Assembly (NCBI GenBank): GCA_947259315.1
Contig: CAMYLR010000006.1
Location: 1-64,000, forward strand
Length of the DNA stretch: 64,000 bases
Reading direction: 5' to 3'
DNA from: an uncultured Gemmatimonadales bacterium
Lineage (GTDB): Bacteria; Gemmatimonadota; Gemmatimonadetes; JACCXV01; JAHWKZ01
How positions within the stretch are numbered: the first letter of the stretch is position 1; every line of letters begins with the position of its first letter. Position numbers and translations under genes: made by a program. Below, in pieces: positions 1 to 64,000 of the stretch. The notes below the pieces were generated by a model, which saw only the letters and a program-made list of their open reading frames with translations, was not told where the DNA came from and did not search any database.

Positions 1-2634
<2,634 letters not shown>

Positions 2635-2637
2635 CGG

Positions 2638-3765
2638 TTAGCCCACCCTCGCCGCCCGCATCGCAGCGATAAACGCATCCAGATGGTGAAAAGCGTCGTG
2701 GGGTCCGGGTGCCGCCTCGGGGTGGTACTGGACCGCAAACAACGGCCGCTCGACATGTCTAAAGCCCTCGACGGTATCGTCGTACAGATTGATGTGGGTC
2801 ACCTCGAGTTGGGGCGCGCCTGCAACCACGCGCACACCTCCATGTCGTGTTTCCACTACGGCAAACCCATGATTGTGTGATGTGATGTCGATCCGACCGG
2901 TCGACAGCTCCTGGACCGGATGATTCCCGCCGTGGTGACCAAACTTGAGCTTGTACGTCTCGCCACCATGCGCCAAAGCCAGCAGCTGATGCCCCAGGCA
3001 GATGCCGAAGGTCGGCACCTCGGGTGCGCGCGAGGCTAGCGACTCGAGAGTCGCGATCGCTCGCCCGACTGCGGCTGGATCACCGGGACCGTTGGAGACA
3101 AAGAGCCCGTCGGGCTCGTGTTCCAGCACCGCCTCGGGCGTAGCGTCAACCGGAAGTCGAACTACTCGACAACCACCATCATTCAGCCTCCGAACGATGT
3201 TCTGCTTGAGGCCCAAGTCGAGCGCTGCGACCAGCAGCTCGCCGTCACCCTCGACCTTGGTCGCTGAGCACGACACCGCTCCGGTCAGATCCTGCCCCTC
3301 CATCGCCGCGATCGACGCCGCCCGGGCCACTGCCGGCTCGACCTCCAGCAACTCGGTCGAGATGATCCCCCGCAGCGCACCTCGCTCCCGCAGGTGGCGC
3401 GTCAGCGCGCGCGTGTCGATCCCGTCGATCGCGACGACACCGTTGCGCTCCAGATGCTCGGGTAGTGTTTCAACAGCCCGCCAGTTGGAAGGCTCCTGGA
3501 CACACTCGCGCATTATGAATCCCGCCACCTGGGGCGAGTCTGACTCCCCGTCCTCGACGGTAATACCGTAGTTCCCGATCAGCGGGTACGTCATGACGAC
3601 CAGCTGACCGGTGTAGGAGGGATCCGTCAACACCTCCTCGTACCCGGAGAGGCAGGTGTTGAACACGCACTCGCCGGTCGCCGTACCGGTTGCGCCAACC
3701 GCGGTGCCGAGAGCGGTCCAACCGTCTTCGAGGGTCAATCGAGCCGGTAGCCGAGTTGTTCTCAC
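2638..3765 (-). CDS. carA: Carbamoyl-phosphate synthase small (glutaminase) subunit
   Basis: Glutamine amidotransferase subunit that hydrolyses glutamine and channels ammonia to CarB. About 375 aa from the GTG at 3765. The N-terminal CPSase_sm domain contains RLTLEDG and GECVFNTCLSGYEEVLTDPSY; the class I GATase domain has the nucleophile in TFGICLGHQLLALAHGG (Cys about 256) and the His/Glu pair in QYHPEA (about 348). The frame stays open 14 codons further upstream, but that stretch runs through a terminator hairpin and U-tract. I therefore prefer the GTG, which overlaps the stop of a short leader ORF (GTGTGA context). Normal family length. First gene of carAB, likely controlled by transcription attenuation in the leader. 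Confidence 0.95.
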   Translation of the reverse strand: MRTTRLPARLTLEDGWTALGTAVGATGTATGECVFNTCLSGYEEVLTDPSYTGQLVVMTYPLIGNYGITVEDGESDSPQVAGFIMRECVQEPSNWRAVETLPEHLERNGVVAIDGIDTRALTRHLRERGALRGIISTELLEVEPAVARAASIAAMEGQDLTGAVSCSATKVEGDGELLVAALDLGLKQNIVRRLNDGGCRVVRLPVDATPEAVLEHEPDGLFVSNGPGDPAAVGRAIATLESLASRAPEVPTFGICLGHQLLALAHGGETYKLKFGHHGGNHPVQELSTGRIDITSHNHGFAVVETRHGGVRVVAGAPQLEVTHINLYDDTVEGFRHVERPLFAVQYHPEAAPGPHDAFHHLDAFIAAMRAARVG

Positions 3766-3824
3766 ACGCAAAAAAAAGTCTCCGCCTGGCGGAGACGCAC
3801 GATGCACTTTGTCGTATCGATCAT
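3762..3824 (-). CDS. Putative carAB leader peptide (20 aa)
   Basis: Short ORF starting MIDTTKCIVR and ending in a Val codon plus TGA. It has a strong Shine-Dalgarno-like GGAAAGGAAG a few bases before its ATG. Codons 10-18 run straight through the hairpin and U-tract of the terminator at 3770-3796, and the TGA overlaps the carA GTG start. This arrangement matches the logic of the E. coli pyrBI leader: a ribosome closely following RNA polymerase would block hairpin formation, while fast polymerase (high UTP) would terminate. Seen: ORF, SD, hairpin, overlap. Inferred: that it is translated and senses pyrimidines. Translational coupling to carA is also possible. No homologue is recognised, as expected for a leader peptide. 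Confidence 0.6.
   Translation of the reverse strand: MIDTTKCIVRLRQAETFFCV
3770..3796 (-). terminator. Intrinsic terminator/attenuator inside the carA leader
   Basis: On the minus strand an 8-bp perfect GC-rich stem (GTCTCCGC/GCGGAGAC) with a CAG loop is followed at once by eight T residues, ending 5 nt before the carA GTG. It could simply end plsC transcription. However, its position abutting the carA start and inside a leader ORF with its own SD argues for a regulated attenuator. Confidence 0.8.
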
Positions 3825-3907
3825 GGAACTTCCTTTCCGCGCCTCACAGGACGTCGATTTAAAAGGAAGAACGAGCGGCGATTTACGATCTCAGGTCGAT
3901 TGGAAAC

Positions 3908-4636
3908 CTACTTTCCGCTGGCGGGTTCAGCAACGGGTTCGGCCATCAAAGCCTGCATCGCGACGCGGACTTCGCGCATTAGCTCATCCCGTGCGTCGGT
4001 GCCACGGCCGGCAGTCGGTATCGGCGCGCCCAACCGCACCGTAATCGAGCCATGTCCTACGCGTAACGATCGAGCCTCCATGACGTCCTCGGTGCCCAGG
4101 ACCACTACCGGGACGACCGGTACGCCGGCCTTGAGCGCCATCATGAAGCTCCCCTTCTTGAACGGCAGCAAGGGCTCGCCGGGACCACGCGTGCCTTCCG
4201 GGAACACCAATACACTGATCCCCTCGCGAATCTTGCGGGCTGCGCTCTCGAGGCTCTTGATCGCCTCCTCGCGATCGCTCCGATCGATCGGGATAAAGCG
4301 GCACATCCACAGCGCCCACCCGAAGATGGGAATAAAGAACAACACCCGCTTGGCGACCATCCTCAACGAATGTTCGGTCGCCAGAAACAGCGCGAAGATG
4401 TCGAAGATCGACCGATGATTGGACATGAAGATGTACGGCTGATCCAGCTCGAGCGTCGACTTCGACTCGACGCTCATCGGAATCCGGAGGGTGCCCAAGA
4501 TCCATCGCGACCAAATCCGGGCGAACGACAGATACAGCTCGCCGCGAGGGCTCAACGGCCAGGTGATGATCCCGAGCGACGACCAGAAGAGCGTATACGC
4601 TACCCCGATCGTCCAGGCGAAGACCGTGCGTCCCAT
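3908..4636 (-). CDS. plsC: 1-acyl-sn-glycerol-3-phosphate acyltransferase (PlsC family)
   Basis: Transfers an acyl group to lysophosphatidic acid to make phosphatidic acid, at the inner face of the cytoplasmic membrane. 242 aa, the normal size for the family. An N-terminal hydrophobic segment (VFAWTIGVAYTLFW) anchors it. The catalytic NHxxxxD motif is present as NHRSIFD (about residue 73) and the glycerol-phosphate-binding block as FPEGTRG (about 146), followed by PVVPVVV. It lies 18 nt downstream of a small lipoprotein gene and about 140 nt upstream of carA, separated from it by the attenuator region. A paralogue using another acyl acceptor is possible, so the substrate is by family only. 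Confidence 0.9.
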   Translation of the reverse strand: MGRTVFAWTIGVAYTLFWSSLGIITWPLSPRGELYLSFARIWSRWILGTLRIPMSVESKSTLELDQPYIFMSNHRSIFDIFALFLATEHSLRMVAKRVLFFIPIFGWALWMCRFIPIDRSDREEAIKSLESAARKIREGISVLVFPEGTRGPGEPLLPFKKGSFMMALKAGVPVVPVVVLGTEDVMEARSLRVGHGSITVRLGAPIPTAGRGTDARDELMREVRVAMQALMAEPVAEPASGK

Positions 4637-4654
4637 GGTGTACTGCGGTGATGC

Positions 4655-4978
4655 CTACCGTTGACCGTGAAACACCTCGGCTACCGTCGCGTCGTCGCCG
4701 AAGATGATCATCGTCCGAGCGACGATCTGTCCTTGCGGATCATAGCTGTAGTAGGTCCACCGCTCCTGACCGCCTTCCATGGTGACCCGGGTGCGCGGCT
4801 CACCAAGCAGGTTCCGCACTTCGTCCTGCTCCATGCCTTGCTCGAGCAACTCCGCGGTGGAATCGGTGTAGGCCGCTGTATCGGCTACAGCGGGGCTGTC
4901 GGCCTCCCCACCACCGCCGCCACAGGCGACCGGCAGGACGCAAATCATCGCCACGGTAACTACAAAAAGCGCTCGCAT
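4655..4978 (-). CDS. Small lipoprotein, SmpA/OmlA (BamE)-like
   Basis: 107 aa. Signal peptide of about 18 residues ends in a lipobox-like LPVAC, followed by a glycine-rich linker GGGGGE. The mature part has LLEQGMEQDEVRNLLGEPRTR and RWTYYSY, the pattern of BamE/SmpA-type proteins (helix with G.s.ddV..llGeP, then a W.Yy strand). In proteobacteria BamE helps the outer-membrane barrel assembly complex; other proteins with the same fold bind different partners, so I do not assign bamE. It sits between the second TonB receptor of the B12 operon (98 nt upstream) and plsC (18 nt downstream). Confidence 0.7.
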   Translation of the reverse strand: MRALFVVTVAMICVLPVACGGGGGEADSPAVADTAAYTDSTAELLEQGMEQDEVRNLLGEPRTRVTMEGGQERWTYYSYDPQGQIVARTMIIFGDDATVAEVFHGQR

Positions 4979-5076
4979 GGGTTATGCCTATCCTCGTGTT
5001 GCGTTGCGTGTCGACGGGTGAGATCGCCTCAAGCTACCGAGCCGGCCTTCAACTGGGTAGCTGTCTCTCCGCGCAG

Positions 5077-7209
5077 CTAGTTGCGGAACCGCCAATTGAC
5101 CCCGAAAAACCCCTCGCGACCCGGAAGAGAGAACGCCTCCTCGGTCCGGTATATCTCGTTGGTTATGTTCTTGAGCGAGACAAAGATCGTGAAGTTGATG
5201 ATCGTTCCCTGGACGAGCAGGTCGGTAACAAAGTACGAAGAGAGGGTCTCACCGGTCAGCGTCGTCCGCTCGCCATTGAACCTTCCAGTGGCCCGAGCCT
5301 CCAGGAGCAGATCACGACTGGGAAAGAGTCGCGTCGCATATCGCACCTGACCCAAGAACTGCGATTCGGGCACGTACGGGATGCGATCACCGGACTCGTC
5401 CTCGGTCGCATTCAGACGTCGCGCGACAACCCGTCCACGTAACCCCCACGGCAGCGGCCCCGCTACTTCGCCCTCGAACCCGTTCACCGATAGATCGACG
5501 ACGTCGAATGTGTTGAACCCGATCTCCGCTAGTCGGGAATTGTCAAACTCAGCCCGGTCGAAGTACAACCACGCTGTCGGCGGCAGCCACAAGAACGCCT
5601 CGTCGCCGTTGGTCGTGAACAGGCGTCCGGTAGCCTTCCAGCCTCCACGGTTCCATGCCACCTCACCCCGAACGCTGGTCCACGCCTCGAGCTGCTGTGG
5701 TCGCGCTGCCTTGCCAGGATGGATCTCCACGCTCTCGGCCGCAAATGCCTCCAGCAACGCTTGACCGGCGAAACTGGCCGGTCGTACGGATCTGCCGCCC
5801 GCCACTCGAACGGTGAACTCGGGGTGGGGCCGGCCCAGCGCCTCGAACTGCCACGCCAAGCCGCTTTCTGCCGCATCGCCAAACGACATCCGACGCACCG
5901 CTCCATTGACCGCGTACAGATCGTCGGGCTCACCCCACCCTACCCCACCACCCCATTCCGTCTGTCGCCTTGGGTTCTCTACAAGCGCGGCCTCGGGATC
6001 ATCCTCGACCGGATCGAAGATGCTGCTCCCATCGACCCTCAGGAACGATGGATGCAGTGACTCCGCGTCGAGCTCATCGCGTGCTCCTGCCGCCCATACC
6101 AAGAGCGGACCGCTGCGGAAATCGACTGTGCCGCGGAACCCTTCACGCTCCCCCTTGCCCAACAGACCCTGGGCGCTTCGGAAATCGAAGTTTTCGCGAA
6201 ACTCCTGGCGCGAGCGGGAATAGTGCAGGCGAGTCCCCACGTCACCCCAGCTTCCAGCGTAGAACAAGTGCACCACACTGCCGTCTTGATCCTGAGAACC
6301 CGATACATTGGTGCGGCTGGCGTCGCCGGAGAATCCATCGCTCAGCCGTGACACCTCCAGTCGGTGTCTCGATCCGATTCGCCAGCCGAGCTTGGTGATG
6401 AACTGGTTGCGAGTGAAGTCGCCGACCCTCAAAAACCCATCGGTGGCATCGAAGTTGGCGCCCAGGAACACGTCGCCGCGTCCGGTGATCGATCGACCGA
6501 AGTTGCCACTGAACGTCTCGACCTTGAACGAACCGGCGGTGAACGCGAGCATCGATCGGGAGGTCCGCGTCAGGCTCCTGCGCGTGGTGATCGCCAGCAC
6601 CCCGCCGGTTGCGCCGCTTCCCCATGCCGCACCCTGTGGACCCGGATACCAGGCCACTTTTGCGATCCCCTCGAGCGCGATGCGGCGCAGATCCCAGTTC
6701 ACCGACAACGGCTCACCAACCGGTACCCCGTCGATCACGACCTCGATGTTCGTGTGCGATCCAAACGACGAGCCGACGAACGTGCTGAGCCCGCCACCCC
6801 CCATATCCTGGGCCAGGGTCAACCCCTCGCTTTCGATAACGTCGAGGAGGCTGAACGCCCCGCGCCCGAGGAGTTGATCTCCAGTCAGAACCCATGCTGG
6901 CCACGCTCCGGGCCGCTCCAGCGTATAGGAGTCGATCAAGCTGTCGGGGAAGATCTCGACCAGCTCGGTGAACTTGGGCTTCAGCGTATCGGCCGAGCCC
7001 AGGGTGTCGCCAAGCAGCGTGATGCGCGGGTCGGTGATCGGCTCGGGGTAGGTCCAACCAACACCATCGACCGAATCAGCCGGGGCCAATGAATCGGAAG
7101 GAGCTACGGTGTCTGCCGGTGCGGGCTCGGGCTGGTCCTGCGCCGCAGCTCGACTCGCCGACGCAAAGAGCACGGCAACCAAAACGACCCGGGCTGGCGG
7201 CCTGAACAC
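5077..7209 (-). CDS. TonB-dependent outer-membrane receptor (second receptor of the B12 operon)
   Basis: 710 aa. A signal peptide ending near SRAAAQ is followed by a low-complexity Pro/Ala/Asp linker (QPEPAPADTVAPSDS...), a plug domain (about 100-210) with GRGAFSLLDVIES, VVIDGVPVGEP and GSGATGGVLAITT, and a 22-strand-type barrel ending in an aromatic F-N-W-R-F-R-N terminus, typical for BAM insertion. It begins 5 nt after the stop of the beta-propeller lipoprotein, so it is probably in the cobalamin-riboswitch transcript. By position it could import a corrinoid, cobinamide or another B12-linked ligand; the substrate is not readable from sequence. No N-terminal carboxypeptidase-regulatory domain is evident, unlike the btuB-like gene upstream. 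Confidence 0.85.
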   Translation of the reverse strand: MFRPPARVVLVAVLFASASRAAAQDQPEPAPADTVAPSDSLAPADSVDGVGWTYPEPITDPRITLLGDTLGSADTLKPKFTELVEIFPDSLIDSYTLERPGAWPAWVLTGDQLLGRGAFSLLDVIESEGLTLAQDMGGGGLSTFVGSSFGSHTNIEVVIDGVPVGEPLSVNWDLRRIALEGIAKVAWYPGPQGAAWGSGATGGVLAITTRRSLTRTSRSMLAFTAGSFKVETFSGNFGRSITGRGDVFLGANFDATDGFLRVGDFTRNQFITKLGWRIGSRHRLEVSRLSDGFSGDASRTNVSGSQDQDGSVVHLFYAGSWGDVGTRLHYSRSRQEFRENFDFRSAQGLLGKGEREGFRGTVDFRSGPLLVWAAGARDELDAESLHPSFLRVDGSSIFDPVEDDPEAALVENPRRQTEWGGGVGWGEPDDLYAVNGAVRRMSFGDAAESGLAWQFEALGRPHPEFTVRVAGGRSVRPASFAGQALLEAFAAESVEIHPGKAARPQQLEAWTSVRGEVAWNRGGWKATGRLFTTNGDEAFLWLPPTAWLYFDRAEFDNSRLAEIGFNTFDVVDLSVNGFEGEVAGPLPWGLRGRVVARRLNATEDESGDRIPYVPESQFLGQVRYATRLFPSRDLLLEARATGRFNGERTTLTGETLSSYFVTDLLVQGTIINFTIFVSLKNITNEIYRTEEAFSLPGREGFFGVNWRFRN

Positions 7210-7214
7210 CCGGG

Positions 7215-8270
7215 CTAACCTCCGAGCATCGTAAACGCGATGTCAATCGGACACGTGCCGACCTGGATCGTTCGCTCCAGGACGAGATCTTCCGACAAGC
7301 GGAAGACATCGCCTGGCTCGGAACACTCGAGCTCCAGCGTGTAGGGAGTGCCGTCGCTATCGAAACCGACACCGGCGGACGAACGATTTCCGCCAGGCGT
7401 TACCGGATTGAACGGATCGAAGACGAACTCCCGCGTTGCAGAGTCCCAAACCGCGATTCCATACTCGGTGGACGTAACCAACACTCGCCCGCCGGGACCG
7501 AACCCAACCCGTGACGGAAACTCGTCGAAACCGAGATGGTGCTCGGTCTCCTCGAGAGTCGCGGTCGATACAACCGACAGCGATCCGCTTCGTTCGCCAA
7601 ACCGACCGCGATTCGCTATGAACAACTGGCCGTCCGGCGCGAGCGCTGCTCCACCCGGGTTCTCGCCCGAAAGCTCGATCGTCTCGATCACCTGCAACGA
7701 TGCGATGTCGATCACCGACACAGTCCCCAACCGCACGGGAACGAAATCGTCACCGAGTTCGGCGTTGATCACGTAGGCCCGCTGGCCGTCGGACACGATG
7801 AACTCGGGGAAAAAGCCGACCAGGATCTCCGGGCCTACGTTGCCCGTCTGGACGTTGACTGGCGAAACAGAGTCGAGGTTCGGGTTGCCGACCAGCACCG
7901 TATCATCGTCGATAAACGCCACCCCGGTCGCGCCCGAATTCCGCGGCAGCTCTGCGCGACGTACGACGAACCGCTCATCGAGATCGACGATCACGACTTC
8001 AGGCAGCGATCCCATCGCCACGACCGCCGTGGCCCCGCGAACCGCAAACGTCACTGGAGACCCGTCGAACCCGACCCCGATCGTGAACATGTTGTCCGGA
8101 CGAGCGACTTCGAATACGGTCAGCGTTCGATCGATGCTATTGAGCACCACCGCGACCTCGGCGTCATCTGGAATGTCCGGCCCGAAGCTGCTGCCGCCGT
8201 CGCAAGCGGCGAAACCGGCCAGGATCATGGCCATCATTATGCTCTTTATCGTTGTTTTCATCGTCCTCAA
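7215..8270 (-). CDS. YncE-like beta-propeller lipoprotein in B12 operon (possible BtuG counterpart)
   Basis: 351 aa. The N-terminus has a lipoprotein-type signal (IMMAMILAGFAAC, Cys about 22) and a short linker. The rest is made of repeated approximately 40-residue blade units: NSIDRTLTVFEVAR, SLPEVVIVDLDE, LGTVSVIDIASLQVIETIELSG, SGSLSVVSTATLEETEHH, EYGIAVWDSATREFV. This is the pattern of YncE/NHL-like seven-bladed propellers. It overlaps the stop of the btuB-like receptor by 4 nt and precedes another TonB receptor. In Bacteroidetes, the surface propeller lipoprotein BtuG sits on BtuB and captures B12, so the same role is a reasonable inference here. Surface exposure is not shown. The start could be either of two Met codons three residues apart. 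Confidence 0.75.
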   Translation of the reverse strand: MRTMKTTIKSIMMAMILAGFAACDGGSSFGPDIPDDAEVAVVLNSIDRTLTVFEVARPDNMFTIGVGFDGSPVTFAVRGATAVVAMGSLPEVVIVDLDERFVVRRAELPRNSGATGVAFIDDDTVLVGNPNLDSVSPVNVQTGNVGPEILVGFFPEFIVSDGQRAYVINAELGDDFVPVRLGTVSVIDIASLQVIETIELSGENPGGAALAPDGQLFIANRGRFGERSGSLSVVSTATLEETEHHLGFDEFPSRVGFGPGGRVLVTSTEYGIAVWDSATREFVFDPFNPVTPGGNRSSAGVGFDSDGTPYTLELECSEPGDVFRLSEDLVLERTIQVGTCPIDIAFTMLGG

Positions 8271-10414
8271 TCGCTTGTTTGGGGCCTGATCCTGAGTTGC
8301 ACCCGGAACCGTCGTCCGGGCTCGGGAAAGCCAAAGATAAGAGCTTGCGTCTCACCGCTCACGCGGTCGATCGCGAGCTCCGTTTCCGCATCCAGCGACC
8401 CAACCCGCCAGAGCCGTGCTGCGGCAACGTCAAAGGTCCAGAATCCGGGCAGTTGATTGGCCTCCGTTGGGGCGGTCGTACGGGCGCCGGTGTAGCGCGA
8501 CTCGGCCCGCAGTCGCCAATCCCCAGGTGTCCACACTACCCGCGACTGCGCGCTGTGTTGCGGCCGATACACGACCTGCACATCGGCCCGCCCCTCGGAT
8601 GAATCGTAACGAACCTGGGCGTTGGCGTAGCTGAGATCCGCGGTAAGGTCCATCTCAGCGATCGTCGCACTCAGCCAAACCTCTCCGCCCCTACGCAGGA
8701 CGTCGAAATTCTGAGGGCTCCAAATAAACCGGAAGTCAGGCGCCCACTCGATCATATCGTCGACGTCAGCACGATACATCGATGCGCCGACGGCGAGGGC
8801 GATGTCGCCAGATCGGTGTGCCGACAGTCCGAACTCGATCTCCGAAACCACCCGTTCGGGTCTCAGGTCCGGGTTTGGGGCGACTCCAATCGCCGCGTCG
8901 AAAAACAGATCGCCGAGCGCCGGCGGATTGAACGCGCTTCGATGGGCGACCTCGAGTCGGAGCCGACCTGTTGTCACTCCCGCCCCGATGGCGTGGCTGA
9001 AGAACCACGCGTCGGTGACGTCATCGCGATCGACACGCGCTTGAGCTGTCAGCTCGATGTCACCGAGGTCGCCGATCGCTCGAGCGCCAACGCCAAAGTC
9101 GTTGAAGTCGTCAAACGCTCGCTCATCCAGACCGTCGGCGTCCACGGCGCGATACCGGAAATCGCCGTCAAACCCGACCTCCCGTACTCCCCCCCGGTGC
9201 ACTGCACGGGTGATCGAGCTGCGCAGCCCTACCTCATCGACGGTGGTCTCATCGTCATAGGCGGGGCCCAGCGGCGGCTCCGGGTCGCGATGCTCGAGCC
9301 GCTGCCGCGCGCTGTGAAATGCGACCTCGCTGGTCCCACCATCGCTTTCTCTATTCCAGTTGGCATGCAGGCGAACGCGGTCAAACGCTTGCCGCGCATT
9401 GAACGATGGCGCAAAAGCCTTTCCTGGTAAACCACGATCGCCGGTCTCGACCGCCGCACGGAAAGCGAGCCGACCAATCCGCAAATCGCGCTCGGCGGTC
9501 CCAAACACGTTCGTGCGGCCGAGATCGGCGTTTGTTCGCGTCCCGGAGAGACCACCCGCCCTGACCGGCAGTCGATAGTCAAACTCACCGTCGGCCAAGC
9601 TCACGAGACCCCCGGCCGACCACCGCCACGCACCAATGGCGTTGCCGGTCTCAATACTCGCATCCCGAGATCCCAGCGATCCGGCGCCCAGCACAACCTC
9701 GGTCGATGTTCCTGCGCGTCGCGACTCGACGACGATCACACCGGCTCGAGCCCGCGGCCCGTAGCGCGCCGAACGTGCGCCCACCTCGACCGTCACCGAT
9801 TCGACGCTGCTGACAGAGACGGTGCTCAGGTCGGCGGCGCCGGTCACCGGATCGTTGATCGCCACGCCATCGAGCAACACCAACACGCCCCCCGCACCAC
9901 TGCCGCGGATCATGGCGTACTCCGGTCCCGCGAGACCCGTCCGTCGAACCACCACGCCGGGCACACGGTCGATTAAGTCACCCACCGTCGTCGCTCCCGA
10001 CCGTTCGATCGCAGCCCGATCAAGCTGAAAGCCAGCCGCGTCGCGATTCAGGCTCTGAGCGACCACCGGGTCGACCGCGACCGTGGCGACCGTCAGCTCA
10101 ACCGTGACCCGCGTGATTCGCCCATGAGCGACTTTGACAGTGATCTCGCTTGACCGGTAGCCCAACCGCTGAACGCGGATCACGTGCGTACCCGAACTGA
10201 TGGCTTTGAAACGAAACTCGCCGTCAGAGCCCGCGGTGGTCATGAGCCCCAATTCCGCCGCCTCGACTGTCGCGAACGGTACTACGTGCCGGGTTTCGCG
10301 ATCGACGATCGTGCCCACGATCTCGCCCGGCCACTGGGCAGCCGCGCCGTCGCCGATCGCAACATCAAGCGATGGGGCCACCACCACCGCGAGGAGGAGC
10401 AACCGGCGCATCAC
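8267..10414 (-). CDS. btuB: TonB-dependent cobalamin receptor, BtuB-like
   Basis: 715 aa. Signal peptide to about residue 26, then a CarboxypepD_reg-like beta-sandwich (GEIVGTIVDRETRHVVPFATV...FRFKAISSGTHVIRVQRLGY), a plug domain (GATTVGDLIDRVPGVVVRRT, VLVLLDGVAINDP, ARSARYGPRARAGVIVVES) and a barrel with the conserved LRPERVVSEIEFG region. The last residues are not the classical terminal aromatic, although RFRVQLRIR is close to the end. It directly follows btuD (4-nt overlap) in a transcript led by a cobalamin riboswitch, which is the main reason for assigning B12 or another corrinoid. From sequence alone it is only a TonB receptor. Confidence 0.85.
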   Translation of the reverse strand: MMRRLLLLAVVVAPSLDVAIGDGAAAQWPGEIVGTIVDRETRHVVPFATVEAAELGLMTTAGSDGEFRFKAISSGTHVIRVQRLGYRSSEITVKVAHGRITRVTVELTVATVAVDPVVAQSLNRDAAGFQLDRAAIERSGATTVGDLIDRVPGVVVRRTGLAGPEYAMIRGSGAGGVLVLLDGVAINDPVTGAADLSTVSVSSVESVTVEVGARSARYGPRARAGVIVVESRRAGTSTEVVLGAGSLGSRDASIETGNAIGAWRWSAGGLVSLADGEFDYRLPVRAGGLSGTRTNADLGRTNVFGTAERDLRIGRLAFRAAVETGDRGLPGKAFAPSFNARQAFDRVRLHANWNRESDGGTSEVAFHSARQRLEHRDPEPPLGPAYDDETTVDEVGLRSSITRAVHRGGVREVGFDGDFRYRAVDADGLDERAFDDFNDFGVGARAIGDLGDIELTAQARVDRDDVTDAWFFSHAIGAGVTTGRLRLEVAHRSAFNPPALGDLFFDAAIGVAPNPDLRPERVVSEIEFGLSAHRSGDIALAVGASMYRADVDDMIEWAPDFRFIWSPQNFDVLRRGGEVWLSATIAEMDLTADLSYANAQVRYDSSEGRADVQVVYRPQHSAQSRVVWTPGDWRLRAESRYTGARTTAPTEANQLPGFWTFDVAAARLWRVGSLDAETELAIDRVSGETQALIFGFPEPGRRFRVQLRIRPQTSD

Positions 10415-11235
10415 GAAGCTGACTCCGGATGCAGCGGTACTACCTGGGGAGCGCCTCGGTCACGACCCGGGCCGGGGTGCGGCACCACTCTGACGGGCCA
10501 GCCGTAAACCTCGCTCAGCGTGCGCTCATCGAGCACCGACTCCGGCGCTCCGTCGGCCGCCACCCGGCCACGATGCAAGAGGATCACCCGATCCGCGTAG
10601 CGGGCCGCGAGGTTCAGGTTGTGGGTCGAGAGCAGCACGGTTGTCCGCTTGGCCGCCTCGGCCCTCAGAAGCTCCCATATCGACATCTCGCTGGCGATAT
10701 CGAGTGCAGCGGTCGGCTCATCCAGCGCTAGCGCGAGCGGCTCCTGCGCCAGCGCCCGGGCCAGCCTGGCCCGCTGACGCTCGCCGCCCGACAGCGTCAC
10801 GAACGATCGGTCCGCCAGTGTGTCGACTCGACACCGCTCAAGGGCGTCCTCGATCGCGCGGAGGTCGTCCGCTCCGGGTCGACGCCACGCACCGAGATGA
10901 GGATAGCGTCCCATCGCCACCAGCTCGCGCACCGTCACCGGAAACGCGGGCTCCTCGTGCTGGGCCATGATGCCAACGCGACGTGCGATTTCGAGTGCAC
11001 TCCACGCCGCCAGTTTGCGCCCCAGAAGCTCCGTTTCCCCGCGGTTCGGTTCACGCGCACCAACCAGCAATCGAATGAGCGTCGATTTCCCAGACCCGTT
11101 GGGCCCAACCAGCGCAACGATCTCGCCTGTCGTCACACCGAGCGTGGCCTCGTCGATCGCTTCTCGATCCCCGCTTGGATATCGATACCCGAGCCGAGTG
11201 GCGCGCCACACGATGTCGTTCTGCCTCAACTTCAT
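10411..11235 (-). CDS. btuD: Vitamin B12 ABC transporter ATP-binding protein
   Basis: 274 aa from the ATG at 11235, which overlaps the btuC stop (ATGA). A longer open frame upstream lies within btuC and is not used. Cytoplasmic ATPase of a FecCD-type importer: Walker A GPNGSGKST (about 43), Q-loop MAQHEEP, signature LSGGERQRARLARAL, Walker B LALALDEPTAALD, switch His in STHNLNLAARYADR. The tail VYGWPVRVVPHPGPGRD matches the C-terminal regulatory part of iron/cobalamin ATPases. With btuC and btuF immediately upstream behind the riboswitch, cobalamin is the likely substrate. A siderophore would be the alternative without the riboswitch. Confidence 0.92.
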   Translation of the reverse strand: MKLRQNDIVWRATRLGYRYPSGDREAIDEATLGVTTGEIVALVGPNGSGKSTLIRLLVGAREPNRGETELLGRKLAAWSALEIARRVGIMAQHEEPAFPVTVRELVAMGRYPHLGAWRRPGADDLRAIEDALERCRVDTLADRSFVTLSGGERQRARLARALAQEPLALALDEPTAALDIASEMSIWELLRAEAAKRTTVLLSTHNLNLAARYADRVILLHRGRVAADGAPESVLDERTLSEVYGWPVRVVPHPGPGRDRGAPQVVPLHPESAS

Positions 11236-12230
11236 GCCGGCGCCTGGCGCGTCTGGCGCCGTAAGACGAGAACAAAAAATGGCACCCCGACAAAGGCTGT
11301 AATGACACCCAACGGCAGTTCCCCGGGTGCCGTGATCACGCGGGCCAGCGTATCGGCCAAGGGCAAAAAGGCCGCCCCGACGAGCAGCGTCGCGGGCAAT
11401 AGGAACCGATGTCCACCACCCCACAGCAGACGCACAGTGTGGGGCACGAACAAACCGACGAACCCGATGCCGCCAGCCGCCACGACCGCACCGGCGGTCA
11501 GCAACGACGCGATCAGGTAGGCCAACAGACGGACCCGTTGAACGGGGACACCGAGAAATCCGGCTGTCTCTTCACCGTGTGCGATCAGATCGAAAGACCG
11601 TGACAGCCCGAGCAGCATGATCGATGCGCCGCCGAGCGCAAGCCCCAACATCCACACCAACCGCCAACTGGCACCGCCGAGGCCGCCCATCATCCAGAAC
11701 ACCGCCGCGCGAAACGCTTCCGCCTCCTGAAAGCTGAGCGCCAACAGGATACAGGCATTGAAAAACGTACCGGCAACAACACCCGACAGAAGCAGCACCC
11801 GAACATCGAGTCGGCGCTCGACGTTAGTCGCGATCCTGAGCACGAGTGCGATCGCCAGCGCCGCACCAATGAGCGCCGAAACCGGCAACGACCAGGCGGC
11901 TGCGCCGGCCCAGCCCGCACCGATCGCGACGACCGCGCCAACCGCGGCTCCACCCGAAACGCCCAGCACATACGGATCGGCGAGCGGGTTTCTGAGGAGC
12001 GCCTGAAACGTGGCGCCAGCCAGACCCAGGGCGCCGCCGACAAGCGCCGCCAGCACCGCCCTCGGGAGTCGAAGATCGCGAGTGATCGCGACGGCGATGG
12101 GGTCCCCATCACCCGAGAGGCCCTCCCAGACGCCACCCCACCCCAGGCCGACGGCTCCAAAACGGAGGCTCACAGCGATCGCAGCTGCCACAGCCAGGGC
12201 CAGGGCGGCGAGCACGAAGCCACGGCTCAT
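11232..12230 (-). CDS. btuC: Vitamin B12 ABC transporter permease (FecCD family)
   Basis: 332 aa from ATG at 12230, which overlaps the btuF stop by 4 nt. About ten transmembrane helices, starting GFVLAALALAVAAAIAVSL. Family motifs: RLPRAVLAALVGGALGLAGATFQALLRNPLADPYVLGVSGGAAVGA near the N-terminus (split here only by description), then GGIGFVGLFVPH and LPLGVITAFVGVPFFVLVL near the end. Forms a BtuC2D2 inner-membrane complex. Normal length. Belongs to the riboswitch operon btuF-btuC-btuD-btuB. Confidence 0.93.
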   Translation of the reverse strand: MSRGFVLAALALAVAAAIAVSLRFGAVGLGWGGVWEGLSGDGDPIAVAITRDLRLPRAVLAALVGGALGLAGATFQALLRNPLADPYVLGVSGGAAVGAVVAIGAGWAGAAAWSLPVSALIGAALAIALVLRIATNVERRLDVRVLLLSGVVAGTFFNACILLALSFQEAEAFRAAVFWMMGGLGGASWRLVWMLGLALGGASIMLLGLSRSFDLIAHGEETAGFLGVPVQRVRLLAYLIASLLTAGAVVAAGGIGFVGLFVPHTVRLLWGGGHRFLLPATLLVGAAFLPLADTLARVITAPGELPLGVITAFVGVPFFVLVLRRQTRQAPA

Positions 12231-13114
12231 CGCGCCCCCCAAACATCGACCAACGCGTCGTGGAGTGTCCTGGCGACGGTTCCCAGGTGGGGGCCAGGCC
12301 GATTCAACAAGTCAGTTGGAATGACCACAATCCGTCCTTCACGAACGGCGTCGAGATCACGCCAACCCGGTTGTTCGGAGAAAGCGCGCTCGACTTCGAT
12401 CATGGTAGCGTCGGTCGGAACGACCAGGATGTCGGGTTGGGCGGCCAGTACGGCTTCGAGCGAGACCTCTGGCCAACCCTCGTGGAGCTCGCCAAACGCA
12501 GGGGCGCCACCGGCGATCTCGATCACCTGACCGATGAATGTGCGTCGACCCGCCGTTCTCGGCGGATCGCCTAGCAACGCGTAGAAAACGGTCGGTTTGG
12601 GGTGCCTGAGGCCTGCCACCGAGATGGCCACCAACGACTCGCGAACCTCAGCTGCCAAAACCGCCGCCCGATCCGGCAGATCGAGTAGGCTCCCCAACTC
12701 GTCCAGCGACCGAAAGACACCCGTCGTATCCTCGATCGACGTCGCGTGGAACGCGATACCGCCAGCCTCTAGCCGCGATCGCAGACCGCGGTACTGGGCA
12801 GACTCCCAACCGATCACCAAATCGGGCTCGAGGGCGATCAGCGCTTCGAGGCTCGGATCGAGTCCCCCACCCACACTCGGGAGGTCGGCGATTTCAGGCG
12901 CCGTGTCGTAGCGTGTCCGGCCCACCAGCCGATCGGCAGCGTTTAGCGCGACGATCGCATCGGTCATGCTCGGAACCAGCGATACCACACGCTGGGCCGG
13001 AGGTCGACCCGCAACTTCACCCTGCTCGGCGGCGGACTGCTGCGGTCGATCGCAGTTTGCCAACGCCAACGATGCCGCAGCGACAATCCAGAGAGGTCGG
13101 TTCGTGGTCGACAC
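12227..13114 (-). CDS. btuF: Cobalamin-binding ABC substrate-binding protein
   Basis: 295 aa from GTG at 13114. The open frame continues upstream but would cross the terminator and riboswitch, so this GTG is chosen. Signal segment PLWIVAAASLALANC could be a lipobox, although Asn before Cys is unusual; the protein may be lipid-anchored or simply secreted. The Peripla_BP_2 fold shows in RVVSLVPSMTDAIVALNAADRLVGRT, LEALIALEPDLVIGWES and LEAVLAAQPDILVVPTD. Delivers B12 to BtuCD in the periplasm. First gene after the riboswitch, starting 20 nt after the U-tract of the riboswitch terminator. Confidence 0.9.
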   Translation of the reverse strand: MSTTNRPLWIVAAASLALANCDRPQQSAAEQGEVAGRPPAQRVVSLVPSMTDAIVALNAADRLVGRTRYDTAPEIADLPSVGGGLDPSLEALIALEPDLVIGWESAQYRGLRSRLEAGGIAFHATSIEDTTGVFRSLDELGSLLDLPDRAAVLAAEVRESLVAISVAGLRHPKPTVFYALLGDPPRTAGRRTFIGQVIEIAGGAPAFGELHEGWPEVSLEAVLAAQPDILVVPTDATMIEVERAFSEQPGWRDLDAVREGRIVVIPTDLLNRPGPHLGTVARTLHDALVDVWGAR

Positions 13115-13133
13115 CTCACGCCCGATCGAGTCC

Positions 13134-13166
13134 AAAAAAAAAGCCTGCCCGCGGAGCGGACAGGCG
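13134..13166 (-). terminator. Riboswitch-linked intrinsic terminator upstream of btuF
   Basis: Minus strand: 10-bp stem (GCCTGTCCGC / GCGGGCAGGC, one G-U) with a TCC loop, followed by about nine T. It lies between the cobalamin aptamer and the btuF start. The aptamer's GGAGACC can pair with GGTCTCC just before the terminator stem, and its CCTGCC with GGCAGG in the 3' arm, suggesting alternative anti-terminator pairings. Confidence 0.85.
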
Positions 13167-13229
13167 AGGGAGACCGGGCGAGCCGACCTCTCGCCGCATC
13201 CCTCCCGCGAAGGATACTGACGGCGAGCG

Positions 13230-13365
13230 CTTCGAGGCAGGTCTCCTGGCTTTGGTCGCCCGGTCGGGCAACCGTCACAGTGGCGGGGCCGCTGCGGATT
13301 CACACCGCATTCCCATATTCTCCCATCGCCGACGATCGTCGTCGACAGGCACCTCGAAACGACTA
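13230..13365 (-). promoter_or_regulatory. Cobalamin riboswitch (aptamer)
   Basis: Read on the minus strand the region shows the conserved order of the B12 aptamer: GAGGTGCC at the 5' side, then GGGAA..GCGGTG.GAATCCGC, then the B12 box CCCCGCCACTGTGA, and AGCCAGGAGACCTGCCTC at the 3' side. All four blocks are in place and spaced as in the family. It precedes an intrinsic terminator and the btuFCD-btuB operon, so B12 excess should cause premature termination. Class by known consensus; ligand by inference from the class and from the downstream transporter genes. Confidence 0.95.
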
Positions 13366-13403
13366 TTGCGCTACGTCATTCGCACCTCACCGCTAAACGG
13401 TGT

Positions 13404-13904
13404 TTACAGCGAAAAGCGCCCAAAATCTTCCGGGTTCATGCGTCGCAGATACTCTTTCAGATCTTCCGGCTCGTACGCCTCTTCCTCAACCTCACCCACC
13501 TCGTCGGCGGTGTGGTCGAGCAGCGTTTCAGAGGCGTAGATCGGAGCATTCAAGCGCAGCGCCAGGGCGATCGAATCGCTCGGACGCGCATCGATCGAAA
13601 TCACATCTTCGGCATTCTGAACGAAAACTTGTGCGTAATAGGTGTTGTTCTTGAGCGCACCGATGATGACTTGGGTGAGCTCGCCGTGAAGCGCGCGAAC
13701 GATGTTCTTCATGAGGTCATGTGTCAGCGGCCGTGAGAACTTTACGCCCGCCAACTCAGTAGCGATGGCGCTGGCCTCGCTCGGCCCGATCCAGATCGGC
13801 AGGTACCGGTCACCGTCCTTCTCTTTGAGGATGACGATCGGCGACTGGGTCGAGGAGTCGATCCCAAGACTCGCTACGCTGACTTCGATGACTTCGTTCT
13901 CCAC
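13404..13904 (-). CDS. Bifunctional nuclease (BFN/DUF151) family protein
   Basis: 166 aa from GTG at 13904. The DUF151 core runs from residue 1 to about 130 (VEVSVASLGIDSSTQSPIVILKE, LPIWIGPSEASAIATELAG, RPLTHDLMKNIV, SIDARPSDSIALALR), followed by an acidic tail with an EEEAYEPEDLKEYLRRMNPEDFGRF-type motif resembling UVR-like helical tails of this family. Plant members have reported nuclease activity on DNA and RNA; bacterial roles are poorly defined. It precedes the B12 riboswitch in reading direction and lies about 86 nt after ahcY, with a hairpin between them. A link to the B12 operon is not implied. Confidence 0.85.
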   Translation of the reverse strand: MENEVIEVSVASLGIDSSTQSPIVILKEKDGDRYLPIWIGPSEASAIATELAGVKFSRPLTHDLMKNIVRALHGELTQVIIGALKNNTYYAQVFVQNAEDVISIDARPSDSIALALRLNAPIYASETLLDHTADEVGEVEEEAYEPEDLKEYLRRMNPEDFGRFSL

Positions 13905-13947
13905 GGCTACCCCTTTCTAGCGCTTCAACTGCAACATAAATGCCATC

Positions 13948-13972
13948 CCACGGCAGGGACAACCTGCCGTGG
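13948..13972. repeat. Intergenic perfect inverted repeat (ahcY-BFN gap)
   Basis: CCACGGCAGG and CCTGCCGTGG form a perfect 10-bp stem with a 5-nt loop (GACAA). No U-tract follows on either strand, so it is not a standard intrinsic terminator. It might stabilise the ahcY mRNA end, act as a Rho-type pausing structure, or be a protein-binding dyad. Confidence 0.6.
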
Positions 13973-13989
13973 ACGATGACCAGGGGTGC

Positions 13990-15360
<1,371 letters not shown>

Positions 15361-15369
15361 TCAATGGTG

Positions 15370-16575
15370 TTATGAGATCGCTGCCTTCAGATCTTCGGCG
15401 CGGTCAGTGAGCTCCCACGTAAACAGACCGTCTACCGGCTCGCGGCCAAAATGCCCGTACGCGGCCGTCGGCTGGTAAATCGGCCGACGAAGGTCGAGCG
15501 CCTTGATGATCGCCAGAGGACGCAGGTCCCACACCTCGAGCGCCTTCTCCGCCAACACACTGTCCGCGACTACACCGGTACCAAATGTGTCTATCATGAC
15601 GCTGACCGGCTCGGCTACTCCGATCGCGTACGCGAGCTGAACCTCGCATCGCTGTGCGAGACCCGCCGCCACGATGTTCTTGGCCACCCATCGGGCGGCA
15701 TACGTCGCAGACCGATCGACCTTGGTTGGATCCTTGCCGCTAAAGGCGCCACCGCCATGGCGGCCGAGGCCACCGTAGGTGTCGACGATGATCTTGCGTC
15801 CAGTCAGCCCCGCATCGCCCTGCGGTCCGCCTATGACAAACCGTCCGGTCGGATTGACGTGAATCGTGAGTTCGTTCTCGTCGTACATGCCCCTCGGGAG
15901 TACCGGCTCGATGACCTCCTTGCGGATCTCCGCCTGAATCTCTTCTGGCGAGACCTCGTCCTCGTCAGCGGTCTGCGTCGACACGACCACCGTTTGGATC
16001 TCTCGCGCTCGGCCTTCGTCGTATTCAACCGTCACCTGGCTCTTCCCGTCCGGCCTCACCCATGGCAACGTTCCGTCTTTGCGCTTGTCAGCTAGTCGAT
16101 GCGTGAGCGCGTGCGCCAACGCAATCGGCAACGGCATCAACTCGGACGTTTCATCGGTCGCGTAGCCGAACATCATCCCCTGATCGCCAGCTCCCTCACG
16201 ATCGACCCCCATGCTGATGTCGGGTGATTGCCGGTCGATTGTGACCATCACCCCACAGGTGTCCGCATCAAACCCCATCCGTGCGTCGGTGTAGCCGATC
16301 TGACGAACCGTGTCGCGGGCGACCTGGGCCACCGGGATGTACGCCTCCGTTGTGATCTCTCCCGCCACCACAATCAAACCAGTTGTGACCAATGTCTCGC
16401 ACGCGACCCGACTGGTGGGATCATCGGCCAACGCCATATCCAAGACCCCGTCCGAGATTTGGTCGGCGATCTTATCGGGGTGCCCTTCAGTTACCGATTC
16501 CGACGTAAACAGGAACCGGTCGGTCCTCACGCGATGGGGTGAAGCTGTCGCCACTTCTTCCTTCGTTTTTAGCAT
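15370..16575 (-). CDS. metK: S-adenosylmethionine synthetase
   Basis: 401 aa from ATG at 16575, preceded by GGAGTTGAT. The open frame continues about 32 codons upstream without homology, inside the previous gene. Makes SAM from methionine and ATP; cytosolic tetramer. Motifs: [20 protein letters not shown] near the N-terminus, [12 protein letters not shown] (ATP/Met binding), [16 protein letters not shown]-type P-loop signature and [17 protein letters not shown]. The ATG overlaps the nucleotidyltransferase stop by 7 nt (ATGCTAA). It is followed by ahcY, giving a SAM-cycle pair. No SAM riboswitch is visible before it. Confidence 0.97.
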
Positions 16576-17555
16576 ATCAACTCCGATTTCTCTCCTAGAT
16601 TGAGAACCACCGGTGCCGCTTCGAGGCGCGCGCCGGGACCGATTATCGAACCCTCGAGGACAAACCCACACACCGTTGCGTGATCGCCGATGATCGAGTC
16701 ACGGATCACGGCGTCGCGCACGGTCACGCCACTCGACAATGAGACGTGTGGGCCGATGATCGCGTTCTCGATAACACAATCTGCTCCAACAAACACCGGT
16801 GTTATGAACTGCGCATCAACGCCCGACACATCGATCTCGGGCGGATTCCGATCGAGCAGCTCGCGATTTGTCGCCAGCAGTGTTTCGGGTTTCCCGCAAT
16901 CGAACCAACCCCCGATGCTGTAGGGAACAAACCTCTCGCCGGCGTCGATCATTCGCTGTAACGCATCCGTAAGCTGATACTCGCCGCGGGTTGTGTCGCC
17001 TTCATCGACGAGGCTCGCCATGGCCGATCGCAACAACTCAGCGTCGCGGACGAAATACAGACCCGCCAAAGCCAGGTTCCCCTTCGGCTCGGTCGGCTTC
17101 TCAACCACCCTGACCACGCTCTCTCCAGCCGAGTCCAACTCGACGATCCCAAATCGCTCTGGATCTGGCACCGCGCGCACCCCCAACGCGTGATCCGGAG
17201 ACGACACTATGTCATCGTAATCCACGTCAAAGACCGTGTCCCCGAGCACAACCAGCGCCGGTTCGTGATCCTCCGGTTCCAGCGCCGTCAACACGGCGTG
17301 TCCAAGACCGAGCTGATCGTGCTGCCAGACGATCTCGACCGGCAATTCTGGAAACGCCTCGTTCACGTAAGCTTCGATCGAATCCCCTCGATACCCGACC
17401 ACCAGCCGGACCTCAGACGCCCCAAGAGACGCGACATCGGCCAAGATGTGGCCGATGATCGGCCGCCCCGCGACCGGCAGCATCACCTTTGGTACCGTGT
17501 GTGTGTGGGGGCGCAGCCGGGTGCCTTGTCCGGCTGCCGGAATAATGATCTTCAC
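16569..17555 (-). CDS. Sugar-1-phosphate nucleotidyltransferase (RmlA/GlmU-like)
   Basis: 328 aa. N-terminal Rossmann-like NTP_transferase domain begins [20 protein letters not shown] with [15 protein letters not shown] and [19 protein letters not shown]. The C-terminal 80 residues carry hexapeptide-like repeats ([27 protein letters not shown].., [18 protein letters not shown]), so the protein resembles long RmlA/glucose-1-phosphate thymidylyltransferase-type enzymes rather than short RmlA. Likely makes an NDP-hexose for cell-surface glycans; the exact sugar and NTP cannot be called. It follows the PGI/PMI-type isomerase by 8 nt, a plausible supply route from fructose-6-phosphate. Confidence 0.85.
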
Positions 17556-17563
17556 TGACTTGT

Positions 17564-18664
17564 TTAGCCTTTGAGTTTGTCTTTCAGAGCGTCGATCGAA
17601 GCTACGGGCGTGGGGTTCTGCCCGTTGATGATTGAAACAATGAAACTAGTGCAATCGCCCAGGTAACACAACTCGAGCATACCCTCGATTGGCACGTCGC
17701 GGGCAGTCACTACTCGGTGCTGGCCGGCCACCCGGCCACGGCAATAATCGTGCACAAAATCAAACCGGCGGCGGACCTGTGGATGGTCCCACGGCGTCTC
17801 CAAATGGACCAGCACCATATCACGAACCACCGGGACACCACCCTCGAAACCCACGATCTCATTGTGGTTTTGTTCCGGTAGCTCGCCTGAATAGGCAGGG
17901 ATCTTCCCGTTCTCATTGAGTTGCGCCTTCCAACGTGCCGCAGCTGCAATCGACATCGGATGACCGCCGTAAACGATCGGCAGCCGATTGATCATCGAGG
18001 CCGCTATGTCGAGCGCTGGATTGTCGTCCGACCACGCCAGCCACTCTTCGGCGCGTGGCCGCAGCCGTTCGCCGGCACCGTGCAATCGATCCGCCTCGGC
18101 TTCTGCGTCCAGGACCGGATCCAATCGGGCCATCGCCAAGGCCACCGCCGACAGCGAGTGGCCAAGCGCTGCCCGAGGCGGGAAACCAGCCGGCAACGCG
18201 AGCCACGGATCACCGGCGGCGCGTGCCATCTGTGCGATTCGACCACCGGTTGCGATCGCTATCACCGCTAGGCCGCGCTGCTGCGCGGCCTCGTAACAAG
18301 CGATCGTCTCTTCGGTGTTACCCGAGTACGACGATACGATTAGCGTCGTGCCCTCATCAAGCCATGTCGGCAACTCGTAGCCTCGGATCACATACAGCGG
18401 TAGAGAACGCCGGTCAGCGGTCGAGGCAGCCACCAAGTCACCGCCGATCGCCGAGCCACCCATCCCTGCGACCGCAACCACGGTGGGTCCACTGATGGGC
18501 ACGTCGAGAGATTTCACAAATGATGTGGCGCTATCGGTTCCAGCCGCGAGCTGATCGGGAAAACCGGCGATGTGCGCGCGCATACCCTGCGCGTCGATTC
18601 CCGCTTCACGCTCGCGCCAAGCCTCAACGTCGGCCGCCGTCACGATCGCCGAGGGCGATCTCAC
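17564..18664 (-). CDS. Bifunctional phosphoglucose/phosphomannose isomerase (SIS family)
   Basis: 366 aa. Interconverts fructose-6-P with glucose-6-P and mannose-6-P in the archaeal/bacterial SIS-fold family. First SIS domain: TVVAVAGMGGSAIGGDLVAA and TTLIVSSYSGNTEETIACYEAAQQRG (phosphate-binding SYSGNTEET). Second SIS domain: LPIVYGGHPMSIAAAARWKAQLNENGKIPAYSGELPEQNHNEIVGF, containing the Glu and the NHNE block expected for catalysis. Its ATG overlaps the EI gene stop by 4 nt, so sugar isomerisation is transcribed with the PTS. It may handle the sugar phosphate produced by the mannose-family PTS; that is inference. Confidence 0.88.
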   Translation of the reverse strand: MRSPSAIVTAADVEAWREREAGIDAQGMRAHIAGFPDQLAAGTDSATSFVKSLDVPISGPTVVAVAGMGGSAIGGDLVAASTADRRSLPLYVIRGYELPTWLDEGTTLIVSSYSGNTEETIACYEAAQQRGLAVIAIATGGRIAQMARAAGDPWLALPAGFPPRAALGHSLSAVALAMARLDPVLDAEAEADRLHGAGERLRPRAEEWLAWSDDNPALDIAASMINRLPIVYGGHPMSIAAAARWKAQLNENGKIPAYSGELPEQNHNEIVGFEGGVPVVRDMVLVHLETPWDHPQVRRRFDFVHDYCRGRVAGQHRVVTARDVPIEGMLELCYLGDCTSFIVSIINGQNPTPVASIDALKDKLKG

Positions 18665-20424
18665 GAACCTTCGCCTGCTGTCGCCGTCGCCGATTCAAAA
18701 CGGTCTGCGAACCGGGCTTCGATCACCGCCCGCGCGGAAGCGGAGGTCGCCATAGCCACCGCCTCACTCGCGGCCTCTCGAGCTTCGTCGATTGTGATCC
18801 GACTGAGCACTTGCTTGATGCGCGGAATCCGAGCTGGCACCATGCTGAATCGAGTGACCCCCAACCCCATCAAGAGAACGGCGGCGCGCGAGTTGCCCGC
18901 CATCTCCCCGCACACGGTTACCTCGATCGCTGCTCTCTCCCCGGCCTCGCACACATCCCGAATGAGTCTCAAAACCGCTGGGTGAAAAGGTTGAAACAAG
19001 TGAGCGATCCGACGGTTTCCCCGATCGACAGCCAACGTGTATTGAACGAGATCGTTCGTTCCTAGGGATAGGAAATCGAAGCGTGTCGCCAGTTCGTTAG
19101 CCATCAGCGCCGCCCCCGGCGTTTCGATCAACGCTCCCAAAGCACATTCCTGCGCACACTCGACACCCTCTTCGTCCAGCGAGCGTTGCACGGCTTCGAC
19201 GTGCGCGATCGCGACATCGGCCTCGTCGATCGTGGCAACCATCGGCAACATGATCGACACTGGCCCATGCGCCCCCGCCCGGAGGATTGCGCGCAGCTGG
19301 GCCCGGAAGACCTCCGGCCGATCGAGGCAGTATCGAATGGCGCGCCAGCCGAGAAACGGATTGTCTTCGGGCTCCATACCGGCGAGCAGCTTGTCGCCTC
19401 CGAGGTCGACGGTCCGAATCGTGACCGAGCGACCGCCCATCCGGTCGACGAGCTTGCGATAGACCGCATACTGGTCCTCTTCGGTTGCCTCACCACCGCT
19501 TTGCAGAAACAAGTACTCGGTTCGATAGAGCCCAACACCCTCGCACCCAAACGCCAGCGCGGAATCGACCTCGCGCGCAAACTCGAGGTTGGCTTGGAAC
19601 GTCAGAGACTGGCCATCCGCCGACAGGCTGGGAGCGCCCGCCATTGTCATTAACTCCGCCCGTCGCTGCGCTATCGTATCACGCACCCGTTCGTAGCGAT
19701 CGACCGTTTCCTCTGCGGGATCGCTGATCAGTACCCCCTCTCGGCCGTCCAAGAGGGCGGGTCCGCCGTGCTGTAGCTCGGCGAGTACCGGACCCAAACC
19801 GACTACCGCAGGGATTTCCAACGCGCGAGCCAAGATCGCCGTATGACTGTGTGGTGCACCGACTTCGGTCGCAATGCCCAAGATCTTATCGCGGTCGAGC
19901 TCGGCTGTGATCGTTGCTGGGAGGTCGTGGGCCACTACGATCGCGTTGTCGATCAAGTCGCCAAACGCCGGTTCGCGCTCTCCAAGCAGCGCGCGCACAA
20001 CACGGTGCTCCACGTCGCGGATATCCTTGGCTCGCTCGCGCAAATACGGGTCCTCGCTCTGGTCTAACCGACGTATGGCTTCAAGAACCCGCGAATGAAA
20101 AGCGTACTCCGCGTTTTCAGCTGCCCCGCGAATCTGCTCGCGAACGCTATCTAGGAATTCGTTGTCCTCGACGATGAGCAGGTGCGAATCGAAAATCGTG
20201 GCTTCGTCTTTTTTCCCAGCCGAGACAAGCGCTTGTTGTACCCGCTCTATATCAGCCTGAGTCTTCGCAAGCGCGGCCTCCAGACGTTCGACCTCGCTAT
20301 CGACATTTGACGCATCGATTGAGTAGCGCGGAACGCGCAGCGCGTCAGGCGTGATCAGATAGGTGGGGCCAAACGCCACCCCAACAGAGACTGGTACGCC
20401 GCCATGGATCTTCTCGACAGGCAT
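18661..20424 (-). CDS. ptsI: PTS enzyme I (phosphoenolpyruvate-protein phosphotransferase)
   Basis: 587 aa, normal for EI. Autophosphorylates with PEP and passes the phosphate to HPr. Order: N-terminal HPr-binding helices; swivelling phospho-His domain with VGAPHSHTAILARALEIPAVVGL (the active His is in the SHTA block; most enzymes read GGRTSHTAI); PEP-binding TIM barrel with RTVDLGGDK, NPFLGWRAIRYCLDRPEVFRAQLRAI, GALIETPGAALMANEL, FLSLGTNDLVQYTLAVDR and the Cys in EVTVCGEMAGNS. Downstream of HPr by about 10 nt. It is a complete EI without GAF or PtsN-type additions. Confidence 0.95.
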   Translation of the reverse strand: MPVEKIHGGVPVSVGVAFGPTYLITPDALRVPRYSIDASNVDSEVERLEAALAKTQADIERVQQALVSAGKKDEATIFDSHLLIVEDNEFLDSVREQIRGAAENAEYAFHSRVLEAIRRLDQSEDPYLRERAKDIRDVEHRVVRALLGEREPAFGDLIDNAIVVAHDLPATITAELDRDKILGIATEVGAPHSHTAILARALEIPAVVGLGPVLAELQHGGPALLDGREGVLISDPAEETVDRYERVRDTIAQRRAELMTMAGAPSLSADGQSLTFQANLEFAREVDSALAFGCEGVGLYRTEYLFLQSGGEATEEDQYAVYRKLVDRMGGRSVTIRTVDLGGDKLLAGMEPEDNPFLGWRAIRYCLDRPEVFRAQLRAILRAGAHGPVSIMLPMVATIDEADVAIAHVEAVQRSLDEEGVECAQECALGALIETPGAALMANELATRFDFLSLGTNDLVQYTLAVDRGNRRIAHLFQPFHPAVLRLIRDVCEAGERAAIEVTVCGEMAGNSRAAVLLMGLGVTRFSMVPARIPRIKQVLSRITIDEAREAASEAVAMATSASARAVIEARFADRFESATATAGEGS

Positions 20425-20433
20425 AGGCGAAAC

Positions 20434-20754
20434 TCAGGTGCCGGACGATGGACCGGCGTCAACCGGCTGGCCGTCCTCATCCTCGTCAAACTGTCGCTCG
20501 ATGAGCGCTACCAGGTCACGAACAGCCTCGCGTGCATCGGTGCCGACAGCACGAATCTGGACTCGAGCACCGCGCTCGGCCGCCAGCATCATGACCCCCA
20601 TAATGCTCTTTCCGTTTACTTCAACACCATTCTTGCTGAGAAAGATATCAGATCCGAAGCTGTTCGAGAGGCGGACGAGTTGCGCGGCGGGTCGCGCGTG
20701 CAGCCCAAGCCGGTTTCGGATCTTGACCTCGGCCTCGTGTGCTTCACTCGTCAC
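20434..20754 (-). CDS. ptsH: HPr phosphocarrier with acidic C-terminal tail
   Basis: 106 aa from GTG at 20754, which overlaps the EIID stop (GTGA). Phospho-His site in NRLGLHARPAAQLVRL (His19) and HprK-type serine in NGKSIMGVMMLAAERG (Ser50). Standard HPr is about 88 aa; here the tail ERQFDEDEDGQPVDAGPSS adds about 18 residues. Co-occurrence with hprK and presence of Ser in the KSIMG context indicates regulatory serine phosphorylation as well as PTS transfer. The upstream open frame in the same register lies within EIID and is not used. Confidence 0.93.
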   Translation of the reverse strand: MTSEAHEAEVKIRNRLGLHARPAAQLVRLSNSFGSDIFLSKNGVEVNGKSIMGVMMLAAERGARVQIRAVGTDAREAVRDLVALIERQFDEDEDGQPVDAGPSSGT

Positions 20755-21572
20755 GGTAGAACCCCCGCGGAAACTCGGACCACTACGCTGAGCAGGATCA
20801 CGACGACCAGGAAGGCCACCGAAGGCGAGAGCCAGCGGCCCCTGCTGCCACGCCGCCAGCCCGCCAGCCATAGGAAAGCTGTAACAATTAAAAATACCGA
20901 GATGCCCTCTGTGCCGCCACCGCGCAACGCCCATAAGGCGCCGCCCGCGACCGCTCCACAGGCGAATGCGCCGACGGTCTTCGTTATCCCGCTAACTCGG
21001 TTCCAGAACGGGTCCTGGAGGACTCTGGCGATGCCCGCGCCGCTGGCGAAACCGGCGCGTACACCACGCCACCGAACCGATTGCGCAAACGTGTTATACG
21101 CGAGCCAGTAGCAGAGCGCGGCGATCGGCGAACCGGTCACCAGCGCAGCCGCCGCGCCAATTAACCCAAGCATCGGTCGCCACGCAGCCCAGAACAAGTC
21201 GTCTCCGAGCGCACCCAAACTGCTGCGTACCGGCTTTATCAGCCTGGAGAGCCGCTGATCCGCGCCCGCCGATCCGCGTGCGACCTCCTGTTCGAGGCGA
21301 AGCGCGAACCCGATCCCGATCGTCGCCAGGTAGGGGTTGCTATTGAACGTTTCGAGGTGTGCCAAGAGCCGCTCATTACGAACGCTTGGATCCGGGTAAA
21401 GCCGATCGAGTCCGGGGGCGATTGCCCAAGCGAACCCCACCCCTTGCAAGGTCTCGTAGTTCCAGACCGCTTGTAGACACGTCGCACGACGAGCGATCCG
21501 ACGCCGCTCTGCGGCGAGCGGACGATGAAGCCAGCTCAAGTCTTCAACCCACGAGACCGAAAGCGGCCACAA
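20751..21572 (-). CDS. PTS mannose-family EIID component
   Basis: 273 aa membrane protein that with EIIC forms the sugar channel. Family pattern seen: VWNYETLQGVGFAWAIAPGLDRLYPD (EIID has an N-Y-E-x-x-Q-G-x-G-F block), LLAHLETFNSNPYLATIGIGFALRLE (F-N-T-x-P..), PVRSSLGALGDDLFWAAWRPML, and a final hydrophobic region (FLIVTAFLWLAGW, VAFLVVVILLSVVV). The start overlaps EIIC by 29 nt, which is long; the true start could be later. EIID is diagnostic for the mannose family. Substrate undetermined. Confidence 0.88.
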   Translation of the reverse strand: MWPLSVSWVEDLSWLHRPLAAERRRIARRATCLQAVWNYETLQGVGFAWAIAPGLDRLYPDPSVRNERLLAHLETFNSNPYLATIGIGFALRLEQEVARGSAGADQRLSRLIKPVRSSLGALGDDLFWAAWRPMLGLIGAAAALVTGSPIAALCYWLAYNTFAQSVRWRGVRAGFASGAGIARVLQDPFWNRVSGITKTVGAFACGAVAGGALWALRGGGTEGISVFLIVTAFLWLAGWRRGSRGRWLSPSVAFLVVVILLSVVVRVSAGVLP

Positions 21573-22227
21573 CCAACACCAGCCCGGCTCCCCAGGCGGT
21601 TAAACGCCACCGGCCATCGACAAAGAGTCGCGTCCCGTTGACAACCAGGGCTGCAGCAGCCGCCAACACGACGATCGTCATGGGCAGCGGTCCGCTCCAC
21701 GGAGTGGAAACGACCAACGCAAGGCCGCCCAGTCCGACGGTCAGAGCCGCAACCGAAACGACGACCCCCAAACCTACGCCGCGCAACAACGAAACCGCGA
21801 TCGCGCGACCGGGGGCCGACAGATCCCCTGCGGTTACTCGTTCCCGCACGCGCACCGCCAAATGACCGTTCCAGCGCCGCAGGACAAGCCCAGCGTGGTC
21901 GCCGACAGCACCCGTGACAAGCGCCACAGCTACCGCCCAGCCGGCTGGCGGCGGGACACCCGCTGGTGCCGAGAGCGCAACAGCACTACCGGCCAGCGTC
22001 GCCAAACCCGCATCCGGGTACCGCGCCACGCCGATCGGCAGCACTCCCAAGTAGATCGCTTCGAATACTGCACCCCAAAGCGCACCATCGGTGGGTCTGC
22101 CAAGCACGAGGCCGACTACAGCTCCAACTACCAGAGGGCGCGACAGCATGCTCTGAAGAAGCGGCCACTGGTCCAGAAACACGACCCCACCGAAGACCGC
22201 TAGCAGCGCCGCTTGATCCAGGCTCAC
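21544..22227 (-). CDS. PTS mannose-family EIIC component
   Basis: 227 aa, very hydrophobic, several transmembrane helices: AALLAVFGGVVFLDQWPLLQSMLSRPLVVGAVVGLVLG region, GALWGAVFEAIYLGVLPIGVARYPDAGLATLAGS (a match to the E-x-x-Y-x-G-x-x-P-x-G block of EII-Man-C), and repeated helices to LTAWGAGLVLVVAAFGLVG. Slightly shorter than typical (about 260). Starts 4 nt before the EIIB stop. It forms the translocation pore with EIID; substrate unknown. Confidence 0.88.
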   Translation of the reverse strand: MSLDQAALLAVFGGVVFLDQWPLLQSMLSRPLVVGAVVGLVLGRPTDGALWGAVFEAIYLGVLPIGVARYPDAGLATLAGSAVALSAPAGVPPPAGWAVAVALVTGAVGDHAGLVLRRWNGHLAVRVRERVTAGDLSAPGRAIAVSLLRGVGLGVVVSVAALTVGLGGLALVVSTPWSGPLPMTIVVLAAAAALVVNGTRLFVDGRWRLTAWGAGLVLVVAAFGLVG

Positions 22228-22700
22228 CCTACGCGCTCACGAAGCCTAACGGGTGCCGTGGTCGGCAAATCCTGCGCGACAACACGGACCCCCAGCGCTT
22301 CCAGCTCTTGCACCCGTTGCTTGTCGTCAGCACCAAACCACACGTATGGCAATAACCGAGTCCGCCCTTCGCTGGCGTACAAACCCCCGACGTTGACCTC
22401 TGTGATCGGAACACCACCCCTCGCCAGTCCCATCATCGTCTCCAGGTCTTCCGTCAACAAGATGACGCTCTCGTTTGAGCCGAGCACCGCCGGTAACCCC
22501 TTGATCGCTTCATCGAGACTCCAAAAAACAGCCTCGATCGAGGCTGGAAGTCCGGTTCGATAGATGTCCTGCTCTACCGGCTCGCGGGAGACGCTGTCCG
22601 ATACGACGATGATTCGATTCGGGTTGAGTCTACGACCCCATCCGACGACGACCTGCCCGTGAATCAGCCGCTCGTCGACCCGGAATAACACCTTGCTCAC
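22224..22700 (-). CDS. PTS mannose-family EIIB component
   Basis: 158 aa cytosolic protein. Phosphorylation site in LFRVDERLIHGQVVVGWGR (His14), the signature of EIIB-Man; then RIIVVSDSVSREPVEQ and VNVGGLYASEGRTRLLPYVWFG (GG.h...g) in the family positions. Accepts phosphate from EIIA and phosphorylates the incoming sugar on EIIC/D. Overlaps EIIA by 4 nt. Full length. Confidence 0.93.
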   Translation of the reverse strand: MSKVLFRVDERLIHGQVVVGWGRRLNPNRIIVVSDSVSREPVEQDIYRTGLPASIEAVFWSLDEAIKGLPAVLGSNESVILLTEDLETMMGLARGGVPITEVNVGGLYASEGRTRLLPYVWFGADDKQRVQELEALGVRVVAQDLPTTAPVRLRERVG

Positions 22701-23083
22701 GAGTGAACTCCTAGGGCACCACGACTCTTTTTTAACAGCGCCTCGCAGAACTCGTCAAAGGGCAGATCTTGCAGAAACACGAACTCGATCAACAAGGGTA
22801 GGTTGACCCCGTAGAACACGGCCCGCACCGCGCCGCTTGTCAGCAACCGCCGGCATGCCTGACAACAAGAACCACCGTCGAGATCACTGAACAGAATCGC
22901 TTCCCGACCGGACCCGCGCTCGGCGACCAACGACTCGATATCGGCCATCAACGATTCAGCGTCCAGATCGTCGTTTGATACTGCCCACAAGTTGTCTTGC
23001 GATCCCGCTACACGCGTCAGTGCCGAGATCAACCCCTCCCCGAGGCGACCGTGAGCGACGACCACCCCGCAGCGACCGGTCAC
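22697..23083 (-). CDS. PTS mannose-family EIIA component
   Basis: 128 aa. Rossmann-like EIIA-Man domain with active His in CGVVVAHGRLGEGLISAL (His11), Asp-rich loop AILFSDLDGGSCCQACRRLL and FYGVNLPLLIEFVF (the GvNlPml block). The C-terminus ends shortly after KKSRGALGVHS. Its start overlaps the hprK stop by 4 nt. In proteobacteria a free EIIA-Man next to hprK can be regulatory; here B, C and D are all present, so transport is also possible. Confidence 0.92.
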   Translation of the reverse strand: MTGRCGVVVAHGRLGEGLISALTRVAGSQDNLWAVSNDDLDAESLMADIESLVAERGSGREAILFSDLDGGSCCQACRRLLTSGAVRAVFYGVNLPLLIEFVFLQDLPFDEFCEALLKKSRGALGVHS

Positions 23084-24048
23084 TCGTAATCCTCCTCCAG
23101 ATACGTCTCGGTCTGCGCCTTGGTGCGCATGCGTTCGATCAATCGCTGGTTGAAGTGCTCGGCTGCGTGACGCCCGGCGAACTTCTGCAGGTGATTCATC
23201 GATACGACTTCCGCGATGACCGTGATGTTCTTCCCTGGGTTCAGAGGCACCCGGACGAGCGGGATCTCGACACCTAGAATCTCGGTTGGCTCCTCCTCCA
23301 GGCCAACGCGTTCGACGTTGGTCGCCTCATCCCAATCCTCGAGCTGAACGACTACTTCGATCCGCTTCTGGAGGCGAACGGCGCGGATACCAAACAGCGA
23401 TTGAATGTCGATGATCCCTACCCCTCGAATCTCCATGTGAAAACCCAACACTTCGCTCCCCTTGCCGATGAGAACGTCACCGGACCTGCGGGTCACGTGA
23501 ACCTGATCATCGGCCACCAGACGGTGACCGCGTTCCACCAGATCGAGCACGCATTCGGACTTGCCGATCCCGCTTCGACCAACGAAGAGCAACCCCACGC
23601 CGTAGACGTCCGCCAATGAGCCGTGGATGTAGGTGCTGGGCGCAAAGTGCGCCTCCAGAAACGGCTTTATCGTCGAGTAGAACTCGCCCGTCTTGAGGGT
23701 CGTCGAAACAACCGGAATACCGCGCCCATTGGCAGCCGAGATCAATCCCGACGGCGGCTCTAGACCCTTGGTCAGAATGATCACCGGGACGTTGAGACCC
23801 AGCAACCGGAGGATCGCCTCCCTCCGCTCGTCTTCGGATCGCGATGTCAGGTAGGCGATCTCCGTCTCGCCCAGAATCTGGAGACGGGTGCTCGCGAAGC
23901 GCTGGTCAAACCCCGCCAGGACCAAGCCGGGGCTGCCAACCTCGCTGGAGCTGATCTCACTCTCGGTGGTGGCTTGATCGGTAAGGAGCTTGAGACCGAG
24001 CGGTCCGGCCCTCTTGGCCAGCAACTCCTCAACCGTCAGCCGGGCCAT
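23080..24048 (-). CDS. hprK: HPr kinase/phosphorylase
   Basis: 322 aa. Phosphorylates HPr at a regulatory Ser with ATP or PPi and dephosphorylates it with phosphate. N-terminal domain to about 130; catalytic domain with Walker A LLFVGRSGIGKSECVLDLVERGHRLVADD (P-loop about 158), the family signature IEIRGvGIIdi as MEIRGVGIIDIQSLFG, and the C-terminal NPGKNITVIAEVVSMNHLQKFAGRHAAEHFNQRL. Full length. In Firmicutes it controls catabolite repression through CcpA; in Gram-negatives the role is less clear. Its gene lies between the hibernation factor and EIIA. The target serine is present in the HPr here. Confidence 0.96.
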   Translation of the reverse strand: MARLTVEELLAKRAGPLGLKLLTDQATTESEISSSEVGSPGLVLAGFDQRFASTRLQILGETEIAYLTSRSEDERREAILRLLGLNVPVIILTKGLEPPSGLISAANGRGIPVVSTTLKTGEFYSTIKPFLEAHFAPSTYIHGSLADVYGVGLLFVGRSGIGKSECVLDLVERGHRLVADDQVHVTRRSGDVLIGKGSEVLGFHMEIRGVGIIDIQSLFGIRAVRLQKRIEVVVQLEDWDEATNVERVGLEEEPTEILGVEIPLVRVPLNPGKNITVIAEVVSMNHLQKFAGRHAAEHFNQRLIERMRTKAQTETYLEEDYE

Positions 24049-24053
24049 GGCGG

Positions 24054-24593
24054 CTAGTGCTCCTCGACCTCGAAAGCTTCGGCTTCTACCACGCTCACGG
24101 AACCCTCACCATCGCGGCGAGCGATCTTCACGGCTCCATCCTGGGCGTCGACAAAGACGAGCACTTCTTCGCCCGACGTCTCGAGTCGAGCGATCGCCTC
24201 GCGGCTCGAGATCCGATCCCAGTCTAGGGGGGCCACGTTGGGATCGTGCGCGACGTCTCCCTCCATCTGGTCTCGAAAAAGTTGCTCACGCTCAACACGC
24301 GTGAGCGATCGTCGCGTCAGTTTCGATTTATGTCGCTTGAGCTGTCGGCGCAGCTTGCCAATCGTTCCATCGATCGCCGTTCGCCAGTCGGCGGCCTCGG
24401 TTCTTGCAAAATGGGTATCGTTCGAAGTGCGAAGCCGGACCTCGGCTATATGTCGATGATTCTCCTGGTCAAGAACGATGTCCGCCTCGACCAATCTGTC
24501 GAAGTACTTTGACAATCCGGCGACCCCGTCCTCGGTATGAGCCCGAAGTGGATCGGGTACGTCGCCGTGACGAACGCTGAGTGTGACCTTCAT
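24054..24593 (-). CDS. hpf: Ribosome hibernation promoting factor (long form, HPF/RaiA family)
   Basis: 179 aa. N-terminal ribosome-binding S30AE domain (VTLSVRHGDVPDPLRAHTEDGVAGLSKYFD..., ADWRTAIDGTIGKLRRQLKRHKSKL) and a C-terminal domain EAIARLETSGEEVLVFVDAQDGAVKIARRDGEGSVSVVE that matches the dimerisation domain of long HPFs. Stabilises inactive ribosomes (100S) in stationary phase in family members. Placed between rpoN (64 nt upstream in reading direction) and hprK (6 nt), the classical rpoN-hpf neighbourhood. The C-terminal match is weaker than the N-terminal one. Confidence 0.88.
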   Translation of the reverse strand: MKVTLSVRHGDVPDPLRAHTEDGVAGLSKYFDRLVEADIVLDQENHRHIAEVRLRTSNDTHFARTEAADWRTAIDGTIGKLRRQLKRHKSKLTRRSLTRVEREQLFRDQMEGDVAHDPNVAPLDWDRISSREAIARLETSGEEVLVFVDAQDGAVKIARRDGEGSVSVVEAEAFEVEEH

Positions 24594-24656
24594 TTAGAGG
24601 CGCTCCTTCCCCTAGAAAGATCGCGCGATCGGTGGGCGAAGATTTTATCGGTGCGA

Positions 24657-26051
24657 TTATACGCGTTTGCGATACCGTGAGGAAAGGATCCCGAGCTGAT
24701 CGCGGTACTTCTGAACCGTGCGACGGGCGATGTTGACGCCCTCGCCATGGAGTAGCTCGACGATCTGCTGATCGGTCAATGGCTTGCGCGGGTCCTCCTC
24801 GTGGATCATCTCCGAGATTCGGGCTTTCACGCCTCGCGCCGAGACGCTCTCACCCTCCTCGGTCGAAAGCCCGCTCGAAAAAAAGAACTTCAACCGGAAT
24901 ACGCCGCGTGGTGACTGCACGAATTTCTCATTTGTCACCCGACTTACGGTCGACTCATGCATGCCGATCTCGTCAGCTACTTCCTTCAGGGTCAGCGGCC
25001 TGAGGAACCGAATGCCCCCGTCAAAGAACTCTCGCTGACGATCGAGGATCACGTACATGACCTTGAGCATCGTCTGACGACGTTGCTCGATCGCCTGAAT
25101 GATCCAGTTGGCACTATTGAGCTTGCTTTGAGCGAATTCCTTCGCGCGGCCCTTGAACTCACCATTTCGAGCTAACTGTTGGTAGGTGTTGCTTATCCTG
25201 AGCCGCGGAAGATTCCCATCGTTCAGAGTTACAACAAACTCGCCATCCACTTCTTCGACCACGATGTCGGGAGTAACGTAGTTGGGTGGTAGATCGACAT
25301 ACTTCCGACCTGGCTTTGGGTTCAGCATCGCGATCTCGTCCGCCGCGTCCTGCACCTCAACCGGTGTAATGCCCATAGCGCGCGCAATGTCGTGGTACTT
25401 GTGCGTGGACAACTCCTCGAAGTACAAGTCCACTATGCGGTAGGCGAGGCTGTCGGTGCCCATGCGCTCTGCGATCTGCAACAACAGGCACTCTCGCAGG
25501 TCGCGCGCAGCCACCCCGGTCGGGTCGAAACTCTGTACTCTCTTTAGCGCGCGCTCTACCTGGTCCGTTGGCACGGAGATGGACTCAGCGATGTCTTCGA
25601 GCGGACAGGTTAGGAAACCATCCTCGTTGATGTTGCCAATAATCTCCTCCGCGATCTGCACCTCTCCATCAGCGTAGCCGTTGCTCTGATGGAGCTGCTG
25701 AAGGAGGTGGCTCCATAAATCGACACTGGTTTGCGGAACACGCTCGTACGATTCGATGTCTTCATGATTTGAGCCGCTGCGGTAACCGGAATCGAAACCG
25801 TCGAGCAGCACCTCTTCCCAATCGATCTCGTCTTCTTCCTCTTCTTCCGGTTCTTCGGCTTCTTCTTCCTGATCAGCGAACTCTTCCTCGGGCTCACTCA
25901 TCTCGAGGAATGGATTGGCTGTCAGTTCTTGTTTGAGGTGCTGTTCGAGCTCGAGGAGGGGCAGATACAACAAATCCATCGCCTGATACAGGCGTGGATT
26001 CATTCTCATCTCTTGCTTCTGGCTTATGGCCAGCTGTTGTTTCAGTGCCAT
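24657..26051 (-). CDS. rpoN: RNA polymerase sigma-54 factor
   Basis: 464 aa. Region I: Gln/Leu-rich KQQLAISQKQEMRMNPRLYQAMDLLYLP, interacts with enhancer-binding proteins. Region II is very acidic (about 60-80, EEEFADQEEEAEEPEEEEEDE with DNA-melting role). Core-binding domain from 105 to 300; HTH motif TLKEVADEIGMHESTVSRVTNEKFVQSPRG; RpoN box ARRTVQKYR near the end (usual form ARRTVAKYR). Recognises -24/-12 (GG/GC) promoters with an NtrC-type ATPase; one such activator and one -24/-12 promoter are in this window. It sits between lptB and hpf, as in many bacteria. Two candidate promoters precede it. Confidence 0.97.
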   Translation of the reverse strand: MALKQQLAISQKQEMRMNPRLYQAMDLLYLPLLELEQHLKQELTANPFLEMSEPEEEFADQEEEAEEPEEEEEDEIDWEEVLLDGFDSGYRSGSNHEDIESYERVPQTSVDLWSHLLQQLHQSNGYADGEVQIAEEIIGNINEDGFLTCPLEDIAESISVPTDQVERALKRVQSFDPTGVAARDLRECLLLQIAERMGTDSLAYRIVDLYFEELSTHKYHDIARAMGITPVEVQDAADEIAMLNPKPGRKYVDLPPNYVTPDIVVEEVDGEFVVTLNDGNLPRLRISNTYQQLARNGEFKGRAKEFAQSKLNSANWIIQAIEQRRQTMLKVMYVILDRQREFFDGGIRFLRPLTLKEVADEIGMHESTVSRVTNEKFVQSPRGVFRLKFFFSSGLSTEEGESVSARGVKARISEMIHEEDPRKPLTDQQIVELLHGEGVNIARRTVQKYRDQLGILSSRYRKRV

Positions 26052-26114
26052 CTACGCCCACGGGGTAGAGGTCAATGATCGATGGCGCACGAAACGAAAA
26101 GCGCATCCATCTGT

Positions 26115-26130
26115 TGCATGAACCGTGCCA
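26115..26130 (-). promoter_or_regulatory. Candidate sigma-54 (-24/-12) promoter for rpoN
   Basis: Minus strand TGGCACGGTTCATGCA: GG at 26129-26128 and GC at 26117-26116, exactly 12 nt apart, against consensus TGGCACG-N4-TTGCW (single mismatch, T to A in the -12 element). Predicted start about 26104, 53 nt before the rpoN ATG. It suggests sigma-54 positive autoregulation. No activator site was identified. Confidence 0.55.
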
Positions 26131-26136
26131 AGAACA

Positions 26137-26165
26137 ATTGTACCAGGACAGAACTGCAAATACAA
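26137..26165 (-). promoter_or_regulatory. Candidate sigma-70 promoter for rpoN
   Basis: -35 TTGTAT (4/6) and -10 TACAAT (5/6) separated by 17 nt, minus strand, 86-114 nt upstream of the rpoN ATG. Predicted start falls at about 26130, on the first bases of the -24 element. The two promoters overlap, so occupation by one polymerase would affect the other. Confidence 0.5.
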
Positions 26166-26224
26166 CCCGGGCCAGGGGTTTCGGCCCAGCGTGAAGGGGG
26201 TATGAGCGTCGAACCGCCGCCGGG

Positions 26225-27040
26225 CTAGAGCCGGAAATCCTCCCCCAGATAGAGGCGTCTCGCCTCGGGGTCGTTGATCAGCGTCTGAGCGTCACCGGAC
26301 TTCAAGATTCGACCGTCATAGAGCAGGTATGCCCGGTCGGTGATCTCAAGTGTCTCACGGACGTTGTGATCGGTAATCAGGATCCCTAGTCCGCGGTCAC
26401 GCAGCGTGGAGACGATCCCCTGGAGATCATCCACGGCGATCGGGTCGACACCGGCAAACGGCTCGTCTAACAACATGTATCGAGGTCGAGTGACCAGAGC
26501 GCGTGTGATCTCAAGCCTGCGACGCTCACCACCCGAGAGTGAGTAGGCGCGGGTTCCCCTGACCCGTCGCAAACCCAACTCATCGAGCAGAACTTCCAGC
26601 CGCTGGAGTTGCTCCTCACGAGAGAGATCACAGGTCTCGAGGATAGCCCGGATATTCTCCTCGACTGTCAACTTTCGGAACACTGATGGCTCTTGCGACA
26701 GGTAGCCGATTCCTAGCCTCGCCCGCCGGAACATCGGCTTCTCGGTTATCTCCTCACCATCGAGGAAGATCCGGCCTTGGGAGTGTTTGATGAGCCCGAC
26801 AATCATGTAGAAGGTGGTCGTCTTCCCAGCTCCGTTGGGCCCCAACAGACCGACTACTTCGCCCGGGTGGACCGCGAGCGTGACGTCGTCCACCACCTTT
26901 CGCTTACCGTAGCGCTTTGAGAGGTTCTGGGCCTTGAGAAGTGAGTTGGCCCGAGGTTCGACGCTCGGCAGGACCGACACGCCTTCGCCCGGTGCCTGAT
27001 CCGCGACATCAGATGTTCGTTCGCTCAACTGCGTCTCCAA
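26225..27040 (-). CDS. lptB: LPS export ABC transporter ATP-binding protein
   Basis: 271 aa cytoplasmic ATPase. Walker [18 protein letters not shown] (about 70), Q-loop [12 protein letters not shown], signature [15 protein letters not shown], Walker [16 protein letters not shown], His-switch [11 protein letters not shown]. Typical LptB starts close to the Walker A; here about 32 extra residues ([24 protein letters not shown]...) come first, mostly within the overlap with lptA, so a start nearer to [17 protein letters not shown] is also plausible. Follows LptC and the LptA-like gene, and precedes rpoN by about 170 nt. The LptFG permeases are not in the window. Confidence 0.95.
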
Positions 27041-28209
27041 TCACTCAAACGCCGACGTGTCGCTCGGATTAATCCGACGGTCACCGAGAGATCCGGAAGC
27101 GGGATTGGCTCGCTGGGCCGGCGCTCGACGCCGCCCACGCGGACATCTTCGCTCCGGAAGAGCCCCCGATGGCCTCCGCTCGCCACGACTTGCTCCAGTG
27201 TATCGCCACGGAAGTTGAGCCGCAGCCGTTCACCAAGCAGATAGTTGACGCTCCAGGTCTCAATCACCCCGGGCGAGGACTCGCGCGTGTAGTTGAGGCT
27301 ACGCGCTCGCCCCTGTGCTACCAACCAGTCGATTCCCTCTTCCTCGAACGCAATGTAGATGCTGTCGCCCTCGAGGTACGACGTCTCGCTGACGTGCTCG
27401 AAAGCGGCTGGAACCGCGTCCGGAATGGTGTCTGTCTTGTCGATCGCCCGTGCTTGCTCGAGCGCAACCAGTGATTCGATATCGTTCTCGGTCATATGAA
27501 TGTCGATCCGGTTGGCACTCAGAAAGGTCTCCTCAGTCTCGACCTGGGGGTTGATTCGCAGGGCGACGCGCTCAATGCTGTCGTCATAGATCAGGCTGTC
27601 GGCCAACGCTGTCAAATCGCTGCGCTCGATCAACACTCGCCTCACCGCAACAACGGTCGAGCCTATCGAATCGCTGCGAAACCGCATCTCGTCCGCGTAG
27701 ACGTCAAAAGGCTCACTCTGAGCCGTCGAGTCGCTGCCGAGCAACGTGCCATGCGGGCGGGGTCGAGCGATCACCAACTCGTCATCCCGATAGTAGTGGA
27801 CCGTATCCGCCACCACCTGGGAGCCGCTATCCCGATCGACCATCTGAACGTTCCCCGTCGCAACGGCGATGTTTGTCAGCTCTTCGTAGACGACCTGATC
27901 GGCGAAGATCTCCGTCGTCTGATCCCAGAAACGGACATTGCGTTGGAAGTCGGCTATCCCCGACTGGCGATATATGGTAGCCAGCTGGCTGCGCATTCTG
28001 ACCGGCCCGCGATGCGCACGGACATTCCCCTCGAGGAAGTAGGTCAGGGAATCGCCCTCCTCGACCCGTCGAATGACGTTGGCGTGGTCGATCACCACCG
28101 GGTCGTCATCCTGGGCCGTCACCGGCGTCGCGGGAGCGAGCACTGACAAGATCAGGCACGTCCACCAGGTCCGGAGAACGACCGTCCGCCGGTTCTTAGT
28201 TGGAGTCAC
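27025..28209 (-). CDS. LptA/OstA-like periplasmic LPS-transport protein (long form)
   Basis: 394 aa with signal peptide to about 32 ([11 protein letters not shown]). The sequence is a series of OstA-type beta units: [99 protein letters not shown]. This is the beta-jellyroll fold shared by LptA and the LptD N-domain, but LptA is usually about 170-200 aa; here it is twice as long and lacks a C-terminal barrel. It may bridge the periplasm alone (a longer LptA) or be an LptD-like scaffold. Position between lptC and lptB (overlaps 14 and 16 nt) supports LPS transport. I do not name it lptA. Confidence 0.8.
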
Positions 28210-28849
28210 CGGGGGCGGCTGTTACGCCGTCAATCGCAGGGTCGGGTGTCGACTCGGTCTGCGCAGCCGTATCCGACGGCGCGGGGTCCGACTTGGGCCC
28301 GAGCTCCGGCTCGGACCGCAACACCGCCGACCCACCCTGTATCCGGACCTCTTTCAGCGCGGGGTCGGACTCGACGCCGCGTCCACGAATGACATTCCCG
28401 CGTTGGTTGATCTCGGTTTCGACTTCACTGTAGATGCGGTTGTCCTGGGGGTCGTAGTAAAGCTCCTCCGTCTTGATCGTCGAATCTCTACCGCGAACAA
28501 AGACGTTCCCCCGTGCGATCATTCGACGGCTTGACTGATCCATCTCACCGGTTTGAGAGGTCAACAGGGAGATAAAAGCACCGGTTTCGTCATAGAACTC
28601 GACTTGCACCGTGTCCCCAAACACCTTACCAGTCTGATTGTAGAAGTAAAGCTGCTCGGCGGTCAGCAGCGCTTTCTTGACTCCCTGCTCGGTAATCAGG
28701 TGCTCCCCGTTCTCGACCACCTGATCAGGGGTTGGGAGATCCGGCCTGCCGATCGGTGGGTCGACCGTTTGGACCTCCGCCTCCTCATTACACGCGAGAA
28801 GGCACACCACCACAGCGACCAGACCGAGACGTCGGAACACGATATTCAA
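28196..28849 (-). CDS. lptC: LPS export system lipoprotein LptC-like
   Basis: 217 aa. N-terminal lipoprotein-type signal (FRRLGLVAVVVCLLACNEEAE, Cys about 20); E. coli LptC is instead anchored by an uncleaved helix. The core has LPTPDQVVENGEHLITEQGVKKALLTAEQLYFYNQTGKVFGDTVQVEFYDETGAFISLLTSQTGEMDQSSRRMIARGNVFV(RG) pattern typical for LptC/OstA beta-jellyroll, followed by a Ser/Pro/Asp-rich tail. Overlaps kdsD by 4 nt and the LptA-like gene by 14 nt. Assigned by context plus fold; sequence identity cannot be measured here. Confidence 0.8.
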   Translation of the reverse strand: MNIVFRRLGLVAVVVCLLACNEEAEVQTVDPPIGRPDLPTPDQVVENGEHLITEQGVKKALLTAEQLYFYNQTGKVFGDTVQVEFYDETGAFISLLTSQTGEMDQSSRRMIARGNVFVRGRDSTIKTEELYYDPQDNRIYSEVETEINQRGNVIRGRGVESDPALKEVRIQGGSAVLRSEPELGPKSDPAPSDTAAQTESTPDPAIDGVTAAPGDSN

Positions 28850-29850
28850 ACCACACCCGCCCGCATGCAGTCGTGGAGATGCACGATCCCGACCAAGCGC
28901 TTCTCGTCGTCGACCACCGGCATCGCGACGATTCCGAAGTTCTCCATCTGGTTGACCGCGGCGGCGGCTAGGGCGTCGGCCCTGGTGATCTGCGGACTGC
29001 TAGTCATCACTTCCTCGACAGGTATGGCAAAAACCTGGTCCGTCTTCTCCATAAGCCGCATCAGGTCACCGTTGGTCACTACTCCGACCACGCGATCCGC
29101 GTTGTCCACCACCGGCACCGTGCCCCGCTTGTGAGCCATTTCCAAAATCGCTTCGCGCATCGTTGCGCTCGCCAGAATGCGGGGACAATCATCGCCGACC
29201 GTCATGACCTCACCGACCGTTAGCAGAAGTCGCTTCCCCAGACCTCCACCGGGATGAAACTGGGCGAACTCCTCGGGTCGGAAATCGCGTCGCGTGAGCA
29301 ACGCCATCGCGAGCGCGTCTCCAAACGCGATCATGGCGGTGGTCGACGCGGTAGGCGTCAGATCGTGAGGGCAGGCTTCTTGATCGACCGAACAGTCGAG
29401 CACTACATCGGCGTGCCGCCCCAGCGTCGAGTCCGGAGACCCCACCAACGCAATCACTGGCAGGTCGAAGCGCTTGAAGACGCCCAGCAGATCGATGAGC
29501 TCGCCGGTTTCACCGCTCTTCGACAGCGCAATCACGACATCACCGCCCATGGCCACACCCGAGTCGCCGTGAACACCCTCGGCAGGATGGACAAAAATGG
29601 ATGGGGTTCCGGTCGAGGTCAGCGTGGCGGCGATCTTCCTGCCAACGAGCCCACTCTTACCGATGCCACTGATGATCGCCCGTCCGCGACACGCATGCAG
29701 CGTCTCAACGGCGTCAACGAAAGAAGGGCCGAGTCGCGTCTCGAGCGCAGCGATCGCCGCAGATTCGACGGCCAGCGTCTCGCGAGCGCGGGCCAGCCAC
29801 TCGGCGGGACCGACGTCAGTCGTTGTCTTGTCGTCGGTTGCTCGCATCAT
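28846..29850 (-). CDS. kdsD: Arabinose-5-phosphate isomerase (SIS-CBS)
   Basis: 334 aa. Converts ribulose-5-P to arabinose-5-P, the first KDO step. SIS domain: RGRAIISGIGKSGLVGRKIAATLTSTGTPSIFVHPAEGVHGDSGVAMGGDVVIALSKSGETGE (phosphate loop SKSGET), then HDLTPTASTTAMIAFGDALAMALL; two CBS domains from about 205 (ILASATMREAILEMAHKRGTVPVVDNADRVVGVVTNGDLMR and the closing repeat). Overlaps kdsC by 35 nt at the start; a shorter start is possible. Clustered with kdsC and kdsA. Confidence 0.93.
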   Translation of the reverse strand: MMRATDDKTTTDVGPAEWLARARETLAVESAAIAALETRLGPSFVDAVETLHACRGRAIISGIGKSGLVGRKIAATLTSTGTPSIFVHPAEGVHGDSGVAMGGDVVIALSKSGETGELIDLLGVFKRFDLPVIALVGSPDSTLGRHADVVLDCSVDQEACPHDLTPTASTTAMIAFGDALAMALLTRRDFRPEEFAQFHPGGGLGKRLLLTVGEVMTVGDDCPRILASATMREAILEMAHKRGTVPVVDNADRVVGVVTNGDLMRLMEKTDQVFAIPVEEVMTSSPQITRADALAAAAVNQMENFGIVAMPVVDDEKRLVGIVHLHDCMRAGVV

Positions 29851-30385
29851 TGCCTACACTTCGAAAAAGCTCGTCACAATAGAGGCGCGTCGCCTCTTCC
29901 AGACGATCGGTTGTCGACAACAACCACTCGACCGCCTCCCGAACGGCGCCTTCCCCTCCGGCTCGCTTGGTTACATAAGCGGCACGTCTTTGAACCGCGG
30001 TCACCGCATTGGCCGGCGCCACGGCAACGCCCACAGCGTCAAAAACCGGCAGGTCAATGAGGTCATCCCCCATGTAAAGGACCTCGTCGAGCCCCAGGCC
30101 GAGCTCCAAGGCCCAAGAACCGAGCTGATCTCGTTTGTCGCGTACACCCTGATACACCGCGCGAATGCCGAGTTCCTCGGCACGACGATGAGTAGCTCCC
30201 GACTCGCGACCGCTGACAACAGCCAGCTCGTAACCCAACAGGCGGCACCAGTAGATCGCTGTCCCATCCTGGACCGAGAACCGCTTCATCTCCTCGCCCG
30301 ATGCACCGATGTAGACCGTCCCATCCGTTAACACACCATCGACATCAAAGGCCAGGCCCCGGATCCCCCCGAGATCCGCACTCAC
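29816..30385 (-). CDS. kdsC: KDO-8-phosphate phosphatase (HAD family)
   Basis: 189 aa. HAD-superfamily hydrolase: motif I RGLAFDVDGVLTDGTVYIGA (Asp nucleophile), motif II-like AVVSGRESGATHRRAEELGI, Lys region, motif III YMGDDLIDLPVFDAVGVAVAPANA. Tetrameric small phosphatase family; removes phosphate from KDO-8-P. Starts 4 nt before the end of kdsA, downstream overlaps kdsD, so translation is coupled across the KDO genes. Confidence 0.94.
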   Translation of the reverse strand: MSADLGGIRGLAFDVDGVLTDGTVYIGASGEEMKRFSVQDGTAIYWCRLLGYELAVVSGRESGATHRRAEELGIRAVYQGVRDKRDQLGSWALELGLGLDEVLYMGDDLIDLPVFDAVGVAVAPANAVTAVQRRAAYVTKRAGGEGAVREAVEWLLSTTDRLEEATRLYCDELFRSVGNDASNRRQDND

Positions 30386-31229
30386 GCCGGCACTCCCTGT
30401 CGTGACACCTCATGCAGTGCCAGGAGCGTCTCCATCAGCCCCGCGAACGACTCGAGCGGCCACTGAGATGCTGCGTCACACTTTGCCGATGAGGGATCGG
30501 GATGCGTCTCCAAGAACACGCCATCGACGCCGGCCCCAACCGCCGCCCGCGCCAACAGCGCCACGAACTCGCGCTCGCCGCCAGACTCACCTCCGGCGGC
30601 CGACGGCAGCTGCACCGAGTGTGTGGCGTCAAAAACCACCGGTGCCCCGATGGCGCGCATGCGACCCAGCGATCGCATATCGACCACCAAGTTATGGTAG
30701 CCAAACGTCGTCCCGCGCTCGGTCACGACAACCTGGCCGTTTCCAGCCGCGGTGACTTTCTCGACTGCCAGCCGCATATCGTCCGGCGCCAAAAACTGCC
30801 CTTTCTTGAGATTGACCACCCGGCCGGTCGCGGCAACCGCTCGGATCAAGAACGTCTGTCTCGATAGGAACGCGGGCACCTGAATCATGTCGGCGACTCG
30901 TGCCACCGGGTCGACCTCTTCGATCGAATGAACGTCGGTCAACACGGGTAACCCGGTTGTCTCCTTGACTTCGGCCAACAGCTCCAGACCCCCCGATAGA
31001 CCGGGGCCAACGTACGCCTCGGACGAAGATCGATTGGCCTTCAAATACGACGACTTGAAAACCAGCGGCAGATCGAGTCTGTCGGCGACTGACTTGAGCT
31101 CATGTGCGGTCTCGAGCGCCATCTCCCGGCTCTCCAGCACGTCGGGACCGGCCAGAACAAAGAGACTCCCATCACCAAGCGAGTGTGGTCCGCAGACGAC
31201 GGGCCGGCATGGCGTCAGGGGGGACGACA

Positions 31230-31230
<1 letters not shown>
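30382..31230 (-). CDS. kdsA: 3-deoxy-D-manno-octulosonate 8-phosphate synthase
   Basis: 282 aa from ATG at 31230, which overlaps the pyrG stop in a TGATG arrangement. The longer frame upstream is within pyrG and carries no family similarity. Condenses PEP with arabinose-5-P. Motifs: FVLAGPDVLESREMALETAHELK (usually AGPC/E), LPLVFKSSYLKANRSS, DVHSIEEVDPVARVADMIQVPAFLSRQTFLI, VNLKKGQFLAP, TERGTTFGYHNLVVDMRSL, VFDATHSVQLP, DGVFLETHPDPSSAKCD. The Asn of the metal-dependent form (kANRSS context) is consistent; class is not called. Confidence 0.95.
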
Positions 31231-32948
<1,718 letters not shown>

Positions 32949-33689
32949 CTAAGGCGAGATACGTTCCGCGTCGAGGCGCCTCAGCACGGCCTCGACGCGT
33001 TCCAAATCAGCCGGTGTATCCACGCTGACAGCCGCTGTTTCAACTTCCACGCACCGGATCACCAACCCCAGCTCGAGGGCTCGGAGCTGTTCGAGGTTGT
33101 GTCTCAATTCCGACCTCGACGGCGGCGCGGCGACGAAGCGATCGAAGGCGTCTCGCCGGTAGGCGTACAGACCCACGTGAACCCGAGACACCTCGCTGTC
33201 CGTTGTCGGCTCGCGCTGGAAGCCGAGCGCCCGGCCTTCCTCACCGATCACCGCCTTGACCAGATGCGGATCCTCGGTCTGCTCAGTGTCCCGGATCGGC
33301 CGCACGAGCGTCACGATATCGACCTGCGGATCGGCGTCAAGCGCTCGGACGGAAGCATCGATCGCAGCCGGCTCGAGGAGCGGCTCGTCGCCCTGCAGAT
33401 TAACGATGACGGTAGCCCTGCCGGCCACGGGATCCAGCTCGAGCAAATGCGCGATACGATCGCTGCCCGAAGCCGCCTCGCGCTCACTGATCACCGCCAC
33501 GGCTCCAGCCGTCTCGGCCGCCTGCGCGATGGCCGGGCTGTCGGTAATCACCCTGACCTCGTCTACGGTCGCCGCCCGATCGGCCAGTTCGACCACCCAC
33601 GCGATCATCGGTCGACCCGAGATCTCGGCCAAAGCCTTTCCAGGAAACCGCGTCGCCCCGTAGCGAGCTGGGATCGCGGCTAGAACCAT
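32949..33689 (-). CDS. kdsB: 3-deoxy-manno-octulosonate cytidylyltransferase
   Basis: 246 aa from ATG at 33689 (E. coli KdsB is 248 aa). The frame extends another 9 codons to a Met at 33716, deeper in the barrel gene. Activates KDO with CTP. Motifs: AAIPARYGATRFPGKALAEISGRPMIAWVVE, VNLQGDEPLLEPAAIDA, HVGLYAYRRDAFDRFVAAPPS. The start overlaps the end of the outer-membrane barrel gene by 10 nt. Completes the KDO set kdsA-B-C-D in this block. Confidence 0.94.
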   Translation of the reverse strand: MVLAAIPARYGATRFPGKALAEISGRPMIAWVVELADRAATVDEVRVITDSPAIAQAAETAGAVAVISEREAASGSDRIAHLLELDPVAGRATVIVNLQGDEPLLEPAAIDASVRALDADPQVDIVTLVRPIRDTEQTEDPHLVKAVIGEEGRALGFQREPTTDSEVSRVHVGLYAYRRDAFDRFVAAPPSRSELRHNLEQLRALELGLVIRCVEVETAAVSVDTPADLERVEAVLRRLDAERISP

Positions 33690-35188
33690 GGCGAGATCAC
33701 GCCGTAAAACTTCCATTCCTCCGAGTCGGCACCGTAGGCCACAAATGCTCCCAGATACCTGACGGGTCCGTGAAAGGCGACCCCCCCGCCAACCCCGACA
33801 TTGGAGCTAAAGGACTCGCCGCGAAACCAAGCATCGCCGATATCGAACAGGCCAACCGCGTAGAAGTTCTGAAAGCGCTCTATCGGACTCGGCAGAGCCT
33901 GGTGGTAACGAACATTCGCGATAAGCATCCGATCGCCCGTCAAGCGCTCGGAGAGCGACGAGGTGCCGACCACGGTTCGGCGGCCGCCAAGCCGATAGAG
34001 GAACTGCGGATCCAGGCTGTCACCTCCACCCAACCGCCCTCCGCCGACCACGCGCATCGCCGCGAACGACCCGCCCCGAGTTGGCAGGTAACCACGCGCC
34101 TCGGCCTGAGCCCAATCGAACTCGAAATCGCCGCCAAATCCCCAGTGATCGTACTGCAGGTCTGCGTATACGCCGCGCGTTGCGAACCGAGACGAGTTGC
34201 GGGCGTCAAACGTCACCCGAGCGCCCAGCGCGCGGCCCTCTCCGGGGGTGATCGGCAGGTTGACGCGCCAATCTTCGTCACCACCAAAGAAGGCAAACGG
34301 GTCTTCTGTCTCAAGGCTGTCGAATTCGTCATCGACCCAGTGGAACCGTAAACGCACCTGGGGAACGGGCAACATCGATACCCAAGCTTCATACCCCTCG
34401 CGTTCGAAATACAATCGGTCGTCGTCAGCGAAAAAGAGCGACCGAAGAGAGTTGCCAAAATCTGACCGGTGCCAACGCTGACTGGTATCGATACGCGAGT
34501 AGGTGCGCACACCGATCTCCCCACCGCCATCACTGAACTCGCGAGCGAGCTCGACGTCCCAGCCGACATCGCCACGGGCAGTTCGAAACACGGGCCCACC
34601 GGCGAGCCTCGTGCGCGGCCATTCAGGCCGCTGTCGGAGCCCGACCGCTATGCTAAACGCCAACCCGTTGACACCCGTGTAGTGATACGGCACAAAACCA
34701 AAGAGACCTTTGGGCTCGATCGGGAAAGGCCGCTCGGGCTTGACATAGGCGATCCGAATAGCGCCATCGACCTCGGTGACGACTTCTAGCGGGGCGTCCC
34801 GCACCCACTCCTCGCCGTCCCTCACCGTGGCCAGTGTGGACCCGTAGAGCGCTCCGCCGAACACCGTCAGCCGACCTTCAACCATCGCTCCCGGTCGGAC
34901 GTACACCTGGCTATCGATCGCTGTCACGTCACCGGTCACTCGACCCTCGAAGATCACGGTGCCGCCGACTTGGACGAGTGCCCCCTCGCGTGTCAGACCT
35001 CGCGGTACAAAGACGCTATCGGCGATCGAGACAGGATCGACGGCGGCCAGCGCACTGTCGATGCGTGCACGGACGGCGCTCGGAATCTCGGGATCAACCG
35101 TGATGACCGGCTGCTGGGCCAACGCGTCAGAGGCGGTCGCCGCCAGCCAGAGCCCGGCGGCCAAGAGGGTGCGTGGCCCAAGTCTCAC
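33680..35188 (-). CDS. Outer-membrane beta-barrel protein with bactofilin-like N-domain
   Basis: 502 aa from GTG at 35188 (overlaps Xer stop GTGA). Signal peptide to about 24 (ATASDALAQQ). Residues about 70-125 look like a short right-handed helix of bactofilin-like repeats (VQVGGTVIFEGRVTGDVTAIDSQVYVRPGAMVEGRLTVFGGALYG). From about 170 the sequence has alternating hydrophobic/aromatic strands (GLAFSIAVGLRQRPEWP, LYFEREGYEAWVSML, RVTFDARNSSRFATRGVYADLQYDHWG) and ends RYLGAFVAYGADSEEWKFYGVISPWF, a BamA/Omp85-like barrel C-terminus with final Phe. Homology to the C-terminal barrel of Omp85-type surface antigens is likely; no POTRA seen. Function unknown; sits next to kdsB. Confidence 0.75.
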   Translation of the reverse strand: MRLGPRTLLAAGLWLAATASDALAQQPVITVDPEIPSAVRARIDSALAAVDPVSIADSVFVPRGLTREGALVQVGGTVIFEGRVTGDVTAIDSQVYVRPGAMVEGRLTVFGGALYGSTLATVRDGEEWVRDAPLEVVTEVDGAIRIAYVKPERPFPIEPKGLFGFVPYHYTGVNGLAFSIAVGLRQRPEWPRTRLAGGPVFRTARGDVGWDVELAREFSDGGGEIGVRTYSRIDTSQRWHRSDFGNSLRSLFFADDDRLYFEREGYEAWVSMLPVPQVRLRFHWVDDEFDSLETEDPFAFFGGDEDWRVNLPITPGEGRALGARVTFDARNSSRFATRGVYADLQYDHWGFGGDFEFDWAQAEARGYLPTRGGSFAAMRVVGGGRLGGGDSLDPQFLYRLGGRRTVVGTSSLSERLTGDRMLIANVRYHQALPSPIERFQNFYAVGLFDIGDAWFRGESFSSNVGVGGGVAFHGPVRYLGAFVAYGADSEEWKFYGVISPWF

Positions 35189-36120
35189 GCCCGAGGGTGA
35201 TACCGGCGGTGCTCGGCCCTCAGATATGGAGGATCGATATGCGTGTAGATCTGGGTGGTCGTTATATCAGCGTGACCAGGCATCTCCTGAACCGCCCTCA
35301 AGTCGGCGCCGCGATCGAGCAAATGGGTGGCAAAGGTATGGCGAAACGTGTGCGGCGTGACACTCTTGTCGATCCCAGCCCGTCGAACGTAACGCCGTAC
35401 GATCTTCCACGCGCCCATCCGCGACAACGGACGACCGCGGAAGTTCAGGAACAGCACGCCCTGGGTTTCTGCTCCCTTCAGTGAAACTCGTTCTTCTTCG
35501 ATGTATCGAGTCAGCGCCTCGATCGCACGACTCCCGATCGGCACGACACGCACTTTCTCGCCCTTGGGACCAGCCACCTCGACGCCGACGCTGGTGTCAT
35601 GGTGCCGCACGCGGCGTCGAACGGGGACCAGCCGAACCGTGCGCTCGTTCCAGTCGCATTCCTCGAGTTGGACGGCGATCAACTCCGAAATCCGGACGCC
35701 GGTTCCGTAAAGAAACTCGAGTATCGCCCGGTCGCGTAGCGGGAAGGGTTCATCACCACCCACAGCATCGATGATCTGTTCGACCTCCTCTAGGGTCAAC
35801 ACGGTGGGCAGCCGCCGGCCTCGTCGGGGCGCATCGATCGCCTCCGTCGGATCGGTTGCCAAGCCCCCCTCGCCAGCTACGAAGGCATAGAACCCGCGCA
35901 ACGCCGTCAACGTGCGCGAAACCGTAGAGGCCTTCATGTGTTGCCGATCGAGCTCGCTCAGGTAGGCTCGCACGGTGTCCCGCTCTTCCGGGTTTCTGCC
36001 GCTCTCGGACGCGAACGACTGATAGCGCTCGATGTCAGCTCTATAGGCGTCGATGGTTCGCTTCGCCAGGCCCTTCTCCAGCAACAGATACTCCGTGTAT
36101 CGCTCGAGAGCGCGCTTCAT
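35185..36120 (-). CDS. Tyrosine recombinase of XerC/XerD type
   Basis: 311 aa from ATG at 36120. N-terminal SAM-like core-binding domain (YTEYLLLEKGLAKRTIDAYRADIERYQSF); catalytic domain has Arg in YGTGVRISELI, Lys in the beta-hairpin, HxxR as TPHTFRHTFATHLLDRGADLRAVQEMPGHADITTTQIYTH with His and Tyr nucleophile present. Two deviations: the usual L-L-G-H reads MPGH, and a longer insertion (RVRHHDTSVGVEVAGPKGEKVR) in the hairpin. Resolves chromosome dimers with a partner in the Xer family. No second xer or dif site was found in the window. Whether it is XerC or XerD cannot be decided. Confidence 0.88.
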   Translation of the reverse strand: MKRALERYTEYLLLEKGLAKRTIDAYRADIERYQSFASESGRNPEERDTVRAYLSELDRQHMKASTVSRTLTALRGFYAFVAGEGGLATDPTEAIDAPRRGRRLPTVLTLEEVEQIIDAVGGDEPFPLRDRAILEFLYGTGVRISELIAVQLEECDWNERTVRLVPVRRRVRHHDTSVGVEVAGPKGEKVRVVPIGSRAIEALTRYIEEERVSLKGAETQGVLFLNFRGRPLSRMGAWKIVRRYVRRAGIDKSVTPHTFRHTFATHLLDRGADLRAVQEMPGHADITTTQIYTHIDPPYLRAEHRRYHPRA

Positions 36121-36121
36121 A

Positions 36122-36748
36122 TCATAGGAACGGGTTTGTTTCCCGTTCGTGACCGATCGTCGTCGGGCCCATGTGCCCCGAGTAGACATCGGTCTCGTCC
36201 GGAAGCACGAGCAGTTTCTTCTTGATGCCATCGATCAACAAGTCGTAAGAGCCGCCCGGAAAGTCAGTCCGACCAATCGAACCCGCGAACAGCGCGTCCC
36301 CCGTGAACACGACCCCATCGTCGACAAAGTGATAGCACACGCTCCCCGGCGCATGACCCGGCGTGTGGTAGATCTGAATTTTGCGACCGAGGAGGTTGAG
36401 CTCATCGGCTTCTGTTACAGCGAGGGTCTCGACCGGTGCCGTGATCGGGATGCCAGCGAACGCCGAGAGGTTCTCCTCGGCGTTCATCAACATCGGTCGC
36501 GCGTCCGGATGCAAATAGACCGGAGCACCCGTCGCCGCCACAATCTCCGGTAGCGCCGCGATGTGATCGGCGTGGGCGTGGGTTTGCAGAATCGCCGTTA
36601 GCTCGAGGTCGTGTTCTTCGAGTTCCCGTAAGAGGCGAGGCGCCTCGGCACCGGCGTCGACCAGCAGGGCCTCGCCTGGCGCCGTATCCCATACCAGATA
36701 GGCGTTGGACTGGAACGGTCCAACCGCATACTGCCGAACGATCAACAT
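36122..36748 (-). CDS. Metallo-beta-lactamase fold hydrolase (glyoxalase II-like)
   Basis: 208 aa from ATG at 36748, overlapping the queG stop by 7 nt. Metal site THAHADHIAALPEIV (HxHxDH), second His in HTPGHAPGSVCYHFVDDGVVFTGDALFAGSIGRTDFPGGS, with Asp and a final His (YSGHMGPTTIGHERETNPF). These fit glyoxalase II and related thioesterase/ persulfide-dioxygenase-like small proteins; GloB of E. coli is longer, with a C-terminal domain absent here. Substrate not assigned. Confidence 0.88.
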   Translation of the reverse strand: MLIVRQYAVGPFQSNAYLVWDTAPGEALLVDAGAEAPRLLRELEEHDLELTAILQTHAHADHIAALPEIVAATGAPVYLHPDARPMLMNAEENLSAFAGIPITAPVETLAVTEADELNLLGRKIQIYHTPGHAPGSVCYHFVDDGVVFTGDALFAGSIGRTDFPGGSYDLLIDGIKKKLLVLPDETDVYSGHMGPTTIGHERETNPFL

Positions 36749-37785
36749 GCTCGATCGGCTTCGGCGTGACGGCGACGTTCGAGCGCTCGCGTCGCAGCGC
36801 CCGCCACGACCGGATCTCCGTCGACCGTGACCAGCTCCAGCGCCGAGACCGAACCGAGCCCGGTGTTTCCAGCGACGATCGCGGCGTTGCGCGTCAAGCC
36901 GCGGCGCCGAGCACGCTCGATGGCAGAATCCCCAAAACGGGCGACAAAATCGTCGTCGGTCATGCCGACCACACCATCCAAATCGGTCGGCCACGCTTGA
37001 TGGCGAGGCTCGAACCTCGGCTCACCGGAGGTTGGGGCATCGTGATTCCAGGGACACACGTCCTGGCATACATCACAACCGAAGAGCCAGTTTCCAATTC
37101 CCTCTTCTTCCTCCACAGACAGCTCATCCCGGTGCTCGATCGTCTGGTACGCGATGCAGCGCGTCGAATCCAACACGTACGGTTCCGCGAGCGCACCGGT
37201 CGGACAAGCTTCAAGGCAACGCGTGCAGGTGCCGCAATGATCGACTCCGATCGGGTCAGGTACGAGCTCGGCCGCCACCAGCAGCTCGCCGAGGAACAAG
37301 AACGATCCCAGGTTGACATTGATCAGGTTGGTATTCTTGCCGCGCCAGCCCAAACCCGCGCGCTCGGCCCAGTACTTGTCCATGACGGGCGCCGAGTCCG
37401 TAAAAGCTCGGCCGTCGAACCTCGCATCGAGTGCTTTCCCATGCGCCAGGAGTGCGTGCAGCTTGTCCTTGAGAACCCGATGGTAGTCCTCGCCCCACGC
37501 GTAGGTGGCGACCGCTACGCCATCCGGTTGCGGACCGTGGCCCGCCTGCCGATAAAGCAGGCCGACACAAACGATCGAGCGGCACCCGGGGACCAGCTGA
37601 CGCGGGTCAACCCGTTTCTCGAAGTGATTGGCCATCCAGGTCATGGTCGCGTGATGACCCCGATGCAGCCACTCGGCAAGAAGCGAGGCGTCCTTTACGC
37701 GGTCGGCCGCCGCGACACCCACGACATCGAAACCGAGCTCCAGCGCGTGGGACTTAACCGCCGCGGTCAACGCTTCAGGTGTCAC
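36742..37785 (-). CDS. queG: Epoxyqueuosine reductase
   Basis: 347 aa. Last step of tRNA queuosine synthesis: reduces epoxyqueuosine using cobalamin and two 4Fe-4S clusters. Seen: MTWMANHFEKRVDPRQLVPGCRSIVCVGLLYRQ, DSAPVMDKYWAERAGLGWRGKN, first cluster DHCGTCTRCLEACPTGAL, second FGCDVCQDVCPWN. C-terminal HEAT-like region ends in RRRHAEADRAC. Its B12 dependence fits the presence of a B12 uptake operon in the same window. queE lies at 57.2 kb; other queuosine genes are not seen. It overlaps uvrC by 4 nt. Confidence 0.95.
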   Translation of the reverse strand: MTPEALTAAVKSHALELGFDVVGVAAADRVKDASLLAEWLHRGHHATMTWMANHFEKRVDPRQLVPGCRSIVCVGLLYRQAGHGPQPDGVAVATYAWGEDYHRVLKDKLHALLAHGKALDARFDGRAFTDSAPVMDKYWAERAGLGWRGKNTNLINVNLGSFLFLGELLVAAELVPDPIGVDHCGTCTRCLEACPTGALAEPYVLDSTRCIAYQTIEHRDELSVEEEEGIGNWLFGCDVCQDVCPWNHDAPTSGEPRFEPRHQAWPTDLDGVVGMTDDDFVARFGDSAIERARRRGLTRNAAIVAGNTGLGSVSALELVTVDGDPVVAGAATRALERRRHAEADRAC

Positions 37786-39599
37786 TCGAGCGCCGCTTTC
37801 ACGCGCTCAGCGAGGGCGACCGAAAACCCGGGGATCTTCGCGATCTCGTCGGCCGGTACGTGGCGCAGTTGATCGACCGACTGAAAATGGTGCAACAACG
37901 CGGCTCGCCGCTTGGGGCCGATTCCTGGGACTTCATCCAGCTCGCTCCCGATCAGGCGCTGACTGTGAAGCTTGCGGTGGTACGAAACGGCGAAGCGGTG
38001 CGCCTCGTTTCGAATATGCTGCATCGTCTGCAGGCCTCGTGATCGGCGTGGCAACCACACCGGCTCTTTACGTTCGGGCAGGTAGATCTCCTCTTCGCGC
38101 TTAGCCAAACCGGCCACGTCGAGATCCGGCAGTGCGCCGAGCTCCTCCAATACCGCGCGAGCTGCATTGAGCTGCCCTTTCCCCCCATCGATCAACAGTA
38201 GATCGGGTAACGGCTCATCGTGATCCAGGAGGCCGCGGAAGTATCGCTCGACCACCTCCGCCATCATCGCAAAATCGTCCTGTCCCTCGGCATACTTCAC
38301 CCGGAAGCGGCGATAGCCAGCTTTTCGCGGCGCCCCATTGAAAAACGTCACCACCGAGCCGACGCTGTCTTCGCCGTGAATCGTCGAGATGTCCACGCAG
38401 GCGATGCGGCGTGGCGCTCGTGCCAACCCCAGGCTTTCCTTCAACTCCACCACCGCCTCTGATGCGCGCTCGGTTTCGTTTTGCTCTCTCAGCCGGCGCT
38501 CCTCGAGCTGATAGCGGGCGTTGCGCACCGCCAGCTTGACCTGCTTCGCCTTCTCGCCGCGTTGCGGCACGTGAATCTCGACCGCGTGGCCAGCCTGTTG
38601 GCGGATCGCGGCCTCGACCAGCGGTCGGTCATCGAATTCGAACGGCGCCAAAACCTCACGCGGAAAACGATCGGCTCTCAGATAGTATCGGGTAAGAAAC
38701 AGAGACAGCGCCTCGCCGTCACTAGCGCCGGCCACGTTGCCGAGTACATGGTGCTCCTTCCCCATGACCCTGCCATCGCGGACCCGTAGGATCACGCCGC
38801 AGGCTTCATTCTGATCACGCGCCAGGCCAACGATGTCGCGGTCATCACCCGACAGACCCGCTACGCGCTGACGCTCGCTGATTTCCTGTAAAGCGTCGAG
38901 CTGGCGCCGGTACCCGGCCGCACGTTCGAACTGCAATCGCTCAGCGGCTTTCAACATGCGTGTTTCCAATCGGCTGGCGGCAGCACGCGTATCGCCTTCA
39001 AGAAACACGACCACGTCATCGATCATCGACCGATATTCTCCCATGGACACGTACTCGACGCATGGTGCGTCGCAACGATCGATGTGGTAGTCCAGGCAGG
39101 GTCTGGACGGCCGTTCGCGAAGCAGGTCGTAGCGACAAGAGCGCACCGGAAAGAGCTCCTTCACAAACGCCAGGTTGCGTCTCAGCAGCTTCACGTGCGC
39201 GTAAGGCCCGAAGTACCTACCGCCGTCATCGACAACACGGCGCGTGACGAACACTCGAGGGAAGTCCTCCTGTAGCGTAACCTTGATGTACGGATACGAC
39301 TTGTCGTCCCGCAGTAGGATGTTGAAGCGCGGGTTGTGCTGCTTTATCAGATTCGATTCGAGAAGCAGCGCCTCGACGTCGCTGTCGGTGACCAGGTAAT
39401 CGATGTCCGTGGCGTAGCCCATTAGCACACGCGTCTTGTCGGGCAGCGCTTCGGGGGCCTGCAAGTACGATCGGACGCGGCCACGCAGATCGGCCGCCTT
39501 GCCGACGTAAAGAACCGCTCCCGCCTCATCCTTGAACAGGTACACCCCGGGCTTGCGTGGCAACCGGGCGACTTTCTCGCTCAACTGACTCATAACCAT
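37782..39599 (-). CDS. uvrC: Excinuclease ABC subunit C
   Basis: 605 aa. Makes both incisions in nucleotide excision repair with UvrAB. GIY-YIG nuclease domain PGVYLFKDEAGAVLYVGKAADLRGRVRSYLQ at the N-terminus; UVR helix (about 205) with AERLQFERAAGYRRQLDALQ; RNase H-like second nuclease domain with ACVDISTIHGEDSVGSVVTFFNGAPRKAGYRRFRVK and LLIDGGKGQLNAA; C-terminal tandem HhH LIGSELDEVPGIGPKRRAALLHHFQSVDQL...AEIAKIPGF. Full length. A 70-nt gap separates it from the channel gene. No SOS box recognised. Confidence 0.96.
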   Translation of the reverse strand: MVMSQLSEKVARLPRKPGVYLFKDEAGAVLYVGKAADLRGRVRSYLQAPEALPDKTRVLMGYATDIDYLVTDSDVEALLLESNLIKQHNPRFNILLRDDKSYPYIKVTLQEDFPRVFVTRRVVDDGGRYFGPYAHVKLLRRNLAFVKELFPVRSCRYDLLRERPSRPCLDYHIDRCDAPCVEYVSMGEYRSMIDDVVVFLEGDTRAAASRLETRMLKAAERLQFERAAGYRRQLDALQEISERQRVAGLSGDDRDIVGLARDQNEACGVILRVRDGRVMGKEHHVLGNVAGASDGEALSLFLTRYYLRADRFPREVLAPFEFDDRPLVEAAIRQQAGHAVEIHVPQRGEKAKQVKLAVRNARYQLEERRLREQNETERASEAVVELKESLGLARAPRRIACVDISTIHGEDSVGSVVTFFNGAPRKAGYRRFRVKYAEGQDDFAMMAEVVERYFRGLLDHDEPLPDLLLIDGGKGQLNAARAVLEELGALPDLDVAGLAKREEEIYLPERKEPVWLPRRSRGLQTMQHIRNEAHRFAVSYHRKLHSQRLIGSELDEVPGIGPKRRAALLHHFQSVDQLRHVPADEIAKIPGFSVALAERVKAALE

Positions 39600-39669
39600 G
39601 AAAGCTACGTTGGTCGCAGCTCACCGACTTTCGCACCCTCGACACTTCTCGAGACCAACAAGAAAACGG

Positions 39670-41160
39670 CTAAGCCTTCTGAAGGACCGGCCCCTCTGCT
39701 AGGTAGATCAGCTGTGAGTCGCGACCGATCTCAGTCGTATCGGCGGGGTTGACGACATGATCGCCGGTTTCTCGATTTCTGAGGCCGATCACCAGCGCAC
39801 CGGAGGATCGCTTGACGTACTGCACGACGTCGCCAAACGATGCTGGAACCTCAACATCAGTGGGTAGCGGAGCGACGAAGATGCTGTGGGCGCCAATCGT
39901 CGCGACCTGACTCATGATCGACGCCGTCCCGGGCATCGACACGGCATGCGACAGGAGCGAGAAACCCAACCGGGTCGTCTCGATCACCTCGTTGGCACCC
40001 GCCGACATGGCGTGGCCGACGTTTTCGCTGTCGAGGATTTCGGCTGCGACGTACAGCGGCTCACGCCGTGGATGAGACTCGTGACGGGCGAGCAAGTAGG
40101 AACGAATCGTAAACGCCGTCAGAATCGTTGCCGCATCCGCCTGTTGCGGTAGCACGTTTCGCCGAGCCACCAACACGGCTGCTCGAGCGTGCGTCAGACG
40201 CACCTTGTCGAGCTCGCTCTCTTTCGTCGGGTCACCGCTCACCCACAGAAAATCGGGTGGCAGGTCTTCGGGCCTCGCGTCTTCGCCAAACACAACCAGC
40301 GTGGTCTGCGAGGGGTTGAACTCCTGCCGCAGCGCGTCCAGCAAGACCCGCGCGCCAGCATCGTAGCCGCAGATGACGATATGACCCGTGTAATCACTCA
40401 CTCGAAACTGCTCCTTCCGAATCCTCAATACGACGCTCAGCAAGGTGTTACCAACGATCCCGGCAAACAAGGCCAGGTTGAACAACCCAGCGATCATCAA
40501 CACACCCCCGATCATCCGGCCCAACGTGGTGATGGGGGTGATATCACCAAACCCGACGGTGGTAACAGTCACCAGCGCCCACCATATGCCGTCGCCGAGG
40601 GAGTCGACCGTCGGGTTCACATCGCGCTCGACGAGCGCCAGCGTCGAACCACCGAGCACGACCGTAACCGCGAGCACGCTTAACGCAAAGCCGAACAACA
40701 GGGAGTTCTCTCGGTACACCCGCCCGAGACCGCCAAATGGCCGGCTGTAGCGGAAAAGCTCCGCTGTTCGGATCAGCCGTAAGAGTCGCAGAACGCGCAA
40801 CCCACGCAGCGCGGGCACCAGCGCCGCCACGGTGACGATATCGATGATGATCAACGGTCTCAGACAGAAGCGAAGGCGCCCCAGCACGTGTGTCGTCAGT
40901 CGAGCCATCAAGCGACGATCGAAAAGTCTCAGCTCTAGTGGCTGGAACGAGCCGACCCTGAGAACCAGCTCGATCGCGAACAACGCCAGAATGGCGCGGT
41001 CGAGTCGGGCCAACCAAGTGGGGCGCGGCCGCCCGGCATCGGCGAACAACTCGGTCGCAAGCGTGATCACAGATAGAACGATCAGACCCCAGACGATCGT
41101 CTGGACGACGCGATAGATGCGGGTCTCGGGTTCGTGGAACGCGGTGTGAATGAGCCCCAT
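39670..41160 (-). CDS. Voltage-gated-type K+ channel with RCK/TrkA-N domain
   Basis: 496 aa from ATG at 41160 (extra upstream frame lies in murJ). Six transmembrane helices; the fourth is Arg-rich (LRGLRVLRLLRLIRTAELF), as in a voltage sensor. Pore: WWALVTVTTVGFGDITPITTLGR with selectivity filter TVGFGD. The cytosolic part is an RCK module (TrkA-N) with the Rossmann HIVICGYDAGARVLLDAL and a following TrkA-C-type region. Likely a K+ channel gated by voltage and ligand. It follows murJ by 2 nt; a functional link is not evident. Confidence 0.9.
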   Translation of the reverse strand: MGLIHTAFHEPETRIYRVVQTIVWGLIVLSVITLATELFADAGRPRPTWLARLDRAILALFAIELVLRVGSFQPLELRLFDRRLMARLTTHVLGRLRFCLRPLIIIDIVTVAALVPALRGLRVLRLLRLIRTAELFRYSRPFGGLGRVYRENSLLFGFALSVLAVTVVLGGSTLALVERDVNPTVDSLGDGIWWALVTVTTVGFGDITPITTLGRMIGGVLMIAGLFNLALFAGIVGNTLLSVVLRIRKEQFRVSDYTGHIVICGYDAGARVLLDALRQEFNPSQTTLVVFGEDARPEDLPPDFLWVSGDPTKESELDKVRLTHARAAVLVARRNVLPQQADAATILTAFTIRSYLLARHESHPRREPLYVAAEILDSENVGHAMSAGANEVIETTRLGFSLLSHAVSMPGTASIMSQVATIGAHSIFVAPLPTDVEVPASFGDVVQYVKRSSGALVIGLRNRETGDHVVNPADTTEIGRDSQLIYLAEGPVLQKA

Positions 41161-41162
41161 CC

Positions 41163-42743
41163 TCAACTCCCCCGGCCGAACAGCTGATCCAATTCGTCGA
41201 CTCGCAAGATCGCCGTAACCACGAAATAGACCGCCGCTACACCGACGTAAAGCGCGAGTGAGGCACCGATTCGCTCTCCGAGCTGCCACGCCGACCATCG
41301 ATCCATGATCGACAGGTACGGCATCACGCCAACAAGCCCGGCAACCATCGCCGCGGTAAGCATCCGCGTCACCGCGTGCCAGGTCTGAGAGTCAAACAAC
41401 CCACCCCAGCTCCGCCTGAGCAAAACACCTAGTGTCACTGCATTTGCGATCGCCGCCGATGCGGTCGCCAAACCGATACCTGGCAAGCCGATCGTCCATG
41501 CCAAACCGATGCCCAGGGCCGCATTCAAGAACAGCGCTCCCACCGCGACCCGGACCGGGGTTCGGGTGTCCTGAAAAGCGTAGAACGCGGTTGCGAGCAG
41601 CCGCACGGAACCGTACGCGACGAGCCCCGCCGCGTAGGCTGCGAGGACCCAGGTGACGGCGTTCGTATCGTCAGCGACAAACCGTCCGCGCTCAAACACC
41701 AAACTGACCGCCGGTCGGCCAAAGGCGACCAGCCCAACACTCGCCGGCAGCATGAGAAACATCATCCGTCGCCAAGAGCTGGCGAGTTCACTTCGGACAA
41801 CATCGATCGACTGCCCTACCGAGTCGTGCGCCAGGGTCGGCAGCGCGACTTGGGCGATCGCCACACCGAACAACGAAAGCGGCAGCAAGTAGAGGCGTTG
41901 CGCGTACGCCAACGTGGCTACCCCCGCGTCGGTAAGAAACGAGGCGATCTGGATATCGATGAGTGTTGACAACTGCGCCACTCCTGTGCCGATCATCATC
42001 GGCGCGAACAGCGCAACCACTCGTTGCACGCCGGGTTCGCGCCAGCCGGTGCGCGGGCGAAGCGTACCCAAAACGACACGGGTTGTCGGCAATTGCACTA
42101 GCAGTTGGACGAGGCTGCCGGCCACGACACCCCAGGCCAATATGTAGATCGGCTCCATCTCGACTCGACCCACGAAAGCGATGAGCGCACCCGCCGAAAT
42201 CACCGACCAAAACAGCGGCGCGAAATTGGGCCAGAAGAAGCGACCATTGACATGCAGGATTCCCATGCACCACGCGCCGGCGACCAAGAACGCGACGGTC
42301 GGAAACAGGATCCTCACGAGTCTTTCGACGAGCGATCGCAGCTCGGGGCTGAAACCTGGTGCAACCACCCATGCCAGCGCCGGTGCAGCGATCATCCCGG
42401 CCAGGGTGATCAATCCGACGGTCAGCAGCAGCAACCCGAGTACGCTCTGCGCGAGCCGTCTCGCCTCGCCCGGATCGGCCACGCGCATTCGCTCCGCCAG
42501 GACCGGGATCAGGGATGCCGACAAGTTCCCCTCGCCGAGCAGAACGCGAACCAGGTTGGGGAGCTTGTAGGCTGCCACAAACGCCGAGTAGGTCGCAGCC
42601 CGCCCGAAGAAGTATGCGATTACCTGTTCACGAACGAGTCCGAAGAGGCGGCTCACGCCGATCCCGAACATCACGATCATCGTGGCGCGGCCAGAAGATG
42701 GTCGGCGGATCGGAGCGGGTGCGCCGGGGCGCGGGCTCGTCAC
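41163..42743 (-). CDS. murJ: Lipid II flippase MurJ
   Basis: 526 aa from GTG at 42743. Around 14 transmembrane helices. MviN motifs: MIVMFGIGVSRLFGLVREQVIAYFFGRAATYSAFVAAYKLPNLVRVLLGEGNLSASLIPV at the N-terminus and several conserved Arg (SRLFGLVRE, RRMMF..). Flips lipid-linked peptidoglycan precursor in family members. It is followed by the channel gene 2 nt later. Translation starts 10 nt after the stop of a 69-aa orphan, so the small gene may be coupled. Confidence 0.93.
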   Translation of the reverse strand: MTSPRPGAPAPIRRPSSGRATMIVMFGIGVSRLFGLVREQVIAYFFGRAATYSAFVAAYKLPNLVRVLLGEGNLSASLIPVLAERMRVADPGEARRLAQSVLGLLLLTVGLITLAGMIAAPALAWVVAPGFSPELRSLVERLVRILFPTVAFLVAGAWCMGILHVNGRFFWPNFAPLFWSVISAGALIAFVGRVEMEPIYILAWGVVAGSLVQLLVQLPTTRVVLGTLRPRTGWREPGVQRVVALFAPMMIGTGVAQLSTLIDIQIASFLTDAGVATLAYAQRLYLLPLSLFGVAIAQVALPTLAHDSVGQSIDVVRSELASSWRRMMFLMLPASVGLVAFGRPAVSLVFERGRFVADDTNAVTWVLAAYAAGLVAYGSVRLLATAFYAFQDTRTPVRVAVGALFLNAALGIGLAWTIGLPGIGLATASAAIANAVTLGVLLRRSWGGLFDSQTWHAVTRMLTAAMVAGLVGVMPYLSIMDRWSAWQLGERIGASLALYVGVAAVYFVVTAILRVDELDQLFGRGS

Positions 42744-42753
42744 CTCGGACGAG

Positions 42754-42963
42754 TCACGCGCCGGCGTCGTGCGCCAGGCGGCTGGCGATCAACGCAAACT
42801 CCCGCGCCAGTCGGCGCCGGTCGACCGGCGTCAGCGTAGGATCGTCGGGATAGCGCCGAACGTACTCCTCGAGAAGCTCGCGCTCCTCGTGGTTGAGATC
42901 GATTGAAGAATCGTTCAACCACCGCATCGCGAGCTCAAGCTTGGTTGACCCGGGGCCGGCCAT
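42754..42963 (-). CDS. Small helical protein upstream of murJ (69 aa), unknown
   Basis: Not recognised. 69 aa if the second Met is used (42963; first is 6 nt further). It is predicted mostly helical, highly charged: KLELAMRWLNDSSIDLNHEERELLEEYVRRYPDDPTLTPVDRRRLAREFALIASRLAHD. No signal, TM segment or metal motif. The codon pattern is like its neighbours, and it ends 10 nt before the murJ start, so it is likely translated. The gene is the first of the 43-kb leftward run, divergent from the sigma-54 operon. Could be a regulator or partner of MurJ; unproved. Confidence 0.55.
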   Translation of the reverse strand: MAGPGSTKLELAMRWLNDSSIDLNHEERELLEEYVRRYPDDPTLTPVDRRRLAREFALIASRLAHDAGA

Positions 42964-43022
42964 CACCAACGCAAGATAGCGGACATGCCACCCACTCGAC
43001 AGCCGGTGAATCCCGATCGTGG

Positions 43023-43061
43023 GTGCAGCCCGAAGGCTGCGCTGGTGCTCCGCGGCTGCAC
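43023..43061 (+). promoter_or_regulatory. Candidate activator-binding dyads upstream of sigma-54 promoter
   Basis: GTGCAGCC at 43023-43030 is repeated in inverse as GGCTGC (43035-43040, perfect 6-bp stem with 4-nt spacer) and as GGCTGCAC (43054-43061). They are centred about 100-110 bp before the predicted start of the sigma-54 promoter, the usual range for NtrC-type upstream activating sequences. A hairpin in the divergent transcript is the alternative. Confidence 0.4.
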
Positions 43062-43116
43062 TTTTCGCGTAATCGTGAACGTGCTAACCAGTTGATAAAC
43101 AAGCACTTGAGAATTC

Positions 43117-43132
43117 AGGCACGAGCATTGCT
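43117..43132 (+). promoter_or_regulatory. Sigma-54 (-24/-12) promoter of the receptor/two-component/hpn operon
   Basis: Sequence AGGCACGAGCATTGCT: GG at 43118-43119 and GC at 43130-43131, 12 nt apart; only the first base differs from TGGCACG-N4-TTGCT. Predicted start about 43143, 42 nt before the ATG of the TPR-TonB receptor. The operon encodes an NtrC-type activator with GAFTGA, supporting the assignment. Confidence 0.7.
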
Positions 43133-43184
43133 TAGGGCCGTGGCAGAACCACGCAAGAGCCACGACTCCAACCGTGAGGAAGAC

Positions 43185-45773
43185 ATGAGCAAACCGTTCA
43201 GTGCCACCACCGCCGTGATGATGCTGGTGCTATTCTCGGCGGTCAACGTGAACGCCCAACGCGATGCGAACGCAGCATTCGCTTCACTCGATGCGTGCGC
43301 CGCTGCCGCAGAGGCCGAGGACGAGTCGAACGCCATCACCCTCGCCGATCAGGCTGAAGAACAGTTCCAGGGTTGGCTCAAGCTCGAACCAGACAGCCCT
43401 GATGCGCGAACTGGATTGGCTCGCGTCATGCTTCAATGTCGCGTCCCGTTTCTCGCGCTCATGGAGCAGGGAGCGTTGTCAGCCCAGGCGACAGGTATTC
43501 TCCGCGAGGCGCTCGAGCTCGACTCGACCCACTGGGGTGCCCGCTACACGCTAGCCCTCAACTTCTACTACTCACCAGAGTTCCTGGGCCTAACACGCGA
43601 CGCGATTCGGGAGTTCGAGACGCTCCTCGAGCAACAGGGGACACGTACGGACGATCCTCAGATGGCGGGCCCATTTGCCTACCTCGGTGATCTCTACTTG
43701 CGAGAGAAACGGACGGAAGACGCACATGAAGTGTGGCATCGAGGGGCCCAGCTTTTCCCCGCCGACGACCAACTCCGGGAACGGCTCGATGGGATCGCCG
43801 GCGGTAGCAAGACCGGCAATGAGGCAGACGAGAGCGATCGGAGGGTGGGTGCGGCTGATGCCGCGCCCACGGCCGGAGACGCGACAAGACCCGAGATCGA
43901 TTACGAGGCCGATCCGCTCCTAGTGCAGGTCGAGAGCGGCTACCAGATGGAGGATACTCGTAGCCAAGCGACGTTGAGCCGCCTGGATGTGTACATGACA
44001 CCCGGTGGCGCGGCGGACATCCTCCAGGTCTTCCAGACACTGCCCGGGGTGACTCGCGCTTCGGAGGGTAGCGAGCTGTACGTTCGGGGTGGCGATCCGG
44101 CGGAGACGCCGGTCTACGTCGAAGGTGGTCGACTACTCTACTCCGGTGTGTTCGAGACCTTCAACGGCAGTGTGTTCGGGATTCTCGACCCCTCGGTGCT
44201 CCGCAAAGCGTACTTCTCGAGCGGCGGCTTCTCGGCGCGCTACGGGAATGCGCTCTCCGGCGTCGTCGATCTCGAAACCGACCGCCGGCCGACCGTATCG
44301 ACGTGGCGAGCGGGCGTCAATTTCGCGGGCGGCGGAGCCACGTTGCGGAAGCCGATCTCGAAGCGAGCCGGCGCTTGGGCCTCGCTGCGGTTTACAGAGA
44401 CCTCTCTTCTGCTTCGGCTCCACGACCAGGCGAACGACTATCAGTCGTTCCCCCGGTCGCTGGAAGGCGTGGCGAGCTGGGTCTACGAACCGCGGCCGGG
44501 GATCGAGCTGAAGGCGCTCGCGCTCGGACAAACCGACACTGCTGATCGCATCATCGACGCCATCGGGTATCGCGGAGCCTTTGGGGTCAGCGGTCGCACA
44601 GCGCTGGGTCTATTCTCAGCTCGGGTGCTACGAGACGACGCCGACGCAGCCTTCCACACGACCGTCTCGTGGACAGAACACAAGAGCGATTTCGAGTTTG
44701 GGGCGCTTGATCGTGATCGCTCCGACCGGAGCCTCGCTATTCGTGTCGCCGGTGATATCGCCCCTGGTCTGCGAAACCACCTTCGCGCCGGATTCGAGGC
44801 GACCCGCCTGTCTACAACCGAGCGTGGCCGTGTGCCCACGACCGAACAGCTGGCGCCTGGGTCACCGACCGAAGCCCTACCGGGGGTAGACGATAAGAGC
44901 CATCACCTGGGCACCTTTGTCGAGAACGAGTTTCGACCGGTGCCCGCCCTCGGACTGACGGTTGGGGCCCGCATCGACCGCCTCCCTGGCGAGAATTCCT
45001 GGACGGTGGATCCGAGATTTGCGTTCGCATACCGGATCGGAGATTGGACGTGGCGGTTGGGTGCGGGCGAGTTTCAACAAGGTCGCTGGCGCGTGGGGTA
45101 CGATCTTCCCGATGGCGGCGCACCCGCAGGAACACCCCGCCGGGCGCGGCATTACGCCGGCGGCCTCGAACACGACGGGAACTTGTACGCCAAAGTGGAG
45201 GCCTATCGCAAAGAGTACGACCGCTACGTCCCGGATGGCGACGGGCCGCCGATCGATGCCGGCAAAGCCACAGGGGTCGACCTGCTAGCCAAATGGATCG
45301 GGAGCGAACACTGGGACGGCTGGGTTAGCTATTCGTATCTAAGGAGTCGCGTGGAACTGGTCGACGGTCGCACGGTCTCCGCAGAGTACGACATACCACA
45401 CACGCTAACCGCTGTGGGCCAGGTCTATTCTGGCTCCTGGAAGCTCGGCGTCACCGCTCGCTACGCGACAGGTCGACCGTTCACGCCGATTCTCGGCGCG
45501 CAGGATCAGGGCAACCGCGACGGGTTCCCCGAGCCCCTGTATGGCGAACCGTCCGGCGCGCGTCTCGACGACTATTTTCGACTTGACGCCCGTATAACAC
45601 GCTTCGTCAGCCTCTCCAGCGGTCTGCTGGTAGTATACCTCGAGTTGCTCAACGTCTTGGATCGCGACAACGTTTCGAGCATCGTGTACGATGCGAAGTT
45701 CGAGAACCCGCGGCCGGTCGAATCGATCTTCGCCCAACGCACCGCGGTCGCTGGGATTGAGCTCCAGTTCTGA
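43185..45773 (+). CDS. TonB-dependent receptor with N-terminal TPR-like domain
   Basis: 862 aa from ATG at 43185 with SD-like GAGGAAG; a longer frame to 42903 runs through the promoter and is rejected. Signal peptide to about 24 (VLFSAVNVNAQ). Residues about 30-200 are TPR-like helical repeats (ADQAEEQFQGWLKLEPDSPDARTGLARV, LREALELDSTHWGARYTLALNFYY, AYLGDLYLREKRTEDAHEVWHRGAQLFPADDQL) where other receptors carry a carboxypeptidase-regulatory domain. Then an acidic linker, a plug domain (about 270-370: GGAADILQVFQTLPGVTRASEGSELYVRGGDPAETPVYVEG), and the barrel, ending in IELQF. First gene of the sigma-54 operon. Ligand unknown; a signalling role with the adjacent two-component system is inference. 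Confidence 0.85.
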   Translation: MSKPFSATTAVMMLVLFSAVNVNAQRDANAAFASLDACAAAAEAEDESNAITLADQAEEQFQGWLKLEPDSPDARTGLARVMLQCRVPFLALMEQGALSAQATGILREALELDSTHWGARYTLALNFYYSPEFLGLTRDAIREFETLLEQQGTRTDDPQMAGPFAYLGDLYLREKRTEDAHEVWHRGAQLFPADDQLRERLDGIAGGSKTGNEADESDRRVGAADAAPTAGDATRPEIDYEADPLLVQVESGYQMEDTRSQATLSRLDVYMTPGGAADILQVFQTLPGVTRASEGSELYVRGGDPAETPVYVEGGRLLYSGVFETFNGSVFGILDPSVLRKAYFSSGGFSARYGNALSGVVDLETDRRPTVSTWRAGVNFAGGGATLRKPISKRAGAWASLRFTETSLLLRLHDQANDYQSFPRSLEGVASWVYEPRPGIELKALALGQTDTADRIIDAIGYRGAFGVSGRTALGLFSARVLRDDADAAFHTTVSWTEHKSDFEFGALDRDRSDRSLAIRVAGDIAPGLRNHLRAGFEATRLSTTERGRVPTTEQLAPGSPTEALPGVDDKSHHLGTFVENEFRPVPALGLTVGARIDRLPGENSWTVDPRFAFAYRIGDWTWRLGAGEFQQGRWRVGYDLPDGGAPAGTPRRARHYAGGLEHDGNLYAKVEAYRKEYDRYVPDGDGPPIDAGKATGVDLLAKWIGSEHWDGWVSYSYLRSRVELVDGRTVSAEYDIPHTLTAVGQVYSGSWKLGVTARYATGRPFTPILGAQDQGNRDGFPEPLYGEPSGARLDDYFRLDARITRFVSLSSGLLVVYLELLNVLDRDNVSSIVYDAKFENPRPVESIFAQRTAVAGIELQF

Positions 45774-45815
45774 TGCCAAACCACTCTAGCCTTGGGATCC
45801 ACGCCGTACGCTGAG

Positions 45816-47189
45816 ATGGAGTACCCAGTCGCCACCGCCATCACGTTCTTTGCACTGGGCGTCAACTTTCTTGGCGGGGTGGTCCTGTTCCTGCTCAACC
45901 CCCAGAGCCGAAGCGTGCGGTGGTTCATGCCGTTCCTGTTAACGATTCTGCTCTGGCTTTTCGGTCAGGGATGGGCGTTGCTCACTGGGACCCTCGGGCC
46001 GATCGCCGACGTATTCATCGTCGGCATCCATTTAATGCCCGGCTTCTTTCTCATGTTCGCCCTCGCTGACGGCTACAATTGGGGCTTTCCGAAGATCCTC
46101 GCTCCGCTCGCGATCGGCTCGTTGTTGCTGCCACGAGTCTACGGGGTCGAGTTGGACCAGTTTTCAGATCCCGTTCAGCTCGCCTGGCAGGTTGGTGGTT
46201 GGGGTCTTGGATCTGTGGTCATGGCTAGGTGCGGCCTGCGGCACCGGTTGACCGCTGGGACCGGCAGTCTCTACCAACGACTCGTATCCTTGATACTGCT
46301 GCTCATCGCTCCGCTCGTTGTGGTCGGCGGAGTCGTCGTGGGTGCCGAGTTCTTCTTGTACACGATGCCCCTGCTTACGGTCATGCTTCATGTCTTATTG
46401 TTTGTCGGGGTCGTCTTCTGGCGGTTCTACGACATCGAGGTGCGGGCAGCCCGGAGCGGCGAGATCGCCACTCAAGCCGCCGAGCTCGAGCGCATGGCGG
46501 TAGTCGGCGAGCTAACCGCCTCATTCGCTCACGAAGTACGCAACCCGCTGACGGGGGTTCGTTCATTGGCCCAGCGACTGGCTGAGGAGGACATCGCCGA
46601 TGACAGCCGACGCCGCTACGCTGGCGTGATCGTGCGCGAGGTCGAGCGCGTAGAACAGATCGTCGCTCAGCTGCTGGGCGTAGCGCGGCGACGCAAAACT
46701 CGATCCGAGAGCGGGGCTGTGACCCAGCTGGAGCCGTTGTTCGAGGATCTTCGGCTTCTGCTCGGGTCGCGGGCATCAAAGTCGGGGGTGTCGCTCAACG
46801 TCGACCCCGCAGGACTCGCGGTCAGGGCAGCACGGGAACACGTCGCGCAGGCTCTGCTGAACCTCCTCCTCAACGCGATCGATCACTCCCCACCCCAGGG
46901 CCGCGTCGAGTTGGCGGCCGAGCAGGTGAACGGCGCTGACACCATCACCATCTACGTCCGAGACGAGGGACCCGGAATTCCCCAAGCCGATCGCAAGCGG
47001 ATCTTCGAGCCCCTGTACAGCAGCGCCGAAGGAACCGGTCTCGGTCTATCAGTGGTTCGTCGTCTCGCCGTCGACCTCGGTTGGGAGGTCGAGATCGGTG
47101 AAGCAACCGGCGGAGGAGCCGAGTTTCGATTGTTGATCCCGTCCCCTGCAAAGCCGATTGCAGCGGTGGATCCCCAGCCGACGTCGTGA
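45816..47189 (+). CDS. Membrane sensor histidine kinase
   Basis: 457 aa from ATG at 45816; a TTG 24 nt upstream gives 465 aa. N-terminal part has about seven transmembrane helices (ITFFALGVNFLGGVVLFLL to LLTVMLHVLLFVGVVFW), no periplasmic domain of size. Then a short coiled segment, H-box FAHEVRNPLTGVRSLAQRL (phospho-His), N-box LLNLLLNAIDHSP, G1 DEGPGIP, F/G2 EGTGLGLSVVRRL. Presumably phosphorylates the NtrC-type regulator whose start overlaps its stop by 4 nt. The sensed signal is unknown; a membrane or lipid-state signal would fit the hpn genes. Confidence 0.9.
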   Translation: MEYPVATAITFFALGVNFLGGVVLFLLNPQSRSVRWFMPFLLTILLWLFGQGWALLTGTLGPIADVFIVGIHLMPGFFLMFALADGYNWGFPKILAPLAIGSLLLPRVYGVELDQFSDPVQLAWQVGGWGLGSVVMARCGLRHRLTAGTGSLYQRLVSLILLLIAPLVVVGGVVVGAEFFLYTMPLLTVMLHVLLFVGVVFWRFYDIEVRAARSGEIATQAAELERMAVVGELTASFAHEVRNPLTGVRSLAQRLAEEDIADDSRRRYAGVIVREVERVEQIVAQLLGVARRRKTRSESGAVTQLEPLFEDLRLLLGSRASKSGVSLNVDPAGLAVRAAREHVAQALLNLLLNAIDHSPPQGRVELAAEQVNGADTITIYVRDEGPGIPQADRKRIFEPLYSSAEGTGLGLSVVRRLAVDLGWEVEIGEATGGGAEFRLLIPSPAKPIAAVDPQPTS

Positions 47190-48553
47190 GAATCCTCATC
47201 GTCGACGACGAACCGGCGATCCGACTCGCGCTACTCGAGATCGTCGAAGCCGCCGGACACACCGGCCGAGAAGCCCCTGACGGCGCTACGGCCTTGGCCG
47301 CTCTCGACGGGCAATCGGCTGACCTCATCCTCGCCGATCTGCGAATGCCCGGCATCGACGGGCTCGAGCTACTGGACCGAGTCAAGGAGAAGCATCCCGA
47401 CACGCTATTTGTCTTGATCACCGCGTTGGGCGACGAGCGAACGGCGGTCAGAGCGCTCAAGGCCGGTGCGTACGACTACGTCCCAAAACCGTTTGACAAC
47501 GAGGAAATCCGATCGATCCTGGAGCGCGCTTGGGAAGTGCTCTCGCTGCGAGCCGAGAATCGGAGACTGCGTGAGGAGATCGCGACCGAGTACCGGGGCA
47601 TGATCGGTGATTCCCCGGCGATGCGGGAAACGGCGGCCTTCATCAAGCGGGTCGGCCCGACCGATGTAACCGTGCTCATCACCGGCGAGAGCGGCACCGG
47701 AAAGGAACTCGCCGCACGCGCCATTCATGCCGAGAGTCAGCGCCGGGGAGAACCCTTCATCCCACTCAACTGCTCTGCCCTCCCGGGGGAGTTGATCGAG
47801 AGCGAGCTCTTCGGTCATGCGCGAGGCGCATTCACAGGAGCGGATCGTGACCACGATGGTCTCTTTGCAGCTGCTCATCGCGGAACCCTCTTTCTGGACG
47901 AAGTCGGCGATTTGGCTCTGGCGGCTCAGGCGAAACTTCTTCGGGCACTCGAGGAGGGTTGCGTCACTCCGGTTGGCTCGACGACTTCGAGACCGGTCGA
48001 TGTGCGGTTGCTGGCAGCCACCCATCGTCCGCTCGCCTCGATGGTTGACGATGGCGCCTTCAGGCAAGACCTGATGTTTCGACTTCAGGTCGTTGAGCTC
48101 GCTTTGCCTCCACTTCGTGAGCGGCGCCAGGACATCTCTGTCTTGAGCTTGCACTTCATCGCTGAGCTCGCAGAGCGACATGGTCGTTCGGCTCGCCCGC
48201 TGAGCGATCAGGCTAAGCGAGTGCTGACGGCGTACGACTGGCCCGGTAATGTCCGCGAGTTGCGGAATGTCCTCGAGCGAGCGGTTCTGTTGAGCGACAC
48301 GGAAACGATCGAAGTCAGTGATCTGCCCGAAGCACTGACCACCAGCGAAGGACCTTTGCGACCGGTTGATGCAGCTATCGCCGAGTACCCGTACCATGAG
48401 GCGCGCGATCGCGCGTTGGCCGCATTCGAGCGGTCGTTCCTAGGCGCGGCGTTGGAACGCCACGGAGGCAATGTGTCGGCGACCGCGCGCTCTCTCGGGT
48501 TGCATCGGCAATCGCTCCAGAAGATGATGCGCCGACTCGACCTCACGCGCTAA
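47186..48553 (+). CDS. Sigma-54-dependent NtrC-family response regulator
   Basis: 455 aa from GTG at 47186. Receiver domain with phospho-acceptor Asp in LILADLRMPGIDGLELL (about 51) and Lys in YVPKPFDNEEI; AAA+ domain with Walker A ITGESGTGKELAARAIH, GAFTGA loop in ARGAFTGADRDHDGLF, Walker B GTLFLDEVGDLAL, Arg-finger region MFRLQVVELALPPLRERRQDI; Fis-type HTH at the end (HGGNVSATARSLGLHRQSLQKMMRRL). It is complete for activating RpoN-RNA polymerase. It shares the operon with its kinase and lies 22 nt before hpnC. It probably activates its own promoter at 43117. Confidence 0.95.
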   Translation: MRILIVDDEPAIRLALLEIVEAAGHTGREAPDGATALAALDGQSADLILADLRMPGIDGLELLDRVKEKHPDTLFVLITALGDERTAVRALKAGAYDYVPKPFDNEEIRSILERAWEVLSLRAENRRLREEIATEYRGMIGDSPAMRETAAFIKRVGPTDVTVLITGESGTGKELAARAIHAESQRRGEPFIPLNCSALPGELIESELFGHARGAFTGADRDHDGLFAAAHRGTLFLDEVGDLALAAQAKLLRALEEGCVTPVGSTTSRPVDVRLLAATHRPLASMVDDGAFRQDLMFRLQVVELALPPLRERRQDISVLSLHFIAELAERHGRSARPLSDQAKRVLTAYDWPGNVRELRNVLERAVLLSDTETIEVSDLPEALTTSEGPLRPVDAAIAEYPYHEARDRALAAFERSFLGAALERHGGNVSATARSLGLHRQSLQKMMRRLDLTR

Positions 48554-48575
48554 TGCTCTAGGTTCTGCCGCCAGC

Positions 48576-49457
48576 ATGAGCTCCCTGTCTGATGCCCAGG
48601 CCGCGTGCTTTGAGCTCGCCCGCACCCATTACGAGAACTTCCCGGTCCGGTCTGCGCTGCTCAACAGACCCGAGCGAGAGGATCTGGCAGCGATCTACGC
48701 GTTCTGTCGTACGACCGACGATCTCGGTGACGAGTTTCCGGGCGACCGCGTCGCAGCACTCGATGCGTGGGAGACGGCAGTTACATCCGCGTTAGCGGGT
48801 CAACCACCGGCCGATGAACCCGTTCTCGTAGCGCTAAGCCAGACCACCAGCCGGCGCGAGATACCACCCGACCTCTTTCTGAGGATCGTCGAGGCCAATC
48901 GTCGCGACCAAACCGTGCACAGTTACGCCGACGCGGATGCGTTGCTCGAGTACTGCAGCTACAGCGCTACGCCCGTCGGTCGGATGGTCCTGACGGTAAT
49001 CGATCATGGGCAGGGACAAGAACCGCTCTCGGACGCGACATGCATCGGGCTCCAGCTGGCGAACTTCTGGCAGGACTTGAGACGCGACTGGGATAAGGGT
49101 CGCTGCTACCTGCCGCTCGACGCCTGCGCCCGACACGGGGTGGATCCCAGCGTGGAGCTCGGTCGCGCGACCGCCTCGCCGGCGCTTATCGATCTGGTAG
49201 AAGAGCAGGTCGAATCCGCGCGCCGGTGGCTGCAGAAGGGGTGGTCGTTAGCTGACGCGCTGCCCGTCCGGTGGCGGCCCATCGTCCGCGGTTTTACACG
49301 CGGCGGATGGGCGATCTGCGACGCGATCGAAGCTCGCGGGTTCGATACCCTGCGTGATCGACCGGTCGTTTCTCGCAGAGCGCGGACAGCCATCATCATC
49401 AACGAAATGCTTCGGGCCCCGCGTCGCAGCGTTCGACTCAACACGACACGATCATGA
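48576..49457 (+). CDS. hpnC: Squalene synthase HpnC
   Basis: 293 aa. Phytoene/squalene synthase fold: first Asp-rich motif IYAFCRTTDDLGDEFPGD, SATPVGRMVL, second motif LQLANFWQDLRRDWDKGRCYLPLD. In the HpnCDE pathway HpnD makes presqualene diphosphate and HpnC converts it to hydroxysqualene, which HpnE reduces. Gene order C-D-E as in other hopanoid/squalene bacteria. It follows the NtrC-type gene by 22 nt and overlaps hpnD by 4 nt. shc (cyclase) is not in the window. Confidence 0.92.
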   Translation: MSSLSDAQAACFELARTHYENFPVRSALLNRPEREDLAAIYAFCRTTDDLGDEFPGDRVAALDAWETAVTSALAGQPPADEPVLVALSQTTSRREIPPDLFLRIVEANRRDQTVHSYADADALLEYCSYSATPVGRMVLTVIDHGQGQEPLSDATCIGLQLANFWQDLRRDWDKGRCYLPLDACARHGVDPSVELGRATASPALIDLVEEQVESARRWLQKGWSLADALPVRWRPIVRGFTRGGWAICDAIEARGFDTLRDRPVVSRRARTAIIINEMLRAPRRSVRLNTTRS

Positions 49458-50326
49458 GCGCGATCACCATGACACCGATCGTGGCCGCCGGGTACGAGGC
49501 GTGTGAGGCCGACACGCGTCGATGGGCGCACAATTTTGGACTTGGTATCCGACTGTTGCCCCCCACGCGGCGGCGCGCGCTGTCAGCCGTTTACTGGTTT
49601 AGCCAGCGCGCGGATCAAGCTGTTGATAGCGATGGTACGCGGGAGGAGAAAGAGCAGCGTCTGGAAGCGCTGCGCGGTGCGCTCGAGCAGTCGGTGACCG
49701 GTGAGCCACCCGACCCACGGTGGGCCGCGCTCGCCCACGCGACCGACAGATTCGAGATCCCACCCGAGTTGTACCGGCAACTCCTCGATGGCGGCGCCAG
49801 CGATCTCGACCCGCGCACGTTCGAGGATTGGGAGGCGGTGCTCGGTTACTGTTACAGCGTGGCCAGCGTGGTCGGCCTGATCGCACTCAGAATCTTTGGC
49901 GGGAGTGGCCGCGAGTCGGCCGCCGCAGCCGAGGAGATTGGATACGCACTCCAGCTCACTAACATTTTGCGCGACGTGCGCGACGATGCCGGCAACGGCC
50001 GATGGTATCTGCCGCTCGAGGAGAGCGATCGGTTTGGCGTCACTGCTGCTGCTGTCGCGCAGGGTCGCGCGGAATCCGGATTTGACGCGCTGGTACACTC
50101 CGTTACCGAGCGGACACGGCGATACTACAGCGCCGGACCGCGGCTCTATCGGCGTCTACCGCGTTCGACCCGAGCCTGTCCAGCGGCTCTGGTCGGTGTT
50201 TACCGGGGTTTGCTCGAGCGGATCGCGGCCGATCCCAAGTCCACGCTTCGCGGCGAAGTACGGCTCGCGGGCACATCCAAGCTTCGCTCTGGTCTGGGGT
50301 CGGCAGCAGCGGCCATGTTCTCTTGA
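49454..50326 (+). CDS. hpnD: Presqualene diphosphate synthase HpnD
   Basis: 290 aa, same superfamily. First Asp motif VYWFSQRADQAVDSDG, where most members have DDxxD (here DQAVD, so one Asp is replaced); second motif LQLTNILRDVRDDAGNGRWYLPLEE intact. Condenses two farnesyl diphosphates. Full length. The ACPAALVGVYRGLLERIA C-terminal block is typical. Overlaps hpnC and hpnE starts by 4 nt each. Confidence 0.9.
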   Translation: MSAITMTPIVAAGYEACEADTRRWAHNFGLGIRLLPPTRRRALSAVYWFSQRADQAVDSDGTREEKEQRLEALRGALEQSVTGEPPDPRWAALAHATDRFEIPPELYRQLLDGGASDLDPRTFEDWEAVLGYCYSVASVVGLIALRIFGGSGRESAAAAEEIGYALQLTNILRDVRDDAGNGRWYLPLEESDRFGVTAAAVAQGRAESGFDALVHSVTERTRRYYSAGPRLYRRLPRSTRACPAALVGVYRGLLERIAADPKSTLRGEVRLAGTSKLRSGLGSAAAAMFS

Positions 50327-51705
50327 ATCGAACTCCGCCTGGTCAATTGTCGGTTGTGGTTGTGGGCGGCGGGCTGGCCGGTATGGCCGCGGCACTAAAG
50401 CTCGCGCACGCAGGGTACCGGGTGACGCTCCTCGAGCGGAGACCGTTTCTCGGCGGCCGAGCGTACTCGTTTGAGGACCCTGACACCGGTGCTGAGATCG
50501 ACAACGGTCAGCATATCCTGGTCGGTGCATGCTCCCGACTGCGGGGGTTTCTCGATGCGATCGGCGCTCCGGCGAGCGCGTTTGTGCGTCAACGCCGGCT
50601 CGGTGTCACGATTCTGGATCCGGATGGCCGTCAGGCCACATTGGCAGCCGCATCGCTTCCAGCCCCGCTCCATATGGCGGCGGCCGTGCTCCGCTATCGA
50701 CATCTCGATTTTCGCCAACGAGCAACTGTTGCGCGGGATGTGCGCGCGTTGGCACATCTCGACAGCAACGCGTGTGCGGATCTCGAGAGCATCCCGTTTG
50801 GCGATTGGCTCGCGGCTCGAGGCGCAACGGCAGCCTCGATCGAGCGGTTCTGGGATCCGCTGGTGCGGCCCGCGCTCAACGTGGCAGCCAGCGAAGCCAA
50901 TGTCCCGCTAACCGCCTTTTTTGTTCGCGAAGCTTTGTGGGCGGGCCCCCATGGCGGCGCCGTCTGGTTACCGTCGGTCGGACTCACGCGGGCGATCGGG
51001 GAACCTGGACGTCTAGCACTCGAGGGAGCGGGCGTTGTCGTCAAATTCAGCACCCGGGTCGAGACGGTCGAGACCGGCGATCGAGGTGTCACGGGTGTCC
51101 GGTTAAGGGAGGGCGAGCGCATCGAGACGACGAACGTCGTGTGTGCGGTACCGCCCGAAGCGTTAGAGCGGATTCTCCCCGCTAGCGCCCGTCCACCGAC
51201 GGGCTATACCGGAGTCGGGACCAGCGCGATCGTGAATGTCTATCTCTGGTACGACCGACCCATCACGGACCTCGATTTTGCCGGCACGTTCGGGTCTGAT
51301 CTGCAATGGATATTCAATCGCTCGCAGCTCCTCGGGGCTCACGCAGCGGGACATTGTCTCGGGGTGTCGCTGAGCGCTGCCAACGAGTGGGTCGACATGC
51401 CAAAGGAAGCGCTAGCGCGGCGCTGCGATCGAGCCGTCGAGCGTATGTTTCCGGCTCGCCGCAGCGCCGAGTTCATCAGCTCAGCCGTCGTCAAAGAGCC
51501 CCGTGCGACATTCCGTGCCGGACCAAACGTAACTCCCTACCGGCCCGGTCCGATCGGCGCGATTGATGGTCTGTATCTGGCTGGCGACTGGACCGATACT
51601 GGTTGGCCGGCCACGATGGAGGGGGCTGTCCGCAGCGGGGAGAGCGCGGCAGAAGCGATGTTGGTGCAACAACGCTCTACTACGGGGGCCGCGCTGATCC
51701 GGTGA
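50323..51705 (+). CDS. hpnE: Hydroxysqualene dehydroxylase HpnE
   Basis: 460 aa from TTG at 50323, overlapping the hpnD stop by 4 nt. FAD-dependent amine-oxidase/phytoene-desaturase-like: Rossmann FAD site LSVVVVGGGLAGMAAALKLAHAGYRVTLLERRPFLGGRAYSFEDPDTGAEIDNGQHIL, and near the end GAIDGLYLAGDWTDTGWPATMEGAVRSGESAAEAML (FAD C-terminal fingerprint). Forms squalene from hydroxysqualene. Last gene of the operon; no terminator with U-tract in the 12 nt before the converging ACT gene. Confidence 0.93.
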   Translation: MNRTPPGQLSVVVVGGGLAGMAAALKLAHAGYRVTLLERRPFLGGRAYSFEDPDTGAEIDNGQHILVGACSRLRGFLDAIGAPASAFVRQRRLGVTILDPDGRQATLAAASLPAPLHMAAAVLRYRHLDFRQRATVARDVRALAHLDSNACADLESIPFGDWLAARGATAASIERFWDPLVRPALNVAASEANVPLTAFFVREALWAGPHGGAVWLPSVGLTRAIGEPGRLALEGAGVVVKFSTRVETVETGDRGVTGVRLREGERIETTNVVCAVPPEALERILPASARPPTGYTGVGTSAIVNVYLWYDRPITDLDFAGTFGSDLQWIFNRSQLLGAHAAGHCLGVSLSAANEWVDMPKEALARRCDRAVERMFPARRSAEFISSAVVKEPRATFRAGPNVTPYRPGPIGAIDGLYLAGDWTDTGWPATMEGAVRSGESAAEAMLVQQRSTTGAALIR

Positions 51706-51717
51706 GGCTCGCGACGC

Positions 51718-52125
51718 TTAGCTGCGAGCCGCTTTGCGCTTGGCGCCCAATAACTTGCTTGCGTGCTCGGCGTCAGATACCGCCAGGATCAGTCGACCGC
51801 GACCGCTTACCACCGCCGCGTACGCGTATTTGATATCGACATCACCGTGCAACAACTGCTCTGCCAATCTGGCGAGCGCACCGGGCGCGTCATCGAGCTC
51901 GAGTTCGATCACGCTGCTCGTGTACGTGCGGAAGTTGTTTTGCTCCAACACCTGGAGCGCTGTCTCGTGGTCGCTGACGATCGTGTGCACGATACCGTAG
52001 TCGGTACCGCTCGGGACCATCATCGCCCGGATGTTTATGCCCTCCGCCGCGAGCACTTTGCACAGCGCACCGAGGCTGCCCGGCTCGTTCTCGATGAAGA
52101 TCGAGATTTGGTCAACGATCTGCAT
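51718..52125 (-). CDS. Double ACT-domain protein
   Basis: 135 aa from ATG at 52125. Two ACT repeats: MQIVDQISIFIENEPGSLGALCKVLAAEGINIRAMMVPSGTDYGIVHTIVSD and SSVIELELDDAPGALARLAEQLLHGDVDIKYAYAAV. No catalytic or DNA-binding domain. ACT pairs bind amino acids and act as regulators of metabolism; similar stand-alone tandem ACT proteins exist in many bacteria with no assigned job. It converges with hpnE and is divergent from lemA; the extended upstream frame lies in the lemA leader. Confidence 0.85.
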   Translation of the reverse strand: MQIVDQISIFIENEPGSLGALCKVLAAEGINIRAMMVPSGTDYGIVHTIVSDHETALQVLEQNNFRTYTSSVIELELDDAPGALARLAEQLLHGDVDIKYAYAAVVSGRGRLILAVSDAEHASKLLGAKRKAARS

Positions 52126-52210
52126 TTGGGCGAATATAGAGGCCGGCATCACTGTCGCCACGCGTGGTAAAGACGACGTTATTGATCCCCTTATTTCCAG
52201 GAGGTGTCCC

Positions 52211-52786
52211 ATGCTCGGCTACGGCCTCGGTCTTCTCGGGTTACTGTTCATCGGACTCATCGTGGTCGTCGCCGGGTGGGTGATTCTCACCTACAACGGC
52301 CTTGTCAAGCTTCGCAATCAGCTCGAGAACGCGTGGTCCCAGATCGATGTCCAGCTCAAGCGCCGTTACGACTTGATCCCGAATCTCGTGGAGGCGGTCA
52401 AGGACTACATGGAGTTTGAGCAGGACGTGCTTACGAAGGTCACCGAAGCGAGGGCTCAAGCGGTCTCGGCCCAGGGACCAGCCGAACAAGCACAGGCCGA
52501 CAACATGCTGACCCGTGCGCTGCGATCGCTGTTTGCAGTGGTCGAGAATTACCCCGAGCTCAAGGCCAACGAGAACGTGTTGAAGCTTCAGGAGGAGTTG
52601 ACCAGCACCGAGAACCGGATCTCGTTCTCGCGTCAGTTCTACAATGACACTGTGATGAGGTTCAATACCCGGCTTCAGACGTTTCCCACCAACCTGATCG
52701 CCGGGATCCTGGGCTTTACCGCTCGTGAGTTTTTCGAGACCGGCGACGACGCTGAGCGTGAGCCGGTAAAAGTCGACCTGCGCTAG
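52211..52786 (+). CDS. LemA family protein
   Basis: 191 aa from ATG at 52211 with a strong SD (AGGAGGTG). One N-terminal transmembrane helix (LGLLFIGLIVVVAGWVIL) followed by a long antiparallel helical bundle: YNGLVKLRNQLENAWSQIDVQLKRRYDLIPNLVEAVKDYMEFEQDVL, AQADNMLTRALRSLFAVVENYPELKANENVLKLQEEL, FNTRLQTFPTNLIAGILGFTAREFFE. Often found with M48 proteases, as here (30 nt to the next gene). Molecular role is unsettled; membrane-anchored. Confidence 0.93.
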   Translation: MLGYGLGLLGLLFIGLIVVVAGWVILTYNGLVKLRNQLENAWSQIDVQLKRRYDLIPNLVEAVKDYMEFEQDVLTKVTEARAQAVSAQGPAEQAQADNMLTRALRSLFAVVENYPELKANENVLKLQEELTSTENRISFSRQFYNDTVMRFNTRLQTFPTNLIAGILGFTAREFFETGDDAEREPVKVDLR

Positions 52787-52816
52787 ATCGGGCCGGGATT
52801 TAGCCGGCCACGCGCG

Positions 52817-53746
52817 ATGGAGAGCCGCGGCCTTTACGGAGAGATCACAGCCAATCGCCGCCGTTCGTGGTTTCTGGCGGCGGGCATCGGGCTATTGCTG
52901 GCGTTACTCGGAGCCACGCTGGGTGCTGTCTGGGGCGATCCGCTTACGGGCCTGATCGCCGCTTGGGCCGTAGCCGTCGTCTTCCTGACGATCACCTGGT
53001 ACGGCGGTGCCCAGATGACGCTCGCCGCCAGCGACGCGCGGCCTGCCGATCCCGAGCGAGATCGCGTGCTGATCAACATCGTCGATGAGATGTCGCTGGC
53101 GTCGGGCCTGCCGCGACCCGACATCTTCGTCATCGACGATACGGCACCCAATGCGTTTGCCACCGGCCGCGACCCCCAGCACGCTGCGATCGCGGTAACC
53201 CGCGGACTGTACCAGAAACTCGATCGCGATGAGCTACAAGGCGTGATCGCCCACGAGCTGTCGCACATCCGCAATCACGACATCCGCTACACCACGCTGG
53301 TTGCAGTGAGCGTAGGCGCGATCGCGCTGCTGGCCGATTTGGCGCTCCGCCATATGTGGTGGGGCGGCGGACCGAGGCGCGCGCGCAACACGGGGGCTGG
53401 AGCGATCATGATAGTGGTTGCACTGCTGGTGGCTATCCTGGCGCCGATCTCGGCACGGTTACTACAAGCCGCCGTCTCCCGTCGGCGGGAGACGCTGGCC
53501 GATCTCAGCGGTGCCGAGATGACCCGCTACCCCGAGGCGTTGGCGCGCGCACTCGAGAAGATCGCCCGCGATCCGGAGGTACTGGAGGTCGCGAACCGGG
53601 CCACCGCCCCGCTCTATATCGTTGACCCGATCAAGGAGTTCGAGAAGCGCGCGAGGGGGCTGTTGAGGACGCATCCTCCGACCGAGGAGCGAGTTGCGCG
53701 GTTGCGATCGCTTGTTCTACCGGACCGGAGCCCAGGCCCGAGTTGA
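52817..53746 (+). CDS. M48 (HtpX-like) membrane zinc protease
   Basis: 309 aa. Two N-terminal TM helices (GIGLLLALLGATLGAVWG, LIAAWAVAVVFLTITWYGG) and two more in the middle; zinc motif GVIAHELSHIRNHD (HExxH), third ligand region AVSRRRETLADLSGAEMTRYPEALARALEKIA (E-x-x-A-D), where the usual 'EFLAD' reads ETLAD. Acts in quality control of membrane proteins in HtpX relatives. Pairs with lemA. It converges with the WYL gene, 3 nt apart. Confidence 0.92.
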   Translation: MESRGLYGEITANRRRSWFLAAGIGLLLALLGATLGAVWGDPLTGLIAAWAVAVVFLTITWYGGAQMTLAASDARPADPERDRVLINIVDEMSLASGLPRPDIFVIDDTAPNAFATGRDPQHAAIAVTRGLYQKLDRDELQGVIAHELSHIRNHDIRYTTLVAVSVGAIALLADLALRHMWWGGGPRRARNTGAGAIMIVVALLVAILAPISARLLQAAVSRRRETLADLSGAEMTRYPEALARALEKIARDPEVLEVANRATAPLYIVDPIKEFEKRARGLLRTHPPTEERVARLRSLVLPDRSPGPS

Positions 53747-53749
53747 CGG

Positions 53750-54172
53750 CTACGCCGAGTCGGCGGACCCGACCTCATTCTCATCCACGTCCAGAATCGC
53801 CTCGACGTTGCCAACCGCAAAAACTCGATCGGCGGCTCGTAGCTCACAGTACGCCTCGAGGTACTCGCGACCGTCATAGAAGTGAATGTTGAACGGCCGT
53901 ACGACTCGCTCCGTCGTCTCGCCCGTTGTGCGGGCGGTGTACCGAATACCGATCCGTGAGGCGGAATCGACGGCGTCTCGGAGCCGAGCCAGGATCTCGG
54001 GATCCGTTTCAGGCGCCGGCTCCAGCAGCTCGGCGTACTTCGCGAACATCGGTCCGCCGCCGGCGGCGAGCTTTGCCTCGAGCCCCGCTAGAACACCGTC
54101 ATCCGGGGCCGATGTGCGGGCCTCGGCCACCAACTGTCTCAACCGCGATCGTTCGCGTTCGGTGAGCTCCAT
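53750..54172 (-). CDS. Stand-alone WYL-domain protein
   Basis: 140 aa from ATG at 54172, preceded by AAGGAGGGGATTGG (SD). The N-terminal ~60 residues are helical (TERERSRLRQLVAEARTSAPDDGVLAGLEAKLA); the C-terminal ~75 form a WYL-like beta domain (RIGIRYTARTTGETTERVVRPFNIHFYDGREYLEAYCELRAADRVFAVGNVEAILD). WYL domains sense ligands or nucleic acids, normally behind a HTH in transcription factors; no HTH is evident here. Function unknown; a possible ligand-sensing accessory. Confidence 0.8.
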   Translation of the reverse strand: MELTERERSRLRQLVAEARTSAPDDGVLAGLEAKLAAGGGPMFAKYAELLEPAPETDPEILARLRDAVDSASRIGIRYTARTTGETTERVVRPFNIHFYDGREYLEAYCELRAADRVFAVGNVEAILDVDENEVGSADSA

Positions 54173-54199
54173 CCAATCCCCTCCTTGATAAGCGCCGGG

Positions 54200-54228
54200 A
54201 GTATAGGCGCGGGTTGGAGCGCTATCCA
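54200..54228 (-). promoter_or_regulatory. Candidate sigma-70 promoter of WYL gene
   Basis: Minus strand: -35 TGGATA (4/6), 17-nt spacer, -10 TATACT (5/6). Start about 54193, giving a 20-nt leader. It is back to back with the csp promoter. Confidence 0.45.
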
Positions 54229-54238
54229 CTGGGATGCT

Positions 54239-54267
54239 TTGCCCGATCGAGTTCCGTACCCTATATT
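54239..54267 (+). promoter_or_regulatory. Candidate sigma-70 promoter of cold-shock gene
   Basis: -35 TTGCCC (4/6) at 54239-54244, 17-nt spacer, -10 TATATT (5/6) at 54262-54267. Start near 54274, which leaves a 5' UTR of about 110 nt before ATG 54385. Long AU-rich leaders are typical of cold-shock genes. Confidence 0.5.
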
Positions 54268-54384
54268 GCGCGCGCCGCCGCAAGCTTCCAAGGTGCGGTG
54301 GCTATACAGTCGCAAGTGACTGTTCAATTATCACTTACGACTTTCATTTGAACCGTTTTCTCGTTTGTTTCTCGGAGGTTCCCC

Positions 54385-54663
54385 ATGGGTTCCAATGGGA
54401 GTTTCTCGGTTGGCCGTATGCTAAAGAACTTATTTGGACGGGGAGAGGCCCTGGCCGAGCAGGGTTCCGTCAAGTGGTTCGACGCACAAAAAGGATTTGG
54501 GTTCATTGAGCGTCCTGACGGCAGCGACATTTTCGTTCACTACAGCGATATCGTTGGGAGCGGTTTTCGGACGCTGACCGAAGGTCAGGAAGTACAGTTC
54601 CAAGTCAGCAAGAGCTCCAAGGGACCGCAGGCTGTCAAAGTACAGCGCGTAGAAGAGCGGTAA
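54385..54663 (+). CDS. Cold-shock-domain protein (CspA family) with N-terminal extension
   Basis: 92 aa. Cold-shock domain from about 26 to the end: [31 protein letters not shown] with RNP1 (KGFGFI) and RNP2-like (DIFVHY), and [27 protein letters not shown] chaperone. CspA is 70 aa; here 24 extra residues ([25 protein letters not shown]) precede the domain. An internal ATG (Met12, MLKNLFGR) could start a shorter form, but GGAGG at 54374-54378 fits the first ATG. Flanked by a long leader and an intrinsic terminator, so it is monocistronic. Confidence 0.92.
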
Positions 54664-54685
54664 CGCAGAAGCTCTTTCAATCCCA

Positions 54686-54724
54686 AGCGGCCGGTTGCGT
54701 TGGTTTCGCGACCGGCCGCTTTTT
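54686..54724 (+). terminator. Intrinsic terminator after the cold-shock gene
   Basis: Ten-bp perfect GC-rich stem (AGCGGCCGGT / ACCGGCCGCT) with a 15-nt loop, followed by TTTT. It also lies just downstream of luxC on the other strand, where few T follow the stem. Confidence 0.85.
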
Positions 54725-54732
54725 GTAGGCCC

Positions 54733-56004
54733 TTATCCTTCCAGATCCACCCAACGAATGAGGTCGGCGAGCGTCGGTCGACCATCCCGTCGCCAACTGA
54801 GCGGCGGTCGCTGCATTGCGCCAAGGAGCGAAATGCGCTCGACGCCGGCCATCGACAGCGGCCCGACGACGTCCCCAAACCGCTGGTCGGGAGCCGCGAC
54901 TCCAACGGTGGCGATCGATCCCTTGCACCCGGCACATAAGCGAATCGACTGATCCACACCGTCGACGGGTACCAGCGCAAGAAACCGCGGCACGGGAGGC
55001 ACCGACGGCGCTTCCGACTGGCCGCGCGCGACTACCGTCCACGGAGCATCGAGATCGCCTGACCACCGGCTGGCAAGCCCAGCCGATGTCTCGACATCCA
55101 TGAGCGATCGCCATTCGCCGAATGCCGCCCGCTCGCTGGTGCTCGCCTCGCGTCGTGGAGGGGACGGCCAGCGGTCGATGCAAGCTCCCAGCAGCGGCTC
55201 GACGAGCGGCGCCAGCTCGTCGGAGGAGCCCTCGACGAACGCGGTTACCGGAGAGAGACACCCCATCTGACCCGCAAACGCTGTGTCTTTTGCCAGCGCA
55301 TCGATGACCCGACCCCGATTCTCTGTCAATGCCTCGCGCGTGACCAGAGCGACCGACAGCCGTGGACCGTGAACGATCACGCTGGTACCCGGATTGACGC
55401 TCGATCGCAATCGCCGCACCGTGTCCTCGCGACCGGTCGCGATCACTGTGGTAGCGGCACTGAGGACCGACTCTCGTCCATCGGGTGAATCTGGCCAGGC
55501 GGAAACCACCACTGCCGCACCGAGATCGGAGTCGTCATCCCCAATGGACGCCGCGAATCGCGCTGTCAGGTCATCGGTCTCAGACGCTGGCTTGAGCCAC
55601 ACCGGCGCCTTGACCAGTAGGGCTGAGATAATATCGGTGATCGGAGTGGTTGGGACGCCATGCGCCGCCACCGCCACTACCAACTCCGGCCCGACCGCGA
55701 GCCGCGAGCTTGAACCGTTTGCCACGAACCCGTCCAGAACCCCCGTGCTACCAAGCTCTCCACTTACCCAACCTTCGAGGGAGTCACGAGTCCAGCCGCT
55801 GAACGCAGCGTCCAGCACCTCGACGATCGACGGCCTCGGCACCTGGTAGTGCGCCGCCAACGCTTCGATCGCCGCACGCCGCACTGACCAATCATCGTCG
55901 CGCCATTTGGCACACACAGTTGCCAAGCCGTCTATGATCTCACTGGTCGGCCGTGTCTTGAGACGCTGACCGGCATCGACAAGACCAACCACTCGCTCGT
56001 CCAT
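54733..56004 (-). CDS. luxC: Acyl-CoA/acyl-protein reductase, LuxC family
   Basis: 423 aa from ATG at 56004. NADPH-dependent reduction of an activated acyl group to an aldehyde. Aldehyde-dehydrogenase-like fold: catalytic Cys in AFAGQMGCLSPVTAFVEGSS (position about 268), preceded by GTSVIVHGPRLSVALV and ISALLVKAPVWLKPASE (substrate/cofactor region), consistent with LuxC. No luxA/luxB, luxD nearby. It follows luxE by 8 nt. The likely role is fatty aldehyde production for wax, alcohol or signalling lipids instead of light. Confidence 0.85.
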   Translation of the reverse strand: MDERVVGLVDAGQRLKTRPTSEIIDGLATVCAKWRDDDWSVRRAAIEALAAHYQVPRPSIVEVLDAAFSGWTRDSLEGWVSGELGSTGVLDGFVANGSSSRLAVGPELVVAVAAHGVPTTPITDIISALLVKAPVWLKPASETDDLTARFAASIGDDDSDLGAAVVVSAWPDSPDGRESVLSAATTVIATGREDTVRRLRSSVNPGTSVIVHGPRLSVALVTREALTENRGRVIDALAKDTAFAGQMGCLSPVTAFVEGSSDELAPLVEPLLGACIDRWPSPPRREASTSERAAFGEWRSLMDVETSAGLASRWSGDLDAPWTVVARGQSEAPSVPPVPRFLALVPVDGVDQSIRLCAGCKGSIATVGVAAPDQRFGDVVGPLSMAGVERISLLGAMQRPPLSWRRDGRPTLADLIRWVDLEG

Positions 56005-56012
56005 CGCGCCCC

Positions 56013-57170
56013 TCACCCCTGCTCGAGCCACAGCTCGGCCGCCAGCGAGCACCCACGAGCCTCGGCGCTGGGCTCGCGTCCGCGCAGCAAGACGCCGCCA
56101 TCGGCAGTGCGCTCGCCCACGTCGCTCGTCTGCACGCCAACCGCACTGGCGCGGTTGGCGAGATCGAAGTGCACCAGTGCTCCGACCCTGCCGGGCTCTA
56201 GCTCGGCTCCGGTCTCAGAGTCCATGACCATTACCCGCGCCCACGGGGGAACGCGAAACCCCACTCGAGGACGATCGCGGTCCCCGACAGCCTCCGTTCG
56301 CAGCCGCTCGTCGTAATACTGAGTCGATAACTCGGTCATCCCATACTCTTCCACCTGGTAGTCCATGGGCACACCGAGCCGGGCTGTGATCGAGCTCCCG
56401 ATCGCGTGGGGATCGGTTTCCCGAAGCGCACCTTTGAACCCTCCGGTAACCATCGTACGGCTGCACGCAGGTAGCTGGTGCACGTGTGAACCGAGCGCCG
56501 CCAACGCGTTGTGGAACGCCAACGCGGTACCGGCGACCAAAACCGGCTCGCCTTTCTCCTCGGCGTCGTCGAGCGCGGCGATCAGCTCCTCCAACCGCAA
56601 GCCACCCGACGGCGATCCTGACAAGAAGAAAGCGCTCCCCAGATCGCCGAACACCTCTCGGTAGACCGCGAACATGTGGACCAGCGAGGAGTCGGGAGCT
56701 TCGGCCGGTGAAGGCGATAGGAACAAACACCGGATTCGCTCCCGATCCGGAAACAGAAAGCGCCGCGCGGAGGAAATGATCGCTGCGTTGTACAGCGCTA
56801 AGGTGTCAAACCGATGCACGCCGGGCGTGCGTTGGACAGTCCCAGAAGTGCGGAAAGCGGCCGCCTCGCGCTGTTCCGGAAAGGTAGCCCATCGTCCGAC
56901 CTTGAACGCCCCGGTTGGCACCGGCGGAATCTGCTTCCAATCCGCGACATCACGCGGCGCGCTGACACCGCGCAGCGCACAGAACTGACGGTAAACAGGA
57001 TTGAAGCGAAACTGATGCGCGAAAATATCCCGCGCCAACTGATCGAACCCAGACGCGTCGATCGGGTCCAGCCAACCGCTTCCGACCGCATGCAGGATCT
57101 CGGCGTCGAGCCGCTCGGCCTCTTCCTGGCGAGCCTTCTCGCGCGGCGAGAGCGCGGCCGCGCGGGTCAC
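56013..57170 (-). CDS. luxE: Acyl-protein synthetase, LuxE family
   Basis: 385 aa from GTG at 57170, one base after the queE stop. Adenylates a fatty acid and hands it to LuxC. Motifs: IFAHQFRFNPVYRQFC, WKQIPPVPTGAFKV, AAFRTSGTVQRTPGVHRFDTLALYNAAI (P-loop-like SGT), GTALAFHNALAALGS, DYQVEEYGMTELSTQYYD and VGALVHFDLANRASAVGVQTSDVG, typical of LuxE-type members of the ANL superfamily. Length agrees with LuxE. Together with luxC it would form a fatty-acid reductase. Confidence 0.85.
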   Translation of the reverse strand: MTRAAALSPREKARQEEAERLDAEILHAVGSGWLDPIDASGFDQLARDIFAHQFRFNPVYRQFCALRGVSAPRDVADWKQIPPVPTGAFKVGRWATFPEQREAAAFRTSGTVQRTPGVHRFDTLALYNAAIISSARRFLFPDRERIRCLFLSPSPAEAPDSSLVHMFAVYREVFGDLGSAFFLSGSPSGGLRLEELIAALDDAEEKGEPVLVAGTALAFHNALAALGSHVHQLPACSRTMVTGGFKGALRETDPHAIGSSITARLGVPMDYQVEEYGMTELSTQYYDERLRTEAVGDRDRPRVGFRVPPWARVMVMDSETGAELEPGRVGALVHFDLANRASAVGVQTSDVGERTADGGVLLRGREPSAEARGCSLAAELWLEQG

Positions 57171-57171
57171 G

Positions 57172-57813
57172 CTAGACCCCCCGCGCCGACGGCGACCAGA
57201 TCAACTTGTGGATCTGCAGTTGAACGCGCACCCCCAAGCCGTCGGCGAGCACCCATTCGGAAAGCAAACGCGGATCGAGCTCGTCATGCGACGGCGACAA
57301 CAAGACTGAGTGTCGCGCAGTCAGGTCGTGCTCGCCGATCACGCCGCGTGCCCACTCGTAGTCAGCGCGATCACACACCACGAACTTGATCTCGTCGTCC
57401 CTGTCTAGATGCTGCAAGTTCTGCCAACGGTTGCTTGCGACCATCCCGCTACCCGGGGTCTTGAGGTCCATGATAATCCTGACCCCGTCGGGAACACCCT
57501 CGACAGGCCACGCCCCACTCGTCTCGAGCAACACCTCATAGCCTTCTTCCAGCAGTCGCTTTAGGAGCTGCGTCGTCTCGCGCTGAATCAACGGCTCGCC
57601 ACCGGTCACCTCAACCAACCGGCAACGATAGGCAGCGATCTCTCCCAGGATCTCATCGATCGAGCGTTCCGACCCGCGATAGAAGGCATACTCGGTATCA
57701 CAGTAGGTGCAGCGAAGATTGCAGTAGGTGAGGCGCACGAACACACAGGGACGGCCGGCGTGGGTGGATTCGCCCTGAATGGAATAGAAGATCTCGTTGA
57801 CCTTTAGCGCCAC
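57172..57813 (-). CDS. queE: 7-carboxy-7-deazaguanine synthase
   Basis: 213 aa radical-SAM enzyme in queuosine/7-deazaguanine synthesis. N-terminal FYSIQGESTHAGRPCVFVRLTYCNLRCTYCDTEYAF contains the CxxxCxxC cluster (C-N-L-R-C-T-Y-C); then VEVTGGEPLIQRE and IIMDLKTPGSG. Full length. In an operon with patatin (about 50 nt downstream) and luxE; the queuosine link is to queG at 36.7 kb. QueC/QueD not seen here. Confidence 0.93.
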   Translation of the reverse strand: MALKVNEIFYSIQGESTHAGRPCVFVRLTYCNLRCTYCDTEYAFYRGSERSIDEILGEIAAYRCRLVEVTGGEPLIQRETTQLLKRLLEEGYEVLLETSGAWPVEGVPDGVRIIMDLKTPGSGMVASNRWQNLQHLDRDDEIKFVVCDRADYEWARGVIGEHDLTARHSVLLSPSHDELDPRLLSEWVLADGLGVRVQLQIHKLIWSPSARGV

Positions 57814-57861
57814 GCGTGAAATCTATCGGTCGTCCGAGACGACAACCATATGGCGCCGCCC

Positions 57862-59235
57862 TCAGTCGAGAAACTCGAACCGGTATCGTTTTAGAACCCG
57901 TTTGGCCACCATCCGACCCAGCGTGAACGCGCGATGGACGGCCCGGGGGCTAAACTCCAGCGGATCGAGCGTCCGCAGGATGTGATTCTCGGCGGCCACG
58001 TCGGGGTCGGGCGTGATTCGGATCCGCGTGTTGTCGATCCGTGCGACTTCGTGAAACGCGGTGCGTAGCTGATCGAGAGCATCCGGGCCGCATCCGGATC
58101 TTTCCAGCAGATCGCGAGCGGTTTCGTACAGCCGTCGGAAATCGCGGTGCATCCGGACGACGTTTTCCTGCTTTGAATCTCGACTGTGCGCCGACTTTTG
58201 ATAATGCATGTCGCCGTATCCACGTTCCGAGAGCGAGCCCAACCCATGGAGGTACTTGTACGGAGCACTTATGGAGGAGACGATGACCAAATCGGCACCC
58301 GAATCCTCGGCGACGTCGGTAGTAAACGGGTTACGGTCTTCGCCATCCTCAACCACGACCCGATAGTGACCGAGCCGATAGGGACTCCCCGATTCGTCGA
58401 CGAACCGTATCGGCGCGTAGAAAGGAAACGTAGCCATCGATCCAACCGCGGCGGTCGCCATCGGCACACCCCGAATCGAGATGCTGGTTAGGCGTCGCCA
58501 AGGCTGAGCGACGAGCGGAGCGAGAACGGGGTGGTCCCGCGAGACGCCGGCGGCCACAAACTCATCGACGATCTTGTGACCTTCGGAGCCGAGAATCCGA
58601 TGAATCGCCTCGGATCCCACCGGCTCATCGCGGAAGAGTTGCAGGATCGGTGACTCGCGCTCGCCGCTGACAAACGTAACCGGATGGTTCAAGTCGACGC
58701 CCAGGATCGCCGCCTCCGAACGCAGATCCTGCCACGATCGACCGCCGAGAATCCCTTGCCCTAGGTAACGCTCGATCGAATCGAGCTTCCAGAGTGGAAA
58801 CAACGTGTTCAGCGTCGATTCAGCGGCCCATGCTCTCCATGTGCGGCGATTCCTCCACGAGGGTCGTGGTCCCTCGCGGGCCCATTCCAACGTCTTGTGC
58901 AGCAGCCCGTCCCCCTGCCCCAGGTACTTCGCCTCAAACGGGTCAAAGCGAGCCTCCCCAGCCTCGATCGCCCCGATTAGGTCGTCGCGGGTCGCACCGG
59001 AGCAGGCGGCAACTACGAAGAAGGCCCCGGCCGAGGAGCCGACGACGAGGTCGAACCCCGGCGGGCCCGTCTGGCGTGGCTCATCGGGTCCGCGAAACCC
59101 CGACCGCAGCACGAATCCACGCTCCTGGAGCACCTCGAGCACGCCAAAGTGGTAGGCTACCGCGGGAACAAAGCCACCCAGGAACTTGGCCGCGATCCGA
59201 CGTGGTGTGCCCACCTTGATCGGCTCGAACGTCAC
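57862..59235 (-). CDS. Patatin-like phospholipase
   Basis: 457 aa. Nucleophile elbow DLVVGSSAGAFFVVAACSGA (GxSxG: G-S-S-A-G) and an oxyanion-type stretch AAKFLGGFVPAVAYHFGVLEVLQERGF at the N-terminus; the Asp of the dyad is probably in YRVVVEDGEDRNPF (about residue 297), where typical proteins have DG[GA]. Family lipases hydrolyse phospholipids or neutral lipids. No signal peptide is seen, so cytosolic or membrane-associated. First gene of the queE-luxE-luxC unit; a fatty-acid release followed by LuxEC reduction is attractive but inferential. Confidence 0.85.
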   Translation of the reverse strand: MTFEPIKVGTPRRIAAKFLGGFVPAVAYHFGVLEVLQERGFVLRSGFRGPDEPRQTGPPGFDLVVGSSAGAFFVVAACSGATRDDLIGAIEAGEARFDPFEAKYLGQGDGLLHKTLEWAREGPRPSWRNRRTWRAWAAESTLNTLFPLWKLDSIERYLGQGILGGRSWQDLRSEAAILGVDLNHPVTFVSGERESPILQLFRDEPVGSEAIHRILGSEGHKIVDEFVAAGVSRDHPVLAPLVAQPWRRLTSISIRGVPMATAAVGSMATFPFYAPIRFVDESGSPYRLGHYRVVVEDGEDRNPFTTDVAEDSGADLVIVSSISAPYKYLHGLGSLSERGYGDMHYQKSAHSRDSKQENVVRMHRDFRRLYETARDLLERSGCGPDALDQLRTAFHEVARIDNTRIRITPDPDVAAENHILRTLDPLEFSPRAVHRAFTLGRMVAKRVLKRYRFEFLD

Positions 59236-59276
59236 CCGCGTGTGACCCCCGTCGCCAAGCGTGTTACGTTGTTTTG

Positions 59277-60065
59277 ATGATGCGCCATCGATATCTCCTG
59301 ATCGTATTGTGTCTCACCTTCGTGCTCGGCGCGTGTCAACGCGAAGCACCGGTCGAAGATACCACTGCGGATCCAGACTCCGCTGCGATGTCGGACTCAT
59401 CAGCGGCCGATCGTATTCACGACGATGAAATCCCGGGCCGCGCCGGCGAGTTGGCCCGCGACGCCGGTTCGAAGCCTCAAGAAGTCATGGATTTCATGGG
59501 AATCAACAGGGGCGATGTCGTAGCTGACATCCTCGCCGGCGGTGGGTACTACACCTATTTGTTGAGGGAGCGAGTCGGACCGACCGGCCAGGTATTTGCA
59601 CAAGGGTACAGCCCCGCATTAGCGGCGCGAGTGGACCGTGGTGACTTGGCCCAAGCCGGTAACATCATGCTGATCGACTCGCTGAGCCAGCTGCCTGACG
59701 GGGCGCTGGACGCGGTGTTCATCGTGCGAGCGTTTCACCTGTTCCCTGATCCGGACACGGCCTTGGGCCACATGCTGCGCGCGCTGAAGCCCGGCGGCGA
59801 GGTGGGGGTGATCGAAGTGCGGCTCGGTCAGGAGCATGGACACGACATGCAAACACATCGCATGGGCGAGCAAACAGTGATCGAAGCGTTTCAGTCGGCG
59901 GGGTTCCAGTTCATATCCAACAGCACGATCCTGCGTAACCCATCGGATGACCATACTGAGTTTTGGGAGGGTCGGCGGCACCTCACCGACCGGATGCTCC
60001 TCAAGTTCGGCCGGCCAGGGGAACCAGCCCCTGCTACCCCACCCACCGCGTCAGCGGGTCCTTAG
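59277..60065 (+). CDS. Exported lipoprotein with SAM-methyltransferase-like domain
   Basis: 262 aa (Met at 59277, a TTG 3 nt before is possible). Lipoprotein signal LLIVLCLTFVLGACQRE, then a Ser/Asp-rich linker. The rest resembles predicted periplasmic methyltransferases (COG4798-like): MDFMGINRGDVVADILAGGGYYTYLLRERVGPTGQVFAQG, DGALDAVFIVRAFHLF, HMLRALKPGGEVGVIEV. Motif I is degenerate (ILAGGGYY). Whether it methylates anything outside the cytoplasm, where SAM is not normally present, is unclear. Confidence 0.75.
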   Translation: MMRHRYLLIVLCLTFVLGACQREAPVEDTTADPDSAAMSDSSAADRIHDDEIPGRAGELARDAGSKPQEVMDFMGINRGDVVADILAGGGYYTYLLRERVGPTGQVFAQGYSPALAARVDRGDLAQAGNIMLIDSLSQLPDGALDAVFIVRAFHLFPDPDTALGHMLRALKPGGEVGVIEVRLGQEHGHDMQTHRMGEQTVIEAFQSAGFQFISNSTILRNPSDDHTEFWEGRRHLTDRMLLKFGRPGEPAPATPPTASAGP

Positions 60066-60066
60066 C

Positions 60067-60957
60067 TCAACTCTCATCGTCGAGGATCTCTTCGATCTCG
60101 ACCGCGTGCCGGCTGACAAATGCGCCGTAGTAGTTGACGTGAGGCTCGATCAGAGGCTCGTCGCGGGTCCGTCGAGCGGCGTTCTCACTGGCCAACCGAC
60201 GAGCGCGGACTGTGGGGGCACCGAGGTGGTAGAGCGTCGCCAGCACGCCTGGACTGGTCGAAATATCCATGCCGACATCCCCGTAGGCGCGCTGTGCCTC
60301 CGCCAGCAGGGCAGCCGCGTACTCGAGGTTGCCAGGCGTAGAGGTCACCGCCTCTAGAACGTCCTTGGCTCCGCGTTGGGGTCGATCCAGTTGCTTGGCG
60401 ATCATCGGTTCGTACTGAACAGCGAGCCGAAACGAAACTTGGGCTGGGCCAAGAGTCCAGAGGTACGGGTTGCGCACCACGCCGCCCCTCCGGCCGTCCA
60501 TCTCCCCACTTCGAAAAGCGGCTTCTTGATCATTGACCCACCGTTCGAGATCCTGCTCACGCAGTGACCCGAAAATGGCGCCGAAGAGCTCCTCACCGAT
60601 CGCATCAACACGACCCACCAGCAATGTCTTTTCGGCCGCTACGATGCCCCCCAACGCGACCGGTGGGATGTCAAACAAGTCGGCGATCCGAAGAATGACC
60701 GCCCGCTCATCCTCGAGCCAAGCCCGAGCGCCATCTGAGAGTGGTGTGTCGGCGCGACGCCGATCGTCTTCAGACAGCAAGTCCCAGCCTGGCGCCGGGC
60801 TCACGACGACCGATGTTCCCGCGTCTTCTGAGAGGTCCGATGTCACTGGCTCAAAACCGGACGACGCGTTCCGATCCGGCCACCACCGCCAAAGCGACAG
60901 ACCGACGACGACTAGCACCAAGAACAACGACCACCTGCGACCGACCGGGAGACTCAA
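60067..60957 (-). CDS. Periplasmic protein, lysozyme-like fold possible (unknown)
   Basis: 296 aa with an N-terminal TM/signal segment (WSLFLVLVVVGLSLWRWW) not clearly cleaved. The region about 90-215 has ILRIADLFDIPPVALGGIVAAEKTLL and NPYLWTLGPAQVSFRLA, an arrangement (Glu then G-x-x-Q) reminiscent of transglycosylase/goose-lysozyme domains and of DUF1402-type proteins. I do not recognise a firm family. It sits convergent to the methyltransferase lipoprotein and ends with EIEEILDDES; the start of endonuclease IV overlaps its start region by 4 nt. Confidence 0.5.
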   Translation of the reverse strand: MSLPVGRRWSLFLVLVVVGLSLWRWWPDRNASSGFEPVTSDLSEDAGTSVVVSPAPGWDLLSEDDRRRADTPLSDGARAWLEDERAVILRIADLFDIPPVALGGIVAAEKTLLVGRVDAIGEELFGAIFGSLREQDLERWVNDQEAAFRSGEMDGRRGGVVRNPYLWTLGPAQVSFRLAVQYEPMIAKQLDRPQRGAKDVLEAVTSTPGNLEYAAALLAEAQRAYGDVGMDISTSPGVLATLYHLGAPTVRARRLASENAARRTRDEPLIEPHVNYYGAFVSRHAVEIEEILDDES

Positions 60958-61820
60958 CGGTTGCTTGCCAGTTGTCTCAGACGGGTCAGGTTTCGCTTGT
61001 CCATGACATCGTCTTTGGGGGTTTCGATGACCTTGGCTACGGACGAGAAACGACGATCTCGCATAATCGTCTTGAAACCCGTCTCGCCGATCTCCCCCTC
61101 GCCGATATGGGCGTGCCGATCGACCCGGCTTCCCAACGGTTTGATTGAATCGTTGAGGTGCAGAACGCGCAAGTTCTCCAAACCGAGGATGGCATCGAAC
61201 TCAGCCAGCGTCTTCTTGCATCCCGCAGCAGTCGAGATGTCGTACCCGGCAGCGAACACGTGGCACGTATCGAGGCAAATCCCCAGCCGGGAAACGTCCT
61301 CCACTCCTTCCACGATCCGCGCCAGCTGCTCGAACCGGTAGCCAACGTTCGCCCCCTGACCCGCGGTCGTCTCGAGTAATACTCGTGTGGTGTCGCCCTC
61401 GATACGATCGAATATCTCATTGAGTGAGGCGGCGACCCGATCGAGCACCGCCTGCTCGTCGGGATCGTTGTCTCCCACGGGATGCATGACCAGAAACTGC
61501 AAACCGAGTCGCTGACACGTCTCGAGCTCATTGGCAAACGCCTGGCGTGATTTCTTGAGAATCGTCTTATCGCGAGTTCCCAAACGCGTCAGATAGATGT
61601 CATGCGCCACGCACACCTCGCAGCCGGAATCTGACCACGCCGATCGAAAACGTTCGACGTCGTCGTCTGATAGCTCTCGCCCGCGCCACTGTCTGGGGCT
61701 CGACGTGAAGATCTGGATCGCCGTACAGTCGAGCGCGTCTCCGCGTTCGAATGCAGTATGAAGACCGCCTGCCGTTGACATGTGTGCCCCAAGCAACATT
61801 GCGGTCAACGTAGAGGCCAT
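60954..61820 (-). CDS. nfo: Endonuclease IV (deoxyribonuclease IV)
   Basis: 288 aa. AP endonuclease of base excision repair, with three Zn ions. TIM barrel: LLGAHMSTAGGLHTAFERGDALDCTAIQIFTSSPRQWRG (E. coli starts near IGAHVSAAGG), LQFLVMHPVGDN, RVLLETTAGQGANVGYRFEQL, LGICLDTCHVFAAGYDI, VLHLNDSIKPLGSRVDRHAHIGEGEIG, VIETPKDD. All metal-ligand motifs are present. The start may be the Met at MLLGAH (61799), closer to E. coli. Confidence 0.95.
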   Translation of the reverse strand: MASTLTAMLLGAHMSTAGGLHTAFERGDALDCTAIQIFTSSPRQWRGRELSDDDVERFRSAWSDSGCEVCVAHDIYLTRLGTRDKTILKKSRQAFANELETCQRLGLQFLVMHPVGDNDPDEQAVLDRVAASLNEIFDRIEGDTTRVLLETTAGQGANVGYRFEQLARIVEGVEDVSRLGICLDTCHVFAAGYDISTAAGCKKTLAEFDAILGLENLRVLHLNDSIKPLGSRVDRHAHIGEGEIGETGFKTIMRDRRFSSVAKVIETPKDDVMDKRNLTRLRQLASNR

Positions 61821-61858
61821 GGTTGGCTCGGCGCCACCCGCTATTTAGTCTTACTCCC

Positions 61859-63082
61859 ATGAATGGATGGGAGTCCATCGTCTCGGCGTTCATGTCGCTA
61901 CGCGCTCACAAGTTGCGTTCGTTCCTGACGTTGCTTGGAATCATTGTCGCAGTGACTTCGATCATCGCAGTCGTAACGGTGATAAACGGCCTCAACTCAA
62001 AGGTGACTGACCTGGTTACCGGCCGTGGTGCGGATGTGTTCATTCTCGATCGAATGGGCACCAGCGACGTCTTCGACTGGCGCTCGATCATCGAGGCCCA
62101 GCGGCGGCCGGAGCTGACCAACGAGGACGCACTGGCGTTGAGCGAGCAAGGCGAGAACCTCTTGTACGTCGCCGCCGATGTGTACCGCCGGGACAAGATC
62201 TGGGGCGGTAATCGCTCGGTCGATGACATGATGGTCCGGGGGGTCGGCACGGAGTTTCCGTTCTTGTCGACGTTCGAGATCGAGCGGGGCCGGCATCTGG
62301 CGCCGCTGGAGATCGACCGATCACGTCCCGTGGTCGTGATCGGCCACGAAGTGGCCGAAGAGCTCTTCCCCACGAGTGACCCGATCGATGACACGATCCG
62401 CGTGCGAGGCCGTCACTTCACGGTGGTCGGGATCGCCAAGCCCCAGGGTACCGTCTTTGGGGCCACACAGGACGACTTTATCGTCATCCCGCTCAGCAGC
62501 TGGCAGAAGATCTACGACCGACGAGCCAGCGTCAGCATCTCGATCAAGGCCGCCGACCCTGACAATGTTCAAGCCGCGATCGATGAGACCCGGATGCTCA
62601 TGCGGGTGCGACATCGACTCCGCCCAGCCCAGCCCGACGACTTTGGCTTTATCACGACTCAGGAGTTCCTCGAGCTCTACGACAAGGTGACCACCGGGGT
62701 CTACTCGGCGCTCGTCGGATTGGTGGCGATCTCTCTCTTGGTCGGTGGTATCGTGGTCATGAACATCATGCTTGTCGCCGTCACTGAGCGCACTCGCGAG
62801 ATCGGCATCCGCAAGGCGCTCGGTGCCCGCCGACGCGACGTATTGCGCCAGTTCTTGGTGGAAGCGGTTATCCTGGCCGCGCTCGGCGGGGTGATCGGCG
62901 TCGGGCTCGGGTTCGCGATCGCGGTCACGATCTCGAAGGTCACACCGCTTCCCTACTCCCTGACTTGGTGGTCGATCGCACTCGGGATCGGGCTGGCTTC
63001 GATCGTCGGTATCGCGTTTGGCATCTACCCCGCAGCCAAAGCAGCCCGGCTCGACCCGATCGTCGCCCTGAGATACGAATAG
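61859..63082 (+). CDS. ABC transporter permease, MacB/FtsX type (first)
   Basis: 407 aa from ATG at 61859 (an upstream TTG at 61823 gives a longer form). Structure: N-terminal TM helix RSFLTLLGIIVAVTSIIAVVTVINGL, a large periplasmic MacB-PCD-like domain (about 50-270; IEAQRRPELTNEDALALSEQ, LSTFEIERGRHLAPLEIDRSRPVVVIGHEVAEELF), then three TM helices (SALVGLVAISLLVGGIVVMNIMLVAVTERTREIGIRKALGARRRDVLRQF, AALGGVIGVGLGFAI, ALGIGLASIVGIAFGIYPAAKAARLDPIVAL). No ATPase gene is visible in the window. Substrate unknown; exporters of this type handle lipids, peptides or antibiotics. Confidence 0.85.
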   Translation: MNGWESIVSAFMSLRAHKLRSFLTLLGIIVAVTSIIAVVTVINGLNSKVTDLVTGRGADVFILDRMGTSDVFDWRSIIEAQRRPELTNEDALALSEQGENLLYVAADVYRRDKIWGGNRSVDDMMVRGVGTEFPFLSTFEIERGRHLAPLEIDRSRPVVVIGHEVAEELFPTSDPIDDTIRVRGRHFTVVGIAKPQGTVFGATQDDFIVIPLSSWQKIYDRRASVSISIKAADPDNVQAAIDETRMLMRVRHRLRPAQPDDFGFITTQEFLELYDKVTTGVYSALVGLVAISLLVGGIVVMNIMLVAVTERTREIGIRKALGARRRDVLRQFLVEAVILAALGGVIGVGLGFAIAVTISKVTPLPYSLTWWSIALGIGLASIVGIAFGIYPAAKAARLDPIVALRYE

Positions 63083-64000
63083 ATGCGGCCCGACCTCCCC
63101 ACCAAAGCGGCCACGAGTCAGTTCGTCGAAAGCGCGCGGATGGCCTTCTCGACGCTCTGGTCACACCGGCTCCGGTCGACGCTGACGATCATCGGCATCA
63201 TCATCGGTGTCACGGCGATCGTCGGCATGACGTCGCTCGTGCGGGGCCTGGATAGCGAGATCGTCGGCGAGATCCGCGATATCGGTGCCGACCATATGTT
63301 CCTGCGCAAGTGGGCCGGTCGGATCGTGGCCGGTGAACGCGAGCTCATACGCCTCGAGCGCAGGCCGGACATCACCGAGGAAGACGAAGCTGCGATCCGA
63401 CGACTGTCGACTGTGCAGAACACCGACATCATGCTTGGGACGGCATTTCCAACCAGCCGCCAGATCTCGTATCGCGCAAACAAGACGACCCAAGACCTGC
63501 TCGGTACCACGGAGCGGTACGCCGCGATCAACGCGGCCGAGGTCGAGAGCGGGCGTTTCTTCACCGCCAGCGAGGTCGCCAACCGTAATCGAGTCGTTGT
63601 GTTGGGGAAAGGGATCACGGACGTGCTTTTCCCGCACGTCGATCCGGTTGGAAAATCGCCGCGCATCGGTGGTCTTCCGTACACGGTTGTCGGAGTGTTC
63701 GAAGAAGAAGTGATGTTGCTCTGGGGTCAGACCAAGGACAATCGTGTCATCATACCCTACACCTCGTTCCACCGGGACTTCGACACGAGCCCGGTCATGG
63801 ATATCATGCTCACGATCGTGCCGACAACTCAGGCCGGCCTCGATCGCGCTCGAGACGATGTCACGTTCCTGTTGCGCGCACGACACAAGCTGAGGCCGGG
63901 CGAGGAGAACGATTTCGACATCGTCACGCAGTCGAACTTCTTGGAGCTTTGGGATCAGATCACAGGATCCGTGTTTCTGGCTATGATCGTCATCAGCTCG
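63083..64000 (+). CDS. ABC transporter permease, MacB/FtsX type (second, 3' end cut)
   Basis: Starts ATG at 63083 immediately after the TAG of the first permease. 306 codons visible: VESARMAFSTLWSHRLRSTLTIIGIIIGVTAIVGMTSLVRGLDSEIVGEI, then a MacB-PCD-like domain (RRPDITEEDEAAIRRLST, ESGRFFTASEVANRNRVVVLGKGITDVLFP) and the start of the second membrane region at the window edge. Similar in design to the upstream gene, a tandem pair, probably forming a heterodimeric complex. The C-terminal membrane helices are outside the window. Confidence 0.85.
   Translation, partial: MRPDLPTKAATSQFVESARMAFSTLWSHRLRSTLTIIGIIIGVTAIVGMTSLVRGLDSEIVGEIRDIGADHMFLRKWAGRIVAGERELIRLERRPDITEEDEAAIRRLSTVQNTDIMLGTAFPTSRQISYRANKTTQDLLGTTERYAAINAAEVESGRFFTASEVANRNRVVVLGKGITDVLFPHVDPVGKSPRIGGLPYTVVGVFEEEVMLLWGQTKDNRVIIPYTSFHRDFDTSPVMDIMLTIVPTTQAGLDRARDDVTFLLRARHKLRPGEENDFDIVTQSNFLELWDQITGSVFLAMIVISS

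Follow-up and report, generated by a model that had tools for sequence, protein, structure and literature searches.

A probable PyrR-controlled, ribosome-dependent transcription attenuator before carAB in a family of Gemmatimonadota

The carAB genes in the window (the whole stretch of 64,000 nucleotides analysed here, from an uncultured Gemmatimonadales bacterium) are probably preceded by a transcription attenuator that is controlled by PyrR and depends on a translating ribosome. The carA leader contains a hairpin of the PyrR-binding type with a Shine-Dalgarno (SD) sequence inside it, a short leader ORF served by this SD, an intrinsic terminator within the ORF, and a leader stop codon that overlaps the carA start (Table 1); these elements are conserved in related genomes, and the genome of the window encodes PyrR. 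From this arrangement we infer that PyrR binds here, that the leader is translated, that transcription can read through the terminator and that ribosomes reinitiate at carA.

Table 1. Features of the carA leader and its surroundings, with positions in the window
Feature	Position	Strand	Description
Leader ORF	3824-3762	minus	20 codons MIDTTKCIVRLRQAETFFCV + TGA; ATG 3824-3822, TGA 3764-3762
Leader SD, AAGGA	3835-3831	minus	6 nt 5' of ATG; within 3' arm of PyrR hairpin
Predicted PyrR-binding stem-loop	3829..3869	minus	Outer stem CUUCCUUUU/GGAAAGGAAG, inner CG(A)CGUC/GGCGCG, loop CUGUGA
Intrinsic terminator	3796-3778	minus	GTCTCCGC-CAG-GCGGAGAC; inside leader ORF; 8 bp, 3-nt loop, -12.8 kcal/mol
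Terminator T8 tract	3777-3770	minus	Read in frame by leader ORF
carA GTG start/leader stop overlap	3762..3765	minus	carA GTG 3765-3763; GTGA common to stop and start
carA, carbamoyl-phosphate synthase small subunit	2638..3765	minus	TIGR01368, 431 bits, cut-off 307
carB, large subunit	1..2637	minus	NF003671, 1436 bits; gene truncated by contig edge
plsC-like, 1-acylglycerol-3-phosphate acyltransferase, upstream of carA	3908..4636	minus	TIGR00530, 112.6 bits
Cobalamin riboswitch	13143-13371	minus	RF00174, 81.6 bits; then 10-bp terminator + T9 at 13165-13143

Read 5' to 3' on the minus strand, the leader runs CTTCCTTTTAAATCGACGTCCTGTGAGGCGCGGAAAGGAAGTTCC ATG ... GTCTCCGCCAGGCGGAGAC TTTTTTTT GCGTGTGAGAAC. 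An earlier note, made from the window alone, had described a 20-codon ORF that has a strong SD, crosses a hairpin terminator with eight U and overlaps the carA GTG with its TGA; the sequence bears this out to the base. Within the first 15 kb of the window, the terminator ranks among the two strongest. All three reading frames are open through the hairpin, so an open leader frame alone is unsurprising. No SD was found at the usual distance 5' of the carA GTG; in four of the five family genomes described below, carA could alternatively start at a TTG that lies in the U tract and has the GGAG of the terminator 3' arm as its SD, but this TTG is out of frame in G002. No promoter of carA was recognised, and the plsC-like gene may be cotranscribed with carA. 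The full leader, folded in silico, was not more stable than shuffled sequences (z -0.77).

The candidate sensor, which the earlier note did not contain, is the PyrR-binding hairpin that holds the leader SD. RF00515, the Rfam model of the PyrR binding site, matches directly 5' of the leader ORF (39.9 bits, E 2.3e-4 in 261 nt), with an alignment spanning the hairpin through the terminator, and this is the only match in the 2.4 Mb genome of the window (G000). Three of its four family relatives (G001, G003 and G004) likewise have a single match per genome, before carA; the scores in the window and in the family relatives (37.6-48.4) are under the Rfam gathering score of 54. The two-part stem and the conserved loop (CNGNGA, then GG) are present, the loops being CUGUGA or CCGUGA. 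Across the aligned carA and pyrR boxes, C-G/U-A, G-C/C-G and G-C/A-U pairs covary, giving 9 double-change cells where shuffles give 4.0 (none of 500 shuffles as high), and slid registers came nowhere near the real register. A local model, R1, was built from these aligned boxes with the window sequence in its training set; it found a single match in G000 (59.4 bits, E 5.8e-11), and the single strong site that it finds in a genome lies at carA, these being sites on which it had been trained. The 3' arm GGAAAGGAAG of the hairpin is itself the leader SD, which is predicted to be almost always paired (P(unpaired) <=0.04 for GGAAAGG).

The genome of the window carries pyrR (NF003549, 236 bits, cut-off 138) at another locus, followed by pyrB. 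Of the solved structures, the one that this PyrR matches best is 1ufr, the pyr mRNA-binding attenuation protein of Thermus. The protein is also present in G003 and G004; it was not found in G001 (79% complete) despite an intact box. Given a PyrR hairpin that contains the leader SD and a PyrR protein in the genome, the likely sensor is PyrR with a uridine nucleotide rather than UTP-dependent pausing of the polymerase.

The earlier note had proposed to look for conservation of the leader ORF and hairpin across relatives and would have taken a leader ORF that is not conserved as refutation; every genome in the family comparison (G000, that of the window, and G001-G004, all related) retains both, while the peptide diverges. 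The leader ORF and the stop/start junction occur in 5/5 genomes, the terminator stem is conserved and the T8 tract is invariant. The distance from leader start codon to terminator stem is exactly 28 nt in G000, G001, G003 and G004 and 31 nt in G002, and the overlap of the leader stop with the carA GTG is the same in G002, G003 and G004, with TGA-2 nt-GTG in G001. The first 9-10 leader residues differ between genera (MIDTTKCIV, VNHPPGFGD, MKHDPTLVS and MKVPAPILDG), which suggests that translation is kept and not the peptide. In G002, three nucleotides are inserted before the hairpin and the loop is one nucleotide longer. Owing to this longer loop the frame after the hairpin differs, yet the shifted frame, too, ends in a stop that overlaps the carA GTG. 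For each leader, 20,000 shuffles were searched for an ATG or GTG correctly placed after the SD with an ORF that runs through the terminator and stops at the carA start. This arrangement arose in 0.9-3.9% of shuffles per leader, yet it is found in 5/5 family genomes, whose relatedness means that these per-leader values cannot simply be multiplied.

The carA leader of G002 (L005/L014) retains the leader ORF and terminator and has lost the PyrR loop consensus from its upstream hairpin, which still covers the SD. No PyrR was found in this genome (55% complete), and a switch of sensor is possible there.

In the proposed mechanism, when pyrimidines are plentiful, PyrR with bound uridine nucleotide (UMP) would close the upstream stem-loop and hide the leader SD; the leader would then stay untranslated, the terminator 28 nt past the leader start codon would fold, and transcription would stop before carA. 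When pyrimidines are scarce, PyrR would leave, and ribosomes would translate the leader across the terminator stem and prevent its formation. They would halt at the TGA overlapping the carA GTG and could reinitiate there, as carA lacks a well-placed SD of its own. RNA polymerase at the U tract is about 55 nt beyond the leader start, and with so short a leader the timing would be tight, for the ribosome must start fast or the polymerase must pause.

The earlier note had placed this leader with E. coli pyrBI, in which low UTP pauses RNA polymerase so that the ribosome catches up and blocks the terminator, with no protein sensor. What holds of that comparison is the layout of pyrL, a short ORF that passes through the hairpin and T8 and stops at the start of the structural gene. 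The U-rich, UTP-sensitive pause tract does not hold: pyrL has UUUUUCUUCCC before its hairpin, whereas the longest U run in the 28 nt between leader start codon and hairpin is 1 in G000 and 1-3 in the relatives, so UTP sensing of the pyrBI type is not supported. The SD is moreover buried in the PyrR hairpin and PyrR is encoded in the genome, and an attenuator of the pyrBI type is very improbable here. Of the pyrimidine sensing proposed at the time, control by pyrimidines is thus favoured by the comparative evidence and sensing of UTP is not, and the same evidence argues for the ribosome-coupled attenuation that had been proposed with it. Alternatively, the PyrR hairpin could act as an anti-antiterminator as in Bacillus, its 3' arm pairing with the terminator 5' arm when PyrR is absent and the ORF being incidental. 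A PyrR box and a terminator are indeed present, a 5-bp GCGGA/UCCGC pairing exists in G000, and the pyrR leaders of G005 and G152 (treated below) look like this. Nevertheless, the antiterminator pairing in all five carA leaders was no better than with shuffled upstream sequence, since 132, 253, 333, 210 and 373 of 500 shuffles were as good (132 for the window), in contrast to the pyrR leaders of G005 and G152, where 15 and 16 of 500 shuffles equalled it; nor would such a device need to keep the ORF, SD and stop/start junction, and we hold it very unlikely at carA.

Control could also be mainly translational, with PyrR hiding the leader SD, carA translation coupled through the stop/start overlap, and the terminator playing a minor part. 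The sequestered SD and the conserved overlap fit this, as does its likeness to mycobacterial PyrR control; a perfect T8 terminator with an invariant stem in 5/5 genomes speaks against it, and as the main mode of control it is highly improbable, although both modes can act together. That the terminator is simply the one of plsC, with a chance ORF over it, would agree with its place downstream of plsC and with the three open frames through the hairpin. However, only 4 nt separate the end of the U tract from the carA GTG, which leaves no room for a promoter and a leader, and the PyrR box and ORF are conserved, so that this explanation is scarcely credible. Leader-peptide attenuation by arginine was also considered and rejected, as the five leaders have 2, 3, 1, 1 and 4 Arg codons and no run of them. 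With the pyrBI and Bacillus readings failing these tests, the reading that remains is that PyrR gates the ribosome and the ribosome gates the terminator.

Among the 116 carA-upstream sequences compared (Gemmatimonadota and other phyla, several genomes being represented twice), the combination of PyrR motif and terminator was found only in the family of the window. Of 119 genomes sampled from the class, 110 encode PyrR. Strong PyrR boxes were detected in only 6 of 295 genomes under stricter filters, which can lose weak sites, and most of the 30 pyrR-upstream regions examined contained neither motif nor terminator. With PyrR common and its boxes rare, PyrR-box attenuation looks confined to a small part of the phylum, and within it carAB looks, from the sequences compared, like the target in one family.

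In G005, which belongs to another family of the same order, the only RF00515 match stands before pyrR; the region (L164/L160) has a PyrR box and a strong predicted antiterminator, with no ATG, GTG or TTG leader start between box and terminator, and so resembles an attenuator of the Bacillus type within Gemmatimonadota. The RF00515 match in G152, a member of the same class, also stands before pyrR; besides the PyrR box, this pyrR leader (L166, 1500-1640) has a possible antiterminator and an ORF of 12 codons that ends just before a terminator with T9. Upstream of pyrR in G004 (L158) and G003 (L159), an CCGCGAGG motif is present together with a hairpin that has T8 after it, unrecognised by RF00515; in the upstream region of G000 pyrR, neither this motif nor a hairpin with T8 was found. 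Other matches were set aside: the weak R1 matches in G130, G153 and G314 (E 0.02-0.08) precede no recognisable pyr gene, the L179/L180 sites seem to fall inside a coding region, and two RF00515 matches in G014 have no recognisable pyr gene downstream within the stretch read. Beyond the phylum, the carA leader of an Omnitrophota sequence (L074, 2850-2945) has the SD AAGGAGG in a hairpin loop and a 25-codon ORF through a terminator with T9, and is a candidate leader-ORF attenuator at carA without a PyrR motif. T8 intrinsic terminators stand just before carA, with promoter-like sequence 5' of them, in L044 and L054 (WOR-1, Margulisiibacteriota), which are candidate attenuators without a PyrR motif.

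In a survey of cis-regulatory RNAs (PMC3766115), the PyrR motif is among those listed as known, and Gemmatimonas is not mentioned. Our literature search turned up no publication on control by PyrR in Gemmatimonadota. Most of the genomes sampled from this phylum encode PyrR but yielded no detectable PyrR box, and the present leader shows probable control of carAB by PyrR there. The arrangement can be set beside four known systems. E. coli pyrL, alike in its ORF through terminator and T8, stops 3 nt before pyrB, and it is unlike the present leader in its 44 codons, its U-rich pause region before the attenuator and its lack of a PyrR hairpin. The Bacillus subtilis pyr attenuators (RF00515) share the order of PyrR-binding hairpin and intrinsic terminator, whereas here no antiterminator beyond chance is seen and a leader ORF stands in its place. 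In the mycobacterial pyrR leader, PyrR represses translation and the PyrR hairpin contains the SD; in contrast, the SD here belongs to the leader ORF over the terminator and not to the structural gene.

The closest likeness is with the Thermus pyrR-pyrB-bbc-pyrC operon, for which Van de Casteele et al. reportedly proposed in 1997 that PyrR and a translating ribosome act in place of an antiterminator. A leader ORF overlapping the terminator, with its start region under the PyrR site, is found here as in the Thermus type, and of the solved structures it is Thermus PyrR that comes closest to the PyrR of the window's genome. Set against the reported Thermus device, the differences are that the target here is carAB, away from pyrR, that the lineage is Gemmatimonadota and that the leader stop overlaps the start of the structural gene. 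carAB in this lineage is therefore a new setting for the principle of PyrR and ribosome proposed in Thermus; should that precedent match in every detail, the leader would be a further member of the Thermus kind in a different location. At this operon, which lies apart from pyrR, PyrR appears to work by way of the ribosome instead of the antiterminator known from textbooks. Within the order, it is conceivable, at somewhat less than even confidence, that two PyrR outputs are in use. At pyrR (G005) the output would be an antiterminator; at carAB (family f1) it would be a terminator gated by the ribosome, with coupling of stop and start. PyrR attenuation would then have moved to carAB, and its readout would have changed from RNA refolding to translation. 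The phylum offers a compact comparative case, in which one RNA-binding regulator would be read out in different ways, by RNA refolding or by ribosome coupling.

Follow-up and report, generated by a model that had tools for sequence, protein, structure and literature searches.

The closest described counterparts of the propeller lipoprotein considered here are the BtuG proteins of Bacteroides (BtuG1, BtuG2 and BtuG3; PF16819, DUF5074; PDB 8ptd, 8blw, 8bmy and 3dsm); BtuG has been reported as exclusive to Bacteroidetes, a restriction attributed to competition among gut bacteria (PMC6143338). Other members of the same superfamily that share its repeat motif are the archaeal surface-layer YVTN propeller 1l0q and the YncE-like proteins (PF21783), which have regular consensus repeats and stand outside any lipoprotein or B12 context, and the YncE/YVTN-like relatives within Gemmatimonadota, which are not located near btu genes and belong to another clade. 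E. coli likewise has a receptor, an ABC transporter and a binding protein for B12 (BtuBCDF); it is not known to have a propeller lipoprotein partner for them. A literature search returned no paper naming BtuG together with Gemmatimonadota.

The window, a stretch of 64,000 nucleotides from an uncultured member of the Gemmatimonadales, carries a closely spaced series of elements on its minus strand, in the order riboswitch, terminator, btuF, btuC, btuD, BtuB-like receptor, propeller and second TonB receptor (Table 1). The first-pass annotation had described a propeller lipoprotein at 7215-8270 (-), placed between BtuB and a second TonB receptor downstream of a B12 riboswitch, as a possible BtuG equivalent; the reading frame proved to be real, and its placement and the riboswitch were both confirmed. 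The RF00174 match is the sole cobalamin riboswitch found in a search of the genome, and the terminator that follows it (hairpin 13165-13143 plus T9; fold -20 kcal/mol, z -3.9, by terminator scan and folding) is likely its expression platform. The btuF-like protein has a lipobox of its own (LANC) and a GTG start, and the real start of the btuD-like ATPase is probably internal to the open reading frame listed. The BtuB-like receptor reaches 105.7 bits against TIGR01779, below the model cut-off of 599.7; its top PDB match is E. coli BtuB, followed by BtuB1 and BtuB2 of B. theta, and a CarboxypepD_reg domain (PF13715) lies N-terminal to its plug. Since two B12-binding-domain matches were found in the genome whereas CobS was not found in this draft of about 96% completeness, B12 uptake should matter to the organism. 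The region downstream of the operon also encodes, at 4655-4978 (-), a small protein that resembles a lipoprotein and matches the BamE domain weakly, at 27.6 bits against a cut-off of 23.2.

Table 1. Features of the B12-uptake locus in the window.
Feature	Position	Strand	Remarks
Cobalamin riboswitch aptamer (RF00174)	13219..13371	-	cmscan 81.6 bits, full model 1-189
Intrinsic terminator	13134..13165	-	GC-rich stem of 10 bp followed by nine T; separates the riboswitch from btuF
btuF-like periplasmic binding protein	12227..13114	-	PF01497 6e-29; NCBIfam BtuF 76 bits, below cut-off
btuC-like permease	11232..12242	-	PF01032 1.6e-84; BtuC models 211-214 bits
btuD-like ATPase	10411..11424	-	PF00005 1.5e-27; corrinoid ATPase model PRK09536 219.7 bits
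BtuB-like TonB-dependent receptor	8267..10414	-	Plug 3.4e-18; TIGR01779 2.4e-30
Seven-bladed beta-propeller lipoprotein, proposed BtuG-like B12-capture partner of BtuB	7215..8261	-	348 aa
Lipoprotein signal peptide through invariant Cys20	8202..8261	-	
Second TonB receptor, immediately following the propeller	5077-7209	-	weakly BtuB-like, 39.9 bits

The propeller more likely starts at the ATG at 8261, the coordinate 8270 taking in a TTG three codons upstream; its open reading frame begins 5 bp beyond that of the BtuB-like receptor. The N-terminus, MKTTIKSIMMAMILAGFAAC-DGG, contains AGFAAC and matches a PROSITE-type lipobox pattern; the lipobox Cys is invariant in all 41 aligned family members, nearly all of which carry it in a clear lipobox (LAAC, LAGC and IAAC among them), and the lipoprotein-type signal reported earlier is thereby upheld. 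Acidic residues often follow this Cys directly (CDDSTGP, CSDDS); the +2 residue is variable across the family and is Asp in the window propeller, which in E. coli would mean retention at the inner membrane. The mature protein is strongly acidic, with a net charge of -31 (family range -34 to 0), which agrees with the electrostatic attraction suggested in the case of BtuG and, taken alone, is weak evidence. The repeat model TIGR02276 (YVTN-type) matches at 32.5 bits, above its cut-off of 27.85, and an AF2 model built from the 41-row alignment (pLDDT 93.5, pTM 0.89) bears out the seven-bladed fold: its strands form seven four-stranded blades, and the last strand joins blade 1 and closes the ring.

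A protein search across 395 genomes found the propeller family to be widespread in Gemmatimonadota, the phylum being confirmed by the titles of the matching loci. In a BLAST search for BtuB, independent of the propeller search and yielding 70 places, a family member lay immediately downstream and on the same strand at 56 of the BtuB-like matches; diverged propellers were recovered by profile HMM after seven further matches (L117, L118, L119, L121, L122, L123 and L125), two further BtuB-propeller pairs were interrupted by contig ends (G049, G381), and most of the remaining five matches were partial, or at or near a contig end. Conversely, when the 73 loci with a family propeller were examined for same-strand neighbors up to 2 kb away, a BtuB-like receptor was present at 57, and either such a receptor or btuC/D at 71; one of the two loci lacking a btu neighbor begins at a contig end. 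In 31 of 41 family loci the contig also carries a cobalamin riboswitch, 2.2-6.8 kb upstream. Since BtuB followed by the propeller is a recurrent gene order in the phylum, the arrangement in the window is more than chance; the neighbor conservation that the first-pass annotation had put forward as a check was found, the assignment of the propeller to the B12-uptake system is strongly supported, and the protein is almost certainly a dedicated B12-uptake lipoprotein. A contig scan with two narrow peptide patterns found matches only in Gemmatimonadota records, groundwater records among them; limited to these patterns, it says nothing on absence beyond the phylum.

The second TonB receptor, which had been counted as part of the B12 context, does not belong to the conserved unit: at E <= 1e-20, a search of 199 other Gemmatimonadota genomes yielded no relative, and the receptor occupies a very long branch of the receptor tree.

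We propose that the propeller would be an outer-membrane lipoprotein serving as an accessory devoted to B12 (corrinoid) uptake; through its conserved top face, the seven-bladed propeller would bind the corrinoid and pass it to the neighboring BtuB, and BtuFCD would carry it onward into the cytoplasm. By way of the riboswitch-terminator ahead of the operon, the protein would be produced only under cobalamin scarcity. On balance we regard capture of the corrinoid at the cell surface for BtuB as fairly probable.

A different placement of the propeller is suggested by loci in which its gene comes immediately after btuD and has no BtuB beside it (L061, L095, L097, L107, L108, L110, L112 and L126); these lineages count against capture for BtuB, and would fit a protein on the periplasmic side of the B12 pathway that keeps the corrinoid on its way from BtuB to BtuF, or acts as a scaffold for BtuFCD, and forms no surface lid. 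In genome G008, where the propeller also follows btuD, a BtuB-like receptor of a third type is found on another contig (L161:4553-6715), under that genome's riboswitch. The Asp at +2 in the window propeller points in the same direction, as does the mirror-tree analysis, in which the propeller is coupled more to btuD (partial r 0.52) than to BtuB (0.24); these data were set aside as evidence of a specific BtuB-propeller coupling, because the correlation extends to all operon mates and gives BtuB no special place. The periplasmic placement is also consistent with a fusion model of a natural neighbor pair (L049), in frame and with the stop read through as a single chain (46 alignment rows, seven of them paired): both domains were well predicted, with no confident relative orientation and hence no confident BtuB interface, the tether from the periplasmic end of the barrel to the lipoprotein being short and unnatural, so that the model speaks neither for nor against a lid; the pTM of 0.65 is, by our own estimate, about what would be expected for two domains without a fixed orientation. 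Against a periplasmic role, the gene directly follows btuB in most loci, often with a gap of less than 120 bp, and in many of these btuCD lies outside the cluster (e.g., L033, L034 and L039); we consider such a role unlikely, and surface capture for BtuB is the reading retained below.

Within the family, the top-face loops (B-C and D-A) are better conserved than those of the bottom face (mean relative entropy 2.25 vs. 1.77, p 3e-4), and most of the invariant or nearly invariant positions are found on the top face (N41, N126, P152, N166, L169, F173, P175, N201, G219, F245, P249 and C313/C337); some of the conserved Asn residues belong to the YVTN motif, as its N, which makes them unspecific. 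The conserved top face would correspond to the B12-binding side of BtuG. In BtuG2, the residues W194, Y316 and Y335 narrow or line the B12 pocket (PMC10404256); they appear to map to the same kinds of top-side loop, in a remote alignment that gave no confident match in the propeller to any BtuG B12-binding residue. A Foldseek search of the PDB with the propeller model returned BtuG structures, many of them corrinoid-bound, and the archaeal 1l0q at ranks 1 to 17 (8ptd and 8ptf with TM 0.75-0.76 and Z about 33). The fold comparison with BtuG that the first-pass annotation had called for thus succeeded in part: BtuG structures are the top Foldseek matches, but their Z in VIA-align (33 for BtuG1) is no higher than that of 1l0q (37) or nitrous oxide reductase (33), and with values this close the fold alone is undecisive on function.

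This closeness of Z values, which does not separate BtuG from nitrous oxide reductase or 1l0q, would also suit a propeller of the B12 regulon that does not bind B12, either a BamB-like structural or assembly factor stabilizing the TonB receptor or a corrinoid-modifying enzyme. YVTN propellers are versatile, and BamB is a propeller lipoprotein too; yet the conserved face appears to be the ligand face, the closest Foldseek matches are corrinoid binders, and the family alignment showed no conserved set of catalytic residues or metal ligands, so that a role of this kind is decidedly improbable.

In an unrooted tree of 34 linked propellers, 11 unlinked Gemmatimonadota YVTN propellers and three Bacteroidota BtuGs, the linked propellers all fell on one side of a branch with 97/95 support, while the unlinked propellers and the BtuGs each formed their own clade (100/99 each); as all linked propellers form one clade, the family seems to have a single origin. 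With hhalign, the family matched generic propellers at E 2e-22 and BtuG more weakly, at E 1.8e-8 to 8.5e-10; the family-BtuG alignment was full-length and co-linear (311 columns, 95%), and that of BtuG with generic propellers was partial and out of register. A sequence-profile search gave a match to BtuG1 at E 1.8e-13 and its best match, at E 1.8e-20, to the archaeal 1l0q. A BtuG profile scored ten unlinked generic propellers at 34-69 bits and the linked propellers at 0-38; this score was dropped as evidence of orthology because many unlinked generic propellers score equally or higher, and the same result counts against capture for BtuB. Judged by these profile comparisons, the kinship of the family with BtuG would be no closer than that of generic YVTN propellers. 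The window propeller has no match to PF16819, and one of 41 family members matches it, at E 8e-4; the three Bacteroidota BtuGs pass the model at 39.7-51.5 bits (cut-off 27.2). Because the PF16819 match is lacking and the kinship appears no closer than to generic propellers, the propeller is, by sequence, not classed as a BtuG member. That a generic YVTN/YncE propeller came to stand in the operon by chance is, despite the strong similarity to generic propellers, highly implausible, given that the linked family is one clade distinct from the generic proteins and that B12-uptake genes lie beside 71 of its 73 loci.

The proposal of a BtuG equivalent therefore fares differently in its two parts. 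Anatomy and context speak for it: both proteins are acidic, seven-bladed propeller lipoproteins with an unpermuted blade order and a conserved top face, and both are encoded directly after btuB (also in the Bacteroidota loci L133-L135) under the control of a cobalamin riboswitch. Sequence does not: structure alignments give 14-18% identity, PF16819 is not matched, and the family forms its own clade. The gene order is FCD-B-G in the window vs. B-G-F-C-D in one Bacteroidota locus (L135), with B-G-F-C seen in another (L134); in addition, the Gemmatimonadota family has a conserved Cys pair on the top face (C313, C337) that was not seen in the BtuG alignment. The propeller thus resembles BtuG in most testable features of anatomy and context, and B12 binding and contact with BtuB are predicted by analogy.

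It is conceivable, if rather doubtful, that Gemmatimonadota recruited a YVTN propeller independently, once and early, to serve BtuB as a B12-capturing lid at the cell surface, in which case lid-type B12 capture devices would have arisen at least twice; the three unrooted propeller clades would fit such recruitment as well as a B12-specific ancestor in common with BtuG. The BtuB tree, in which the Bacteroidota BtuBs occupy a separate long branch, is uninformative on joint inheritance of the BtuB-BtuG pair. A BtuG-like surface B12-capture helper probably exists in Gemmatimonadota as a second phylum; if so, high-affinity surface capture of B12 would be a wider strategy, independent of the gut, and structural studies would gain another BtuB-propeller system, one of distinct sequence.

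Two variations on the common pattern were observed among the linked loci. Two genomes (G250, G272) encode two tandem propeller lipoproteins after BtuB (L060:2060-4314, L066:8256-10510), and two linked propellers (L065:7720-9090, L100:2219-3841) are longer than 450 aa and contain an additional sequence stretch.
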